Made by a program: the position numbers and the translations under genes
Origin: Cupriavidus respiraculi
GTDB lineage: Bacteria > Pseudomonadota > Gammaproteobacteria > Burkholderiales > Burkholderiaceae
Length of the DNA: 64,000 nt
Direction of reading: 5' to 3'
Assembly: GCF_914271545.1 (NCBI RefSeq)
Contig: NZ_CAJZAH010000003.1
Span: forward strand, 1 to 64,000
Part shown: piece by piece, positions 1-64,000 of the stretch
Numbering within the stretch: the stretch's first letter is position 1
Layout of the letters: each line of letters begins with the position of its first letter
Notes under the pieces: generated by a model
Databases searched by the model: none
Told to the model about the DNA's origin: nothing
The model's input: only the letters and a program-made list of their open reading frames with translations

Positions 1-107
1 ACCATAGCAAGTTGGAACCACCCCTTCCCATCCCGAACAGGACCGTGAAACGACTTCGCGCCGATGATAGTGCGGACTACCCGTGTGAAAGTAGGTCATC
101 GCCAGGC
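1..107 (+). rRNA. rrf: 5S ribosomal RNA, 5' end cut by the window edge
   Basis: The sequence is a nearly complete beta-proteobacterial 5S rRNA, with the conserved CCATCCCGAACAGG and GAAAGTAGGTCATCGCCAGG blocks. About ten bases of the 5' strand of helix I lie outside the window, so the 3' GCCAGGC has no visible partner. It marks the end of an rRNA operon whose 16S and 23S genes would lie to the left. Confidence 0.96.
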
Positions 108-120
108 TCTTCTTCCCAGA

Positions 121-155
121 ACACCCCAGCTCCCAAAGCTGGGGTGTTTTGCTTT
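121..155 (+). terminator. Rho-independent terminator of the rRNA operon
   Basis: An 11-bp perfect stem (ACACCCCAGCT at 121-131, AGCTGGGGTGT at 137-147) has a 5-nt loop and is followed by TTTGCTTT. It sits 13 bases after the 5S gene. Between here and the lipoprotein gene at 422 I see no further gene or convincing signal. Confidence 0.92.
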
Positions 156-421
156 GGGCGGTCGATTTGCGATTTGGTCGCGTCGCGCAGCCAACGCTAA
201 CCTGCATCATCCCTACAACAGAAAACCCTTGCAGATGCCGATATCGGGTCAGTCAGCATTCCTGCGGCGTGGCGTCTCTGCTATGTTTTCCGCAGGCATC
301 GAGGCTGGTTTCGAGGTCTGATGCGCACGCGGTTGGTCCCGCGTGTCGAGCCGCACTGTTGCAATAACACTAGCCGCGACGGCCAAGGCCGGCGGCACGG
401 ATTTTTGGCGTGGGAGGGGGA

Positions 422-1369
422 ATGGCCGCCATGTGGAGCCGCCCGGCGATGACCGGGCTGGGGGGCGCGCTTGCGTTGTCGGGTTGTGGGGTCTTGCCCC
501 CGGAGGCGCCGTCGGCAAGTCCCGTAACGGCGGCCTCGGTGCCGACGGTGTCGGTGTCGCCCATGGACTGCCGCAAGTTCGAGGCGCACCGCGCACGGCT
601 GGCGGCCCGCTCCGCGCCAGCGCCAATGGCGCCGGCGGCGAAGCCGGCTGCCTCGGTAGATGCCGAGGATACGGACGACGCCGAAGACGATGACGCCGCG
701 GGCCAAGCGGCGCTGATCCCGGCATTGGCGCATCCCCCGCTGTTCTCCACCACGAGAACGGGCCCGCTGCCCGAAGGCTGGCAGAGCTGGACCGTCAATC
801 GCACCAAGATCCCGACGCGCTATACCCTGACCGAAGTCGACCAGCGCCCGGTGCTGCACGCCATGGCGGAAAGCTCTGCGTCCGGCCTGTATGTGCCGCT
901 CGTCGGGCGCGAGGCCGGCATGCTGCGCTGGACCTGGAAGACGCGCGACATCATTCGCAACGCGGACAACGCGCAGGGACACCGCGAGGATGCGCCGCTA
1001 CGGCTGTTCGTGGCCTTCGATGGCGACAAGTCCACGCTGTCGCTGAAGGACCAGCTGATGTTCGAGATGGCGCGCCTCACGACGGGGCGCGACATGCCCT
1101 ATGCCACGCTGATGTACATCTGGGGCGGCCAGCGGGCGGAAGGCACCGTGCTACGCAATCCCCATACCGACCGCGTTCGCATGATCGTGGTCGACACCGG
1201 CACCAAGCACGCGAATCAGTGGCGCTGCCACGAGCGCGATCTGCGCGCCGATTACCGCAAGGCGTTCGGCAGCGATCCCGGCCAGCTGCTGGCGGTGGGC
1301 ATCATGACGGATACCGACAATACCAAGAGCCGCGCGGAAGCGTGGTACGGCGACATCGCGCTGGACTGA
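422..1369 (+). CDS. DUF3047 family lipoprotein
   Basis: A predicted lipoprotein of 315 residues. A signal peptide ends in a lipobox (LALSGC, lipid-carrying Cys about residue 22), followed by a Pro/Ala-rich linker with a strongly acidic run at about 79-91. The C-terminal two thirds resembles DUF3047, a family of unknown function; the stretches PEGWQSWTVNRTKIPTRYTL (from about 117) and MLRWTWKTRDI (from about 167) are typical. The start is uncertain: GGGAGG at 412-417 could serve the ATG at 422 or the one at 431, and a GTG at 410 is also in frame. The gene stands alone between the rRNA operon and a convergent gene 9 bases beyond its stop. No enzymatic residues can be assigned. Confidence 0.8.
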   Translation: MAAMWSRPAMTGLGGALALSGCGVLPPEAPSASPVTAASVPTVSVSPMDCRKFEAHRARLAARSAPAPMAPAAKPAASVDAEDTDDAEDDDAAGQAALIPALAHPPLFSTTRTGPLPEGWQSWTVNRTKIPTRYTLTEVDQRPVLHAMAESSASGLYVPLVGREAGMLRWTWKTRDIIRNADNAQGHREDAPLRLFVAFDGDKSTLSLKDQLMFEMARLTTGRDMPYATLMYIWGGQRAEGTVLRNPHTDRVRMIVVDTGTKHANQWRCHERDLRADYRKAFGSDPGQLLAVGIMTDTDNTKSRAEAWYGDIALD

Positions 1370-1378
1370 GGCGACTGC

Positions 1379-2422
1379 TCAGGCGCCCGCGGCGGGCGCC
1401 TCGTCCGTGTCGGTCAGCGCGAGCATGGCGAAAGAAGCGAGCCAGTGCGTGCCGACATAGTCGCCGGCGACCGCCTGCTGCAGCGATGCCGCCAGATGGT
1501 CCGCATGCGCCCGTGCCGCCAGCGCATGCAGGTCGGGCGGCAGCGAGGGCGCCAGCATCCGCCAGCACCAGGCTCGCGACAGGTTGAGCCCGTCCAGATG
1601 CGACAACTTCGGATCGCGGCGGTCGGCGACGCCCACCGGCATGAGCCAGCTGCCGAGGTCGGTCTCCGGCGGCGCGAACATTTCCCACCATTCGGCGAAG
1701 TCGCAGCCGTCCAGTATCCGGCGCATCAACACGGCCTCGACCATTCCGCCTGACAGAAACTCGTCGCCGCCCGGCTCGTAGCGCGCCGGGTAGCGCTGGT
1801 CGCGCCCGTACCAGCGATGCGCGCGGCGCGCGATGGCGCGCCGCAAGGTCAGATGCCGCTGCGCGCGCGCATAGCGATCCGCCATCACCAGGGCAAAGGC
1901 GCTGTTCGCGTGGGTGCCCGTGCGGATCGGAAAGTCGGCGATATCGAGATAGGCGACGAGCGACAGCGCGAGATGGTCGGCGAGCGGTGCAAGCGCGCTC
2001 GCCCAATCGCGTACCTGGGGATCGGCGCCGGGAAAGCTGAGCAACTCGGCCTGCAGGCGCAGCAGCCATGCCCAGCCATAGGGCCGCTCGAACGTGGCGG
2101 CGCCCGGGCGCTGGAAGTAGGCGAGTTCGGCGGCGATGGCGTCCGGGCGGAACTGCTCCGCGAGCGCGGCGCGGATCGCCGGACCTTCAGCCAGTTCTGG
2201 GCGGACGGTCAGCAGCCGCACCAGTAGCCAGTGCATATGCACGCTGGAATGCCAGTCGTAGCTGCCGCAGAACACGGGATGCAGGGTGCGGGGCGGGGCC
2301 AGGTCGTCCGGGCCCGTCATCAGGTGCTCGACCTTGTATGGGTAGGGGCGCGCGACGTTCTCCAGCGCGACCCGCGCAAACGCGCTGGCGGTGGCGGGGT
2401 CGATGACCGGTGCCGCCGCCAT
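1379..2422 (-). CDS. DUF2891 domain protein
   Basis: A 347-residue soluble protein with no signal peptide or membrane segment. It carries the DUF2891 hallmark HPVFCGSYDWHSSVHMHW at about residues 48-65, and a second conserved stretch around PIRTGTHANSAFAL in the middle. Related alpha/alpha-barrel-like proteins suggest a possible sugar-processing role, but no function is established. It starts 17 bases downstream of the M20D amidohydrolase stop on the same strand, so the two probably form an operon. No clear ribosome binding site precedes the chosen ATG, which was picked because the family normally begins shortly before the HPVF motif and is about this long. Confidence 0.8.
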   Translation of the reverse strand: MAAAPVIDPATASAFARVALENVARPYPYKVEHLMTGPDDLAPPRTLHPVFCGSYDWHSSVHMHWLLVRLLTVRPELAEGPAIRAALAEQFRPDAIAAELAYFQRPGAATFERPYGWAWLLRLQAELLSFPGADPQVRDWASALAPLADHLALSLVAYLDIADFPIRTGTHANSAFALVMADRYARAQRHLTLRRAIARRAHRWYGRDQRYPARYEPGGDEFLSGGMVEAVLMRRILDGCDFAEWWEMFAPPETDLGSWLMPVGVADRRDPKLSHLDGLNLSRAWCWRMLAPSLPPDLHALAARAHADHLAASLQQAVAGDYVGTHWLASFAMLALTDTDEAPAAGA

Positions 2423-2439
2423 CGGCCCGAGGGGCGCGT

Positions 2440-3636
2440 TCAGGCTGTCGGCGCCAGCCATTTTTCGACGAGCCGCACGAAGAACGTCGAGCCCACCGGC
2501 AGGATCTCGTCGTTGAAGTCGTAGCTCGGGTTGTGCAGCATGCACGGGCCCATGCCGTGGCCCGACTCGCGGTGCGCGCCTTCGCCGTTGCCGATGAACA
2601 GGTAGCAGCCCGGCTTCTCCAGCAGCATGAACGAAAAGTCCTCGGCGCCCATCGTCGGCTCGATGTTGGCGTCGACGTTGTCCGGACCCACCAGCTCGCC
2701 GGCCACGCCGATCGCGAACGCCGCCTCGCTGACGGAGTTGACCGTGGGCGGGTAGTTGCGATGGAAGGTGAAATCGACCGTGCAGTCGAATGCCGAGGCG
2801 ACTGCTCGCGAGACTTCCTCCAGGCGCCTTTCGATCAGGTCCAGCACCGGCAGCGTGAAGGTGCGCACCGTGCCGCCGATCCACGCCTCGTCGGGCACGA
2901 TATTGGTGGCGTCGCCCGCGTGGAACTGGGTCACCGAAATCACGCCCGTATCGATCGGCCGCTTGTTGCGGGTGATGATGCCCTGCAGCGCCGAGACGAT
3001 CTGCGCCGCGGTAAAGACCGGGTCGTTGCCGTTATGCGGCATCGCGGCGTGCGCGCCCTTGCCCCGCACGACGATGCGGAATTCGTTGCTCGAGGCCATC
3101 AGCGGGCCGGCGCGCGTGCCGAACGTGCCGGCGGGCATACCCGGCCAGTTGTGCATGCCGTAGACCGCGTCGCAGGGAAAGCGCTCGAACAGACCGTCCT
3201 TGATCATCTCGCGCGCGCCGCCACCGCCTTCCTCGGCCGGCTGGAAGATCAGGTTGACGGTGCCGTCGAAGCGGCGGTGCTCGGCCAGATACTTGGCGGC
3301 GCCGAGCAGCATCGCGGTATGGCCGTCGTGCCCGCAAGCGTGCATCTTGCCCTCGTGCTGCGAGCGGTGGCCGAAGGTATTGGCTTCCTGCAGCGGCAGC
3401 GCGTCCATGTCCGCGCGCAGGCCGATGCTGCGGCCGCTGTTGCCGTTGCGGATGACCCCGACCACGCCGGTCTTGCCCAGTCCCCGATGCACCTCGATGC
3501 CCCATTCCGCGAGATTGCGAGCGACCACGTCGGCGGTGCGCTCCTCATGGAAGCAAAGCTCGGGATGGGCGTGGATATCGCGGCGGATCGCGCGGATCTC
3601 GGCTTGCGCCGCGAGGATTTCGGGGATGAGCGTCAT
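2440..3636 (-). CDS. M20D family amidohydrolase (hippurate hydrolase/aminoacylase-like)
   Basis: A 398-residue metallohydrolase of the M20D family, which cleaves N-acyl amino acids or related amides in the cytoplasm. The family pattern is complete: HPEL (24-27), GLRADMDALPL (72-82), the metal-binding HACGHDGHTAML (99-110), FQPAEEGGGGA (131-141), the His of YGMHNWPG (159-166), and MGAEDFSFML followed by the C-terminal HNPSYDFND, which supplies the last metal ligand. The dimerisation (lid) domain lies in the middle. The substrate cannot be read from sequence. It diverges from the peptide importer at 3943-9757, so a role in breaking down imported acylated peptides or amino acids is plausible but inferred. 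Confidence 0.9.
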   Translation of the reverse strand: MTLIPEILAAQAEIRAIRRDIHAHPELCFHEERTADVVARNLAEWGIEVHRGLGKTGVVGVIRNGNSGRSIGLRADMDALPLQEANTFGHRSQHEGKMHACGHDGHTAMLLGAAKYLAEHRRFDGTVNLIFQPAEEGGGGAREMIKDGLFERFPCDAVYGMHNWPGMPAGTFGTRAGPLMASSNEFRIVVRGKGAHAAMPHNGNDPVFTAAQIVSALQGIITRNKRPIDTGVISVTQFHAGDATNIVPDEAWIGGTVRTFTLPVLDLIERRLEEVSRAVASAFDCTVDFTFHRNYPPTVNSVSEAAFAIGVAGELVGPDNVDANIEPTMGAEDFSFMLLEKPGCYLFIGNGEGAHRESGHGMGPCMLHNPSYDFNDEILPVGSTFFVRLVEKWLAPTA

Positions 3637-3942
3637 GGTGGCCGGTGGGGCGGTGAAATATCCGGATCATACGACGCCCATCGGCAAAGCGCCAAAGCCG
3701 CCGCCCGCTATCCGCGTTGGCTATCGCACGGGCACGGCCCCGTACCTCGGGTAAGCCCTTGGAATGGGTTTCCCCGCATTGCCGGCAATCACGGATTGCT
3801 GGAACAGTTCATGCTTACAGTAGCGCGCCAGCCGGCCTCTGCCGGCCTTTCCGTGCCTCTGCACCAAAATGCGGCGTTGCATATTGCGCGTCTTCGCGGC
3901 CGCTCGTTATAATTCGCCCACTTTTTCCGGGAGATTCGCTCG
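3637..3942. other. Divergent intergenic region, amidohydrolase / peptide importer
   Basis: These 306 bases contain no plausible gene. They hold the promoter at 3884-3913 for the rightward importer and a 12-bp perfect palindrome, ATTGCCGGCAAT, at 3778-3789 that could be a regulator site. No leftward promoter for the amidohydrolase was convincing. Confidence 0.6.
3884..3913 (+). promoter_or_regulatory. Sigma-70-type promoter of the peptide ABC operon
   Basis: TTGCGC at 3884-3889, an 18-bp spacer and a perfect TATAAT at 3908-3913. Transcription would begin about 20 bases before the CCGGGAGA ribosome binding site of the binding-protein gene. Confidence 0.7.
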
Positions 3943-5529
3943 ATGTCCCTTCGCAACTACAAGAAGGCGTTTGGTGCTGCCCTGGTGACCGGAGCCATCA
4001 GCTTCGGCTTCGCCGGCCACGCGCAGGCAGTCGATCTCAAGTTGGCCATGAGTTCGCCGCCGACGTCCATGGACCCGCATTTCTATAACCTGTTTTCGAA
4101 CATCAATGTCTCGGAGCACGTGTTCGATTCGCTGGTGAAGATGGATGCCGACAGCCGCATCATCCCGGGCTTGGCGGAGTCGTGGAAGCTGGTCAACGAG
4201 ACCACGTGGGAATTCAAGATCCGCAAGGGCGTCAAGTTCCACGACGGCAGCGAGCTGACCACCGACGACATCGTCTGGTCGCTGGAGCGCCCCGCGACCA
4301 TCGTCAACAGCCCGGGCAAGTTCGACGTCTACACCAAGGCGATCACGGGCAAGAAGGTGGTCGACAAGTACACGATCCAGCTGATCACCAGCCAGCCCTA
4401 TCCGCTGATGCTCAACGACCTGACGTCGATCTTCGTCGTGCAGAAGAAGGCCACGCAGGGCCTGTCGTCGGAGGACTTCGCGCAGGGCAAGGGCATGGTC
4501 GGCACCGGCCCGTTCAAGTTCGTCTCGTATGCGCGCGACGACCGGGTCGAGCTCACGCGCAACAACGACTACTGGGGGCCGAAGCCGGCCTGGGACAAGG
4601 TCACGCTGCGCTTCATCCCGAACCCGGCCACCCGCATGGCGGCGCTGCTGTCGGGCGACGTGCAGGCGATCGAGAATGTGCCGACGCCGGACCTGCCCGC
4701 CGTGCGCAAGAACGAGAAGCTGGCGTTCTTCTCCAAGATCTCGCACCGCGTGATCTACCTGTATTTCGATGCCAAACGCGACAAGTCGCCGTACGTCACC
4801 ACCAAGGACGGCCAGCCGATGGACAAGAACCCGCTGAAGGACGCGCGCGTGCGCAATGCCATCAGCATGGCCATCAACCGCCAGGGCATCAAGGACCGGC
4901 TGATGGAGGGCCTGTCCGAGCCCACCAACAACCTGGTGCCGGCCACGCTGTTCGGCCACAACCCGAACCTGAAGACGGTCAAGTACGATCCCGAGGGCGC
5001 CAAGAAGCTGCTGGCCGAGGCGGGCTACGCGAACGGCTTCGGTGTCACGCTGCATACGCCGAACAATCGCTACGTCAACGACGAGAAGATCGCGCAGACC
5101 ATCGCGCAGAATCTGACGCGCATCGGTATCGCGACCAAGGTCGAAGGCATGCCGATGGCGACGTACTCGTCCAAGGGCATCAAGCACGAGTGGTCGTTCG
5201 GCCTGCTCGGCTGGGGTGCGCAGACCGGCGAGGTCAGCTCGCCGCTGCGCGCGCTGCTGGCCTGCGAGGACGCGAAGAAGGGCTTCGGCACCACCAACTG
5301 GGGCGAGTACTGCAATCCGAAGATGGACGAGGTACTGGAGAAGGCGCTGCGCACCGTGGATGACGGCGAGCGCTCGAAGCTGCTGCAGGAAGCGACCGCG
5401 ATCGCCATCAACGACGGCGGCATCATTCCGATCCACCAGCAGGTCACGACGTGGGCCACGCAGAAGGGCATCACCTACGTGCCGCGTACCGACGAACGGA
5501 CCTACGCGCACAACTTCAAGCCGCAGTAA
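3943..5529 (+). CDS. Peptide ABC transporter substrate-binding protein (SBP family 5)
   Basis: A 528-residue periplasmic receptor. A Sec signal peptide of about 29 residues ends GHAQA before VDLKLAMSSPPTSMDPHFYN, the usual family-5 N-terminus. Downstream are family landmarks such as TTWEFKIRKGVKFHDG, GTGPFKFV and RVRNAISMAINR. It is related to the dipeptide (DppA), oligopeptide and glutathione (GsiB) receptors; which ligand it binds is not clear. It is the first gene of a five-gene importer operon with its own promoter, and a 222-bp gap separates it from the first permease. Such a gap usually lets the receptor be made in excess of the membrane parts. Confidence 0.92.
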   Translation: MSLRNYKKAFGAALVTGAISFGFAGHAQAVDLKLAMSSPPTSMDPHFYNLFSNINVSEHVFDSLVKMDADSRIIPGLAESWKLVNETTWEFKIRKGVKFHDGSELTTDDIVWSLERPATIVNSPGKFDVYTKAITGKKVVDKYTIQLITSQPYPLMLNDLTSIFVVQKKATQGLSSEDFAQGKGMVGTGPFKFVSYARDDRVELTRNNDYWGPKPAWDKVTLRFIPNPATRMAALLSGDVQAIENVPTPDLPAVRKNEKLAFFSKISHRVIYLYFDAKRDKSPYVTTKDGQPMDKNPLKDARVRNAISMAINRQGIKDRLMEGLSEPTNNLVPATLFGHNPNLKTVKYDPEGAKKLLAEAGYANGFGVTLHTPNNRYVNDEKIAQTIAQNLTRIGIATKVEGMPMATYSSKGIKHEWSFGLLGWGAQTGEVSSPLRALLACEDAKKGFGTTNWGEYCNPKMDEVLEKALRTVDDGERSKLLQEATAIAINDGGIIPIHQQVTTWATQKGITYVPRTDERTYAHNFKPQ

Positions 5530-5540
5530 GCCGACGCCAC

Positions 5541-5554
5541 GGGCCGCCCGGCCC
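5541..5554 (+). other. Small GC hairpin after the receptor gene
   Basis: GGGCCG-CC-CGGCCC forms a 6-bp stem 11 bases after the receptor stop, with no T-run. It could stabilise the upstream mRNA or partly attenuate transcription into the permease genes. The remaining bases up to 5751 show no other feature. Confidence 0.35.
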
Positions 5555-5751
5555 GGCGCGGAAGCCGAAGGCGCAGCAGTACCGGCGTGCGCGACCGTGG
5601 TCTGGCGGCCGCGCACGCCGGAGAACGACCCCCGGCGCGCCGCACCGGCGCGGGGGCCAGCCACAAGCCGATTGCCGATGCATGGCGCTGCGACCCTCCG
5701 CGATCCGGTGGCCGCGGCGGCAACCACCGGCGAAGGGAAAGCGTTTCACAC

Positions 5752-6729
5752 ATGCTGGTCTTTATCATCCGGCGCCTGATGCAGAGCGTGGTCGTGCTCT
5801 TCGTCATGTCGCTGCTGGTTTTTCTCGGCGTCTTCGCCATCGGCAACCCGGTCGACATCCTGATCAATCCGCAGGCCGACCAGGAAGACATCAAGCGCAC
5901 CATCGCGGCGCTCGGGCTCGACAAGCCCTTGTGGGAGCAATACTGGGTATTCCTCACCAACGCGCTGCAGGGCAATCTCGGCATTTCGTTCGCCCATGGC
6001 ACCCCCGCGCTGAAGCTGATCTTCGAGCGCATGCCGGCGACCATGGAGCTGGCGGTCACCGCCATCCTGCTGGCCATCGTGCTCGGCATCCCGCTGGGCC
6101 TGTGGGCCGGGCTGCGGCCCAACGGCGTGGCCGGCAAGTCGATCATGACCATCTCCATCCTCGGCTTCTCGCTGCCCACCTTCTGGGTCGGCCTGATGCT
6201 GATCATGGTGTTCGCGGTCCAGCTCGGCTGGCTGCCCTCCAACGGCCGCGGCCAGACCGTGCCGCTGCTCGGCATCCCGGTCAGCTTCCTGACCGTGGAC
6301 GGCATCCGCCACCTGGTGCTGCCGGCGGTCACGCTGTCGCTGCTCAACATCGCCATGGTGATCCGGCTCACGCGCGCCGGCACGCAGGAGGCGATGCTGC
6401 AGGACTATGTGAAGTTCGCGCGGGCCAAGGGCCTGTCGAACACGCGCATCGTCGGCGTGCATGTGCTCAAGAACATCCTGATCCCCATCGTCACGGTGAT
6501 CGCGCTGCAGTTCGGCTCGATCATCGCGTTCGCCATCGTGACCGAGTCGATCTTCGCCTGGCCCGGCATGGGCAAGCTCATCATCGACTCGATCCAGCTG
6601 CTGGACCGCCCGGTGATCGTGGCCTACCTGATGGTCATCGTGACGCTGTTCATCCTGATCAACCTGGTGGTCGACATCTTCTACAGCGTGCTCGACCCGC
6701 GCGTGCGCATCGCCGACAACAAGGGCTGA
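5752..6729 (+). CDS. Peptide ABC transporter permease (DppB/OppB type)
   Basis: A 325-residue inner-membrane permease. The first 30 residues form the characteristic N-terminal helix (MLVFIIRRLMQSVVVLFVMS), followed by about five more hydrophobic segments. The EAA loop that docks the ATPases is visible in the region EAMLQDYVKFARAKGLS. The ATG at 5752 gives the canonical DppB N-terminus; longer in-frame extensions upstream are proline- and arginine-rich and not credible. It pairs with the DppC-type permease starting 4 bases after its stop to form the translocation channel. Confidence 0.93.
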   Translation: MLVFIIRRLMQSVVVLFVMSLLVFLGVFAIGNPVDILINPQADQEDIKRTIAALGLDKPLWEQYWVFLTNALQGNLGISFAHGTPALKLIFERMPATMELAVTAILLAIVLGIPLGLWAGLRPNGVAGKSIMTISILGFSLPTFWVGLMLIMVFAVQLGWLPSNGRGQTVPLLGIPVSFLTVDGIRHLVLPAVTLSLLNIAMVIRLTRAGTQEAMLQDYVKFARAKGLSNTRIVGVHVLKNILIPIVTVIALQFGSIIAFAIVTESIFAWPGMGKLIIDSIQLLDRPVIVAYLMVIVTLFILINLVVDIFYSVLDPRVRIADNKG

Positions 6730-6733
6730 TCCC

Positions 6734-7651
6734 ATGACTATCGCCACCCCCACCGCCGCACCGGCGAAGGCCCGCGAGCAGACGCCGTTCCGCCGCTTCG
6801 CCGCCCAGTTCTTCGCCAGCAAGATCGCCGTCGCCGGCCTTGCCGTGCTGGTCACCATCATCCTGATCGCGCTGCTGGCGCCCTGGCTCTCGCCGCAGAA
6901 CCCGTACGACCTCGCCACGCTGGACGTGCTCGACGCGCGCCTCGCGCCGGGCGAAAAGTCCGACACCGGCATGACCTTCATTCTCGGCTCCGACGAGCAG
7001 GGGCGCGACATCCTGTCGGCCGTGATGTACGGCCTGCGCATCAGTATCGGCGTGGGGGTGGTCAGCACCATCATCGCGCTGCTGCTGGGCGCCACGCTGG
7101 GCCTGATCGCCGGCTTCGTCGGCGGCCGCGTCGAGGCCATCATCATGCGCATCGCCGACCTGCAGCTATCGTTCCCGCCCATCCTGCTGGCGCTGATCCT
7201 GCTCGCGTTCCTGCGCCCGGGCATCGGCAATATCGTGATCGCGCTGGTGGCGGTGCAGTGGGCCTACTACGCGCGCACCACGCGCAGCGCCGCGCTGGTC
7301 GAGCGCCGCAAGGAATATATCGAGGCCGCGACCTGCCTGGGCCTGCCGCCGGGGCGCATCATGTTCCGCCACCTGCTGCCGAACTGCCTGCCGCCGCTGA
7401 TCGTGATCGCGGCCCTGCAGGTGGCGTCCGCCATCACGCTGGAAGCGACGCTGTCCTTCCTGGGCCTGGGCGTGCCGATCACCGAGCCGTCGCTGGGCTC
7501 GCTGATTTCCAACGGCCAGCAGTACATGCTCTCGGGCAAGTACTGGATCAGTTTCTTCCCCGGCATCGCCCTGGTGGTGACCATCGTGGCCATGAACCTG
7601 GTGGCCGACCAGTTGCGCGACGTGCTGAACCCGCGCCTCCAGACGCAATAA
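6734..7651 (+). CDS. Peptide ABC transporter permease (DppC/OppC type)
   Basis: A 305-residue second channel subunit. It has the extended N-terminus (residues 1-25) typical of DppC proteins, a first membrane helix at about 30-52, then SDEQGRDILSAVMYGLRISI, a hallmark of the family, and the EAA loop with the pattern EAATCLGLPPGRIMFRHLLP. It begins 4 bases after the upstream permease and ends 10 bases before the first ATPase. Confidence 0.93.
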   Translation: MTIATPTAAPAKAREQTPFRRFAAQFFASKIAVAGLAVLVTIILIALLAPWLSPQNPYDLATLDVLDARLAPGEKSDTGMTFILGSDEQGRDILSAVMYGLRISIGVGVVSTIIALLLGATLGLIAGFVGGRVEAIIMRIADLQLSFPPILLALILLAFLRPGIGNIVIALVAVQWAYYARTTRSAALVERRKEYIEAATCLGLPPGRIMFRHLLPNCLPPLIVIAALQVASAITLEATLSFLGLGVPITEPSLGSLISNGQQYMLSGKYWISFFPGIALVVTIVAMNLVADQLRDVLNPRLQTQ

Positions 7652-7661
7652 GGAGCGCCCC

Positions 7662-8671
<1,010 letters not shown>

Positions 8672-8675
<4 letters not shown>

Positions 8676-9757
8676 TCGGCACCAACGATAGCGCGCAAGT
8701 CATCGAGACCCGCCCCATGAACGAGAACCTTCCCCAGGGCGCCGCGGTGGCGGCCACGCCGGGCGCACCGCTGCTGGAGCTGCAGGGCGTGTCCAAGCGC
8801 TTCGTCAAGTCGCTGGACATGGCCGCCAGGATCGCCAACGTGTTCGGCGCGGGCGCGAAGGAGGAGGTGGTCCATGCGGTGGACCGCGTCGATCTGTCGA
8901 TCCAGGCCGGCGAGGTAGTGGGCCTGGTGGGCGAGTCCGGCTGCGGGAAGTCCACGCTGGGCCGCATGGCGGTGGGCCTGCATTCGCTGACCGAAGGGTC
9001 GCGCCGGTGGAAGGGTGTGGACCTGGAGCGGCTGCCGCCGGACAAGAAGCGGGAAAAGCAGCTGGCGATCCAGATGATCTTCCAGGATCCCTACGCGTCG
9101 CTGAATCCGCGCCGCCGCGTGGTGGATATCGTCGGCGAGGCGCCGGTCGTGCATGGCATGGTGCCCGCGCGCGAACAGCAGGCCTATGTGGAGGACATGC
9201 TGGTGCGCGTGGGCATGGACCCCACGGTGCTGCGGCGCTTTCCGCATCAGTTCTCGGGTGGCCAGCGCGCGCGCATCGGCATCGCCCGCGCGCTGGCGGT
9301 CAAGCCGGAGTTCCTGGTCTGCGACGAATCGGTCGCGGCGCTGGACGTATCGATCCAGGCGCAGGTGCTGAACCTGTTCATGCGGCTGCGGCAGGACCTG
9401 AACCTGACGTATCTGTTCATCAGCCACGACCTGGGCGTGGTCAAGCACATCAGCGACCGCGTGGTGATCATGTACCTGGGCCGCGTGGTGGAATCGGCGC
9501 CGACCGAGGACGTGTTCGCGGCGCCCAACCATCCCTATACGCAGGCGCTGCTGGCCGAGGCTCCCAAGCTGGAAGTGGGCCGCAAGACCTATGTGGCGAT
9601 CAAGGGCGAGATTCCCTCGCCGCTGCATCCCCCGTCGGGCTGCCACTTCCATCCGCGCTGTCCGTACGCGATGGAGCGCTGCCGCGTCGAGCAGCCGGCG
9701 CTGAAGGAAATCGCGCCGCTGCGCTATTCCGCCTGCCATCTGAACGACCAGGCCTAG
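8672..9757 (+). CDS. Peptide ABC transporter ATPase (DppF/OppF type)
   Basis: A 361-residue second ATPase, expected to form a heterodimer with the upstream one. Motifs: Walker A GESGCGKST (87-95), FQDPYASLNPR in the Q-loop, signature FSGGQRARI, Walker B FLVCDE followed by SVAALDVSIQAQ (most relatives have EP where this has ES, a mild difference that leaves the catalytic Glu), and a C-terminal Cys-rich extension (GCHFHPRCPYAMERC). The overlap start at 8672 adds about 15 residues compared with a possible ATG at 8717. Last gene of the importer operon. Confidence 0.92.
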
Positions 9758-9766
9758 CCTCGCGAA

Positions 9767-9788
9767 GGGGGCCGGCATGCCGGCCCCC
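9767..9788. terminator. Symmetric hairpin between convergent genes
   Basis: GGGGGCCGGC-AT-GCCGGCCCCC is a perfect 22-base palindrome 9 bases after the importer operon and 20 bases beyond the stop of the leftward receptor gene. It lacks a long T-run on either side, so it may work as a weak bidirectional terminator or as a 3' mRNA stabiliser. Confidence 0.6.
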
Positions 9789-9808
9789 GGTTGCTTCCGG
9801 CTCCGCGC

Positions 9809-10999
9809 TCAGCGGATCACCGTGCCGCGCGAATTGATCACGGTCATCTCGACGAACTTCGAGCCGACATGCGAGTCCGGCGAGAAGTTGACGATGAAGC
9901 CGCCCAGGTCGACGTTGCGCATCGATTCCAGCGCGGTCACCAGCCTGTCGCGCGTGAGGTCCTTGCCGGCCCGCCGCAGCCCTTCCACGAAGGCCTTGGC
10001 CGAGATGAAGCCCTCGATGCTGGCGTAGTCGAATTCGTTCTGCCTGCCCGCGGCCTGCAGCAGCCGCAGGTATTCGCGCACCACCGGCAGCGTCGCATTG
10101 CCCGGATGGGGCATGACCTGCGAGATCACCACGCCGCTGCCCAGCGGCCCCACCGACCTCGCCAGCGCCTGCGTGCCGACGAAGGACACGTTGTAGAACT
10201 GTCCGGTGTAGCCGCGGCGAACCGCTTCCTTGACGAAGGCGCCGGCGGTGGCATAAGCGCTGATCATCACCACCGCATCTGGCTTGGCCTTCATCGCCCC
10301 CTGCATCGCGTCGCCGATCTCCACGGTGTTGCGGATCACGGTCTCGCGCGCCACGATCTGCACGCCGCTGTCCGGCTCGGCGGCCAGCGCCCGTTCCAGG
10401 CCGGACAGGCCGGCCTTGCCGTAGCCGTCGTCGTTGTAGACCACGGCCACGCGCTTGAGCCCCGTGGTGCGGATCTGCCGCAGGATGGCGGCGGTCTCCT
10501 CGTTGTAGCCGGCGCGCACATGGAAGACGTAGCGGTTATGCGGCTGGCGCAGCGATTCGGCGCCGGTGAACGGGCCGAAGAACGGCACCTTCGCCTGGGT
10601 GGCAATGGGCAACGCGGCCTGGCTGGTGGGCGTGCCGACGTAGCCGAACAAGGCGAATACGCGGTCCTGCTCGATCAGCGCCTGGGTGTTCTTCGCGGCG
10701 GCCTCGGGCTCGTAGTAGTCGTCCAGCGCCTTCAGTTCGATCCTGCGGCCGAACACTCCGCCTTGCTGGTTGATGTGATCGAAGTAGAGGCGGGCGCCCG
10801 CGTGCATCTGCTTGCCGAGGACCGCGGTGGGCCCTGTCAGCGCGGCCGACTGGCCCAGCAGGATGGTGTCGGCGGAGACGCCCGTTTCCGCGGCCCTCGC
10901 GATGGAGGGAGCGATGATGGCGGCCGCCACTGTCCCGATGGCGCACGCCGCCAGCAGGCCGGCGAAGCGCCGGCCCTTGACCCCAGATTCTCGTTGCAT
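9809..10999 (-). CDS. Branched-chain amino acid-type ABC receptor (Peripla_BP_6)
   Basis: A 396-residue periplasmic receptor of the LivJ/LivK class. The signal peptide is about 36 residues (cleavage after SIARA). The mature start, ETGVSADTILLGQSAALTGP, is typical of the class, as is the two-lobed layout with GARLYFDHINQQGGVFGR and YVFHVRAGYNEE. Orphan members in Burkholderiaceae bind varied ligands (aromatic acids, amides, amino acids), so the substrate is open. No permease or ATPase genes of the Liv type are nearby, so it must work with a transporter encoded elsewhere. Confidence 0.88.
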   Translation of the reverse strand: MQRESGVKGRRFAGLLAACAIGTVAAAIIAPSIARAAETGVSADTILLGQSAALTGPTAVLGKQMHAGARLYFDHINQQGGVFGRRIELKALDDYYEPEAAAKNTQALIEQDRVFALFGYVGTPTSQAALPIATQAKVPFFGPFTGAESLRQPHNRYVFHVRAGYNEETAAILRQIRTTGLKRVAVVYNDDGYGKAGLSGLERALAAEPDSGVQIVARETVIRNTVEIGDAMQGAMKAKPDAVVMISAYATAGAFVKEAVRRGYTGQFYNVSFVGTQALARSVGPLGSGVVISQVMPHPGNATLPVVREYLRLLQAAGRQNEFDYASIEGFISAKAFVEGLRRAGKDLTRDRLVTALESMRNVDLGGFIVNFSPDSHVGSKFVEMTVINSRGTVIR

Positions 11000-11328
11000 G
11001 GTGTTCCCGTCAAAAACGGCTTGTCATGTACCGTCCGGCTACCCGTATTCGTGCTGCTTCCGGTCTGCGCCGGCGGGTGTCGGCACATCATAATCGAATA
11101 CAATCCAAGGCAAACGAAATCGCGAGCCGACGCGGCCAGTGGCGATGCCGGCGCACAACACGCGGTCCGGCATGCGCGGTGCCCCACGGTATCGCGCCGC
11201 GGCTTCGGGCCCCGCGTGCGGCCCCGATTCCGCCGTCGCACCACGACGTCGTGTCGTCGCTGTGCAGCCGATCGCCGACGGCAGCAGCCCCGCGCCTCAT
11301 CCATTTCCATCGCCCGCCCGGAGACCCC
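11000..11328. other. Divergent intergenic region upstream of the receptor and the oxidoreductase
   Basis: These 329 bases separate two divergent genes. An AT-richer patch at about 11085-11110 holds possible -10 elements on both strands (TACAAT at 11099-11104 rightward, TATGAT leftward), but no well-spaced -35 box could be fixed. No gene is visible. The oxidoreductase ribosome binding site CGGAGA lies at about 11319-11324. Confidence 0.45.
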
Positions 11329-13428
11329 ATGGCTTCCCGCATCGTCCGCGCCGCCTGTCCCCACGATTGTCCCGACACCTGCGCCCTGCTCGTCACCGTC
11401 GAGGACGGCCGCGCGATCAAGGTCGCCGGCGACCCGGACCATCCCGCCACGCAGGGCGTGCTGTGCACCAAGGTCTCGCGCTATACCGAGCGCACCTACC
11501 ATCCGGACCGGCTGCTGACGCCGATGAAGCGGGTGGGCCGCAAGGGCGAGGGCAAGTTCGAGGCGATCTCCTGGGACGAGGCGCTCGACACCGTGGCGCG
11601 GCGCCTGTCCGGCATCGCGGCCCGCGACCCCCAGGCCATCCTGCCGTACAGCTATGCCGGCACCATGGGCCTGGTGCAGGGCGAAAGCATGGCCGCGCGC
11701 TTCTTCCACAAGCTCGGCGCCTCGCTGCTGGACCGCACCATCTGCGCCAGCGCCGGCGCGACCGCGCTGCGCTATACGTACGGGGCGAGTGTCGGCATGG
11801 ATATCGAGCACGTGGCCGATGCCAAGCTGATCGTGATCTGGGGCGGCAATCCGATCGCCTCCAACCTGCATTTCTGGACGCGCGTCCAGGAGGCGAAGCG
11901 GCGCGGCGCGACGCTGGTGGCGATCGACCCGTACCGCTCGCTGACCGCGGAGAAATGCCACCGGCATATCGCGCCGATGCCGGGCACCGACGCCGCGCTG
12001 GCGCTGGCGATCGTCCACGTGCTGATTCGCGACGACCTGCTGGACCACGACTACATCGCCCGGCATACGGTCGGCTTCGACGCGCTGGCCGAGCGCGCGC
12101 GGGCCTATTCGCCGGCGCGTGCCGCCGAGCTGTGCGGCGTGGACGCGGCCGAGATCGAATGGCTGGCGGCGCTGTACGGCAACCTCGCGGTGCGCGAGCG
12201 CCAGCCGGTGGCCATCCGGCTGAACTACGGCATGCAGCGCGCCCACGGCGGCGGCCAGGGCGTGCGCGCGGTGGCCTGCCTGCCGTCGCTGGTCGGCGCA
12301 TGGCGCCACGCGGCCGGGGGACTGCAACTGTCCACGTCGGGCTTCTTCCCCGTCGACAATGCCGCGCTGCAGCGCCCGGACCTGCTGCCCGGCTGGCCGG
12401 CGGTGCCGCGCACCATCAACATGAGCACCATCGGCGACGCGCTGCTGGGCGAGGGCCTGCCGGCGGGCTCGCCGAAGGTGGAGGCGCTGGTCGTGTACAA
12501 CAGCAACCCGGTCGCGGTGGCGCCCGAGTCGGGCAAGGTCGCGGCGGGCTTCGGCCGGGAGGACCTGTTCACGGTGGTGCTGGAGCAGTTCCGCACCGAT
12601 ACGGCCGACTATGCCGACATCCTCCTGCCCGCCACCACGCAGCTCGAGCATGTCGACGTGCACAAGGCCTACGGCCACACCTATTTTCTCGCCAACAACC
12701 AGGCCATCGCCCCGCAGGGGCAGGCGCTGCCGAACACCGAGATCTTCCGCCGGCTGGCCGCGCGCATGGGCTTTACCGATCCGTGCTTCGCGGACAGCGA
12801 CGAGGCGATCGCCGCCCAGGCCATTCTGCCGGGCGACGCGCGCGCGCAAGGCATCGACTGGGAAACGCTGAAGGCGCGGGGCTGGCAGAAGCTCAACCTG
12901 CCGGCGGCGCCGTTCGCCGAGGGCGGCTTTCCGACCGCCTCCGGCAAGTGCGAGTTCTATTCCGAGGCGATGCGGCGCGACGGGCTCGATCCGCTGCCCG
13001 GCTATGTCGCGCCGTACGAGGCGCCCAGTTCGGCGCCGGAGCTGGCGGCCCGCTATCCGCTCGCGATGATCTCGCCGCCGGCGCGCAACTTCCTGAACAG
13101 CACCTTCGTCAACGTGGACAGCCTGCGTGCCACCGAGGGCGAACCGCACCTGGACATCCATCCCGACGATGCGGCCGCCCGGCACATCGCGGACGGCGCG
13201 ATGGTGCGCGCGTTCAACGACCGCGGCAGCCTGATGGCGCGGGCCCGCGTGACCGACCGCGCGCGGCGCGGCCTGGTGGTGGGCCTGTCGATCTGGTGGA
13301 AGAAGCTGGCGCCGGACGGCAAGAACGCCAATGAGCTGACCAGCCAGCGCCTGACCGACATGGGCCGCGCGCCGGTGTTCTACGACTGCCTGGTGGAGGT
13401 CGAACCGGCGGAGCGGGTCGCGGCATGA
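11329..13428 (+). CDS. Molybdopterin oxidoreductase with N-terminal 4Fe-4S site
   Basis: A 699-residue member of the MopB (DMSO reductase) superfamily, cytoplasmic because no twin-arginine signal is present. The N-terminus carries the cluster ligands Cys10, Cys14, Cys18 (CPHDCPDTC) and Cys46 (VLCTK), so a [4Fe-4S] cluster next to bis-MGD is expected. The catalytic domain and a C-terminal molydopterin-dinucleotide-binding domain (from about NFLNSTFVNVDSLRATEGEP) follow. The metal ligand position around TICASAGATALRYTYG cannot be assigned by eye, so the substrate is unknown. The start follows a CGGAGA ribosome binding site. Its stop overlaps the start of the next gene, and no electron-transfer subunit genes are adjacent. 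Confidence 0.88.
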   Translation: MASRIVRAACPHDCPDTCALLVTVEDGRAIKVAGDPDHPATQGVLCTKVSRYTERTYHPDRLLTPMKRVGRKGEGKFEAISWDEALDTVARRLSGIAARDPQAILPYSYAGTMGLVQGESMAARFFHKLGASLLDRTICASAGATALRYTYGASVGMDIEHVADAKLIVIWGGNPIASNLHFWTRVQEAKRRGATLVAIDPYRSLTAEKCHRHIAPMPGTDAALALAIVHVLIRDDLLDHDYIARHTVGFDALAERARAYSPARAAELCGVDAAEIEWLAALYGNLAVRERQPVAIRLNYGMQRAHGGGQGVRAVACLPSLVGAWRHAAGGLQLSTSGFFPVDNAALQRPDLLPGWPAVPRTINMSTIGDALLGEGLPAGSPKVEALVVYNSNPVAVAPESGKVAAGFGREDLFTVVLEQFRTDTADYADILLPATTQLEHVDVHKAYGHTYFLANNQAIAPQGQALPNTEIFRRLAARMGFTDPCFADSDEAIAAQAILPGDARAQGIDWETLKARGWQKLNLPAAPFAEGGFPTASGKCEFYSEAMRRDGLDPLPGYVAPYEAPSSAPELAARYPLAMISPPARNFLNSTFVNVDSLRATEGEPHLDIHPDDAAARHIADGAMVRAFNDRGSLMARARVTDRARRGLVVGLSIWWKKLAPDGKNANELTSQRLTDMGRAPVFYDCLVEVEPAERVAA

Positions 13429-14579
13429 GCCTGGGGCGGCGGCCCGGGCTGCGCGCGGCGGCAACGCTCGCCGCGTTCGGCCTGGCTGCGCTGCTGGCCG
13501 GCTGCGAGGCGGTCGGCTACTACGCCCAGTCGATCGGCGGCCATCTCGGCGTGATGGCGCAATCCAGTCCGCTGGACGAGGCCATCGCGTCCGCGCGCTA
13601 CGCCAACGATGCGCGGCTGGCGCAGCGGCTGGCGCTGGCCGGCAGCATCCGCGATTTCGCCTCGCGCGAACTGGCGCTCCCCGACAACGGCAGCTATCGG
13701 CGCTATGCCAACCTGCACCGGCCCTACGTGGTGTGGAGCGTGTTCGCCACGCCGGAACTTTCGCTGACGCTGCACAAGTGGTGCTTCCTGGTGGTGGGCT
13801 GCATCGACTATCGCGGCTACTACGCGCAGGCCGACGCCGAGCGCTATGCCGCACAACTGCGTGCCAGAGGCCTGGAGGCGTATGTGGCCGGCGTGCCGGC
13901 CTATTCGACGCTGGGCTACTTCGACGACCCGTTGCTCAATACCTTCGTCTACCTGCCGGAGGGCGAACTGGCGCGGCTGATCTTCCACGAACTGGCGCAC
14001 CAGGTGGTCTATGTGCGCAACGACACCGCCTTCAACGAATCGTTCGCCAGCGCCGTGGAGACGGCCGGCGTGGCGCGCTGGATGGCGCTCGACGCCTCGG
14101 CCGACGCGCGCGCGAGCTACCGGCAATACGATGCGCGGCGGCGGCAGTTCCGGGCGCTGCTGCTGCAGACGCGCGCGCGTCTGGACGAGGCCTACCGCAG
14201 CGGCATGGACGATGACGCCAAGCGCGCCGCCAAGGCACGGATCTTCGACGACATGCGCGCGCGCTACGCGCAGCTGAAGGAAGAGTGGGGCGGCTACAGC
14301 GGTTACGATCGCTGGTTCCACCAGCCGCTCACCAACGCGCATCTGGCCGCGGTGGCAACGTACCAGCAATGGGTGCCGTCGTTCCTCGTGCTGCTGTCGC
14401 GATGCGGCGGCGACTGGAAGCGCTTCTATGCCGAGGCCAAGCGCATCGGCGAGCTGCCCAAGGCGCAGCGCGATGCGGCACTGCGGGCGCTGGCGCCGCC
14501 GGCCACGGGAGGCGACGTGCTCAAGGCGGACGGCGCGGCGGGCGATTCGCACCCCGCGCCAACGCAAGGCGCGCGCTGA
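13425..14579 (+). CDS. Predicted zinc aminopeptidase lipoprotein (PF10023 type)
   Basis: A 384-residue protein with a lipoprotein signal (LLAGC, Cys27) and a gluzincin-like zinc site: HELAH at 188-192 and a downstream NESFAS (204-209) that would give the third ligand. This matches the predicted aminopeptidase family of COG4324. It should sit in the envelope, anchored by lipid. Its ATG overlaps the stop of the molybdopterin oxidoreductase (ATGA), although that enzyme lacks an export signal, so the two products probably work in different compartments. Conserved YVVWSVFATPELSL and YRGYYAQADA lie before the zinc site. Substrates are not known. Confidence 0.85.
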   Translation: MSLGRRPGLRAAATLAAFGLAALLAGCEAVGYYAQSIGGHLGVMAQSSPLDEAIASARYANDARLAQRLALAGSIRDFASRELALPDNGSYRRYANLHRPYVVWSVFATPELSLTLHKWCFLVVGCIDYRGYYAQADAERYAAQLRARGLEAYVAGVPAYSTLGYFDDPLLNTFVYLPEGELARLIFHELAHQVVYVRNDTAFNESFASAVETAGVARWMALDASADARASYRQYDARRRQFRALLLQTRARLDEAYRSGMDDDAKRAAKARIFDDMRARYAQLKEEWGGYSGYDRWFHQPLTNAHLAAVATYQQWVPSFLVLLSRCGGDWKRFYAEAKRIGELPKAQRDAALRALAPPATGGDVLKADGAAGDSHPAPTQGAR

Positions 14580-14769
14580 GGGTCGTCCTGTGCGGGCCAT
14601 GCCCTGGCCGGGTCTGCGCTGCTCAGGGTATTCCCGATACGCACGGCGATATTGCGCGCCGGACCACGCGCTGTTCCAGAGGACTTCGTCTAACGTGTTG
14701 TCTAAACAGGGGCAGCCGTTTAGCATTTCCCGCAAATCGAACGACCATTCAAAAAACAGGAGACGGCAT

Positions 14770-16452
14770 ATGGAAAAGCCCTGGCTGAACAACTATCCGG
14801 CTGGCGTGCCCGCCGAGATCGATGCCAACCAGTACCGGTCGCTGGCCCAGTTGCTGGAGGAGTCGTTTCGCCAGTATGCCGATCGCCGCGCCTTCGTCTG
14901 CATGGACAAGGCCATCACCTACGCCGAGCTGGACCGCCTGTCCGCGCAGTTCGGCGCCTGGCTGCAGTCGCGCGGGCTGAAGCCCGGGGCGCGCGTGGCC
15001 ATCATGATGCCCAACGTATTGCAGTATCCGGTGGCGCTGGCCGCCGTGCTGCGCGCCGGCTATGTGGTGGTCAACGTCAACCCGCTCTATACCCCGCGCG
15101 AGCTGGAGCACCAGCTCAAGGACAGTGGCGCGGAGGCCATCGTCATCCTCGAAAACTTCGCCGCGACGCTGCAGCAGGTGCTGCCCAACACCCCGATCCG
15201 CCATGTGGTGGTGGCCAGCATGGGCGAGATGCTGGGCGCGCTCAAGGGCGCCATCGTCAATTTCGTCGTGCGCAACGTCAAGAAGATGGTGCCGGCGTGG
15301 GAGCTGCCGAACTGCGTGCGCTTCAGCGACGCGCTGGCCGAAGGCGCGCGCCTGACGCTGAAGCCCGCCGATACCGGTCCGGACGACATCGCCTTCCTGC
15401 AGTACACCGGCGGCACCACTGGCGTCTCCAAGGGCGCCGTGCTGCTGCACCGTAACGTGGTCGCGAATGTGCTGCAATCCGAGGCCTGGATGCAGCCCGC
15501 CCTGGCCAAGGGCACGCCGATCGAGCAGATCGTCACCATCACCGCGCTGCCGCTGTACCACATCTTCGCGCTGACGGTCTGCGCGCTGCTGGGCATGCGC
15601 GGCGGCGGCCTGTGCGTGCTGATCCCGAACCCGCGCGATATTCCGGGCTTTATCGGCGAGCTGCGCAAGTACAAGTTCCACATGTTCCCGGCGGTCAACA
15701 CGCTCTACAACGCGCTGATCAATCATCCGGATATCGCCAAGGTCGACTTTTCCCAGCTGCGGGTGGCCAATGGCGGCGGCATGGCGGTGCAGGAAGCGGT
15801 GGCCAAAAAATGGCTGGCCGGAACGGGGTGCCCGATCATCGAAGGCTATGGCCTGTCCGAGACGTCGCCCTCGGCCACCTGCAACCCGACCGACACCGAC
15901 GTCTTCTCCGGCACCATCGGGCTGCCGTTGCCTTCCACCGACATCGCCATCCGCGACGACGAGGGACGCGACGTGCCGATCGGCCAACCGGGCGAGATCT
16001 GCATCCGCGGGCCGCAGGTGATGGCCGGCTACTGGATGCGGGCCGACGAGACGGCCAAGGTCATGACGCCCGACGGCTTCTTCAAGACCGGCGATATCGG
16101 CGTCATGGACGAGCGCGGCTATACGAAGATCGTCGATCGCAAGAAGGACATGATCCTGGTCTCGGGCTTCAACGTCTATCCCAACGAGGTCGAGGGCGTG
16201 GTGGCGGAGTGTCCGGGCGTGCTGGAGGTGGCGGCCGTGGGCGTGCCCGACGAGCACTCGGGCGAGGTGGTCAAGCTGTTCGTGGTGCGCAAGGACCCGG
16301 CGCTGACCGAGGCGGACGTGGTCGCGTATTGCAAGGAGCGGCTGACCGGCTACAAGCGCCCCAAGTACATCGAATTCCGCAACGAGCTGCCCAAGACCAA
16401 CGTGGGCAAGATCCTGCGGCGCGAGCTGCGCGACAGCCGCAAGGCGGCCTGA
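14770..16452 (+). CDS. fadD: Long-chain fatty acid-CoA ligase (FadD-like)
   Basis: A 560-residue adenylate-forming enzyme that activates fatty acids to acyl-CoA for beta-oxidation, probably at the inner membrane. The AMP-binding P-loop YTGGTTGVSKG is at 212-222, GYGLSETSP at 359-367, and the C-terminal domain has KTGDIGVMDERGYTKIVDRK plus the catalytic lysine in KTNVGKILRREL. The length and the FadD-type linker fit long- or medium-chain substrates, but chain length cannot be read. The start has a good AGGAGACGG ribosome binding site. A 190-bp gap separates it from the upstream operon, so it is probably transcribed alone. Confidence 0.88.
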   Translation: MEKPWLNNYPAGVPAEIDANQYRSLAQLLEESFRQYADRRAFVCMDKAITYAELDRLSAQFGAWLQSRGLKPGARVAIMMPNVLQYPVALAAVLRAGYVVVNVNPLYTPRELEHQLKDSGAEAIVILENFAATLQQVLPNTPIRHVVVASMGEMLGALKGAIVNFVVRNVKKMVPAWELPNCVRFSDALAEGARLTLKPADTGPDDIAFLQYTGGTTGVSKGAVLLHRNVVANVLQSEAWMQPALAKGTPIEQIVTITALPLYHIFALTVCALLGMRGGGLCVLIPNPRDIPGFIGELRKYKFHMFPAVNTLYNALINHPDIAKVDFSQLRVANGGGMAVQEAVAKKWLAGTGCPIIEGYGLSETSPSATCNPTDTDVFSGTIGLPLPSTDIAIRDDEGRDVPIGQPGEICIRGPQVMAGYWMRADETAKVMTPDGFFKTGDIGVMDERGYTKIVDRKKDMILVSGFNVYPNEVEGVVAECPGVLEVAAVGVPDEHSGEVVKLFVVRKDPALTEADVVAYCKERLTGYKRPKYIEFRNELPKTNVGKILRRELRDSRKAA

Positions 16453-16477
16453 CCCCACAGCGTTCCCGTCTACCGGC

Positions 16478-16948
16478 TCAGCACTCGTTCGACGGCGCGA
16501 TCTGCGGATCGCGCTGTGCGCCGCTGTAGATCACGCGCACGCAGTTGCCCGGCTCCAGGCCCGGCGCGGCCGGTCCATTGGCGCTGACGGTCGCGCCGTC
16601 GATGGTCGCGACCTTGTAATGGAAGATGTCGACCTGCTGGACGGGCTGCTGCTGCCGGTTCAGTAGGCGCGTCAGGTCGACGGCGAAACCGACTCCCATG
16701 CCGCTGCCGCCGCCCCAGCTGCCCCCGCCCGCTCCCACGCCGACCCCGACGCCGGAATAGCCCGGATAGCCCGGGTCCGTGACGTCCATGCGCGTGAGAA
16801 AGGTCTTTTCCGTGATGCGCCCGAGCTGAACCGTCGCGTTGACCGCCGACACCTGGGCGGGGGGCGGCGCCGACGGCGTGGTGCCGCAGGCGACGATGAC
16901 CAATAGCAGCGGCAGGGCCGCCAGCGTGTTGCGTCCGTGGGTTTTCAT
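16478..16948 (-). CDS. Small glycine-rich lipoprotein
   Basis: A 156-residue predicted lipoprotein, MKTHGRNTLAALPLLLVIVA then Cys21. After a proline-rich linker comes a stretch (about 70-95) dominated by Gly, Val and Ser that looks like a glycine zipper, as in SlyB-like envelope proteins, and a C-terminal region with NCVRVIYSG. I cannot assign it to a family firmly. Its ATG overlaps the stop of the MarR gene (ATGA), so it is co-translated with, and probably controlled by, that regulator. Confidence 0.72.
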   Translation of the reverse strand: MKTHGRNTLAALPLLLVIVACGTTPSAPPPAQVSAVNATVQLGRITEKTFLTRMDVTDPGYPGYSGVGVGVGAGGGSWGGGSGMGVGFAVDLTRLLNRQQQPVQQVDIFHYKVATIDGATVSANGPAAPGLEPGNCVRVIYSGAQRDPQIAPSNEC

Positions 16949-17451
16949 GATGTCACCAGGGTGGACTTCAGCCGGCCCAGCAGCCGGAAAAGGGTGCGTC
17001 GGTCGCTGGCTCCCAGCCCCGCGAACAGCTGCTCCACCCACTGCTCATGGGCGCGCGCCATCCCGGAGAAAGCCGCGCGGCCGGCGGGTGTCAGCCGGAT
17101 CAGATAGGCGCGCCGATCGGTCGGCAGCGGCTCGCGCAATACCAGCCCCTCCTGCTCCAGCTGGTCGGTGATGCCGGTCACGTTGCCGCCGGTCACCATC
17201 ATGCGGCGCGACAGCTCGCCCATCTTCAGGCCCTCCGGATGGCGGTCCAGCTGCGCCATCAGGTCGAAGCGCGGCAGCGTGCAGGCGAACTGCTGGCGCA
17301 GCCGGGTGCGGATATCGGCCTCGACCAGGTTGGTGCAGGTCAGCAGCCGCAGCCACAGGCGCAGGGCGTCGTGGCTGTTGTCATCGGCGCGGGTTTCGAG
17401 ATCGACCGGCAGCGCGGTCGCGCCACCGGGTTCGGCGGGGGAGGGTGGCAT
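16945..17451 (-). CDS. MarR family transcriptional regulator
   Basis: A 168-residue winged-helix regulator. The recognition helix region is GELSRRMMVTGGNVTGITDQ (about 78-97), followed by the wing and by the family signature PTDRRAYLIRLTPAGRA. Regulators of this class usually repress their own operon and release DNA on binding small phenolic compounds or on oxidation. The downstream coupled lipoprotein is the obvious candidate target. The ligand cannot be predicted, and no operator was identified in the 84-bp gap to the next gene. Confidence 0.9.
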   Translation of the reverse strand: MPPSPAEPGGATALPVDLETRADDNSHDALRLWLRLLTCTNLVEADIRTRLRQQFACTLPRFDLMAQLDRHPEGLKMGELSRRMMVTGGNVTGITDQLEQEGLVLREPLPTDRRAYLIRLTPAGRAAFSGMARAHEQWVEQLFAGLGASDRRTLFRLLGRLKSTLVTS

Positions 17452-17535
17452 CGGGAACGGCCGTGCGGCAGATTGTTTGATGCCTGAAGTATATGCCCGG
17501 CGCGGGGCCGGGCATGCAACGCGCGGTCCGGTGCC

Positions 17536-18540
17536 TCAATCCACCTTGGCGCCGGAATCCTTCACGACCTTGGCCCACTTGGCGGTTTCATTGCGGATAT
17601 GGGTGGCGAACTGCTGCGGCGTGTTGCCGGAGGGCTCGGCGCCCTGCGCCTGCATCTTTTCGCGCATCGCCGGGGTGGCCAGGGCCTTGGCCACTTCCTG
17701 CTGCACGCGCGTGACGATCTCCTGGGGCGTGCCCGCGGGCGCCAGCAGGCCGAACCAGGAACTGGCCTCGTAGCCGGGCAGGTTGGCGGCTTGCGCCACT
17801 GTCGGCACGCCGGGCAGTGCGGGGGAGGGCTTGGCGCTGGTCACCGCGAGCGCCTTGAGCTTGCCGCCCTTGATCAGGCCCATCGACGACGGCAGGTTGT
17901 CGAACATCACGTGCACGGTGCCGGCCGAGAGATCGGCCAGCGCCGGACCGCTGCCCTTGTACGGGAAATGGACCATGTAGGTCTTGGTCTGCGTCTTGAA
18001 CAGTTCGCCGGCCAGATGGATCGAGGTGCCATTGCCGCTCGATGCCATGTTCAGCTTGCCGGGATTGGCGCGCGCATAGGCGATCAGGTCGTTGACGCTG
18101 TTGATCTTGTTCTGCTGCGCGAAGGCGGGGTTGATGACCAGCACGTTCGGCACCGCGGCCACCAGCGTGATGGGCACGAAGTCCTTGATCGGATCGAACG
18201 GCAGCTTGCCATAGAGCGACTGGTTGATGCCATGGGTGCCCACCGTGCCCATCAGCAGCGTGTAGCCGTCGGGCGCGGCCTTGGCCACCATGTCGGCGCC
18301 GATATTGCCGCCCGCGCCGGGCCGGTTGTCGACCACCACGTTCCAGCCGTCGAGCTTGGACAACTCGGCCGACACGGCGCGCGCGAGGATATCGGTGGTG
18401 CCGCCGGGGGCGAACGGAACGACGAGGCGGATGGGTTTGGTCGGATACGGATCGGCGGCGTGCGCGGCGGGCTGCCACGCGAGCGCGGCGAGGCCGGCGG
18501 CGAACAGCAGTTGCGTGGCGCGGCGGCGGTTGGCTTGCAT
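17536..18540 (-). CDS. Bug family (TctC-type) tripartite tricarboxylate transporter receptor
   Basis: A 334-residue periplasmic receptor. The signal peptide is about 28 residues (cleavage after AAHA), then the classic [21 protein letters not shown] start and [22 protein letters not shown]. These receptors bind carboxylates and usually act with TctA/TctB membrane subunits, which are absent here. The gene is one of the many orphan Bug receptors seen in Burkholderiales. It is on the same strand as the MarR gene but separated by 84 bases. Confidence 0.92.
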
Positions 18541-18663
18541 GCGGTCTCCAGAGTCTTGGGTATCGGCTTGCGGCGAGGCCGCGGCCGTGGTGGGTGCATT
18601 CTAGAAGCGCCGGCTTGCCGTGCCGATGAGGTGAAGCCCTATGAACCGTTGGCCACGCCAAAG

Positions 18664-18689
18664 AAAAAAGGCACCCGAAGGTGCCTTTT
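18664..18689 (-). terminator. Rho-independent terminator of the porin gene
   Basis: The stem GGCACC-CGAA-GGTGCC at 18670-18685 is flanked by A6 on the left and T4 on the right. Read leftward it ends in a six-T run, and it lies about 25 bases after the porin stop. It could also stop rightward transcription. Confidence 0.9.
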
Positions 18690-18711
18690 CCCGAGGCTGG
18701 TGAAGCCGGAC

Positions 18712-19836
18712 TCAGAAGCGGTGACGCACGCCCACCGCGACGCCGATCATGCTGTTTTCGCCCGAGCCCAGGAAGTAGCCGTTGGCGAAGCTGATGGCCG
18801 ACGTATCGAAGTTCAGGCCGGCATGCTTCGAGTAGGCCGTCGACAGATAGATGTCGGTGCGCTTGGACAGGTTGTAGTCGGCGATGAACTGGACCTGCCA
18901 TGGGTTGCGGACGTTGGTACCGACCAGGTTCTTGACGTCCTCGTAGTAGTACGCCAGCGTCAGGCTCAGCGGCGTGTTGACCTGGTAGTTCAAGCCCGCC
19001 CAGTAGTAGTTGTCGCGCAGCACGGTCGGCTCGCCGAGCGACTTCGGTCCCTTGTTCTGGCCCCAGCGGTATCCGCCCATGACCTTGGCCGGGCCGAACG
19101 CGTAGCTGGCGGCCGCGCCGATCTTGCGGAACGTACCGGTATCGCCGGTGGCGGTCAGCGTCGGGTTGTATTGGTCGTAGGCGATGGTGGCGGCGAACGG
19201 GCCGGCCGCGTAGCCGACCGAAGCACCGTAGCCGGTGTCGCGGCGGGACTGGCCCGGGACTTCGCCGGCGCCGGCGACGCCGTTGCCGAACGAATAGTGG
19301 GCGATGGCGGTGACCGGGCCGAATTTGCCGGTGTACTTGGCGGTGTTGTCCGAGCGGAAGTTCAGGCCCAGCTGGGCGACGATCGGTTCGTACTGCGTGG
19401 CGTAGCCGGTCGGCGAGAAGTTGGCGAACGCATCGAACATCGTGGTGTACTGGCGACCGAAGGTGACACGGCCGACGGCGCTGCTCTCCAGGCCGACATA
19501 CGCCTGACGACCGAACAGCCGGCCGCCTTGCTGCGACCTGCCGTCATCGACGCCGAAACCGCTTTCGAGCACGAACAGCGACTTCAGGCCGCCACCGAGG
19601 TCCTCGACGCCGCGCAGGCCCCAGCGCGAACCGGACAGGCCGCCGGAGGTCAGGCGGTAGGCGTTCTCGCCGGGTCCGACGGTGAAGCCGTTCGCCGCGG
19701 TGGGAACCTGGCTGGACAGGTTGCTGACGTATTCGAGGTTGGTGTCAACCACACCGTAGAGCGTCACGCTGGACTGTGCGTGGGCCGTTCCCGCCAAGGC
19801 GCCGAGCGCCGCCGCTGCAAGAAGCGATTTCTTCAT
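18712..19836 (-). CDS. Outer membrane porin (Gram-negative trimeric type)
   Basis: A 374-residue outer-membrane general porin of the beta-proteobacterial OmpC-like family. The signal peptide is MKKSLLAAAALGALAGTAHA (20 residues), and the mature protein starts QSSVTLYGVVDTNLEYV. It shows alternating beta-strands, a conserved SRWGLRGVEDLGGGLKSLF strand-turn, and a terminal Phe (VGVRHRF) needed for insertion by the BAM complex. It has its own terminator and a ribosome binding site GGAGAT before the ATG. Selectivity is not deducible. Confidence 0.93.
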   Translation of the reverse strand: MKKSLLAAAALGALAGTAHAQSSVTLYGVVDTNLEYVSNLSSQVPTAANGFTVGPGENAYRLTSGGLSGSRWGLRGVEDLGGGLKSLFVLESGFGVDDGRSQQGGRLFGRQAYVGLESSAVGRVTFGRQYTTMFDAFANFSPTGYATQYEPIVAQLGLNFRSDNTAKYTGKFGPVTAIAHYSFGNGVAGAGEVPGQSRRDTGYGASVGYAAGPFAATIAYDQYNPTLTATGDTGTFRKIGAAASYAFGPAKVMGGYRWGQNKGPKSLGEPTVLRDNYYWAGLNYQVNTPLSLTLAYYYEDVKNLVGTNVRNPWQVQFIADYNLSKRTDIYLSTAYSKHAGLNFDTSAISFANGYFLGSGENSMIGVAVGVRHRF

Positions 19837-20151
19837 GCGTGTATCTCCATGTATGAATTATTGGTGGTCAGGCAAGGGGCCTCCTGAGTCTCCAATCCCC
19901 CGCCAGCCAGACTTCGCGAGAAGCTGCATTCACTGTAACAAACAACGTTCATTCTCAATTGAGGGGTTCCTCTGCTGTCTGGTTTTCACAACTCAGGGTT
20001 TAGGAGTATCCCGCCAAGCCAAGCCAGGCAAGGCTTGGCGGGCTGCGAGGGGGCCGCGTTACAATGCGGGAAATCCCGAGGAAGGGACGCGGTCCGAGGG
20101 CATGCGCGGTAGCGCACCAAGCGTCGACTTCCACCCTATCGACATGCAGAC
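19837..20151. other. Divergent intergenic region porin / coq7
   Basis: These 315 bases carry no gene. On the porin side there is an AT-richer patch (about 19925-19965) with a possible leftward -10 TACAGT at 19932-19937 but no well-placed -35 box. On the coq7 side a 10-bp inverted repeat (20011-20041) overlaps a possible rightward promoter. Confidence 0.5.
20011..20065 (+). promoter_or_regulatory. Inverted repeat overlapping a possible coq7 promoter
   Basis: CCGCCAAGCC at 20011-20020 and GGCTTGGCGG at 20032-20041 form a perfect 10-bp inverted repeat with an 11-nt loop. TTGGCG at 20035-20040, inside the right arm, and TACAAT at 20060-20065 would make a rightward promoter with a rather long 19-bp spacer. 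The repeat could therefore be a regulator site or simply a hairpin. Both readings are inference. Confidence 0.4.
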
Positions 20152-20775
20152 ATGGACAAGCTGATTCGCGAATTCGACGTGGCGTTGCGCGCCATCGCGG
20201 GGGTCACGCGCGCCGCGCGCCCCAACCCGGCCGAGGGGCTTCCGCCGCAGGCCGAGGCGCTCGGCGAGGCCGACCGCCGTCACGTCGCCGGGCTGATGCG
20301 CGTGAACCATGTCGGCGAGGTCTGTGCCCAGGCCCTGTACCAGGCGCAGAAGCTGACCGCGCGCACGCCGCAGGTCCAGGCGCAGATGGACGCCGCCGCG
20401 CGGGAGGAGGAAGACCATCTGGGCTGGTGCGCGGAGCGCCTGCAGGAGCTGGGCTCGCGCCCCAGCCTGCTCAATCCCCTGTGGTATGCCGGCGCCTTTG
20501 CCATCGGCTGGCTGGCCGGCCGCGCGGGCGACCGCGTCAGCCTCGGTTTCGTCTCGGAGACCGAGCGGCAGGTCGAGCATCATCTGACCGGACACCTGGA
20601 CCAATTGCCCGCGGACGATCACCGCTCGCGTGCGATCCTGGAGCAGATGCGCGATGACGAGGCCCGCCACGGCGCCGCGGCGCGGGACGCGGGTGGCATC
20701 ACGCTGCCTGCGCCGGTACGCGCGGCCATGCGCGCGGCCTCGCGTGTCATGACCACCACCGCCTACACGATCTAG
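20152..20775 (+). CDS. coq7: 3-demethoxyubiquinol 3-hydroxylase (Coq7)
   Basis: A 207-residue ferritin-like di-iron monooxygenase for the last hydroxylation in ubiquinone synthesis, at the inner membrane. The iron ligands lie in the expected places: Glu of [11 protein letters not shown], Glu/His of EEEDHLGWC, Glu and His of [10 protein letters not shown], and Glu/His of RDDEARHGA. The stretch [15 protein letters not shown] is the membrane-associating helix. It stands alone, divergent from the porin, 431 bases before mraZ. Confidence 0.94.
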
Positions 20776-21047
20776 TTCCCCGCCCGGTAAATCGCGGGCG
20801 GCGGTCCGCGCCCCGCCAGGCCCCGATTTGCCTGGGCTCGCGGCAAAACGTTGTATTCTTTCCCCTGGCCCGAAACCCGCCATTTTCGGGCTGCCAGCGG
20901 TTCCTTCCCAGCGGTTCTCAGGTGGTTTCTCGGCTTTCCTCCCTAACGTCTTCATTTCATTAGGAATTCACCTTCCTGGTGCGTGAGGTGTGCGCGCTAA
21001 GTCCTTGTTCTTGCTCGAAAAATCTCTCTTTCGGCCTCTGTCTAGCC

Positions 21048-21076
21048 TTGACCGCCCAAAACGCTTCCTCTAAAGT
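21048..21076 (+). promoter_or_regulatory. Promoter of the dcw cluster
   Basis: TTGACC at 21048-21053, an exact 17-bp spacer, and TAAAGT at 21071-21076. Transcription would start near 21083, inside the array of MraZ boxes, which is the arrangement known for the mra promoter of E. coli. It is the best promoter match in the gap before mraZ. Confidence 0.75.
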
Positions 21077-21110
21077 GGGAAATAGTGTGAGGAAGTGTAT
21101 TTTTGTGTGA
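21075..21110 (+). promoter_or_regulatory. MraZ operator: four GTG boxes with 10-bp period
   Basis: GTGGGA (21075-21080), GTGTGA (21085-21090), GTGTAT (21095-21100) and GTGTGA (21105-21110) are spaced exactly 10 bp apart, so they lie on one face of the helix. MraZ proteins are known to bind direct repeats containing TGGG with this period just upstream of mraZ. The array overlaps the -10 box and the likely start site, as expected for repression. Confidence 0.78.
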
Positions 21111-21206
21111 AAAAGCAGACTGAGCGTGGGATGATTTCGGTCAGTCGGGGGCGGAGAAACGCACACCGCGCGGGCGAGGAAACGCCGGCGCGCAACGGGG
21201 GCGAAC

Positions 21207-21635
21207 TTGTTTCAGGGAGCATCGGCGCTGTCCCTGGATGCCAAGGGCCGGATGTCCATTCCGGCGCGGCATCGGGAAGCGCTGCAACAGCAGGCCGAGG
21301 GCCGGGTGACGCTGACCAAGCACCCGGATGGCTGCCTGCTGCTCTTTCCCCGGCCCGAATGGGAAGTTTTCCGCGAGCGGATCGCCGCGCTGCCGATGGA
21401 CGCGCACTGGTGGAAGCGCATTTTTCTCGGTAATGCGGCCGACGTGGAGATGGATGGCGCCGGACGGGTGCTGATCGCTCCCGAGCTGCGCACCGCCGCA
21501 CAGCTCGACAAGGAAGTGATGTTGCTCGGCATGGGCAGCCATTTCGAAGTGTGGGATGCCGCGACCTACGCCGCCAAGGAGCAGCAGGCCATGGCGCAGG
21601 GCATGCCCGACGCGTTGAAGAACTTTTCATTCTGA
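21207..21635 (+). CDS. mraZ: Transcriptional regulator MraZ
   Basis: A 142-residue DNA-binding protein made of two AbrB-like swapped-hairpin repeats, [16 protein letters not shown] (11-26) and [13 protein letters not shown] in the second half. MraZ forms rings that bind repeats in front of its own operon and usually represses it. The start is a TTG preceded by GGGGG at 21197-21201. It was chosen because the family begins with [14 protein letters not shown] and no ATG lies upstream in a useful place. It is the first gene of the dcw cluster. Confidence 0.93.
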
Positions 21636-21642
21636 AGTGGTA

Positions 21643-22644
21643 ATGGACCCAACCCGTTCGCCGGGCACTCCCACCCTGCGCCATCGCACCGTGCTGCTGG
21701 ACGAAGCCGTCGAGGCGCTGGTCTGGCGGCCCGACGGCGCCTATGTGGACGGGACCTTCGGCAGGGGAGGGCACAGCCGGGCCGTGCTGGCCCGGCTCGG
21801 GCCGGACGGGGCACTGGTTGCCTTCGACAAGGATCCGGCAGCAATCGCAGAAGCGGGCACCATCGAGGATGCCCGCTTCTCCATTGAGCACGAGAGCTTC
21901 GCGCGGATGGGCGAACGGCTTGCCGCCCGCGTGGGCAAGGTGGCGGGGGTGCTGCTGGACCTGGGCATCAGCTCGCCGCAGATCGACGACGCCGCGAGGG
22001 GGTTTTCCTTTCGTTTCGAGGGCCCGCTGGACATGCGCATGGACACCACGCGGGGCATGACGGCCGCGCAGTGGCTGGCGCAGGCGGACGAGCAAGACAT
22101 CGCTAGGGTGATACGAGACTATGGGGAAGAACGGTTTGCTGTACAGATTGCAAAGGCGATTGTTGCTCGCCGGAGCGAACCCGGCGATGGCGGACCTCTC
22201 GCCACTACTGCCGAGCTTGCCGCGCTCGTGGCGAAAGCCGTCAAAACACGCGAGAAGGGCCAGGACCCTGCGACCCGCACCTTTCAGGCTCTACGGATTC
22301 ACATCAATCAAGAGCTTGCGGACCTCGAAAGAGGTCTGAGCGCGGCCTACGAATTGCTGGAGGTGGGAGGGCGGCTGGTGGTGATCAGCTTTCATTCGCT
22401 GGAGGACCGCATCGTCAAGCGGTTCATGCAGGCGCATGCGCGTCCGCAGCAGGATGCCGATCCGGCCCTGCGGCGCGCACCGCTGCGCGCGGCGGATCTG
22501 CCCCAACCCACGCTGAAGCTGCTCGGGCGCAAGATGCCTGGGGCCGAGGAAGTCGCCGCCAACCCGCGTGCCCGCTCGGCGGTCATGCGCGTGGCCGAGA
22601 AGCTGGCGCCGGCGAACGCCGTGCGAGGCGGGGCGCCGGCATGA
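21643..22644 (+). CDS. rsmH: 16S rRNA (cytosine(1402)-N(4))-methyltransferase RsmH
   Basis: A 333-residue SAM-dependent methyltransferase that modifies C1402 in the 16S rRNA decoding centre. The SAM site [12 protein letters not shown] lies at about 34-45, then [13 protein letters not shown], and near the C-terminus [20 protein letters not shown]. The ATG at 21643 is 7 bases after the mraZ stop; a GTG two codons earlier is possible. Oddly, codons between about 22093 and 22350 use A or T in the third position far more often than the rest of the gene, although the protein there ([20 protein letters not shown] and onward) is normal for the family. It overlaps ftsL by 4 bases. Confidence 0.95.
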
Positions 22645-22982
22645 ACCGTCTAACCTTCTTCCTGCTCGGCGCGCTGATCCTGTGCGCGCTGTCCCTGGTC
22701 AGCGCGCAGCACGAGGCCCGGACGCTGTTCGTCGCGCTGGAGCGCGCGCAGGCCGAGGAAAAGCAGCTCGATATCGACTGGGCGCGGCTGCAGTACCAGC
22801 AGAGCTCGCTCGGCAAGAGCGCGCGCATCGCCGAGGCGGCGCGCACCCAGCTCAAGATGCTGCCGGTCAACCCCGGCAAGACCCAATACCTGGCGGCGCC
22901 CCGCATCTCGTCCGCCCCCGGCGCGGCGCAGACCGCGGCCGCCGCCGTGCCCGCGGGCGACCGCGTGGAGGGCCGGCCATGA
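22641..22982 (+). CDS. ftsL: Cell division protein FtsL
   Basis: A 113-residue bitopic inner-membrane protein. A very short cytoplasmic N-terminus is followed by one membrane helix (about 3-22) and a periplasmic coiled coil (about 25-70; [20 protein letters not shown], then heptads), which pairs with FtsB and FtsQ in the divisome. The C-terminal 40 residues are Pro/Ala-rich and variable. Start and stop overlap both neighbours by 4 bases. Confidence 0.92.
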
Positions 22983-24778
22983 CGATGGCGCGTCCCAACC
23001 CCCGCCGGGCCAACGCCCCCGCCTCGCGCCCGCGCAGCGGCCAGTTCTCGGCAAGCCCGGTGCTGGGCCTGCGGCTGCCGATGTGGCGCTCCAAGCTGGT
23101 GGTCTTCCTGATGTTCGCGGCTTTCGTCGCGCTGGCGATGCGTGCGCTGTGGATCCAGGGGCCGGGCAACCAGTTCTACGAAGCCGAGGGCAAGAAGCGT
23201 TTCCAGCGCACGCTGGAACTGCCCGCCACGCGCGGCAAGATCCTGGACCGCAATGGCCTGGTGCTGGCCACCAGCCTGCCGGTCAAGGCGATCTGGGCGG
23301 TGCCCGAGGACGTGCCCGGCGATCTGGAGCCGGCCAAGCTGCGCCAGCTCGCGAAGCTGCTGGAAATGTCCGACAAGGATCTGCGCAAGAAGCTGTCCGA
23401 GGACAAGAGCTTCGTCTATCTGAAGCGCCAGGTGCTGCCCGACGCGGCCGACAAGATCGCCGCGCTGAAGATCAACGGCATCCACCAGACCCGCGAGTAC
23501 AAGCGCTTCTACCCGGAAGGCGAGGCGATGGCGCACATCGTCGGCTTCACCAACGTGGAAGACCGCGGCCAGGAAGGCATGGAGCTCGCCCGCGAGCCGG
23601 TGCTTGCGGGCCGCGCCGGCGCGCGCCAGGTGATCAAGGACCGGCTGGGGCGCGTGGTCGAGGACATCGGCGTGCTCAAGAGCCCGCGCGATGGCGAAGA
23701 CCTGCAACTGTCGATCGACGCCAAGATCCAGTACCTGGCCTACAACGAGGTCAAGGCGGTGGCCGAGCGCAGCAAGGCAAAGGCGGCCAGCGCCGTGGTG
23801 CTCGACGCGCAGACCGGCGAGGTGCTGGCACTGGCGAACTGGCCCACCTACAACCCGAACGACCGCAGCCGGCTGTCCGGCGAGCAGCTGCGCAACCGCG
23901 TGCTGACCGATACCTTCGAGCCGGGCTCGATGATGAAGCCGATCACGGTCGCGCTGGCGATGCAGCTCAAGCGCATCACGCCGTCGACCGTGTTCGCGAC
24001 CACCGGCAAGTTCACCTACGAAGGCGCGACGATCAGCGACACTCACAACTACGGCTCGCTGACCACCAGCGGCGTGATCCAGAAGTCCAGCAACATCGGC
24101 ACGATGAAGATCGCGATGATGCTCAAGCCGCAGGAAATGTGGGACATGTACACCAGCATCGGGCTGGGCCAGGCGCCCAAGCTCGGCTTTCCCGGCGCGG
24201 TCGCGGGGCGCGTGCGCCCGTACAAGAGCTGGCGGCCCATCGAGCAGGCCACCATGTCGTACGGCTACGGCCTGTCGGTGTCGCTGTTCCAGATCGCTCA
24301 CGCCTATACGATCTTCGCGCACGACGGCGAACTGATCCCGATCACGATGTTCCGCACCAGCGGCCCGGCCACCGGCGAGCGCGTGCTGTCCCCGCAGGTC
24401 GCACGCGACGTGCGGGCGATGATGGAGACCGTGACCGCGCCCGGCGGCACCGCGCCCGAGGCGCAGGTGATGGGCTACCGAGTGGGCGGCAAGACCGGCA
24501 CCGCGTACAAGCACGAAGGCCGCGGCTACAACCGGAGCAAGTACCGCGCGTCGTTCATCGGCCTGGCGCCGATGTCCAACCCGCGCATCATCGTCGCGGT
24601 CAGCGTGGACGAGCCCACCGCGGGCAGCCACTACGGCGGCGCGGTCGCCGGCCCGGTGTTCGCCGCGATCACTGGCGGCACGCTGCGCGCGCTGAACGTA
24701 CAGCCCGATTCGCCGATCCGCCAGTTGGTCATCAGCGACAAGGTCCAGGAAAGCGAGCCGTGGAGCGAAACGCCATGA
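22979..24778 (+). CDS. ftsI: Septal peptidoglycan transpeptidase FtsI (PBP3)
   Basis: A 599-residue class B penicillin-binding protein that cross-links septal peptidoglycan together with FtsW. It has a basic cytoplasmic tail, a membrane helix at about 38-56, a non-catalytic dimerisation domain (TRGKILDRNGLVLATS at 84-99), and the transpeptidase domain with the acyl-enzyme serine in GSMMKP (S317-x-x-K320), SSN at 370-372 and KTGTA starting at 505. The length is usual for Burkholderiaceae. It is coupled to ftsL and murE by ATGA overlaps. Confidence 0.96.
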   Translation: MTMARPNPRRANAPASRPRSGQFSASPVLGLRLPMWRSKLVVFLMFAAFVALAMRALWIQGPGNQFYEAEGKKRFQRTLELPATRGKILDRNGLVLATSLPVKAIWAVPEDVPGDLEPAKLRQLAKLLEMSDKDLRKKLSEDKSFVYLKRQVLPDAADKIAALKINGIHQTREYKRFYPEGEAMAHIVGFTNVEDRGQEGMELAREPVLAGRAGARQVIKDRLGRVVEDIGVLKSPRDGEDLQLSIDAKIQYLAYNEVKAVAERSKAKAASAVVLDAQTGEVLALANWPTYNPNDRSRLSGEQLRNRVLTDTFEPGSMMKPITVALAMQLKRITPSTVFATTGKFTYEGATISDTHNYGSLTTSGVIQKSSNIGTMKIAMMLKPQEMWDMYTSIGLGQAPKLGFPGAVAGRVRPYKSWRPIEQATMSYGYGLSVSLFQIAHAYTIFAHDGELIPITMFRTSGPATGERVLSPQVARDVRAMMETVTAPGGTAPEAQVMGYRVGGKTGTAYKHEGRGYNRSKYRASFIGLAPMSNPRIIVAVSVDEPTAGSHYGGAVAGPVFAAITGGTLRALNVQPDSPIRQLVISDKVQESEPWSETP

Positions 24779-26310
24779 GCGCTCAGGCATTGCGTCCCGG
24801 CACGGTGCCCGCCAGGGTTGCCGACGCGCTCGCGTGGCTGCGCGCCAACGCGCGCCCCGGCGCGCGCCTGAGCGGCGACACGCGGCGGCTGGAAGCGGGC
24901 GATGTGTTCTTCGCCTACGTGTTGGGCAACCAGCGCCTGTCCACGGATGCGCGGCCGCATATCGCCCAGGCGCTGGCGCAGGGCGCCGGCGCGGTGCTGT
25001 TCGAGGCGCGCGGCTTCGCGTGGACCCATGGCGAGACCGTGCCGCATCTGGCCATCGAAGACCTGCACGAGCTGGCCGGCCCGATCGCGGCCGGCTGGTA
25101 TGGCAACGAGGCGCGCGACCTCGCCGTGACCGGTATTACCGGCACCAACGGCAAGACCTCGTGCAGCCAGTGGTTGGCCCGCGTGCTGCAGGGCGCGGGC
25201 ACGCCGTGCGCGACCATCGGCACGCTCGGCACGGGTTTCCCCGATGCGCTGACCGTCACCGGCTTCACCACGCCGGACGCCGTGCAGTTGCAGGGCAGCC
25301 TGGCGCAGTTGCACGAGGCCGGCGCGCGCGCCATCGCGATGGAAGTCTCTTCCCACGGACTGGAGCAAGGCCGGGTGGCCGGCACGCGCTTCGACGTCGC
25401 GGTGCTGACCAACCTGACGCAGGACCATCTCGACTACCACGGCACCATGGCCGAGTACGAGGCGGCCAAGGCGGCGCTGTTCCAGTGGGAGGGCCTGCGC
25501 TGCGCGGTGATCAACCGCGACGATGCCTTCGGGCGCCGCCTGCTGGCCGGCACGATGTCGGCGGCGCAGGTAATCGAATACGGCATCGAGGGCGACGCCG
25601 CGCCCGCGGGCGCGGGCCATTGGCTGCGCGCCACGGGCGTGCGCGCCACCGCCACGGGCACCGTGTTCCAGGTGGACGGCAGCTTCGGCCAGGCCGAGGT
25701 CGCCACGCCGCTGATCGGCGACTTCAACGTCAGCAACCTGCTGGCGGTGCTCGGCGCCGCGCTGGCCAACGGCGTGGCATGGGATGCCGCGCTCGCCGGC
25801 CTGCGCGCGCTGCGCCCGGTCGACGGCCGGATGGAGCTGTTCGGCGGCCACGATGGCCCGCTGGCCGTGGTGGACTACGCCCACACGCCGGACGCGCTGG
25901 ACAAGACGCTGGCCGCGCTGCGCCCGGTGGCCGCGGCCCGGCAGGGGCGGCTGTGGTGCGTGTTCGGCTGCGGCGGCGACCGCGATGCCGGCAAGCGCCC
26001 GCTGATGGGCGCCGTGGCCGAACGGCTCGCCGACGAGGTGATCCTCACCAGCGACAACCCGCGCAGCGAGGATCCGCAGGCCATTCTCGACGCGATCGCC
26101 GATGGCATGGGCGACCGCGCGCGGGCGCGCCAGATCGAGGACCGCGCCGCCGCCATTCTCTATGCGATCAAGCACGCCGGCGCGGCCGATGTGGTGCTGG
26201 TCGCCGGCAAGGGCCACGAGGCCACCCAGGAATCCCATGGACGCAAGCGGCCGTTCTCCGACCGCGAGCATGTCCGTCTGACGCTCGGCACGCGAGGAGT
26301 ATCCGCATGA
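24775..26310 (+). CDS. murE: UDP-MurNAc-tripeptide synthetase MurE (mDAP-adding)
   Basis: A 511-residue Mur ligase that adds meso-diaminopimelate to UDP-MurNAc-L-Ala-D-Glu in the cytoplasm. The P-loop is GTNGKTS (123-129). The carbamylated-lysine region and the catalytic His/Glu lie in SSHGLEQGR and LTQDHLDYHG. DNPR at 427-430 is the diagnostic motif for mDAP rather than lysine. It fits the Gram-negative peptidoglycan expected here. It overlaps both ftsI and murF by 4 bases. Confidence 0.96.
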   Translation: MSAQALRPGTVPARVADALAWLRANARPGARLSGDTRRLEAGDVFFAYVLGNQRLSTDARPHIAQALAQGAGAVLFEARGFAWTHGETVPHLAIEDLHELAGPIAAGWYGNEARDLAVTGITGTNGKTSCSQWLARVLQGAGTPCATIGTLGTGFPDALTVTGFTTPDAVQLQGSLAQLHEAGARAIAMEVSSHGLEQGRVAGTRFDVAVLTNLTQDHLDYHGTMAEYEAAKAALFQWEGLRCAVINRDDAFGRRLLAGTMSAAQVIEYGIEGDAAPAGAGHWLRATGVRATATGTVFQVDGSFGQAEVATPLIGDFNVSNLLAVLGAALANGVAWDAALAGLRALRPVDGRMELFGGHDGPLAVVDYAHTPDALDKTLAALRPVAAARQGRLWCVFGCGGDRDAGKRPLMGAVAERLADEVILTSDNPRSEDPQAILDAIADGMGDRARARQIEDRAAAILYAIKHAGAADVVLVAGKGHEATQESHGRKRPFSDREHVRLTLGTRGVSA

Positions 26311-27722
26311 GCAGCACCGCCACGAGCGACAACAGCATGACCACCTTGCAGCAGGCCGCCGGCTGGATCGCCGGCGCCCGCGTTCTCGGCGATGGCGCGC
26401 GGCGCTTCGCCCGCGTGCATACCGACAGCCGCACCATCGCGCCCGGCGATCTGTTCGTCGCGCTCCGGGGCGAGCGTTTCGATGCCCACGACTTCCTGGC
26501 CGACGTGGTGGCGCGCGGCGCCGCCGCGGTGCTGGTCGATCGCGACGTCGATGTCGGCGTGCCGGCCATCGTGGCGCCCGACACGCGCATCGCGCTGGGC
26601 GAGCTCGCGGCCGGCTGGCGCCGCCAGTTCGCGCTGCCGGCGGTCGCGGTCACCGGCAGCAACGGCAAGACGACGGTCAAGGAAATGATCGCCGCGATCT
26701 TCGCCGCGGCGGTGGGCGAGGAAGACCGGCTCGCCACCGGCGGCAATCTGAACAACGATATCGGCCTGCCGCTGACGGTGCTGCGGCTGCGCGCCACGCA
26801 CCGGCTCGCCGTGTTCGAGATGGGCATGAACCATCCGGGCGAAACGGTGTATCTGGCCGGCATCGCGCAGCCCACCGTGGCGGTGATCACCAACGCGCAG
26901 CGCGAGCACCAGGAATTCATGGTCAGCGTGGAAGCGGTCGCGCGCGAGCACGCCAGCGCCATCGAGGCGCTGCCCGCCAACGGCGTGGCGGTGTTTCCGC
27001 TGGACGCGCAGAACGGCGGCGAGCACGCCCCGCTGTGGCGCCAGGCCGCCGGCGCGCGCCGTGTGATGACGTTCGGCCTGGAGGCCGGCGCCGATGTCAC
27101 GGCCACCGTCGCGCTCGATGCGGGCGTGCAGGTGATGCAGGTGCGCGCGCCGCTGACTGGCTTCCAGGTCCGGCTGTCGCTGCTGGGCGAGCACAACGTG
27201 CGCAACGCGCTGGCCGCCATCGCGTGCGCGCTGTCGGCCAACGTCGACCCGAGCGCGATCCAGGCCGGGCTGGCTGCCTTTGCCCCGGTCAAGGGCCGCC
27301 TGCAGGTCAAGCACGCCGCGCGCGGCGCGGTGGTGATCGACGACACCTACAACGCCAATCCGGATTCGATGCGCGCCGCCATCGACGTGCTGGCCGCTTT
27401 CCCGTCGCCGCGCCTGCTGGTGCTGGGCGACATGGGCGAGGTCGGCGACCAGGGCCCGGCGTTCCACACCGAGATCGGCGCCTATGCGCGGGCGCGCGGC
27501 ATCGAGGCGCTATGGGGCGTCGGCGAGGCGGCACCGCACGCGGTGCAGGCGTTCGGTACGAGCGGCCGGCACTTCGCCCGCGCGGAAGACCTGGCCGGGG
27601 CACTGACGAATGACAACGACGGCACGGTGGCGAAGGCGTCCGCGGTGCTGGTGAAGGGATCGCGCTTCATGCGCATGGAACGGATGGTGGACGCGCTGGT
27701 CGGAAAGCCTTCCGCCGCGTGA
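26307..27722 (+). CDS. murF: UDP-MurNAc-tripeptide:D-Ala-D-Ala ligase MurF
   Basis: A 471-residue ligase that attaches D-Ala-D-Ala to make the UDP-MurNAc-pentapeptide. The N-terminal domain has SRTIAPGDLFVALRGERFDA, the P-loop is GSNGKTT (117-123), and the ligase core has EMGMNHPGE and DDTYNANPDSM. The overlap start (26307) gives ten extra residues relative to an in-frame ATG at 26337, which may be the functional one since SMTTLQQAAGWI resembles the family start. Spacing to mraY is 59 bases. Confidence 0.95.
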   Translation: MSSTATSDNSMTTLQQAAGWIAGARVLGDGARRFARVHTDSRTIAPGDLFVALRGERFDAHDFLADVVARGAAAVLVDRDVDVGVPAIVAPDTRIALGELAAGWRRQFALPAVAVTGSNGKTTVKEMIAAIFAAAVGEEDRLATGGNLNNDIGLPLTVLRLRATHRLAVFEMGMNHPGETVYLAGIAQPTVAVITNAQREHQEFMVSVEAVAREHASAIEALPANGVAVFPLDAQNGGEHAPLWRQAAGARRVMTFGLEAGADVTATVALDAGVQVMQVRAPLTGFQVRLSLLGEHNVRNALAAIACALSANVDPSAIQAGLAAFAPVKGRLQVKHAARGAVVIDDTYNANPDSMRAAIDVLAAFPSPRLLVLGDMGEVGDQGPAFHTEIGAYARARGIEALWGVGEAAPHAVQAFGTSGRHFARAEDLAGALTNDNDGTVAKASAVLVKGSRFMRMERMVDALVGKPSAA

Positions 27723-27781
27723 ACCGGATGCGGTACCCGCGCATTGCCATGCGCGGCAATTGAACAGGAATAGAAAGCAAG

Positions 27782-28951
27782 ATGTTATTGGCTCTGGCCC
27801 AGTGGCTGCAAAACGACTACAGCTTCCTGCGGGTCTTCAACTACCTGACCTTCCGCGCCGTGATGGCCAACCTCACGGCGCTGCTGCTCGCGCTCGGCTT
27901 CGGGCCGTGGGTCATCCGCAAGCTGACCGAGCTGAAGATCGGCCAGGCCGTGCGCTCGCTGGGACCGCAGACCCACCTGGTCAAGGCTGGCACGCCGACC
28001 ATGGGCGGGGTGCTGGTGCTGCTCTCGATCGGTGTGTCGACGCTGCTGTGGTGCGACTGGGGCAACCGCTTCATCTGGGTGGTGATGCTGGTCACGTTCG
28101 GCTACGGCGCGGTGGGCTGGGTCGACGACTACCGCAAGGTCGTGTACCGCGACCCGCGCGGCATGTCGAGCAAGGAAAAGTTCTTCTGGCAGACGCTGAT
28201 CGGCCTGGTGGCCGCGGTCTACCTGGCCTTCTCCATTTCCGAGAGCAGCAACGTCAAGGTGTGGGAGCTGTTCCTGTCCTGGGTGGAGGGCGGACTGTCG
28301 CTGGACATGCCCTACAAGTCCAACCTGCTGGTGCCCTTCTTCAAGGAAGTGAGCTACCCGCTGGGCGTCGCCGGCTTCATCGTGCTGACCTATCTGGTGA
28401 TCGTCGGCTCGAGCAATGCGGTGAACCTGACCGACGGCCTGGACGGCCTGGTGATCATGCCCGTGGTGCTCGTGGGCAGCGCCCTCGGCGTGTTCGCCTA
28501 CGTGATGGGCAACGCGGTCTACAGCAAGTACCTGCTGTTCCCCCATATTCCCGGCGCCGGGGAGTTGCTGATCTTCTGCTCGGCAATGGCCGGCGCGGGC
28601 CTGGCCTTTCTCTGGTTCAACGCGCATCCGGCCCAGGTCTTCATGGGCGACGTCGGCGCGCTGGCGCTCGGCGGCGCGCTCGGCACCATCGCCGTGATCG
28701 TGCGGCAGGAGATCGTCCTGTTCGTGATGGGCGGCATCTTCGTGGTCGAGACGGTGTCGGTGATGCTGCAGGTCACGTGGTTCAAGCTCACCAAGCGATG
28801 GTACGGAGAAGGGCGGCGGCTGTTCCGGATGGCGCCGCTGCACCACCATTTCGAGTTGGGCGGCTGGAAGGAAACCCAGGTCACCGTGCGGTTCTGGATC
28901 GTCACGATGATGCTGGTGCTGATCGGGCTGTCGACGCTGAAGCTGCGCTGA
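27782..28951 (+). CDS. mraY: Phospho-MurNAc-pentapeptide translocase MraY
   Basis: A 389-residue integral membrane enzyme that transfers phospho-MurNAc-pentapeptide to undecaprenyl phosphate, giving lipid I. About ten hydrophobic segments are visible. The active-site loops are intact: [41 protein letters not shown] and the histidine loop [10 protein letters not shown]. The length is normal for the beta-proteobacterial enzyme, which carries a longer periplasmic loop near 140-170. Confidence 0.96.
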
Positions 28952-29009
28952 GCCCAGGAACGAGAGTACGGAACGTTAAACGGCGGGAAGCCAAAAGGCA
29001 GGTAACGAA

Positions 29010-30527
29010 GTGTTCGGTGAGTTGCAGACCCCTCATGTGCTGGTACTGGGCCTAGGTGAATCGGGCCTGGCGATGGCGCGCTGGTGCGGCCGGTTCGGCT
29101 GCGCACTGCGCGTGGCCGACACGCGCGAGGCGCCCGCCAACCTTGCCACGCTTCGCGCCGAGCTGCCCGCCGCCGAATTCATCGGGGCACCGTTCGCGCC
29201 GGCCCTGCTCGACGGCGTCGCGCTGGTTGCGATCAGCCCGGGGCTGTCCCTGGCGGACGCCGGCATCGCGGCGCTGCTCGCGGCGGCGCGCGAGCGGGGC
29301 GTCCCAGTGTGGGGCGAGATCGAACTGTTCGCGCGCGCGCTCGCTCACCTGCGCGCGGCTTCCGGCTACGCGCCACGGCTGCTCGCCATCACCGGCACCA
29401 ATGGCAAGACCACCACCACGGCGCTGACCGGCCGGCTGGTGGAGCGCGCCGGCAGGACGGTGGCGGTGGCCGGCAATATCAGCCCGTCGGCGCTGGACAA
29501 GCTGTCCGCCTGCATCGATGCGACGGCGCTGCCGGACGTCTGGGTGCTGGAGCTGTCCAGCTTCCAGCTCGCCACCACCCACACGCTGGCCCCGGACGCC
29601 GCCACGGTGCTCAACGTCACCCAGGATCACCTCGACTGGCACGGCACGATGGATGACTACGCCGCCGCCAAGGCGCGGGTCTTCGGTCCCGCGGACGCCG
29701 ACCGCCCGGTGGTCCAGGTGCTCAACCGCAACGACCGCCTGACGATGGAAATGGCGCGCCCGGGCTCCGCCCCGGTGACGTTCGGCATCGACCTGCCAGA
29801 AACGCCGGGCAGCTTCGGCATCCTGCGCGAGGGTGGCATGCCGTGGCTGGTGCTGGCCGAAGCCGACGGCGACGCGGAAGGCGAAGGCAAGCCCCGCCGC
29901 CGCAAGGCGGCCACGGCCGACGCGCCGCCGGTGCCGGTGCGCCACAAGCGCCTGATGCCCGCCGACGCGCTGCATATCCGCGGCATGCACAACGCCACCA
30001 ACGCGATGGCGGCGCTGGCGCTGTGCCGCGCCATCGACCTGCCGCTGAACGCGCTGCTGCACGGCCTGCGCGAATATCGTGGCGAGCCGCACCGTGTCGA
30101 GTGGGTCGCCACCATCGACGACGTCGAGTATTTCGACGACAGCAAGGGCACCAACGTGGGCGCCACCGTGGCGGCCCTGTCGGGCCTGGACAAGCGCGTG
30201 GTGCTGATTGCCGGCGGCGAGGGCAAGGGGCAGGACTTCTCGCCGCTGGTCGCGCCGGTGTCGCAATACGCGCGCGCCGTGGTGCTGATCGGCAAGGACG
30301 CCGGCGCGCTGCGCGCGGCGCTGGCCGACTGCGGCGTGACGCTGGCCGACGCCGATACGCTGGACGCCGCCGTCGCGGAGTCGGCGCGCCTGGCCGAGCC
30401 CGGCGACGCCGTGCTGCTCTCGCCCGCCTGCGCGAGCCTGGACATGTTCCGCAACTATGTGCACCGCGCCGAGGTCTTCCGCGCCGCGGTGGAAGAGCTG
30501 GCCTTGTCCCGGGGGATCATGCCATGA
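29010..30527 (+). CDS. murD: UDP-MurNAc-L-alanine:D-glutamate ligase MurD
   Basis: A 505-residue cytoplasmic ligase adding D-Glu. The N-terminal Rossmann domain begins [16 protein letters not shown], the P-loop is GTNGKTTT (129-136), [13 protein letters not shown] (201-213) carries catalytic residues, and the C-terminal domain has [11 protein letters not shown]. It is about 60 residues longer than E. coli MurD. Part of the excess is a charged, Arg/Lys/Ala-rich insert at about 285-311 that splits the central domain. The start is GTG at 29010, which gives the expected short N-terminus. The stop overlaps the ftsW start. Confidence 0.95.
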
Positions 30528-31801
30528 GCGAGACCATCCGCAACGCCGCCCGCGGCGGCACCAGGGACGCGCAGGACAAGCGCAGCGGCTTCATCGGCGC
30601 GACCATCGGCAACGCCTGGGGCGGGCTGCGCGACGCGGTGTCCGGCGTCAAGCCGACCCGCTCGCGGATGATGGAGTACGACCAGCCGCTGCTGTGGGTG
30701 TCGGTGGTGCTGCTGGCCATCGGCCTGGTGATGGTCTATTCCGCCTCGATCGCGTTGCCCGACTCGCCGCGCTACGCGAACTACCGCGAGACGCATTTCC
30801 TGACGCGCCACGCCTTCTCGGTGCTGATCGGCCTGGGCGTGGGCCTGGTCGCCTTCCAGATCCCGGTCAAGTTCTGGGACCGCTACGCGCCCAAGCTGTT
30901 CGTGATCGCGCTGATCCTGCTGATCATCGTGCTCGTCCCGTTCATCGGCAAGGGCGTCAACGGCGCGCGCCGCTGGATTCCGCTGGGCCTGATGAACTTC
31001 CAGCCGTCGGAGCTGATGAAGCTGGCCGTGGTGCTGTACGCGGCCAACTACACCGTACGCAAGCAGGAGTGGATGCAGAGCCTGGGCAAGGGCTTCCTGC
31101 CGATGGGCGTGGCGGTGGCCGTGGTCGGCATGCTGCTGCTGCTCGAGCCCGACATGGGCGCATTCCTCGTGATCGCTGCGGTGGCGATGGGGATTCTTTT
31201 CCTGGGCGGCGTGAACGGCAAGCTGTTCGGCGCGCTGGTGGCCATCGCGGTGGGCACGTTCGCGCTGCTGATCGCGATCTCCCCCTGGCGGCGCGACCGG
31301 ATCTTCGCGTATCTGGACCCGTGGCGCGAGGAATACGCGCTGGGCAAGGCGTACCAGCTCACCCACTCGCTGATCGCCTTCGGCCGCGGCGAATGGACCG
31401 GCGTCGGGCTGGGCGGCAGCATCGAGAAGCTGCACTACCTGCCGGAGGCGCATACCGACTTCATTCTCGCCGTGATCGGCGAGGAACTGGGCTTTATCGG
31501 CGTGCTGGCCGCCATCGTGCTGTTCTACTGGCTGGTGCGGCGCGCGTTCAGCATCGGCCGCACCGCGCTGCAACTGGACCTGACCTTCGCCGGGCTGGTG
31601 GCCAAGGGCATCGGCATCTGGATCGGCTGGCAGGCGTTCATCAACATGGGCGTGAACCTGGGTCTGCTGCCGACCAAGGGGCTGACGCTGCCGCTGGTCA
31701 GCTATGGCGGTTCGGGGATTCTGATGAACTGCGTGGCCTTGGCGATCCTGCTGCGTGTGGATTACGAAAATCGAGTGTTGATGCGTGGAGGGAAGGTATG
31801 A
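30524..31801 (+). CDS. ftsW: Septal peptidoglycan polymerase FtsW
   Basis: A 425-residue SEDS-family glycosyltransferase that polymerises lipid II at the septum with FtsI. A cytoplasmic N-terminal tail of about 45 residues is followed by ten membrane helices. Conserved elements include [31 protein letters not shown] (catalytic loop region), [37 protein letters not shown] and the C-terminal PLVSYGGSG. The protein ends [10 protein letters not shown]. The same ten residues are encoded a second time 113 bases later, in front of murG. Confidence 0.95.
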
Positions 31802-31916
31802 CCGTAGCGCAGCAACACTTGATTTCGGCGCAGGCTAACTTCCTGCGCCAGCAGGAAGTTAAGCGAAGCGGCCGTGGCCACAACCGCGTGTTGATGCGTG
31901 GAGGGAAGGTATGACC
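31775..31916 (+). repeat. 29-bp direct repeat bracketing an extra segment at the ftsW-murG junction
   Basis: The identical 29 bases at 31775-31803 and 31888-31916 begin GTGTTGATGCGTGGAGGGAA and run through GGTATGACC, covering the last codons of ftsW, a ribosome binding site and an ATG. The offset is 113 bp, not a multiple of three. Just before the repeats the two copies differ by synonymous changes (AATCGA versus AACCGC, both Asn-Arg). Between them lies a perfect 11-bp hairpin, TAACTTCCTGC at 31836-31846 and GCAGGAAGTTA at 31851-31861, with a GCCA loop. The segment looks inserted into what was originally a direct ATGA overlap of ftsW and murG. Confidence 0.9.
31798..31914 (+). CDS. 38-codon reading frame between ftsW and murG
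   Basis: This short frame starts with the ATG that overlaps the ftsW stop and ends with a TGA overlapping the murG ATG. It is preceded by the strong ribosome binding site GGAGGGAAGG inside the first repeat copy. The product would begin [20 protein letters not shown] and end with [10 protein letters not shown], a copy of the FtsW C-terminus. It is basic, without a membrane segment. It resembles no family known to me. It may be translated merely as a bridge that keeps ftsW-murG coupling intact, or it may be a chance frame. Confidence 0.4.
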
Positions 31917-32981
31917 ACGCAGCGCACGCTGCTCGTGATGGCCGGCGGCACCGGGGGACACGTGTTCCCCGGCCTGGCGGTCGCGCACGCGCTGCGCGCA
32001 CAGGGATGGCGCGTGGTGTGGCTCGGCAACAGGACCGGCATGGAAGCGACCCTGGTACCGAAGCACGATATCCCGATGGAGTTCATCCAGTTCGGCGGGC
32101 TGCGTGGCAAGGGGCTGGTGACCAAGCTGCTGCTGCCGATGAACCTGCTGCGCGCGTTCTGGCAGAGCATCGGCGCGCTGCGCCGCGTGCGGCCGAACGT
32201 GGTGCTGGGCATGGGTGGCTATATCACCTTCCCGGCCGGCATGATGGCCTCGCTGCTGGGCCGCCCGCTGGTGCTGCACGAACAGAACTCCATCGCCGGC
32301 CTGGCCAACAAGGTGCTGGCCAAGGTGGCCGACCGCGTGCTGTGCGCGTTCCCGAAGACGCTGCCCGACAGCGAATGGACCGGCAATCCCGTACGCGAGG
32401 AACTGGCGCACCTGCCGGCGCCGGAGACCCGGTACGACGATCGCGTCGGCCCGCTGCGCGTGCTGGTGGTGGGCGGCAGCCTCGGCGCCGCCGCGCTGAA
32501 CGACGTCGTGCCGAAGGCGCTGGCGCTGCTGCCGACCGACACGCGCCCCGTGGTGAAGCACCAGGCCGGCGTCAAGCAGATCGACACGCTGCGCGCCAAC
32601 TATGCGAGCGCGGGCGTCGAGGCGGAGGCGCTGCCGTTCATCGACGACATGGCCCAGGCCTATGCCGAGGCCGACCTGGTGATCTGCCGGGCGGGCGCCA
32701 TGACCGTATCCGAGGTGGCCGCGGCCGGCGTGGCGGCACTGTTCGTGCCGTTTCCGCACGCGGTGGACGACCACCAGACCACCAACGCGCGCTTCCTGTC
32801 GGGAGTCGGCGCGGCGTTGCTGGTGCAACAGAACGAACTGACCGCGCAGGGGCTGGCCGAGACGCTGGCCGGGCTGTCGCGGCCGCAACTGAAAGAGATG
32901 GCGCGGCTGGCGCGCGGACTGGCCAAGCCGGAAGCGACCCGGCGCGTGGCCGAGATCTGCAGCCAGATCGCACGGGACTGA
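31911..32981 (+). CDS. murG: UDP-GlcNAc transferase MurG (lipid II synthase)
   Basis: A 356-residue peripheral membrane GT-B glycosyltransferase that adds GlcNAc to lipid I. The N-terminal G-loop GGTGGHVFP is at 12-20. The second glycine-rich loop is [18 protein letters not shown] and TGNPVR follow, and the UDP-GlcNAc-binding domain has VVGGSLGA and [10 protein letters not shown]. The length is standard. Its ribosome binding site lies in the second copy of the 29-bp repeat, so its start region was duplicated along with the end of ftsW. Confidence 0.96.
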
Positions 32982-32991
32982 ACACGGATTC

Positions 32992-34427
<1,436 letters not shown>

Positions 34428-34431
<4 letters not shown>

Positions 34432-35417
34432 GCTTCGTTGCCAATCCCAATATCGATCCGGCATCGCTCGGCAAGGTCGGCGTGCTGATGGGCGGCCGTT
34501 CCGCAGAACGGGAAATCTCGCTGCTGTCCGGCAATGGCGTGCTGGCCGCGCTGCGGTCGCGCGGCGTGGATGCGCACGGTTTCGATCCGGCGCTGCAGGG
34601 CGTGGCGGAACTGGTGGCCGCCGGGTTCGACCGCGTCTTTATCGCGCTGCACGGACGCTATGGCGAGGACGGGACCATGCAGGGCCTGCTCGAGCAGATC
34701 GGCGTGCCGTACACCGGTAGCGGTGTGCTGGCCTCCGCGCTGGCGATGGACAAGCAGGCCACCAAGCGGCTGTGGAGCACGCACGGCCTGTCGACGCCGC
34801 GCTTTGCCATGCTGTCGGCTGGCATGAGCGATGCCGACGTGGCCGCGGTGGTGGCCGAACTGGGCCTGCCCTTGATCGTCAAGCCGGCCCGCGAAGGTTC
34901 GTCGATCGGGCTGACCAAGGTCACCGTGGCGGGGCAGTTGCGCGCCGCCTACGACAAGGCCGCCGTGCTGGACCGGGACGTGATCGCCGAGTCGTTCATC
35001 GACGGCGCCGAGCTGACCTGTCCGGTGGTGGGCGAGGGCGACGAGGCGACGGCGCTGCCGGTGATCCGCATCGTCGCGCCCGGGGCGAACTACGACTATC
35101 AAAACAAGTACTTCACGGACGATACCCAGTACTTGTGCCCGTCGGGCCTGCCCGACGCGCAGGAGGCCGAGGTGCGCAGCCTGGCGGTCCAGGCCTATCG
35201 CGTCCTGGGATGCCGCGGCTGGGCCCGGGCCGACGTGATGCTGGACGCGGCCGGCAAGCCGTACCTGCTGGAGATGAATACCTCGCCGGGCATGACCGGC
35301 CATTCGCTGGTGCCGATGGGCGCGCGCGCGGCCGGCATCAGCTACGAGGACTTCGTGCTGCAGGTGGTCGCCGCGGCGACGCTGGACCTGCACCCGAGCG
35401 AGCACTGGAAGCCCTGA
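34428..35417 (+). CDS. ddlB: D-alanine:D-alanine ligase DdlB
   Basis: A 329-residue ATP-grasp ligase that supplies D-Ala-D-Ala for Mur[19 protein letters not shown] opens the protein after a 15-residue extension, [15 protein letters not shown] follows, PAREGSSIG is the ATP-binding loop and [16 protein letters not shown] holds the metal-binding residues. The length and motifs place it with DdlB of dcw clusters. The start overlaps the murC stop (ATGA). Confidence 0.95.
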
Positions 35418-35475
35418 GCGACACGACGCGAACCGGCCATCGAACCCGATACCACCCTGAACGAAGCACGCATCC

Positions 35476-36348
35476 ATGTGGCATAACGCACGCCTGCTGA
35501 ACCTGATCGCCTCGGCCCTCTATGCGGCCGTGGCGGTGATGGCGCTCGTGGCCGGCGTGATGTGGCTGGCGCAGCGGCCGGTGTTCGCCATCACCCATGT
35601 CGAGCTCGCGCCGATGCAGGGCGAGACGCTGCGCCACGTCAATGCCCCGAGCGTGCGGGCCAACGCGCTGGGCAAGCTGTCGGGCAACTTCTTTACGCTG
35701 GACCTGAATGCCACGCGCGTGATCTTCGAATCGGTGCCCTGGGTGCGCAAGGCCAGCGTGCGGCGCGAATGGCCCAGCGGGCTGGTGGTCGAGGTCGAGG
35801 AACACGAGCCGCTGGGCACCTGGGGCTCGGCGGAAAGCGGACGCCTGATCAATACCTATGGCGAGCTGTTCGTTGCCAATACCGCGGAAGCGGAGGAAGA
35901 CGCCCAGCTGCTCGCGCTCGACGGTCCGCCCGACAGCCAGGGCGAGGTCGTCGAGAAGCTGCAGATCATGCGCGAATGGTTCCGGCCGCTGAGGCTGGAA
36001 CCGCTGGCGGTGACGTTGTCCGGGCGCTATGCCTGGCGGACCAGGCTGTCCAACGGGATGGTCGTCGAGCTCGGACGGGAGCAGACCGACCTTGACCGGA
36101 TGGCGATGGACGAGCGCGTCAAGCGCTTCGTCGCAACCTGGCCGCAGGTCACTGAGCAATGGGGCAGCCGGATCGAATACGCCGATCTGCGCTACCCCAA
36201 CGGGTTTGCCATCCGGGCAGCCAACGTGCGTTTCCTGACCGAAGCACAGGCCGCGGCGGAAGCCAAGGCCAAAGCCAAGGCCGCGGGCGGCGCCTCCAAC
36301 AACAATCCGACGCGACTTAAAAAAGAGAACGCGGAGAAATCCCGATGA
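35476..36348 (+). CDS. ftsQ: Cell division protein FtsQ
   Basis: A 290-residue bitopic divisome protein. It has a short cytoplasmic tail, a membrane helix at about 10-32, a POTRA domain (starting VFAITHVELAP and including VPWVRKASVRREWPSGL) and a periplasmic beta domain with LRYPNGFAIR. The last 40 residues are a low-complexity Ala/Lys/Asn tail found in Burkholderiales members. It links FtsB/FtsL to the ring. 58 bases after ddlB; the stop overlaps the ftsA start. Confidence 0.94.
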   Translation: MWHNARLLNLIASALYAAVAVMALVAGVMWLAQRPVFAITHVELAPMQGETLRHVNAPSVRANALGKLSGNFFTLDLNATRVIFESVPWVRKASVRREWPSGLVVEVEEHEPLGTWGSAESGRLINTYGELFVANTAEAEEDAQLLALDGPPDSQGEVVEKLQIMREWFRPLRLEPLAVTLSGRYAWRTRLSNGMVVELGREQTDLDRMAMDERVKRFVATWPQVTEQWGSRIEYADLRYPNGFAIRAANVRFLTEAQAAAEAKAKAKAAGGASNNNPTRLKKENAEKSR

Positions 36349-37577
36349 GCAAGGAATACAAGGACCTGTTGGTCGGCCTCGATATCGGCACCTCGAAGGT
36401 GGCGGCCGTGGTGGCGGAGTTGCGCCCCGACGGCAGCTACGAGGTGATCGGCATGGGGCAGTCCGAGTCCAAGGGTCTGAAGAAGGGGGTCGTGGTCAAT
36501 ATCGAGGCCACCGTGCAGTCGATCCAGAAGGCGCTCGAAGAGGCCGAGCTGATGGCCGACTGCAAGATCTCGGAGGTCTTTACCGGTATCGCCGGCAGCC
36601 ATATCCGCTCGTTCAATTCGAGCGGCATGGTCGCCATCAAGGACAAGGAGGTGACCCAGACCGACGTGGCGCGGGTCATCGAGACCGCCAAGGCGGTCAA
36701 CATCCCGACCGACCAGCAGATCCTGCACATCCTCACGCAGGAATTCATCATCGACGGGCAGGAGGACGTGCGCGAGCCGATCGGCATGAGCGGCATCCGC
36801 CTCGAGGTGAAGGTGCATATCGTGACGGGCGCGGTCAGCGCGGCGCAGAACATCGTCAAGTGCGTGCGCCGCTGCGGCCTGGAAGTGCACGACCTGATCC
36901 TGCAGCCGCTGGCGTCGAGCCTGGCGGTGCTGACCGAGGACGAGAAGGAGCTCGGCGTGGTGCTGGTCGACATCGGCGGCGGCACCACCGATATCGCGAT
37001 CTTCAGCGAAGGGGCGATCCGGCATACCGCGGTGATTCCCATCGCCGGCGACCAGATCACCAACGATATCGCGATGGCGCTGCGCACGCCGACGCCGGAC
37101 GCCGAAGACATCAAGATGCAGTACGGCATCGCCAAGCAGGCCATCGCGGATCCGGAAGACATGATCGAGGTGCCGGGCGTGGGCGATCGGGGCACGCGCA
37201 CGCTGTCGCGCCAGGCGCTGGCCGCGGTGATCGAGCCACGTATCGAGGAACTGTATTCGCTGGTGCACCAGGTGGTGCGCGAGTCCGGCTACGAGGAACT
37301 GCTGTCCTCGGGCGTGGTGATCACCGGCGGCACGGCAATGATGCCTGGCATGGTGGAACTGGGCGAGGACATCTTCCTCAAACCGGTTCGGGTCGGCGTG
37401 CCCGAGTACCGCGGCAACCTGCATGAAGTCGTGAAGAGCCCGCGCTACTCGACCGTGATGGGCCTGCTGCTCGAAGGCCGCGTGCAACGCATGCGCGGCC
37501 GCAAGGTCGCGGTGCAGAGCGGCTCGGTCAAGCAGATCTGGACGCGCATGAAGGAGTGGTTCGTCGGCAATTTCTGA
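36345..37577 (+). CDS. ftsA: Cell division protein FtsA
   Basis: A 410-residue actin-like ATPase that tethers FtsZ to the membrane. The phosphate-1 motif is [16 protein letters not shown] (11-26), phosphate-2 is VLVDIGGGTTDIA, and the adenosine motif is VVITGGTAMMPGM. The C-terminus ends in the amphipathic membrane-targeting helix KQIWTRMKEWFVGNF. Length and layout are standard. Confidence 0.96.
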   Translation: MSKEYKDLLVGLDIGTSKVAAVVAELRPDGSYEVIGMGQSESKGLKKGVVVNIEATVQSIQKALEEAELMADCKISEVFTGIAGSHIRSFNSSGMVAIKDKEVTQTDVARVIETAKAVNIPTDQQILHILTQEFIIDGQEDVREPIGMSGIRLEVKVHIVTGAVSAAQNIVKCVRRCGLEVHDLILQPLASSLAVLTEDEKELGVVLVDIGGGTTDIAIFSEGAIRHTAVIPIAGDQITNDIAMALRTPTPDAEDIKMQYGIAKQAIADPEDMIEVPGVGDRGTRTLSRQALAAVIEPRIEELYSLVHQVVRESGYEELLSSGVVITGGTAMMPGMVELGEDIFLKPVRVGVPEYRGNLHEVVKSPRYSTVMGLLLEGRVQRMRGRKVAVQSGSVKQIWTRMKEWFVGNF

Positions 37578-37736
37578 GCCGGCGCACCGCACGCATTTTC
37601 GCGGCGTGCCGGTCCACCGACTCAGAGACCGGCACGTTGATGGAGCAGTTTTCTTATTGATGTTTTTTTGTTCAGTGACCAAGGGTTGCGGCGGGGAGGC
37701 CGCAGCGTTTGCGAACTGATTTTCCTGGAGGCAGTG

Positions 37737-38930
37737 ATGGACTTTGACATGATCGAATCGGAAATGCAGGACGGCACCATCATCAAGGTGGTGGGCGTGG
37801 GCGGTGCGGGCGGTAACGCCGTGCAGCACATGATCAGCCGCGGCGTGCAAGGCGTCGAATTCATCTGCATGAACACCGATGCGCAGGCGCTCAAGCGCTC
37901 GACCGCCTCGCGCGTACTGCAACTTGGCAACACCGGCCTGGGGGCCGGCGCCAAGCCCGAGGTGGGCCGCACCTGCGCCGAGTCGGCGCGCGAGCAGATC
38001 GCCGACGCGCTGCGCGGCGCCCATATGGTCTTCATTACCGCCGGCATGGGCGGCGGCACCGGTACCGGCGCTGCCCCGATCGTCGCGCAGGTGGCCAAGG
38101 ACATGGGCATCCTGACCGTGGGCGTGGTCAGCAAGCCGTTCGACTTCGAAGGCGCGCGCCGCGCCAAGGTGGCCGAGCACGGTTCGAGCGAGCTCGAGTC
38201 CAGCGTCGATTCGCTGATCGTGGTGCTCAACGAGAAGCTGTTCGAGGTGATGGGCGACGACGCCGAGATGGACAAGTGCTTCCAGTGCGCCGACGACGTG
38301 CTGCACAACGCCGTGGCCGGCATCGCCGAAATCATCAACGTGGACGGTCTGGTGAACGTCGACTTCGAGGACGTGAAGACGGTGATGGGCGAGCAGGGCA
38401 AGGCCATGATGGGCACCGCCACGGTGTCCGGCGTGGACCGCGCGCGTCTCGCCGCCGAGCAGGCCGTGGCAAGCCCGCTGCTGGAAGGCGTGGACCTGTC
38501 CGGCGCGCGCGGCGTGCTGGTCAACATCACCGCCAGCCGCTCGCTGAAGCTGTCCGAGACCAAGGAAGTCATGAACACCATCCGCAGCTACGCCGCGGAA
38601 GATGCCACCGTGATCTTCGGTACGGTCTACGACGACTCGATGAGCGATGCGCTGCGCGTGACCGTGGTCGCGACGGGCCTGGGCCGTTCGGGCAAGAAGC
38701 AGCAACCGATGACGCTGCTCAAGACCGGTACGGACAACGCGCCGGTGCACATGATGACCGGCATGGCCAACGCCGCCCCGCTGCACAGCTCGCCCGACTA
38801 CAGCGGCCTGGATACGCCGGCGGTATGGCGCAGCTCGCGCGAGTCGGCGTCCGCCCACGTGGCGGCGCTGCAGGAAAAGGGCGTCGACACGTACGACATC
38901 CCGGCTTTCCTGCGCAAGCAGGCGGACTGA
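37737..38930 (+). CDS. ftsZ: Cell division GTPase FtsZ
   Basis: A 397-residue tubulin homologue forming the Z ring. The N-terminal VGGAGGNAVQHM (21-32), the GTP signature GGGTGTG (105-111) and the T7 loop around INVDGLVNVDFEDVK are intact. The C-terminal peptide DTYDIPAFLRKQAD binds FtsA and ZapD. The 159-bp gap after ftsA holds a CTGGAGG ribosome binding site and could contain an extra promoter, as is common for ftsZ, but none was obvious. Confidence 0.97.
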   Translation: MDFDMIESEMQDGTIIKVVGVGGAGGNAVQHMISRGVQGVEFICMNTDAQALKRSTASRVLQLGNTGLGAGAKPEVGRTCAESAREQIADALRGAHMVFITAGMGGGTGTGAAPIVAQVAKDMGILTVGVVSKPFDFEGARRAKVAEHGSSELESSVDSLIVVLNEKLFEVMGDDAEMDKCFQCADDVLHNAVAGIAEIINVDGLVNVDFEDVKTVMGEQGKAMMGTATVSGVDRARLAAEQAVASPLLEGVDLSGARGVLVNITASRSLKLSETKEVMNTIRSYAAEDATVIFGTVYDDSMSDALRVTVVATGLGRSGKKQQPMTLLKTGTDNAPVHMMTGMANAAPLHSSPDYSGLDTPAVWRSSRESASAHVAALQEKGVDTYDIPAFLRKQAD

Positions 38931-39357
38931 GTTGTCCAGCCAGGGCGTTGGCATGACCGCCGGCTGGCGGGCTGACCGCGACACCGAATTGGCAAGACGG
39001 CTGGGCGCTCCCCATCCGCCCACGCCTTGCCCGGAACGTCACGGCCCGCTCGCGCAGCCAGCCATGCCGCGCCCGCGCTGACGAGAGTCCGTCGCATCCC
39101 GTTGCCGGGACAGGCGTGCCGCCGGCCGCCTCCCCGGACTGGTCTCCCGCCCTCCCGGCCGGGATGCCCCCGTCCGCGCGCCGACCTTGCATTACCCGCA
39201 AGTTCGGCGCGCGGCATTTTTGTATTGGTAAGGCAGCGCTTTGTCGGCGTTTGCCGACAACGCAGCGCGCCATGGTCGGACTTGGGGGCCCCGAGAGCGG
39301 GCACTATGATGCAAGTCAGTCTGTTGGCAGGGCTTGCCGTTTCCAAGGACGACAGCA
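38931..39357. other. Intergenic region ftsZ / peroxiredoxin
   Basis: A 427-base gap without a credible gene. It has a GC-rich inverted element just after ftsZ (CCAGCC near 38937 and GGCTGG near 38962), an 8-bp perfect hairpin TTGTCGGC-GTTT-GCCGACAA at 39241-39260, and the peroxiredoxin promoter at 39282-39310. Confidence 0.55.
39282..39310 (+). promoter_or_regulatory. Promoter of the peroxiredoxin gene
   Basis: TTGGGG at 39282-39287, a 17-bp spacer and TATGAT at 39305-39310, 47 bases before the ATG. The 8-bp hairpin at 39241-39260 lies 21 bases upstream of the -35 box, where an activator could bind. Confidence 0.6.
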
Positions 39358-39864
39358 ATGATCGAAATCGGACAGCGCGTCCCTGACGCCACACTTCACG
39401 AATATTTCGAAGCGGAAGGCGGCGGCTGCTCGCTGGGCCCCAACGCCTTCGCGGTCGGCGAACTGGTCAAGGGCCGCAAGATCCTGGTCTTCGGCCTGCC
39501 GGGCGCCTTCACTCCCACCTGTTCCGCCAAGCATGTGCCCGGCTATATCGCGCAGGCAGAGGCGCTGCGCGCCGCCGGCATCGACGAGGTGTGGTGCGTC
39601 TCGGTCAACGATGCCTTCGTGATGGGCGCGTGGGCGCGCGAGCAGGGCACCGCAGGCAAGGTCAGGATGATGGGCGATGGCAGCGCCGAGTGGACGCGCG
39701 CGCTCGGACTGGACCAGGACCTGGGCAAGCGCGGCATGGGCGTACGTTCGCTGCGATACGCGATGGTGATCGACGATGGCGTGGTCACGGAGCTTCAGGT
39801 CGAGGCCCCGGGGAAATTCGAAGTCAGCGGGGCGGAAGCCATGCTGGCTCGCCTATCACGATAA
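39358..39864 (+). CDS. Peroxiredoxin (Prx5/AhpE-type, thioredoxin fold)
   Basis: A 168-residue thiol peroxidase that reduces hydrogen peroxide and organic peroxides. The peroxidatic cysteine is Cys55 in PGAFTPTCSAKH, typical of the Prx5 class. A second cysteine at about 80 (VWCVSVNDAF) is at the usual buried position, and Cys24 near the N-terminus may resolve. The ATG at 39358 was preferred to an upstream in-frame one because GQRVPDATLHEY matches the family start. It has its own promoter between ftsZ and lpxC, a position common in this lineage. Confidence 0.92.
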   Translation: MIEIGQRVPDATLHEYFEAEGGGCSLGPNAFAVGELVKGRKILVFGLPGAFTPTCSAKHVPGYIAQAEALRAAGIDEVWCVSVNDAFVMGAWAREQGTAGKVRMMGDGSAEWTRALGLDQDLGKRGMGVRSLRYAMVIDDGVVTELQVEAPGKFEVSGAEAMLARLSR

Positions 39865-40031
39865 TGTTGCGCCGGTAAGACGCCGAATCCGCATTTTTGT
39901 TACGCATAAAGCATAATCGGCTAGCGTTAACACGTAGAAACAAAGTGCGGCAGCGCAAAAAAGTCGCCAGTGGTACGATCGCGTTTATTGAAAAGAACGC
40001 TTGATAGATTTTGATAATTGCCGAGGCCGTC

Positions 40032-40949
40032 ATGCTCAAACAGCGCACCATTAAATCCCTGGTCAAGACCGTCGGCATAGGCTTGCACTCGGGCCGCAAA
40101 GTGACGCTGACCCTCAGGCCCGCCCCCGCCGACGCCGGCATGGTGTTCACCCGTGTCGATCTGCCCGAGCCGGTCGAGATCCCCGTGGCGGCTTCCGCCA
40201 TCGGCGATACGCGCCTGGCCTCCGTGCTGCAGAAGGACGGCGCGCGCGTCTCCACGGTCGAGCATCTGATGTCCGCCTGCGCGGGTCTTGGCATCGACAA
40301 TCTGTATGTCGACGTGGACGCCGAGGAAATCCCCATCATGGACGGCAGCGCGGCATCCTTCGTGTTCCTGCTGCAATCGGCGGGCATCGAGGAACTGCCG
40401 GCGGCCAAGCGCTTCATCCGCGTGAAGAAGCCGGTGGAAGTGCGCGACGGCGACAAGCTCGCCCGGCTCGAACCCTTCTTCGGCTTCAAGCTGGCCTTCA
40501 CCATCGACTTCCGCCATCCGGCGGTCGACAAGACCGGCCAGACCTTCGAGATCGACTTCGCCGACACGAGCTATGTGCGCGAGATCGCGCGCGCCCGCAC
40601 CTTCGGCTTCGCCCACGAGGTCGAGGCGCTGCGCGAGATGGGCCTGGCGCGCGGTGGCAGCCTGGACAACGCCATCGTGCTCGACGAGCACCGCATGCTG
40701 AACAACGAGGAACTGCGCTACGGCGACGAGTTCGTGCGCCACAAGATCCTCGACGCCATCGGCGACCTGTATGTGGTGGGCCATCCGCTGATCGGCGCCT
40801 ATGTGGCGCACAAGTCCGGCCACGGACTGAACAATCAGTTGCTGCGCGCGCTGCTGGCCGACCAGGAAGCCTACGAGGTGATGACCTTCGAGCGCATCGA
40901 GGACGCACCGTCGGCGTTCCTGCCGCAGTTGCAGCCGGCCTTCGCCTGA
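40032..40949 (+). CDS. lpxC: UDP-3-O-acyl-N-acetylglucosamine deacetylase LpxC
   Basis: A 305-residue zinc deacetylase and the committed step of lipid A synthesis, in the cytoplasm. [20 protein letters not shown] is the canonical start. Zinc ligands are His78 (STVEHLM) and the His/Asp of [10 protein letters not shown]. The catalytic His lies in [10 protein letters not shown]. An upstream in-frame TTG at 40011 was rejected because the family begins at this ATG. It is transcribed apart from ftsZ and closed by its own terminator. Confidence 0.96.
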
Positions 40950-40980
40950 ACCGCGGCGCCGCGACAAGCGCTGCCAACGA

Positions 40981-41010
40981 AAAAAAGCCGACCGCGAGGT
41001 CGGCTTTTTT
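40981..41010 (+). terminator. Rho-independent terminator after lpxC
   Basis: AAAAAAGCCGACC (40981-40993), a GCGA loop, then GGTCGGCTTTTTT (40998-41010). The stem is 7 bp, extended by A-T pairs, with a six-T run. It is symmetric enough to stop the leftward DciA-like gene as well. Confidence 0.93.
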
Positions 41011-41027
41011 GCGTCCGCAGCGGCGGG

Positions 41028-41534
41028 CTAGCCCTGCCGGTGGTGCTGCAGCAGGTTGCGCACCGCGTCGCGCAGCGGCGAGTCCGGCAGGGTCTGCTCC
41101 AGCGTACCGAGACTGGCCAGGCCCGTGGGCGACATCGGCTTGCGCTGCGGCCGCGGCGCCGGCTCCGTATCCCAGTCGCCCCGTCCGACCTCGGGCTGCA
41201 CGCGCACCCGGATCGCCGCAATGCGCGAGCCGCGCTGTTGCAGCCGCGCCAGCAGGCTAGGCACGACCTGGCGCACGCGGGCGGCCGCGGCGCCGTGCGC
41301 GGCCAGCAGCACCAGGGTCTCCTCGCGCGCCGCGTTGCCGGCTTCCTGCTTGACCCCGCCCACCGCGATGCCGGCGCGCAGTCCGGGCGGCAGCAATGCC
41401 AGCACTTCGGCCTCCAGCGTGGCGAGCTGGCGGGCGGTCTGCATCAGCGTGGAGACCGGGCCGGCCTTGGTCAGCCAGTCGTTGAGCGGCTTGGCGGCGG
41501 GGGTTTGCAGGGCGTGGTGGGTGAACAGGCGCAT
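41028..41534 (-). CDS. DUF721/DciA-like protein
   Basis: A 168-residue protein with a basic KH-like DUF721 region in its first half (LNDWLTKAGPVSTLMQTARQ, then LPPGLRAGIAVGGVKQ and ETLVLLAAHGAAAARVRQVV) and a polar C-terminal tail. Relatives include DciA, the ancestral loader of the replicative helicase DnaB, commonly encoded next to secA. The identification is by pattern and location. It diverges from secA across a 211-bp gap. Confidence 0.75.
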   Translation of the reverse strand: MRLFTHHALQTPAAKPLNDWLTKAGPVSTLMQTARQLATLEAEVLALLPPGLRAGIAVGGVKQEAGNAAREETLVLLAAHGAAAARVRQVVPSLLARLQQRGSRIAAIRVRVQPEVGRGDWDTEPAPRPQRKPMSPTGLASLGTLEQTLPDSPLRDAVRNLLQHHRQG

Positions 41535-41745
41535 GCGCGCATTCTAGCTTGCGCAAACGCCGCGCGAGGCGGCCGCGCGCGGCGTTTGCCGCCAAGGCCA
41601 AAGTGCGCTCCGCATGGACGCGGTCGGACTGGAGGCGCGTGATAAACTCGGCGTTTTGCGCCAATCCCATTTCCTCGCGCCCCGCGCCGGGCATGCCCGT
41701 TGAGACGGGCCCCGGACCGCGTGACGCGCCAGGTGAAAGCAATCG

Positions 41746-44517
<2,772 letters not shown>

Positions 44518-44540
44518 GCCGTAGGGTCTGCCAGTTGGTC

Positions 44541-44564
44541 ACATGCCCGCGCAAGCGGGCATGT
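44541..44564 (+). terminator. Hairpin after secA
   Basis: ACATGCCCGC-GCAA-GCGGGCATGT is a perfect 10-bp stem with a 4-nt loop, 23 bases after the secA stop. It is followed by TCGTC rather than a T-run, so termination may be partial. Confidence 0.65.
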
Positions 44565-44634
44565 TCGTCAGAGGATCTCGCATTGCGCCGCCAGACCGGC
44601 GGCGCACGCTCCGGAAACAGATAGAGGAACGCAT

Positions 44635-45873
44635 ATGGCCGTCAACTTGCCGCTGCCGCTGGCAGAGAACCTGAAACCCGTCGCCGGCGTCGAGCTGGGC
44701 TGGGCCGAGGCGGGCATCCGCAAGGCCAACCGCAAGGACGTGCTGGTGATGCGGGTGGCCGAGGGCAGCACCGTGGCGGGCGTGTTCACGCGCAACCGCT
44801 TCTGCGCCGCCCCGGTGCAGGTGTGCCGCGAGCATCTGGCGGCGGCCGGCGCCGGCAAGGGCATCCGCGCGCTGGTGGTCAACACCGGCAATGCGAACGC
44901 CGGCACCGGCGAGCCGGGCCTGGCGAACGCCCGCGCCACCTGCGCGGCGCTGGCCGCGCAGCTTGGCATCGCCCCCGAGCAGGTGCTGCCGTTCTCGACC
45001 GGCGTGATCCTCGAACCCCTGCCGCTGGAGCGCCTGACGGCCGGCCTGCCCGCCGCCGTGGCGGCCGCGAAGCCGGACAACTGGCTGGCCGCCGCCGAGG
45101 CGATCATGACCACCGACACGCAGCCCAAGGCGGCCTCGCGCACGGTGCAGATCGGCGGCAAGACCGTCACGCTGACCGGCATCAGCAAGGGCGCCGGCAT
45201 GATCCGGCCCAATATGGCCACGATGCTGGGCTTCATGGCCACCGATGCCGCCGTGGCGCAGCCGGTGCTGCAGGCGCTGGTGTCGCATGCCGCCGATCAC
45301 TCGTTCAACAGCATCACCATCGACGGCGATACCTCGACCAACGATTCCTTCATGCTGGTCGCCACCGGCAAGTCCGGCGCGCCGCTGATCGACCGGGCCG
45401 AGGGCGAGGCCTTCGAGGCCCTGCGTGGCGCGGTGACGGCGCTGGCGCAGGAACTGGCGCAGATGATCGTGCGCGACGGCGAGGGCGCGACCAAGCTGAT
45501 GACGATCCGCGTCGAAGGCGGCAATAGCGTGGCCGAATGCCGGCAGATCGCCTATGCGGTGGCCCACTCGCCGCTGGTCAAGACCGCTTTCTTCGCCTCG
45601 GATCCGAATCTGGGCCGCATCCTGGCGGCGGTCGGCTACGCCGGGGTCGAGGATCTCGATGTCAGCAAGGTCAACCTGTGGCTGGACGATGTCTGGGTGG
45701 CGCGCGATGGCGGCCGCAACCCCGACTACCGCGAGGAGGACGGCCAGCGCGTGATGAAGCAGCCCGAGATCCTCGTGCGCATCGCGCTGGGCCGCGGCAA
45801 CGCCGAGGCCACCGTGTGGACCTGCGACCTGTCCCACGACTACGTATCGATCAACGCCGACTACCGTTCTTGA
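44635..45873 (+). CDS. argJ: Bifunctional ornithine acetyltransferase / N-acetylglutamate synthase ArgJ
   Basis: A 412-residue enzyme of the cyclic arginine pathway that moves the acetyl group from N-acetylornithine to glutamate. The precursor cleaves itself before a threonine: here Thr196 in [11 protein letters not shown], with KGAG just upstream. Other landmarks are NTGNANAGTG and the C-terminal [15 protein letters not shown]. The cleaved alpha and beta chains would be about 195 and 217 residues, as expected. Confidence 0.96.
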
Positions 45874-45951
45874 TGCCCTGGCGCGGGGTGGCGTGGCGGG
45901 GTAACGCGCCATGCCGCGCCGCCAGTCCCGCAACGCCGCTCCCGCCTTCCC

Positions 45952-46854
45952 ATGTCCGATCTCGCCGCCCGCCTCGAATCCCTGCTTGCCCGGCTCGAAC
46001 CGTGGCTGCCGCCTCAGCTCAACGATGCCGACTGGGACCACGCCGTCGCCTTTCGCTGGCGCAAGCGGCAAAGCCTGTTCGGCAACATCGGTTATCTGCA
46101 GCCGATCCGCCAGCTGCCGCCGATCCATCTGGACGACCTGAAGAATATCGACCGGCAAAAGGACGCCATCGTCTCCAATACGCGCCAGTTCGTGCAGCGG
46201 CTGCCCGCCAACAACGTGCTGCTGACCGGCGCGCGCGGCACCGGCAAGTCGTCGCTGATCAAGGCCTGCCTGAACGCCTTCGTCAAGGACGGTCTGCGCC
46301 TGGTGGAAGTGGACAAGGCCGACCTGGGCGACCTGGGCGATATCGTCGACCAGCTGGCGCAGCGCCCCGAGCGCTTCGTGGTCTTCTGCGACGATCTGTC
46401 GTTCGAGGAAGGGGAGTCGGGCTACAAGGCACTGAAATCCGCGCTGGATGGCTCGGTGGCGACGCAGTCGGACAACGTGCTGGTCTACGCCACCTCGAAC
46501 CGGCGCCACCTGCTGCCCGAATACATGAAGGACAACGAGGGCTACCGGCATACCGACGATGGCGAGATCCACCCGGGCGAGGTTGTCGAGGAGAAGATCT
46601 CGCTGTCCGAGCGCTTCGGGCTGTGGCTGTCGTTCTATCCGCCCAAGCAGGACGAATACCTGACGATCGTCGCCCACTGGCTGCGGCATTTCGGCTGCAC
46701 GGACGACGACATCGCCGCCGCCCGTGGCGATGCGCTGGTGTGGGCGCTGGAGCGCGGCTCGCGTTCCGGCCGCGTGGCCTGGCAGTTCGCGCGCGACTGG
46801 GGCGGCAAGCACGGCAAGCCCTTCGTCGCCGATATCGGAACGGCGCAGCCGTGA
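45952..46854 (+). CDS. DUF815 family AAA+ ATPase
   Basis: A 300-residue P-loop ATPase of the DUF815 group, related to DnaC/ClpX-like AAA modules; its cellular role is unknown. Walker A GARGTGKSS (93-101), Walker B FVVFCDDLSF (142-151), sensor-1 Asn in YATSNRRHLLPE, and the sensor-2 region near SGRVAWQFARD. The first 70 residues form a helical lead-in. No membrane segment is seen. Its stop overlaps a GTG start for mutT (GTGA), which suggests co-translation with that nucleotide-pool sanitiser. Confidence 0.88.
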   Translation: MSDLAARLESLLARLEPWLPPQLNDADWDHAVAFRWRKRQSLFGNIGYLQPIRQLPPIHLDDLKNIDRQKDAIVSNTRQFVQRLPANNVLLTGARGTGKSSLIKACLNAFVKDGLRLVEVDKADLGDLGDIVDQLAQRPERFVVFCDDLSFEEGESGYKALKSALDGSVATQSDNVLVYATSNRRHLLPEYMKDNEGYRHTDDGEIHPGEVVEEKISLSERFGLWLSFYPPKQDEYLTIVAHWLRHFGCTDDDIAAARGDALVWALERGSRSGRVAWQFARDWGGKHGKPFVADIGTAQP

Positions 46855-47306
46855 GCGCGGCAGGCATGGCCGGCGCCGCGGCGCCCGGCGCGGTCAACGC
46901 GCAAGGCCGCAAGGTCACCGAGGTTGCGGTGGGCGTGATGATGCAGCCGGACGGCCGCTTTCTGCTGGCCCAGCGTCCCGCGGGCAAGCCATATGAAGGC
47001 TACTGGGAGTTTCCGGGCGGCAAGCTGGAGCCCGGCGAGTCGGTGGAAGCCGCGCTGGCGCGCGAGCTGCACGAGGAACTGGGGCTGGAGGTCACGCGCT
47101 GCGTGCGCTGGCACGTGCTCGAGCACGATTACCCGCACGCCTACGTGCGGCTGCACTTCTGCAAGGTGACGGGGTGGTCCGGCGAGCCGGTCGGCCTCGA
47201 GGGCCAGGCGTTCTCGTGGCAGACCGTGCCGGTGACGGTCGGTCCGCTGCTGCCGGCCACCATTCCGGTGGTGCAGTGGCTGGCGGAGGAAAGCGCCGGG
47301 GCCTGA
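46851..47306 (+). CDS. mutT: 8-oxo-dGTP diphosphatase MutT (Nudix)
   Basis: A 151-residue Nudix hydrolase that removes oxidised GTP nucleotides. The Nudix box starts GGKLEPGESVEAALAREL and runs on through HEELGLE (about 60-84), and the strand KVTEVAVGVMMQPDGRFLLA precedes it. The GTG at 46851 overlaps the upstream stop. An ATG at 46866 is the alternative and gives 146 residues. There is no terminator before the convergent yacG 22 bases away. Confidence 0.9.
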   Translation: MSAAGMAGAAAPGAVNAQGRKVTEVAVGVMMQPDGRFLLAQRPAGKPYEGYWEFPGGKLEPGESVEAALARELHEELGLEVTRCVRWHVLEHDYPHAYVRLHFCKVTGWSGEPVGLEGQAFSWQTVPVTVGPLLPATIPVVQWLAEESAGA

Positions 47307-47328
47307 GCCCGGCCGTGGGCGCTATCGT

Positions 47329-47517
47329 TCAGCGTTCGTCGTCATCGTCCGCCTGTTCGGCGGCATCCCCGGGCTTGCCGCCGATCACGTACTTTTCGGC
47401 GGCCCATGCGCCCAGATCGATCTGCTTGCATCGTTCGGAACAGAACGGCCGGAACTTGTTTTCGGGCACCCAGGCCACGTCCTTGCCACAGGTGGGGCAC
47501 TTGACTACGGAAGGCAT
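47329..47517 (-). CDS. yacG: DNA gyrase inhibitor YacG (zinc protein)
   Basis: A 62-residue protein with a four-cysteine zinc knuckle, Cys7, Cys10, Cys26 and Cys30 (KCPTCGK and PFCSERCK), followed by the family stretch [13 protein letters not shown] and an acidic tail. YacG binds GyrB and inhibits DNA gyrase. It lies 6 bases after zapD on the same strand, the usual order in this group. Confidence 0.95.
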
Positions 47518-47523
47518 CGGCGA

Positions 47524-48282
47524 TCAGAAATTGCAGAGCTTGAGCAGGAAGGGAATGTCCGCGTCCACGGACTTGGGGCGCATGTCGCCGTCCTGCTGGG
47601 TGAAGCGCACCCACAGCATGTACTTGTTGGCGCTCATTTCCGGGATGAAGGCGAGCAGCGACTCGTCCAGCATCACCTGCATCAGCTGGTAGCTGCGTCC
47701 CGACAGCATCTGCTGGTAGCTGCCGCCGGTGGCGATGACCTTGCCGCTCTGGCCCGATTCGCGCAGCAGGCGCAGCACGGTCGAGGTGCCCACGCGCAGC
47801 GGCACCAGCGGGCGTACCCACTTCAGGATATCCGCCTGCCGGTCCTCGTCGGGCCGGTGCTGCCAGGCGTAGTAGGAAGGCAGGTCGAATTCGCAGGTGC
47901 CGCCCGGGATGATCGCGCGGCTGCGGATGCTGGTCAGCCATTCGTTCTCGGTGAGCAGCTGTCCCGCCTTGCCCATCGCCGAACCGAGCAGCGCGATGGC
48001 GTGCTCGATCTCCCCGATCACGGTGTCCAGCGCCTGCTGGTCGATCTGCGGATTGCTGCGCAGCGCGGTCAGCGCCTGGCGCTGGCGCTCGAGTTCCTTG
48101 ATCAGGTCGGTCTTCAGATCGGCGCGTCCGGCGACATCGATGATCTCGAACAGGGTGGTCAGTGCCACATGGTGCTGCAGGGCGTGGTGCTGCCCGAGAA
48201 AGAAATCCAGCCGATCGAACAGGTCTTCCAGGCGCAGTAGCGTCCTGATGCGTTCGTTGAAAGGATATTCGTACAGGATCAA
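47524..48282 (-). CDS. zapD: Cell division protein ZapD
   Basis: A 252-residue FtsZ-bundling protein that stabilises the Z ring by binding the FtsZ C-terminal peptide. It has the typical [20 protein letters not shown] start, a helical region and the conserved C-terminal half with [17 protein letters not shown] and [13 protein letters not shown]. The start codon is TTG at 48282, chosen because the conserved N-terminus begins there and no ATG or GTG lies nearby. No strong ribosome binding site precedes it, and a leader of about 280 bases separates it from the best promoter. Confidence 0.94.
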
Positions 48283-48654
48283 GGGGCGTGTCCGTGCAGC
48301 GCGGCGATGGACCGGTACCCGGACCGGCGCGGCATCAGCGCATCAACGAAGCGGCGAATCCGCGCGTGCAGCGAGCGAAGCGGCAGGCTGTAGCGGATGC
48401 ATTCGCATGACTTCGGTGAGGCTGGATCCGTGTCGGCAGAAACGGGAGTCCCGGCGGCGGTTTCGCCTTATCACCTGGATTCGGACCCGACTGGCCAACT
48501 GGCGTGGCGTTTCAGCGCGGGTCTTTCAAAAATGGCTGTATGCAGGCATTTCCCAGCATATTCCAACGCATTCTATGCGAGACCGCGTGAGAGAACAACG
48601 AATAGCGGGCCGCGCGGACGCGCCGGGGGCCGCATGCCCCGGCCGCACCACCCG
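48283..48654. other. Leader region upstream of zapD
   Basis: A 372-base gap between coaE and zapD, both leftward. It holds a good leftward promoter at 48570-48598, so most of it would be a transcribed leader of zapD-yacG. I see no conserved gene in it on either strand. Confidence 0.55.
48570..48598 (-). promoter_or_regulatory. Promoter of zapD-yacG
   Basis: Read leftward: TTGTTC (48598-48593), a 17-bp spacer and TAGAAT (48575-48570). Transcription would start near 48563, leaving about 280 bases before the zapD TTG. Confidence 0.6.
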
Positions 48655-49302
48655 TCAGTGGGGAATGCCGGCGGCGGGCGAGGGCGAGGAGAGCGAGCGG
48701 TAGAGCGCGTCGAGCTGGTCGACCTGCGCGGGCAGCGCCTGCGGCGGGCCGTCATTGTCGATCACATCGGTGGCGACGGCCAGGCGTTGCGCCCGGGTCG
48801 CCTGGCGCGCCATGATCGACTCGACCTGGGCGCGGGTAAAGCCATTGCGCGCCATCACCCGCGCGATCTGGTTCTCCTCGCTGCAGTCCACCACGACCAC
48901 GCGTTCCACGCGCTCGCGCCACGTGCCCGACTCGACCAGCAGCGGCACCACGTAGATCAGGTACGGATGCCTGCCTTCGGTGCGCACCGCGAGCGCGCGC
49001 GCCTCGGTCAGCTGGCGGATCAGCGGGTGGGTGATGGCCTCCAGGCGGCGCTTCGCGGTGGGGTCGCTGAACACCAGCGCGCGCATGGCGTCGCGGTCCA
49101 TCGCCCCGTCGGCGCGCAGGCAGCCGGGGCCGAACGCCTCGACCAGCGCCGGCATCGCCAGCCCGCCGGGCGCGGTGATTTCATGCGCCAGCAGGTCGGT
49201 GTCGATCACCGCCGCGCCGCGCGCGGCAAAGAGGTCGGCGACGCGGCTCTTGCCAGAGCCGATGCCGCCGGTCAGTCCGATCTCGAGCATGGGGTTTGCC
49301 AT
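48655..49302 (-). CDS. coaE: Dephospho-CoA kinase CoaE
   Basis: A 215-residue kinase for the last step of coenzyme A synthesis. The P-loop is [11 protein letters not shown] (9-19), then [15 protein letters not shown] and the lid region [18 protein letters not shown]. Its place next to pilD is common in proteobacteria. A shorter start at the fifth residue (MLEIGLTGG) is possible. It is separated by 43 bases from pilD on the same strand. Confidence 0.95.
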
Positions 49303-49345
49303 GGAAGGTCAATGCGCGGCCCGTGAACCCGCCATGCGGGGCTAC

Positions 49346-50251
49346 TTACGGATACGCCAGGTCCAGCGCCGCCAGCATCAGCCAGTCCGCGCCGATGAAG
49401 AGCACGACGAGTCCGGCGCCGGCGATAAAGGGTCCGAAGGGGAACGGCGTATCGCGATCCTGACGGCGCAGCGCGATATTGGCAAGCCCGAACAGCAGGC
49501 CCACCACCGACGACAGCAGCACCAGTGCCGGCAGCGCCTGCCAGCCGAACCACGCGCCCAGCGCGGCCATCAGCTTGAAGTCGCCGTAGCCCATGCCTTC
49601 CTTGCCACGCACGAGGCGGAACAGCCAGTAGGCGCTCCACAGCAGCAGGTAGCCGGCGGCGGCGCCCACCACCGCATCGGCCACCGCCACGAAGAGGCCG
49701 CCGACGTTCAGCAGCAGCCCCAGCCACAGCAGCGGCTGGGTGATCTGGTCCGGCAGCAACTGGGTGTCGGCGTCGATCAGCGTGAGCGCCAGCAGGGCCC
49801 AGACCAGCGCCATCGCGGCCAGCGCCTGCCAGGTGGGTCCGAAGTGCCAGGCGACAAGCACGGCGAGCGCGCCGCTGGCCAGTTCCACCAGCGGATAACG
49901 CAGGCCGATCGGCGCGCGGCACGCCGCGCAGCGGCCGCGCAGGAGCAGGTAGCTGAGCACCGGGATGTTCTCCCGGGCGGCGATCGCATGGCCGCAGTGC
50001 GGGCAGGCCGAGCGCGGCAGCATGAGGTCGTAGCGGCCGGGATGGGGCACCGGGTCGCCGCGCAGCATGGCAATGTAGTTGGCCTCGTCCCGCTCCATCA
50101 TGCGCGGCAGGCGGTGCACCACCACATTGAGGAAACTGCCGACCGCCAGGCCAAGCAGGCCCGCCGCCAGGCCCAGGAACCACGTGGGCAGCACGGCCAG
50201 CGCCCCGATCACCTGCGGCGCGCCGGCCGCTGCGAAAATCCCTTCCACCAT
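49346..50251 (-). CDS. pilD: Type IV prepilin peptidase/N-methyltransferase PilD
   Basis: A 301-residue polytopic aspartic protease that cleaves prepilin leaders and methylates the new N-terminus. The cytoplasmic zinc loop has two CxxC pairs (CPHCGH and CAACRAP). The catalytic aspartates lie in LIDADTQLLPD and GMGYGDFKL. Eight or so hydrophobic segments follow. It begins 3 bases after pilC, in the order pilB-pilC-pilD. Confidence 0.95.
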   Translation of the reverse strand: MVEGIFAAAGAPQVIGALAVLPTWFLGLAAGLLGLAVGSFLNVVVHRLPRMMERDEANYIAMLRGDPVPHPGRYDLMLPRSACPHCGHAIAARENIPVLSYLLLRGRCAACRAPIGLRYPLVELASGALAVLVAWHFGPTWQALAAMALVWALLALTLIDADTQLLPDQITQPLLWLGLLLNVGGLFVAVADAVVGAAAGYLLLWSAYWLFRLVRGKEGMGYGDFKLMAALGAWFGWQALPALVLLSSVVGLLFGLANIALRRQDRDTPFPFGPFIAGAGLVVLFIGADWLMLAALDLAYP

Positions 50252-50254
50252 GCC

Positions 50255-51532
50255 TCAGACCACCTGCCCCAGCTTGAAGATCGGCAGATACATCGCGATC
50301 ACCATGCCGCCGATCAGCACGCCCAGGATCACGATGATGATGGGCTCGATCAGGCTGGAGATCGCGGCGACCGCGTCGTCCACCTCGCGCTCGTAGAACT
50401 CCGCCACCTTCAGCAGCATATTGTCCAGCGCGCCGGACTCCTCGCCGATCTGCGTCATCTGCAAGACCATATTGTCGAATACGTGGGTCGCCTGCATGGC
50501 GTTGGTGAGACTGGTGCCGATCCGTACCGCCTGCTCGATCTCCCGGGTGGCGTCGTGGTAGACCCAGTTGCCGGCGGCGCCGGCCACCGATTCCATCGAC
50601 TCCACCAGCGGCGTGCCGGCCGCGAACATGGTGGCCAGCGTGCGCGTCCAGCGCGCGATCACCGCCTTGCGGAAGAGGCTGCCGAAGATCGGCAGGCGCA
50701 GCAGCATGCGGTCGCTCGCGCGCCGCACTTTCTCGGATCGCCGCCGCGCCCGCAGGTACATGACGATGGACAGGATGGGCCCGCCGACGATCAGGTACCA
50801 GTACTCCACGAAAAAATCGGAGATGGCGATCACCACCAGCGTCGGGGCGGGCAGGTTGGCGCCGAAGCTGGCGAACACTCCCTTGAACGCCGGGATCACG
50901 AACAGCATCAGGATCACGGTCACGGCGAAGGCCACGGTCAGCACCGCGATCGGATAGATCATCGCGGACTTGATCTGGCTCTTCAGCGCGATGGTCTTCT
51001 CCATGTACAGCGACAGCCTCTCCAGCAGCGCGTCCAGGATGCCGCCCTGTTCGCCGGCATCGATCAGGTTGCAGTACAGGGTGTCGAAGTAGCGCGGATG
51101 GCGCCGGAAAGCCTGCGCCATGCTGCTGCCCGATTCGATGTCGAAGCGGATTTGCGACAGCAGCTGCGTGAAGTTGGGATTGGCGTGGCCGCGCGCGATG
51201 ATGTCGATCGACTGCAGCAGCGGAATGCCCGCCTTGAGCATGGTCGACAGCTGCCGGGTGAAATAGGCCACGTCCTTCTGCGTGATCTTGCGCCCGCGCG
51301 CCGCGCGGCGCTTCTTCAGCCGGACCACGGTCAGGCCCTGCTTGCGCAGCGTGGCGTTGACCTCGGCCTGGTTCCCGGCACGCAGCTCGCCGGTGAAGGC
51401 CTTGCCTTTGCGGTCCTTGGCCTCCCATTCGAAGATGTACTGGGTGGCCGGTTTAGAACCGCTCCCCGCCGCAGGCTTGACCCTTGCGGGCGCCGCCTTG
51501 CGGGCGGCAGCATCCGATGCGCGCGTCGCCAT
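50255..51532 (-). CDS. pilC: Type IV pilus inner-membrane platform protein PilC
   Basis: A 425-residue GspF-family protein that forms the base on which PilB assembles pilin. Two repeated T2SSF domains are visible. The first has VAYFTRQLSTMLKAGIPLLQ and the second has ARWTRTLATMFAAGTPLVES. Three membrane helices lie near 190, 240 and the C-terminus (ISSLIEPIIIVILGVLIGG). The N-terminal 30 residues are Ala/Lys-rich. Located 36 bases after pilB. Confidence 0.94.
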   Translation of the reverse strand: MATRASDAAARKAAPARVKPAAGSGSKPATQYIFEWEAKDRKGKAFTGELRAGNQAEVNATLRKQGLTVVRLKKRRAARGRKITQKDVAYFTRQLSTMLKAGIPLLQSIDIIARGHANPNFTQLLSQIRFDIESGSSMAQAFRRHPRYFDTLYCNLIDAGEQGGILDALLERLSLYMEKTIALKSQIKSAMIYPIAVLTVAFAVTVILMLFVIPAFKGVFASFGANLPAPTLVVIAISDFFVEYWYLIVGGPILSIVMYLRARRRSEKVRRASDRMLLRLPIFGSLFRKAVIARWTRTLATMFAAGTPLVESMESVAGAAGNWVYHDATREIEQAVRIGTSLTNAMQATHVFDNMVLQMTQIGEESGALDNMLLKVAEFYEREVDDAVAAISSLIEPIIIVILGVLIGGMVIAMYLPIFKLGQVV

Positions 51533-51568
51533 GTTTGACCCCTGATGACATTGTTCTGATGTTCTTTT

Positions 51569-53347
51569 TTATTGGTTCGTGGTTGCCAGCACTTCTTCGA
51601 GCGAGGTCAGACCTTGCCGGACCTTGAGCAACCCGGCCTCGCGCAACGATAGCACGCCGTCCTTGCGCGCCTGCTCGGCAATCTGCAGCGCCGTGCCGTG
51701 CGCCAGGATGATCTCCTGCATCGGCTCCGTGATCGGCATCACCTGGTAGATGCCGAGCCGCCCCTTGTAGCCGCTGCCGTTGCACACGTCGCAGCCCACC
51801 GGCTGGTATGGCCGCCAGCTGCCGTCCAGCTCGGACTCGCGAAAGCCCGCCTGCAGCAGCAGCCTTGCCGGCACCTCGATGGGCTGCTTGCAGGCGCACA
51901 GCTTGCGCGCCAGCCGCTGCGCCGTGATCATCAGCACGCTGGAGGCGATGTTGAACGGCGCCACGCCCATGTTCATCAGCCGGGTGAGCGTGGTCGGCGC
52001 GTCGTTGGTGTGCAGCGTCGAGAAGACCAGGTGGCCGGTCTGCGCCGCCTTGATCGAGATGTCGGCCGTCTCCAGGTCGCGGATCTCGCCGACCATGATG
52101 ATGTCCGGGTCCTGGCGCAGGAACGAGCGCAGCGCCGCGGCGAAGGTCAGGCCGGCCTTCTCGTTCACGTTGACCTGGTTGATACCGGGCAGCTGGATTT
52201 CGGCCGGGTCCTCGGCGGTCGAGATATTGATCTCGCCCTCGTTGAGCAGGTTCAGGAAGGTATAGAGCGAGACCGTCTTGCCGCTGCCGGTGGGCCCCGT
52301 CACGAGCACCATGCCGTAGGGGCGCTTGATCACGTCCAGCAGCAGCGCCTTCTGCGCGGGCTCGTAGCCGAGCTGATCGATGTTCAGCTTGTCGCTGGAC
52401 GAATCCAGAATCCGCATCACGATCTTCTCGCCGAACAGCGTCGGCAGCGTCGAGACGCGGAAGTCGATGGCCTTGGTCTCCGTGTCCCTGCCGTCCTGTT
52501 CCCTGTGTTCCTTCGGGTCCTTCAGGTCCTTCGGCTCCTTCTGCTCCTTGCCCTTGGGCAGCGGGATCAGCAGCTTCATGCGCCCGTCCTGCGGTACGCG
52601 CTTCTCGGAGATATCGAGGCGGGACAGCACCTTGATGCGGGTGGCGATCTTGTCGCGGATATCCAGCGGGGGGCGGGCCACCTCCTGCAGCACGCCGTCG
52701 ACACGGAAGCGCACGCGGTAGAAGGTCTCGAAGGGCTCGAAATGCAGGTCGGACGCGCCGCGGTGAAAGGCCTCGGTCAGCAGCTTCTGCAGGAAGCGCA
52801 CCACCGGGGCATCGTCGATATCGGCCGTGGCCTTGTTGCCGCGGGAGGCGGCCGCGGCCACGGGATCGTATTCGATCATCTTGCGCTCGGCGGCCACGGG
52901 CGAGACGGCGCGCAAGGTCCCGGCGCTTTCGCCGGCCGAACGGACATGCCGCATCAGCTTGTCGTGCTCCACGACGATGACCTCGACCGGCAGGTTGTAC
53001 TTCTGCCGGATCGCATCGAGCCCGGCCTGGTCGGACGGATCGGACAGCCCCAGCACCAGCCGGTTCTCGCGCCGGCCAAGCGGCAGCAGCCGATGCGCAT
53101 GGAAGTCGCGGTTGCCGGCCAGCGCCGGCGGCACGCGGTTCAGGTTGAACTGGTTCAGGTCCACCAGCGGCAGCTGGTACTTGTCGGCGGCGAAGATGGC
53201 CACATCGTGCGCGGTCATGGTGCCGCTGGCGATCAGCTCGTCGATCAGCTGGGATTTCTTCTCTCGTGCCGATTGCTCAAGCTGCGCGAGCAGCGCGGGC
53301 GCGACGCGCCGGCTCTGCGCTAGCGCTAGCGCTAGACCTAGTGTCAT
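51569..53347 (-). CDS. pilB: Type IV pilus assembly ATPase PilB
   Basis: A 592-residue GspE-family hexameric ATPase powering pilus extension. It has an N-terminal MshEN domain, RGASDLHFEPF (196-206), Walker A GPTGSGKT (351-358), the Asp-box AEDPAEIQLPGINQ, Walker B IIMVGEIRDLETAD and a C-terminal tetracysteine zinc site (CAC and CDVCNG). Unusually, a charged Lys/Glu/Asp insert (about 265-290) separates GRMKLLIPL from AIDFRVSTLPT; it is encoded by six 9-bp repeats. The start contains three CTAGCG hexamers (LALALA) and no clear ribosome binding site, but matches the family N-terminus. Confidence 0.94.
   Translation of the reverse strand: MTLGLALALAQSRRVAPALLAQLEQSAREKKSQLIDELIASGTMTAHDVAIFAADKYQLPLVDLNQFNLNRVPPALAGNRDFHAHRLLPLGRRENRLVLGLSDPSDQAGLDAIRQKYNLPVEVIVVEHDKLMRHVRSAGESAGTLRAVSPVAAERKMIEYDPVAAAASRGNKATADIDDAPVVRFLQKLLTEAFHRGASDLHFEPFETFYRVRFRVDGVLQEVARPPLDIRDKIATRIKVLSRLDISEKRVPQDGRMKLLIPLPKGKEQKEPKDLKDPKEHREQDGRDTETKAIDFRVSTLPTLFGEKIVMRILDSSSDKLNIDQLGYEPAQKALLLDVIKRPYGMVLVTGPTGSGKTVSLYTFLNLLNEGEINISTAEDPAEIQLPGINQVNVNEKAGLTFAAALRSFLRQDPDIIMVGEIRDLETADISIKAAQTGHLVFSTLHTNDAPTTLTRLMNMGVAPFNIASSVLMITAQRLARKLCACKQPIEVPARLLLQAGFRESELDGSWRPYQPVGCDVCNGSGYKGRLGIYQVMPITEPMQEIILAHGTALQIAEQARKDGVLSLREAGLLKVRQGLTSLEEVLATTNQ
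52496..52549 (-). repeat. Six tandem 9-bp repeats inside pilB
   Basis: Read on the coding strand, six successive 9-mers follow the pattern AAGGAnCnn with drift (AAGGAGCAG, AAGGAGCCG, AAGGACCTG, AAGGACCCG, AAGGAACAC, AGGGAACAG). They encode tripeptides KEQ, KEP, KDL, KDP, KEH, REQ. The period keeps the frame, so copy number can vary without breaking the protein. Confidence 0.9.
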
Positions 53348-53514
53348 GGCGAAGGCTGGCGGCCGTGGCGCGGCCGAAGGACCCGGAATCGGGGCAGTTT
53401 GCTGTTGGGGTCACTTTTTGTAAAGCCGGCGCCGACCCGCGTTGGCATTTTTGCGACGCGGGTTCAACCCTACTGGCGAGGGAGGGCGCGGAGAGCGCAG
53501 TGGACGACCAAAGC

Positions 53515-53546
53515 AAAAAGGCCGTGCACATCGTGCACGGCCTTTT
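53515..53546 (-). terminator. Rho-independent terminator of tRNA-Pro
   Basis: A 10-bp perfect stem (GGCCGTGCAC at 53520-53529, GTGCACGGCC at 53533-53542) has A5 on the left, which reads as a T-run leftward, and TTTT on the right. It lies 10 bases beyond the tRNA 3' end. Confidence 0.88.
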
Positions 53547-53555
53547 CTTGAAAAC

Positions 53556-53632
53556 TGGTCGGGGTGAGAGGATTCGAACCTCCGGCCTCTACGTCCCGAA
53601 CGTAGCGCTCTACCAGGCTAAGCTACACCCCG
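53556..53632 (-). tRNA. tRNA-Pro (anticodon CGG)
   Basis: Read leftward, the 77-nt gene begins CGGGGTGTAGCTTAGCCTGG and ends in an encoded CCA. The anticodon loop TTCGGGA sits between CTACG and CGTAG, giving anticodon CGG (codon CCG). The T-loop GGTTCGAATCC and the 7-bp acceptor stem are intact. CCG is a frequent codon in this GC-rich genome. Confidence 0.97.
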
Positions 53633-53673
53633 TTTTCGTCTGCCGATGAATTGCGTCAGCAGCAAAGAGCGCG

Positions 53674-53702
53674 AGTGTATCAGCTTGTTTTGGCCTTGAA
53701 AA
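53674..53702 (-). promoter_or_regulatory. Promoter of tRNA-Pro
   Basis: Read leftward: TTTTCA (53702-53697), 17-bp spacer, TACACT (53679-53674), then a GC-rich discriminator CGCGC, as is typical of stable RNA promoters under stringent control. Confidence 0.6.
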
Positions 53703-53798
53703 GAGGGGCGCGCCGGCCGCGCAAAAAAATCATCCGTGGAGGGGCGCGGCGGGCCGGCTGCCCACGTTCGCGCCCGCCCGGGACGCCGCCGGTCACGG

Positions 53799-54776
53799 TC
53801 AGGACTGGCGCTGCAGCGAGAACGCGCACAGCGCGATCAGCGTTTCCTTGAGCTGCGAAGGGGGAAACTGCATGGCGGCGCGCTCGGCCGCCTCGGCCTC
53901 GCGCCTGGCCGCCTCGAAGGTGACGTCCAGCGCCCCGCAGGCGTGGATCGCGCTGAATACCGCGTCGAAATGCTCGGTGCCGCCCTGGACGATCGCCTCG
54001 CGCGCCAGAGCCCGCTGCTCGGCCGTGCCATGTTCCATCAGATGCAGCAGCGGCAGCGTCGGCTTGCCCTCGCGCAGGTCGTCGCCCGCGTTCTTGCCCA
54101 TCTGCTCGGCGCTGGCGGTGTAGTCCAGCATGTCGTCGATCAGCTGGAAGGCGGTGCCGATGCGCCGGCCGTATTCCGCCGCGGCTTCCTCCATCGTGCT
54201 GTCGGCGCCGGCCAGCACCGCGCCCAACTGGGCCGAGGCCTCGAACAGCTTGGCGGTCTTGTAGCGGATCACCTGCAGATAGCGCTCCACCGTGACGTCG
54301 GGGTCGTGCATGTTCAGCAGCTGCAGCACTTCGCCTTCCGCGATGACGTTGGTGGCGTTGGAGAGGATCTCCATGATGCGCATGCTGCCGGCGTCCACCA
54401 TCATCTGGAAGGCGCGGGAATAGAGAAAGTCGCCGACCAGCACGCTGGCCGCGTTGCCGAATACCGCGTTGGCGGTCTCGCGTCCGCGCCGCAGCTCCGA
54501 TTCGTCGACGACGTCGTCGTGCAGCAGCGTGGCGGTGTGGATGAACTCGACCACGGCGGCCAACTCGTGATGGCGGTGACCGTCATAGCCGAAGGCGCGC
54601 GCGGACAGCAGCAGGATCACCGGTCGCAGACGCTTGCCGCCCGCGCTGATGATGTACTCGCCGATCTGCTCGATCAGCGGGACTTCCGAGGACAGGCGCT
54701 GACGGATGACTGCGTCGACGGCTCGCATGTCGGCGGCTACCGGGGCGAGCAGGGCAGTGGCGGAAGACTGAGACAA
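53799..54776 (-). CDS. ispB: Octaprenyl diphosphate synthase IspB
   Basis: A 325-residue trans-prenyltransferase making the C40 side chain of ubiquinone. GGKRLRPVILLL, the first aspartate-rich motif LLHDDVVDESELRRG and the second QLIDDMLDYTAS are all present. There is no ATG near the expected N-terminus. A TTG at 54776 preceded by GGTGAT with 5-base spacing gives the family start (SQSSATALLAPVAADMRAVD); a GTG three codons upstream is the alternative. It is divergent from rplU, an arrangement conserved in many proteobacteria. Confidence 0.93.
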   Translation of the reverse strand: MSQSSATALLAPVAADMRAVDAVIRQRLSSEVPLIEQIGEYIISAGGKRLRPVILLLSARAFGYDGHRHHELAAVVEFIHTATLLHDDVVDESELRRGRETANAVFGNAASVLVGDFLYSRAFQMMVDAGSMRIMEILSNATNVIAEGEVLQLLNMHDPDVTVERYLQVIRYKTAKLFEASAQLGAVLAGADSTMEEAAAEYGRRIGTAFQLIDDMLDYTASAEQMGKNAGDDLREGKPTLPLLHLMEHGTAEQRALAREAIVQGGTEHFDAVFSAIHACGALDVTFEAARREAEAAERAAMQFPPSQLKETLIALCAFSLQRQS

Positions 54777-54962
54777 GATGATCACCGTTACGCAGAACGA
54801 GCGATTATATGCGATGGCCGTGGCGGGATGAACGCTGTTGGTGCGCGGAATTCGGCTTGCCGCCGGGCTTTGCCGCGCATCGCGGTGCCGGTGCGGGGCA
54901 GCGGTGCGGGTGCGGGCAAACCGCGATGTCGTGGCGCGGGGCGGCGCGCCTATAATGCCGGC

Positions 54963-55073
54963 ATGAAAAAGCCGTCGTCTTCGAGCCCGGGTTCGCGCGC
55001 AAGCGGTCGCCGCATGGCGTGGTGGGTCGCCTTCGCCGCGCTGGCCGGTTTCCTGCTGGCCGAGGCAACGTGA
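54963..55073 (+). CDS. Possible 36-residue small membrane protein
   Basis: A short frame beginning MKKPSSSSPGSRASGRRMAW and ending WVAFAALAGFLLAEAT: a basic, Ser-rich N-terminus followed by one hydrophobic helix, the layout of many small bacterial membrane proteins. A perfect TATAAT at 54952-54957 lies only 5 bases before the ATG, so a transcript from it would start at or next to the ATG, making the message leaderless. No family is recognised and chance cannot be excluded. Confidence 0.35.
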   Translation: MKKPSSSSPGSRASGRRMAWWVAFAALAGFLLAEAT

Positions 55074-55163
55074 GGCGCCGCCCCAGGTATCCCGCTGCGG
55101 CGCCATGCCGCATTCGCCTGCCCATGTGAAGCGCCAGGCGCGGCGGGACCGGCGCCATACGCT

Positions 55164-55190
55164 AACAGACCTATGTGTCTGTTTTCTTTG
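55164..55190 (+). terminator. Short terminator-like hairpin upstream of rplU
   Basis: AACAGAC (55164-55170), a 6-nt loop and GTCTGTT (55177-55183) followed by TTCTTTG. It would end transcription from the TATAAT at 54952 just before the rplU promoter, whose -35 box begins inside the T-rich tail. Confidence 0.45.
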
Positions 55191-55216
55191 CGCTTTTCCG
55201 CAGTCTCGTATACAAT
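55188..55216 (+). promoter_or_regulatory. Promoter of rplU-rpmA
   Basis: TTGCGC at 55188-55193, a 17-bp spacer and TACAAT at 55211-55216, within GTATACAAT. The transcript would have a leader of about 135 bases before rplU. Confidence 0.75.
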
Positions 55217-55357
55217 CCCCGGTTTCCTCCGGCTGAAGTGCGTGTCTTGCCTCCCTGCCGGCGGGAGATAACCGGGCCTGCTGTATCGTTCCGCCTCGCC
55301 GCGGAGCCTTGCCAGCGTTGGCTTTCGGCGTTTTATTTCACATCGAGAGGTTCGACA

Positions 55358-55669
55358 ATGTACGCGGTCGTAAAAACCGGCGGTAAGCAATACAAGGTTG
55401 CTGCTGGCGAAAAACTTAAAGTAGAACAGATACCGGCAGACATTGGCGCAGAAATCACGCTCGACCAGGTGCTCGCAGTGGGCGCCGGCGACCAAATCAA
55501 GTTTGGTACGCCGCTGGTGAGCGGGGCTTCCGTCAAAGCTACCGTTATCTCCCAAGGTCGTCACGACAAGGTGAAGATCTTCAAGATGCGCCGTCGCAAG
55601 CACTACCAGAAGCGTCAGGGCCATCGCCAGAATTACACCGAACTGCGCATCGAATCGATCGTTGCCTGA
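55358..55669 (+). CDS. rplU: 50S ribosomal protein L21
   Basis: A 103-residue ribosomal protein that binds 23S rRNA near L20. It begins [18 protein letters not shown] and has the signature [19 protein letters not shown]. Codons here are less GC-biased (GTT, AAA, CTT), as usual in highly expressed genes. A GAGAGG ribosome binding site precedes the ATG. It is followed by rpmA after 61 bases. Confidence 0.97.
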
Positions 55670-55730
55670 GCGTTCGCTCAGTCAGCATCGGATCCAAGCG
55701 TAATCAGGTAAAAGCGACAGGAGTTAAGTC

Positions 55731-55991
55731 ATGGCACAGAAAAAAGGCGGCGGTTCCACACGGAACGGCCGCGATTCCGAATCGAAGCGTCTGGGTGTGA
55801 AGGTCTTTGGTGGCCAGGCCATCAACGCCGGCAGCATCATCATCCGTCAGCGCGGCACCCGTGTGCACGCCGGCGAGAATGTGGGCATCGGCAAGGACCA
55901 CACCCTCTTCGCCCTGGTCGACGGCCACGTGAAGTTCGCCGTCAAGGGCGCTGCGAAGAAGCAGCAGGTCAGCGTCGTTCCGGCAGCCTGA
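55731..55991 (+). CDS. rpmA: 50S ribosomal protein L27
   Basis: An 86-residue ribosomal protein whose N-terminal arm reaches the peptidyl transferase centre. It begins directly with [20 protein letters not shown], so no removable leader of the Firmicute type is present, and has [20 protein letters not shown] in the core. It forms an operon with rplU and ends before a clear terminator. Confidence 0.97.
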
Positions 55992-56011
55992 TCACAGCCT
56001 TTGCAGCACGA

Positions 56012-56042
56012 AGGCCCCGCAACGCTTGCGGGGCTTTTTCTT
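56012..56042 (+). terminator. Rho-independent terminator after rpmA
   Basis: GCCCCGCAA (56014-56022), loop CGC, TTGCGGGGC (56026-56034), then TTTTTCTTTTC. A strong 9-bp stem 22 bases after the rpmA stop. obgE downstream therefore probably depends on read-through or on its own promoter, which I could not place. Confidence 0.93.
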
Positions 56043-56100
56043 TTCTGGCGACAATATCAGCGTCGCCGGCCGCGGCCGCCACGAGGGCGGCGCGAGGTAG

Positions 56101-57219
<1,119 letters not shown>

Positions 57220-57291
57220 TCCGCCGCCGGTGCGCGCCGCGGCGCGCACCGGATGGCGCACCCGAGCGCATCAGTCCCCAGGAGACAGGAT

Positions 57292-58476
57292 TTGGCCACC
57301 GCATCGGTCACGCAATCGGACACGCAGCCGCTCATGCAGCCGCTCACGCAGCCAGTCACGCAATCGGTCATCGCGCAGGCGAAGCGCATCGTCGTCAAGG
57401 TGGGCTCGAGCCTGGTCACCAACGACGGCAAGGGCCTGGACCACGACGCCATCGCCCGCTGGGCCGCGCAGATCGCCAAGCTGCGCGGCGCCGGCAAGGA
57501 AGTGGTGCTCGTGAGCTCCGGCGCCATCGCCGAGGGCATGCAGCGCCTGGGCTGGGCGCGCCGGCCGAAGGAAATCCACGAGTTGCAGGCCGCCGCAGCC
57601 GTCGGACAGATGGGACTGGCCCAGGTCTATGAGAGCCAGTTCGGCCGCTACGGCGTGCGCACCGCGCAGGTGCTGCTGACCCATGCCGACCTGGCCGACC
57701 GCGAGCGCTATCTGAACGCGCGCTCGACGCTGCTGACGCTGCTCGCGCTGGGCGTGGTGCCCATCATCAACGAGAACGACACGGTGGTCACCGACGAAAT
57801 CAAGTTCGGCGACAACGACACGCTGGGCGCGCTTGTCACCAACCTGATCGAGGGCGATGCGCTGGTGATCCTGACCGACCAGCGCGGGCTCTATACCGCC
57901 GATCCGCGCAAGGATCCGCAGGCACGCTTCGTCGACGAGGCGCTGGCCGGCACGCCGGAGCTGGAGGCGATGGCCGGCGGCGCGGGCACCGCGATCGGAC
58001 GCGGCGGCATGCTGACCAAGATCCTGGCCGCCAAGCGCGCCGCCAAGTCGGGCGCGCATACCGTGATCGCCTCGGGCCGGGAGGCCAATGTGCTGGACCG
58101 CCTGGCGACCGGCGAAGCCATCGGCACCCAGCTGCTGGCGGCGACCGGCCGGCTGACGGCGCGCAAGCAATGGATGGCCGACCATCTGCAGCTGCGCGGA
58201 CGCGTGGTGATCGACGCGGGTGCGGCCGACAAGCTGACCAGCGGCGGCAAGTCGCTGCTGCCGATCGGCGTGGTGGAAGTGCAGGGCGAATTCGCCCGCG
58301 GCGAGGTGGTGGCCTGCGTGGACCCGGCGGGCCGCGAGGTGGCGCGCGGCATCACCAACTATTCGAGCGCGGAGGCGCGGCTGATCGCGCGCCGGCCATC
58401 GTCCGAAATCGAGGCGGTGCTCGGGCACCTGAACGAGCCCGAACTGATCCACCGCGACAACTTGGTGCTGGTCTAG
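57292..58476 (+). CDS. proB: Glutamate 5-kinase ProB
   Basis: A 394-residue kinase for the first step of proline synthesis: an amino-acid-kinase domain ([58 protein letters not shown]) and a C-terminal PUA domain. Compared with the usual 372 residues it carries about 25 extra at the N-terminus, built from a four-residue repeat ([16 protein letters not shown]). The start is TTG at 57292, chosen because AGGAGACAGGA lies just upstream; an ATG at 57253 and internal starts after the repeat are possible. Confidence 0.93.
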
Positions 58477-58500
58477 CGGGCGCGAGGCTCCCGCCCAAAG

Positions 58501-58536
58501 AAAAAGCTGCCGCCGGTCACCCGGGGCAGCTTTTTT
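58501..58536. terminator. Bidirectional terminator between proB and the CNP1-like gene
   Basis: AAAAAGCTGCC (58501-58511) and GGGCAGCTTTTTT (58524-58536) form a stem with flanking A and T runs on both sides. It lies 24 bases after proB and 21 bases beyond the stop of the leftward gene. Confidence 0.9.
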
Positions 58537-58557
58537 GTCGATGGCGCAGCGTTTCGC

Positions 58558-59172
58558 TCAGCGGTAGATGCCTCCGCGCGGCACGCTGTCGCGTAGGGCG
58601 CGCACGATGTCGTCGGCTTTGCGGACCGGCGTGCGGCCTTCACACAGGTAGTCGGTCGCCAGCGTCGCGGCGTAGCTGTTGCGCACGCTCGTATTCATGC
58701 GCTGCCAGCCCTGGCGGTCGTCGCTGCGATTGCGCACCCAGTCCTTCGCGCCAGGGGGCAGGGTGGCGAACAGCTTGCGCTCGAAGACGTCGCAGCGCAC
58801 GCCCTCGTAGCTGACATTGCGCGCGCCGGTCGGGCTGGTGATGACCACGGCGTAGCGCACCGCGCCATCCTCGCCGACCACGACCGACTTGCTGTCCACG
58901 GCGAAGGTCAGCCGGCCGGTGGTGCTGACGTCGAACGGAATCAGGTTCGCCTCCGCGGGCGGCGGGGGCAGCTTGGTCTCGACTTCCTTGAAATCCTTGT
59001 CGCCGAAGGGATCGATGAACCTGGTCCCCTCCGCTTCCTCCGCTTCTATCTGGGCCTGCCGCTTGGGCGTCTCGACGGCGGTGGAGCAGCCTGCCAGTAC
59101 CGCGCCGATCGCGGCGGATGCCAGGCAGGCGGCCAGGCGGGGGTGTCGGCGAAAGCCGGCCAATCTACTCAT
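58558..59172 (-). CDS. CNP1-like family lipoprotein
   Basis: A 204-residue predicted lipoprotein (VLAGC, lipid Cys29) with an acidic/charged linker and a CNP1-like domain, [15 protein letters not shown] near the end and [20 protein letters not shown] in the middle. The family takes its name from a cryptic neisserial protein and its function is unknown. The two cysteines in the domain (GVRCDVF and DYLCEG) could form a disulfide in the periplasm. Its start overlaps the rppH stop by 8 bases, so it is the second gene of that operon. Confidence 0.85.
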
Positions 59173-59809
59173 CGGTGCTCCGTGGTTCCGCGCAGGCCGA
59201 TTCGGCCGGTCGCGTGTCGTGTGTCTCGTCGTGGCAGGACGTCTCCGCCCCCTGGTGGCCGCCATGGGCCAGCTTCGGTTTGCCGCCCCCCTGCCGTCCG
59301 TGGTGGTTGCCGTATGGGCTCAACGGTGCGCGCGTGCCGCGATGCAGGAAGCGCGACAGCTCGTTGAGCGCCATCTGGTAGACCTCGCGCTTGAACTCGA
59401 TGACCGCGTCGAGCGGCACCCAGTAGTGGCTCCAGCGCCACGCGTCGAACTCGGGATGGTCGGTGGCGCGCAGGCAGATGTCGCAGTCGCGGCCCGCCAT
59501 GCGCAATAGAAACCAGATCTGTTTTTGCCCCTTGTAGTGCCCGCGGATTTCGCGGCGTATGAACTTGTCCGGCACCTCGTAACGCAACCAGTCGCGCGTG
59601 CGACCGACGATCCTGACGTGCTGCGGCAACAGTCCGACCTCTTCGTGCAGTTCGCGGTACATCGCCTGCTCCGGCGTTTCGCCGTATTTGATGCCGCCTT
59701 GAGGAAACTGCCAAGAATGTTCGCCGATACGCTTGCCCCAGAACACTTCGTTCCGTGCGTTGATGAGGATGATGCCGACGTTCGGGCGAAAGCCTTCACG
59801 ATCGAGCAT
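59165..59809 (-). CDS. rppH: RNA pyrophosphohydrolase RppH
   Basis: A 214-residue Nudix enzyme that removes pyrophosphate from mRNA 5' ends and starts decay. [20 protein letters not shown] is the canonical start, the Nudix box runs from [11 protein letters not shown] to LHEEVGL (38-60), and [14 protein letters not shown] follows. The last 50 or so residues form an unstructured tail rich in His, Gly and polar residues ([19 protein letters not shown]) not found in E. coli RppH but usual in beta-proteobacteria. Divergent from proS. Confidence 0.95.
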
Positions 59810-60013
59810 GACTGCACCTCGAATCCTTTAGAATTACGCCGATTATAAAGGAAGCGCGTCGAGCGGCCTGCCGCCATCGGCCTGATCGTTTTCCCTTGTT
59901 TTTCCCTCGGTTATCCTGTTGGGAAGCGCCGTTCCAGGCGCCTCCCACCCAAGAATCCGCGCCACGCGCCCGGGGCTCGCGCCCGGGGCCCTGGCCTCAA
60001 TAGAAAGCTACGG

Positions 60014-61750
<1,737 letters not shown>

Positions 61751-61754
61751 ACGC

Positions 61755-62492
61755 ATGACTGCCGCGCGGCTGTCCGGCTTGCTGGCGCGCGCGGCGCTGG
61801 GCGTGGGCCTGGCGCTGGCGCTGAACGCCGCGTGGGCCGGCGCCCAGAAGGAAGAGGATCTGGCCGACTCCGTCCGCGGCGCGCTGGCCGCGGCCATCGC
61901 CGATCACCGGCCGGTGCGGCCGGCGTTCGCCGCCAACGGCGAGCGGCTGGCCTACGTGAAATGGCTGGACGAGATGTCGCGGCGGCTCGAGAGCCGGATT
62001 CCGGAGCCCCAGGTCCGAGTGGAATTGCTGGAGACCGCCTACTACGAGGCGAGGCGCGCCGGCCTGGAGCCCGCGCTGGTGCTGGGCCTGATCCAGGTCG
62101 AGAGCAACTTCCGCAAGTACGCCATCAGCAGCGCCGGCGCGCGCGGTCTGATGCAGGTGATGCCGTTCTGGTCCCGCACCATCGGCGATGGCGACGCCCG
62201 CAAGCTCTTTCATCTGCAAAGCAATCTGCGCTACGGCTGCACGATCCTGCGCCACTACCTGGACCGCGAGAACGGCGACCTGTACCTGGCGCTGGGCCGC
62301 TACAACGGCAGCCGCGGCCGGGCGGAATATCCCAATGCGGTGCTCGGTGCCTGGAAGCGCTGGCAGTACTCCGAGGCGACCGTGGTGATGGCGGGCGAGC
62401 CGGACGGCGCGGCCCCCCGCGCACGCAAGCTGCCGCCCGAAGCGCCGGCGCGTAACCCGTTCTCTCCGGCCCGCGTGGCCGATCCCTCATGA
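61755..62492 (+). CDS. Lytic transglycosylase (SLT domain)
   Basis: A 245-residue periplasmic murein transglycosylase. A signal peptide of about 30 residues (cleavage near AWAGA) is followed by a helical region and an SLT domain with the catalytic Glu116 in GLIQVESNF and the hallmark GLMQVMPFW (131-139); later, ALGRYNGSRG. The C-terminal 35 residues are proline-rich. It starts 4 bases after proS and overlaps the 2OG oxygenase gene (ATGA), an order seen in many Burkholderiales. Confidence 0.9.
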   Translation: MTAARLSGLLARAALGVGLALALNAAWAGAQKEEDLADSVRGALAAAIADHRPVRPAFAANGERLAYVKWLDEMSRRLESRIPEPQVRVELLETAYYEARRAGLEPALVLGLIQVESNFRKYAISSAGARGLMQVMPFWSRTIGDGDARKLFHLQSNLRYGCTILRHYLDRENGDLYLALGRYNGSRGRAEYPNAVLGAWKRWQYSEATVVMAGEPDGAAPRARKLPPEAPARNPFSPARVADPS

Positions 62493-63451
62493 CGGCTCGC
62501 TCGCATTCCACTTCCCCCAACCCCTCGCGCGCGTCCGGCCATGCCGCCGCGGGCAAGGCGGGCTACGCGACTTCGTCGCCGGAGCTGGAATCCTGGCTCA
62601 GGCGCCATATCGAGCAGGGCTTCGGCGCCGAGGCTCTGGTGCGGTCGATGCGCCAGTCCGGCTACGAGGAAGCGTTCGCCCGTGCCACGGTGCAGGCCGC
62701 CCTGGCCGCCAGCGGCCGGGCGGACCCCGTCCCGCCCGCTGCGCAGGACACGCCGCCGCCTTCGCGGCGAGAGCCCGCCGCGAAGGCGGCGAAGCACACC
62801 AAGGCGGCGCGGGTCAATGCGATCCGGCATGAAGGGCGGGACATTCCGGTGCTCTTCTCGATGCAGGCGCCGCATATCGCGCTGTTCCAGCAATTGCTGC
62901 TCGAGGACGAGTGCGACGCGCTGATCGGGCTCGCGCGTGGCCGCATGACCCGCTCGCCGGTCATCAATCCCGATACGGGCGACGAGAACCTGATCGATGC
63001 GCGCACAAGCATGGGCGCGATGTTCCAGGTGGGCGAGCATCCGCTGATCGAGCGCCTGGAGGCGCGCATCGCGGCCGTCACCGGCGTGCCGGTCGAGCAC
63101 GGCGAAGGGCTGCAGATCCTGAACTACAAGCCCGGCGCCGAATACCAGCCGCATTTCGACTTCTTCAACCCCGGGCGCCAGGGCGAGGCCCGCCAGCTGA
63201 AGGTCGGCGGGCAGCGCGTGGCCACCCTGGTGATCTACCTGAACAATGTTCCGGCCGGCGGCGGCACGGCGTTTCCGAAGGTCGGCCTGGAGGTGACGCC
63301 GGTGAGGGGCAACGCGGTGTTCTTCGCCTATCTGGGCGACGACGGCTCGCTGGACGAGCGCACCCTGCATGCCGGGCTGCCGGTGGAGCAGGGCGAGAAA
63401 TGGATCGCCACCAAGTGGCTGCGCCAGTTCCCGTACCGCCACGAATCCTGA
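62489..63451 (+). CDS. Prolyl 4-hydroxylase-like 2OG-Fe(II) oxygenase
   Basis: A 320-residue non-haem iron oxygenase. The C-terminal 200 residues form a P4Hc jelly-roll domain with iron ligands His222, Asp224 (YQPHFDFF) and His294 (LHAGLPV), and Lys304 to bind 2-oxoglutarate. The first 110 residues are separate: a short helical domain (SPELESWLRRHIEQGF at 30-45, then MRQSGYEEAFARATVQAALA) and a Pro/Ala-rich linker. No signal peptide is seen, so it is probably cytoplasmic. Bacterial relatives hydroxylate prolyl residues in proteins; the target is unknown. Confidence 0.9.
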   Translation: MTARSHSTSPNPSRASGHAAAGKAGYATSSPELESWLRRHIEQGFGAEALVRSMRQSGYEEAFARATVQAALAASGRADPVPPAAQDTPPPSRREPAAKAAKHTKAARVNAIRHEGRDIPVLFSMQAPHIALFQQLLLEDECDALIGLARGRMTRSPVINPDTGDENLIDARTSMGAMFQVGEHPLIERLEARIAAVTGVPVEHGEGLQILNYKPGAEYQPHFDFFNPGRQGEARQLKVGGQRVATLVIYLNNVPAGGGTAFPKVGLEVTPVRGNAVFFAYLGDDGSLDERTLHAGLPVEQGEKWIATKWLRQFPYRHES

Positions 63452-63472
63452 GCCGCCGCGGGGGGCGGCGGC
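63452..63472. other. GC hairpin between convergent genes
   Basis: GCCGCCGC (63452-63459), five G, GCGGCGGC (63465-63472). An 8-bp perfect stem without a T-run; it could mark the ends of both converging messages. Confidence 0.45.
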
Positions 63473-63498
63473 TGCCCGGGCGGTGAACAGCGGTCGCT

Positions 63499-64000
63499 TC
63501 AGTCCTTCAGCGCCCGGATGGCGCCGAGGTTGCGCCAGTAGCCCTTGACGTCCATGCCGCAGCCGAACACATAGCGGTCCGGCACCGCGAAGCCGCAGAA
63601 GTCCGGATGCATGGGCTTCTGCTTGGCCAGCGTCTTCTCGCACAGCACGGCGGCGCGCACTTCCCGGGCGCCCATCTCCATGATGCGCTGGCGGATGGCG
63701 GCCATGGTCTCGCCTTCATCCAGGATGTCGTCGAGCACCAGCACCACGCGGTCCTTGACCGACTCGCGCGGCGCCACGCGCCACTGCATCTCGCCGCCCA
63801 CGGTCTTGTTGTTGTAGCGCGAAAGGTGGATGTAGTCGAACTCCAGCGGAAACGCGAGCTTGGGCAGCAGCATGCCGGTGAAGACGACCGCGCCGCCCAT
63901 CACCGACAGCACGAGCGGGAACTGATCGCCCATCGCGGCGGCGATCTCGCCGGCCATGCGGTCCAGCGACGCCTGCACGGCCTGCGCGCTGACGATTTCC
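63499..64000 (-). CDS. Hypoxanthine-guanine phosphoribosyltransferase, 5' end beyond the window
   Basis: The C-terminal 166 codons of a purine salvage enzyme; the start lies to the right of the window. The PRPP-binding loop LVLDDILDEGETM is present, with FDYIHLSRYNNKT before it and FAVPDRYVFGCGMD, which contacts the purine, after it. The frame stays open to the last base, with AQAVQASLDRMAGEIAAAM near the window edge. It converges with the oxygenase gene 47 bases away. Confidence 0.93.
   Translation of the reverse strand, partial: EIVSAQAVQASLDRMAGEIAAAMGDQFPLVLSVMGGAVVFTGMLLPKLAFPLEFDYIHLSRYNNKTVGGEMQWRVAPRESVKDRVVLVLDDILDEGETMAAIRQRIMEMGAREVRAAVLCEKTLAKQKPMHPDFCGFAVPDRYVFGCGMDVKGYWRNLGAIRALKD

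Follow-up and report, generated by a model that had tools for sequence, protein, structure and literature searches.

The 113 bp by which the ftsW-murG junction of Cupriavidus respiraculi is extended probably represent one unit of a dispersed family of palindromic insertions, in which the insertion copied its target and selection keeps the translational coupling of the flanking genes. The junction lies within a 64,000-nucleotide stretch of DNA (the window), for which an earlier note had proposed that the junction is doubled, 113 bp apart, around an 11-bp hairpin. Consistent with this proposal, a 35-nt direct repeat (31769-31803 and 31882-31916; 94% identity, with the inner 29 nt identical in both copies) was found at a spacing of 113 bp, the two copies enclosing a perfect 11-bp inverted repeat. 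The repeat includes the last 33 nt of ftsW (T in Table 1), and the second copy (T') encodes the same ten residues as the ftsW C-terminus, in agreement with the view that both protein ends are kept. Between the repeat copies lie the stretch 31802-31825 and a 55-nt piece, the core of the element. The same note saw no similarity between the new segment and the preceding DNA, a statement that has to be qualified, as the 30 nt that precede the core, when inverted, match the end of ftsW with a gapped score of 14, a value reached by 0 of 200 shuffled sequences; the best part of this match is designated the arm. RNA folding of 31770-31920 gave z = -4.39 (none of 200 shuffles was equally stable) and placed the first ribosome-binding site within a predicted stem-loop.

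Table 1. Features of the ftsW-murG junction of C. respiraculi (positions in the window).
Feature	Position	Strand	Basis
Target site in ftsW, codons GAA-AAT (Glu-Asn)	31766..31771	+	Asp/Glu-Asn/Lys site as at other matched insertion points
T, functional ftsW end including the ribosome-binding stretch GGAGGGAAGG	31769..31801	+	sequence, repeat search
Small ORF, 38 codons; its start and stop codons overlap the ftsW stop and the murG ATG, respectively	31798..31914	+	ORF list, overlap scoring
Arm, inversion of the first part of T (end of ftsW)	31808..31825	+	score 14, 0/200 shuffles; exact run 5 nt
Element core, CGGCGNAGGCTNAC - variable hairpin - GTNAAGCGNAGCGGCCGNNGCCA	31826..31880	+	covariance model, core comparisons
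Inner hairpin, 11-bp arms 31836-31846 and 31851-31861	31836..31861	+	inverted repeat, folding, covariation
T', second ftsW end, its ribosome-binding stretch now preceding murG	31882..31914	+	repeat search, T/T' comparison
murG, start codon within the repeat	31911..32981	+	ORF and murG matches

Both reading frames are intact, as the earlier note had stated, but the arrangement goes further than that, as a small ORF bridges them, starting in the ftsW stop and ending in the murG start through an ATGA at each end. This chain of stop/start overlaps was kept in 42 of 42 loci scored among 43 tried (L006, at a contig end, was not scored; L002, with its run of 100 N, was scored from the first unit on; and L089 has a longer MurG start and no element). 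The chain holds across insert lengths, with the unrelated palindrome of G015, in units that lack a recognisable core (G033) and in the fused arrays of genus g10.

Of 60 genomes of the genus, 15 contain the full segment between ftsW and murG, and the unit also occupies this junction in four other genera of the family (g10, g11, g20 and g25). The idea of a one-off insertion therefore has to be abandoned, a unique recent event being ruled out by the same unit in the 15 genomes, and its being read in so many of them makes an assembly artefact improbable. When only the junction is sought, allowing up to three mismatches, 59 of the 60 genomes match, and 44 of the 59 junctions read for the genus tree carry no core. 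The number of units varies: G009 and G016 contain two, G051 one and, where its contig ends, part of another, G043 an additional diverged one, and G127, from g10, four tandem units fused in frame with a short tail, the maximum of full units. G015 displays an unrelated palindrome with the same kind of repeat at ftsW-murG, while the insert of G033 has such a repeat and no recognisable core. A covariance model (R1), built from 31 distinct unit cores, returned 40 positives (E<=0.01) among 398 genomes of the family, with no match in the other 358. By our own count 33 of the 40 are strong (E<1e-11) and spread over five genera; reading covered these 33, and 32 of the copies lie between ftsW and murG, the contig of the remaining one (L006) ending upstream. 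Six genomes of five other families (L202, L206, L209, L297, L302 and L310) likewise carry copies at ftsW-murG.

On a tree of ftsW plus murG from 59 genomes of the genus the presence of the unit requires 12 changes, compared with a mean of 13.5 after shuffling, a scatter in which gain and loss are inseparable. Close relatives differ in unit presence (for example G003 and G007, or G001 and G044). Distances between units track those between murG genes (Mantel r 0.58; 0 of 5,000 permutations). We read the units as old and inherited, with frequent losses through recombination between the direct repeats and some exchange at a local scale. The direct repeats would allow units to be cleanly lost or multiplied, and slippage, although refuted as the origin of the core, is the likely source of extra units.

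Across copies the core reads CGGCGNAGGCTNAC - hairpin - GTNAAGCGNAGCGGCCGNAGCCA. RNAalifold returned 17 pairs from the cores, five of them with double changes, and 98.7% of cells in this structure are paired compared with 93.1% in shuffles. In 74 distinct hairpins stem positions 1, 3, 4, 5 and 6 are paired in 97, 91, 82, 99 and 98% of cases, against means of 58, 49, 43, 46 and 52% in a mixed-arm control, whereas positions 2 (93 vs 87%) and 7 (97 vs 84%) are nearly equal to that control; the counts cover seven stem positions, and both pairing controls ignore relatedness. These data show that the core stem covaries, except at positions 2 and 7, which remain near the control. The Rfam 15 covariance models gave no match on the core at 8 + 20 loci, which rules out a known RNA family there. 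At L210 an sX9 match of 43.4 bits (gathering score 44) touches the edge of the copy on the other strand.

A search for further copies, as the earlier note had suggested, identified one strong copy in the C. respiraculi genome itself and R1 positives (E<=0.01) in 86 of 399 genomes of the order, its own included, the remaining 313 being without a match. The best R1 match outside the family has an E value of 4e-14. Several positive genomes contain dispersed copies or tandem arrays, the copy numbers being lower bounds since 10 candidates were scored per genome. An exact core pattern, which diverged copies would escape, was found in 10 of 12 chosen genomes at 0-13 copies per genome, and its reversed control in 0 of 12. 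With a second model (R2) 2 of 274 genomes sampled from the class were positive, both from the same order, and no R2 positive was obtained outside the order among the 274. In this sampling the element family is restricted to the order of C. respiraculi. Nine viral contigs carry the 3' half of the core; in L259 it lies inside the open frame of a DUF6441 protein, and the other eight are L318-L325. Plasmid and phage collections, each searched with one query of ~100 nt, yielded no match.

Outside ftsW-murG the hosts are mostly housekeeping genes, including glmS, gap, alaT, serS, metK, nrdA, smpB and argF. NCBIfam models identified alanine transaminase, GlmS, a glyceraldehyde-3-phosphate dehydrogenase-type protein, SerS, MetK, ribonucleotide reductase alpha, transketolase, acetate-CoA ligase, SmpB and ornithine carbamoyltransferase, and Pfam models a VWA protein, a solute-binding protein, the GTP cyclohydrolase FolE2, an amino acid kinase with a PUA domain and a glycosyl transferase family 4 protein that, judged by its place and end, is MraY. 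At the matched gene ends the gene body runs on into T, which extends approximately to the stop codon and is followed by an inversion of its own first nucleotides, by the core hairpin and by a direct copy, T', which starts at an Asn/Lys codon after an Asp/Glu codon. Many dispersed copies have the host gene end on both flanks, with an arm that inverts its start. The recurrence of this pattern at other genes supports the proposal of an insertion that copied its target. A simple tandem duplication, already doubted by the earlier note, is ruled out by the presence of the core at unrelated genes. Part of the segment, the arm, proved to be a copy of the target in inverted form.

The arm was compared with both gene ends at 39 loci which, like the 29 used for the end of T, were chosen for a recognised gene end, several sharing a host gene. 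The longest exact arm run has a median of 9 nt against T (range 3-19; 5 nt in C. respiraculi, 19 nt in L157) and of 4 nt against T', and is longer for T in 25 loci, equal in 12 and shorter in 2. The inverse match of the arm to T reached a shuffle p<=0.01 in 32 of the 39. Two copies, at the genes for transketolase (L222) and acetate-CoA ligase (L200), have an arm that matches T but a decayed T'. The first codon pair of T is EN in 25 of the 39 loci, DN in 5, EK in 4, DK in 4 and HN in 1, the last (L301) being read from a tandem copy. Across the 18 of 29 loci with equal lengths (in the 11 excluded, T' differs in length or the arm is too near) T and T' agree at 173 of 216 positions in the last 12 nt up to the stop and at 63 of 162 in the first 9 nt past it. 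T ends at the stop codon and at some loci earlier; in L300, L289 and L201, for example, it ends a few codons early and the C-terminus of the gene is slightly altered. The segment from target site to stop codon measures 18-90 nt and is locus-specific. The anatomy is not universal. Among 82 copies that are dispersed or partly repeated, 33 showed no direct repeat on their flanks, and by our own reading only 34 of 55 copies have a readable Asp/Glu-Asn/Lys match to the upstream gene, the others having no readable 3' motif, a T' that is too short or no convincing match. As gene matching ran in the orientation of the core only, the sense orientation of the copies is biased. Gene composition largely accounts for the codon phase of the target: 67 of 85 GANAA sites across 16 host genes are in phase anyway, a control that weakens codon-phased targeting as a sign of an RNA step.

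Other copies sit in different settings. The core of L243 is embedded in frame within recG and has no flanking direct repeat, and this locus and L244 are the only 2 of 56 copies outside the family's ftsW-murG set with at least 60 open codons on both sides. In L219, L227, L228, L305 and L309 the element adjoins repeated 5' halves of a tRNA-Ser-like gene. The repeated target in the first three resembles the 5' half of tRNA-Ser, a label given from sequence; L219, which has a tRNA match, comprises four units of 74 bp beside these halves. At L205 and L246 (G440) and L252 (G418) the core is contained within a ~200-bp repeat whose terminal inverted repeats are of the type AGGCCGTTGAAAAAC; this family is MITE-like and devoid of arms derived from the target. 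The ends differ in other repeat-embedded copies of G418 and G545, and no arms were found at the repeat-embedded copies of G418, G440 and G545.

A single insertion event would have introduced the arm, the core and the additional gene end together. In the simplest route a hairpin-ended strand would join the target, self-primed synthesis would run back over the target, giving the arm, and joining would leave two copies of the target. Essential genes would tolerate an insert because they retain an intact end, and inserts at ftsW-murG would survive where the overlap chain is kept; the chain being kept, a small translated ORF would therefore relay ribosomes from ftsW to murG. The better match of the arm to T than to T' (25/39) is not predicted by a simple one-event model, and selection on the RNA stem or repeated palindrome correction may be needed to explain it. 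More tentatively, and with considerable doubt, a mobile hairpin lacking an enzyme of its own might build each insertion from the gene it targets, laying down a forward copy up to the stop codon, a mirror copy, the core and another forward copy, in an event that may run via translated or truncated mRNA, through RNA-level joining and reverse copying, and not by DNA transposition. Such an mRNA route is possible because the repeated segment starts at a GAn-AAn pair and ends at a stop codon. A comparison of protein domains between 20 genomes with strong copies and 20 without linked no transposase, reverse transcriptase or other enzyme to the family: Y1_Tnp occurs in 12 of 20 against 10 of 20 and RVT_1 in 5 of 20 against 5 of 20, in a comparison that is small, phylogenetically uncorrected and based partly on incomplete assemblies, 12 of the 20 'element-free' genomes being so classed by absence among the order-wide R1 positives. 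Among the copies compared, no fresh insertion was caught. The copies of this widespread repeat family carry a readable record of their own insertion and point towards a process of insertion in which the target is copied in both directions. Those at ftsW-murG are natural inserts that persist in an essential division and cell-wall cluster with translational coupling rebuilt, and provide a natural test of how tight the coupling of FtsW and MurG synthesis must be.

Several other explanations bear on the same data. It is conceivable, although on balance doubtful, that the segment is a conserved regulatory RNA, selected and not selfish, whose hairpin and T:arm stem, in the 3' region, modulate the upstream gene by way of its translation or decay and, at ftsW-murG, the FtsW:MurG ratio. 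The conserved core nucleotides, the strong covariation of the stem, an arm that stays complementary to T while T' drifts and the first ribosome-binding site in a predicted stem-loop are all in keeping with such a role. It sits poorly, however, with the absence of the core from 44 of 59 genomes of the genus, in which close relatives differ, with the 358 of 398 family and 313 of 399 order genomes that show no match, and with elements located behind unrelated genes, beside tRNA-Ser-like halves and inside recG. An as yet unrecognised transposon relative moved by a known class of enzyme, either a Y1 transposase of the REP/RAYT type or a group II-like reverse transcriptase, seems unlikely. Neither Y1_Tnp (12/20 vs 10/20) nor RVT_1 (5/20 vs 5/20) supports an association in the comparison described, with its incomplete assemblies and lack of phylogenetic correction, although the foot of the hairpin carries GNAG motifs reminiscent of REP elements and the snap-back geometry fits hairpin-ended DNA or cDNA.

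A small functional protein between ftsW and murG, ancestral in the family and repeatedly lost, would account for the open frame at this junction and for a peptide, VKRSGRSxN, that is recognisable across genera. Variable columns in the small ORF are, however, distributed as 13, 12 and 14 over the three codon positions (15 units), a crude test given that the stem also constrains this sequence. Frame and overlap are kept and, with codon positions varying about equally, the peptide apparently is not; a functional peptide was rejected on these grounds, and the cell probably does not need the peptide as such. The three small peptides tried matched no Pfam or NCBIfam family, arguing against a known protein family; outside ftsW-murG only 36 of 56 copies leave this frame open through the core, and the different palindrome of G015 gives an unrelated ORF at the same place. 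The small protein is thus highly improbable. Replication slippage producing a tandem duplication, or an assembly error, would be expected to leave direct repeats and, in the former case, tandem changes in copy number such as those observed; with the core recurring at unrelated genes and read in many genomes, we consider this origin exceedingly improbable.

For a dispersed family of target-copying palindromic insertions the nearest kind, compared by description, is the Rickettsia palindromic elements, described as short palindromic inserts that keep the frame in many unrelated genes (PMC10969869). The present family resembles them in that a palindromic sequence of ~100-150 bp is found in many unrelated genes. 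In-frame inserts within coding genes were read in recG (L243) and a phage DUF6441 gene (L259), with 60 or more open codons on both sides in only 2 of 56 copies. The family differs from the Rickettsia elements in bacterial group, in its location mostly at gene 3' ends and in the repeated gene end and target-derived inverted arm; we know of no such features in the Rickettsia elements. REP elements are imperfect hairpins that lie shortly after stop codons and have GNAG-like tetranucleotides at the foot, and the element described here shares these properties. In contrast to REP/RAYT systems, however, it does not occur in more than 100 copies per genome (0-13 exact-pattern matches in 12 genomes, a count that misses diverged copies), its inner stem sequence is free to vary and it has no Y1 transposase association. 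The main text of a study of tagged palindromic repeats (PMC3733652) mentions none of six names tried from this group of bacteria, among them Burkholderia, Ralstonia, Cupriavidus and betaproteobacteria. Like MITEs, the element is short, non-autonomous and dispersed, and some core copies in G440 and G418 lie in the ~200-bp repeat with terminal inverted repeats (L205, L252), whereas copies at gene ends have neither fixed terminal inverted repeats nor a short fixed target duplication. Integron attC sites contain a box with the consensus GTTRRRY and a partner box. By eye, GTTAAGC fits the former and the hairpin covaries, while GGCTAAC misfits the latter, and the arrays read carry host gene-end copies, not foreign cassettes. 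In open-access literature on the junction, on REP elements in the group and on palindromic elements, no title or abstract dealt with the element family, and the core and peptide strings tried gave no match in open-access full texts; as far as this literature goes, we found no name for the family.

Four further observations concern the ftsW-murG junction. Immediately ahead of the first unit, the end of ftsW is broken by a stretch of 100 N in both L055 (C. cauae record) and L002 (G009); it is probably an assembly gap at repeats and may hide more units. L089 (Robbsia andropogonis record) has no element and instead displays ~50 extra codons at the start of MurG, the overlap with ftsW being kept. 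L061 contains a short insert with an 11-codon ORF between ftsW and murG, which has no core and keeps both overlaps. Finally, L125 (G015) and L032 (C. laharis record) carry another palindrome, of the ATTCCCGCCTGCGCGGGAATGACG type, in frame between junction copies at a 128-bp spacing, a palindrome that presumably resembles the Neisseria dRS3 element.
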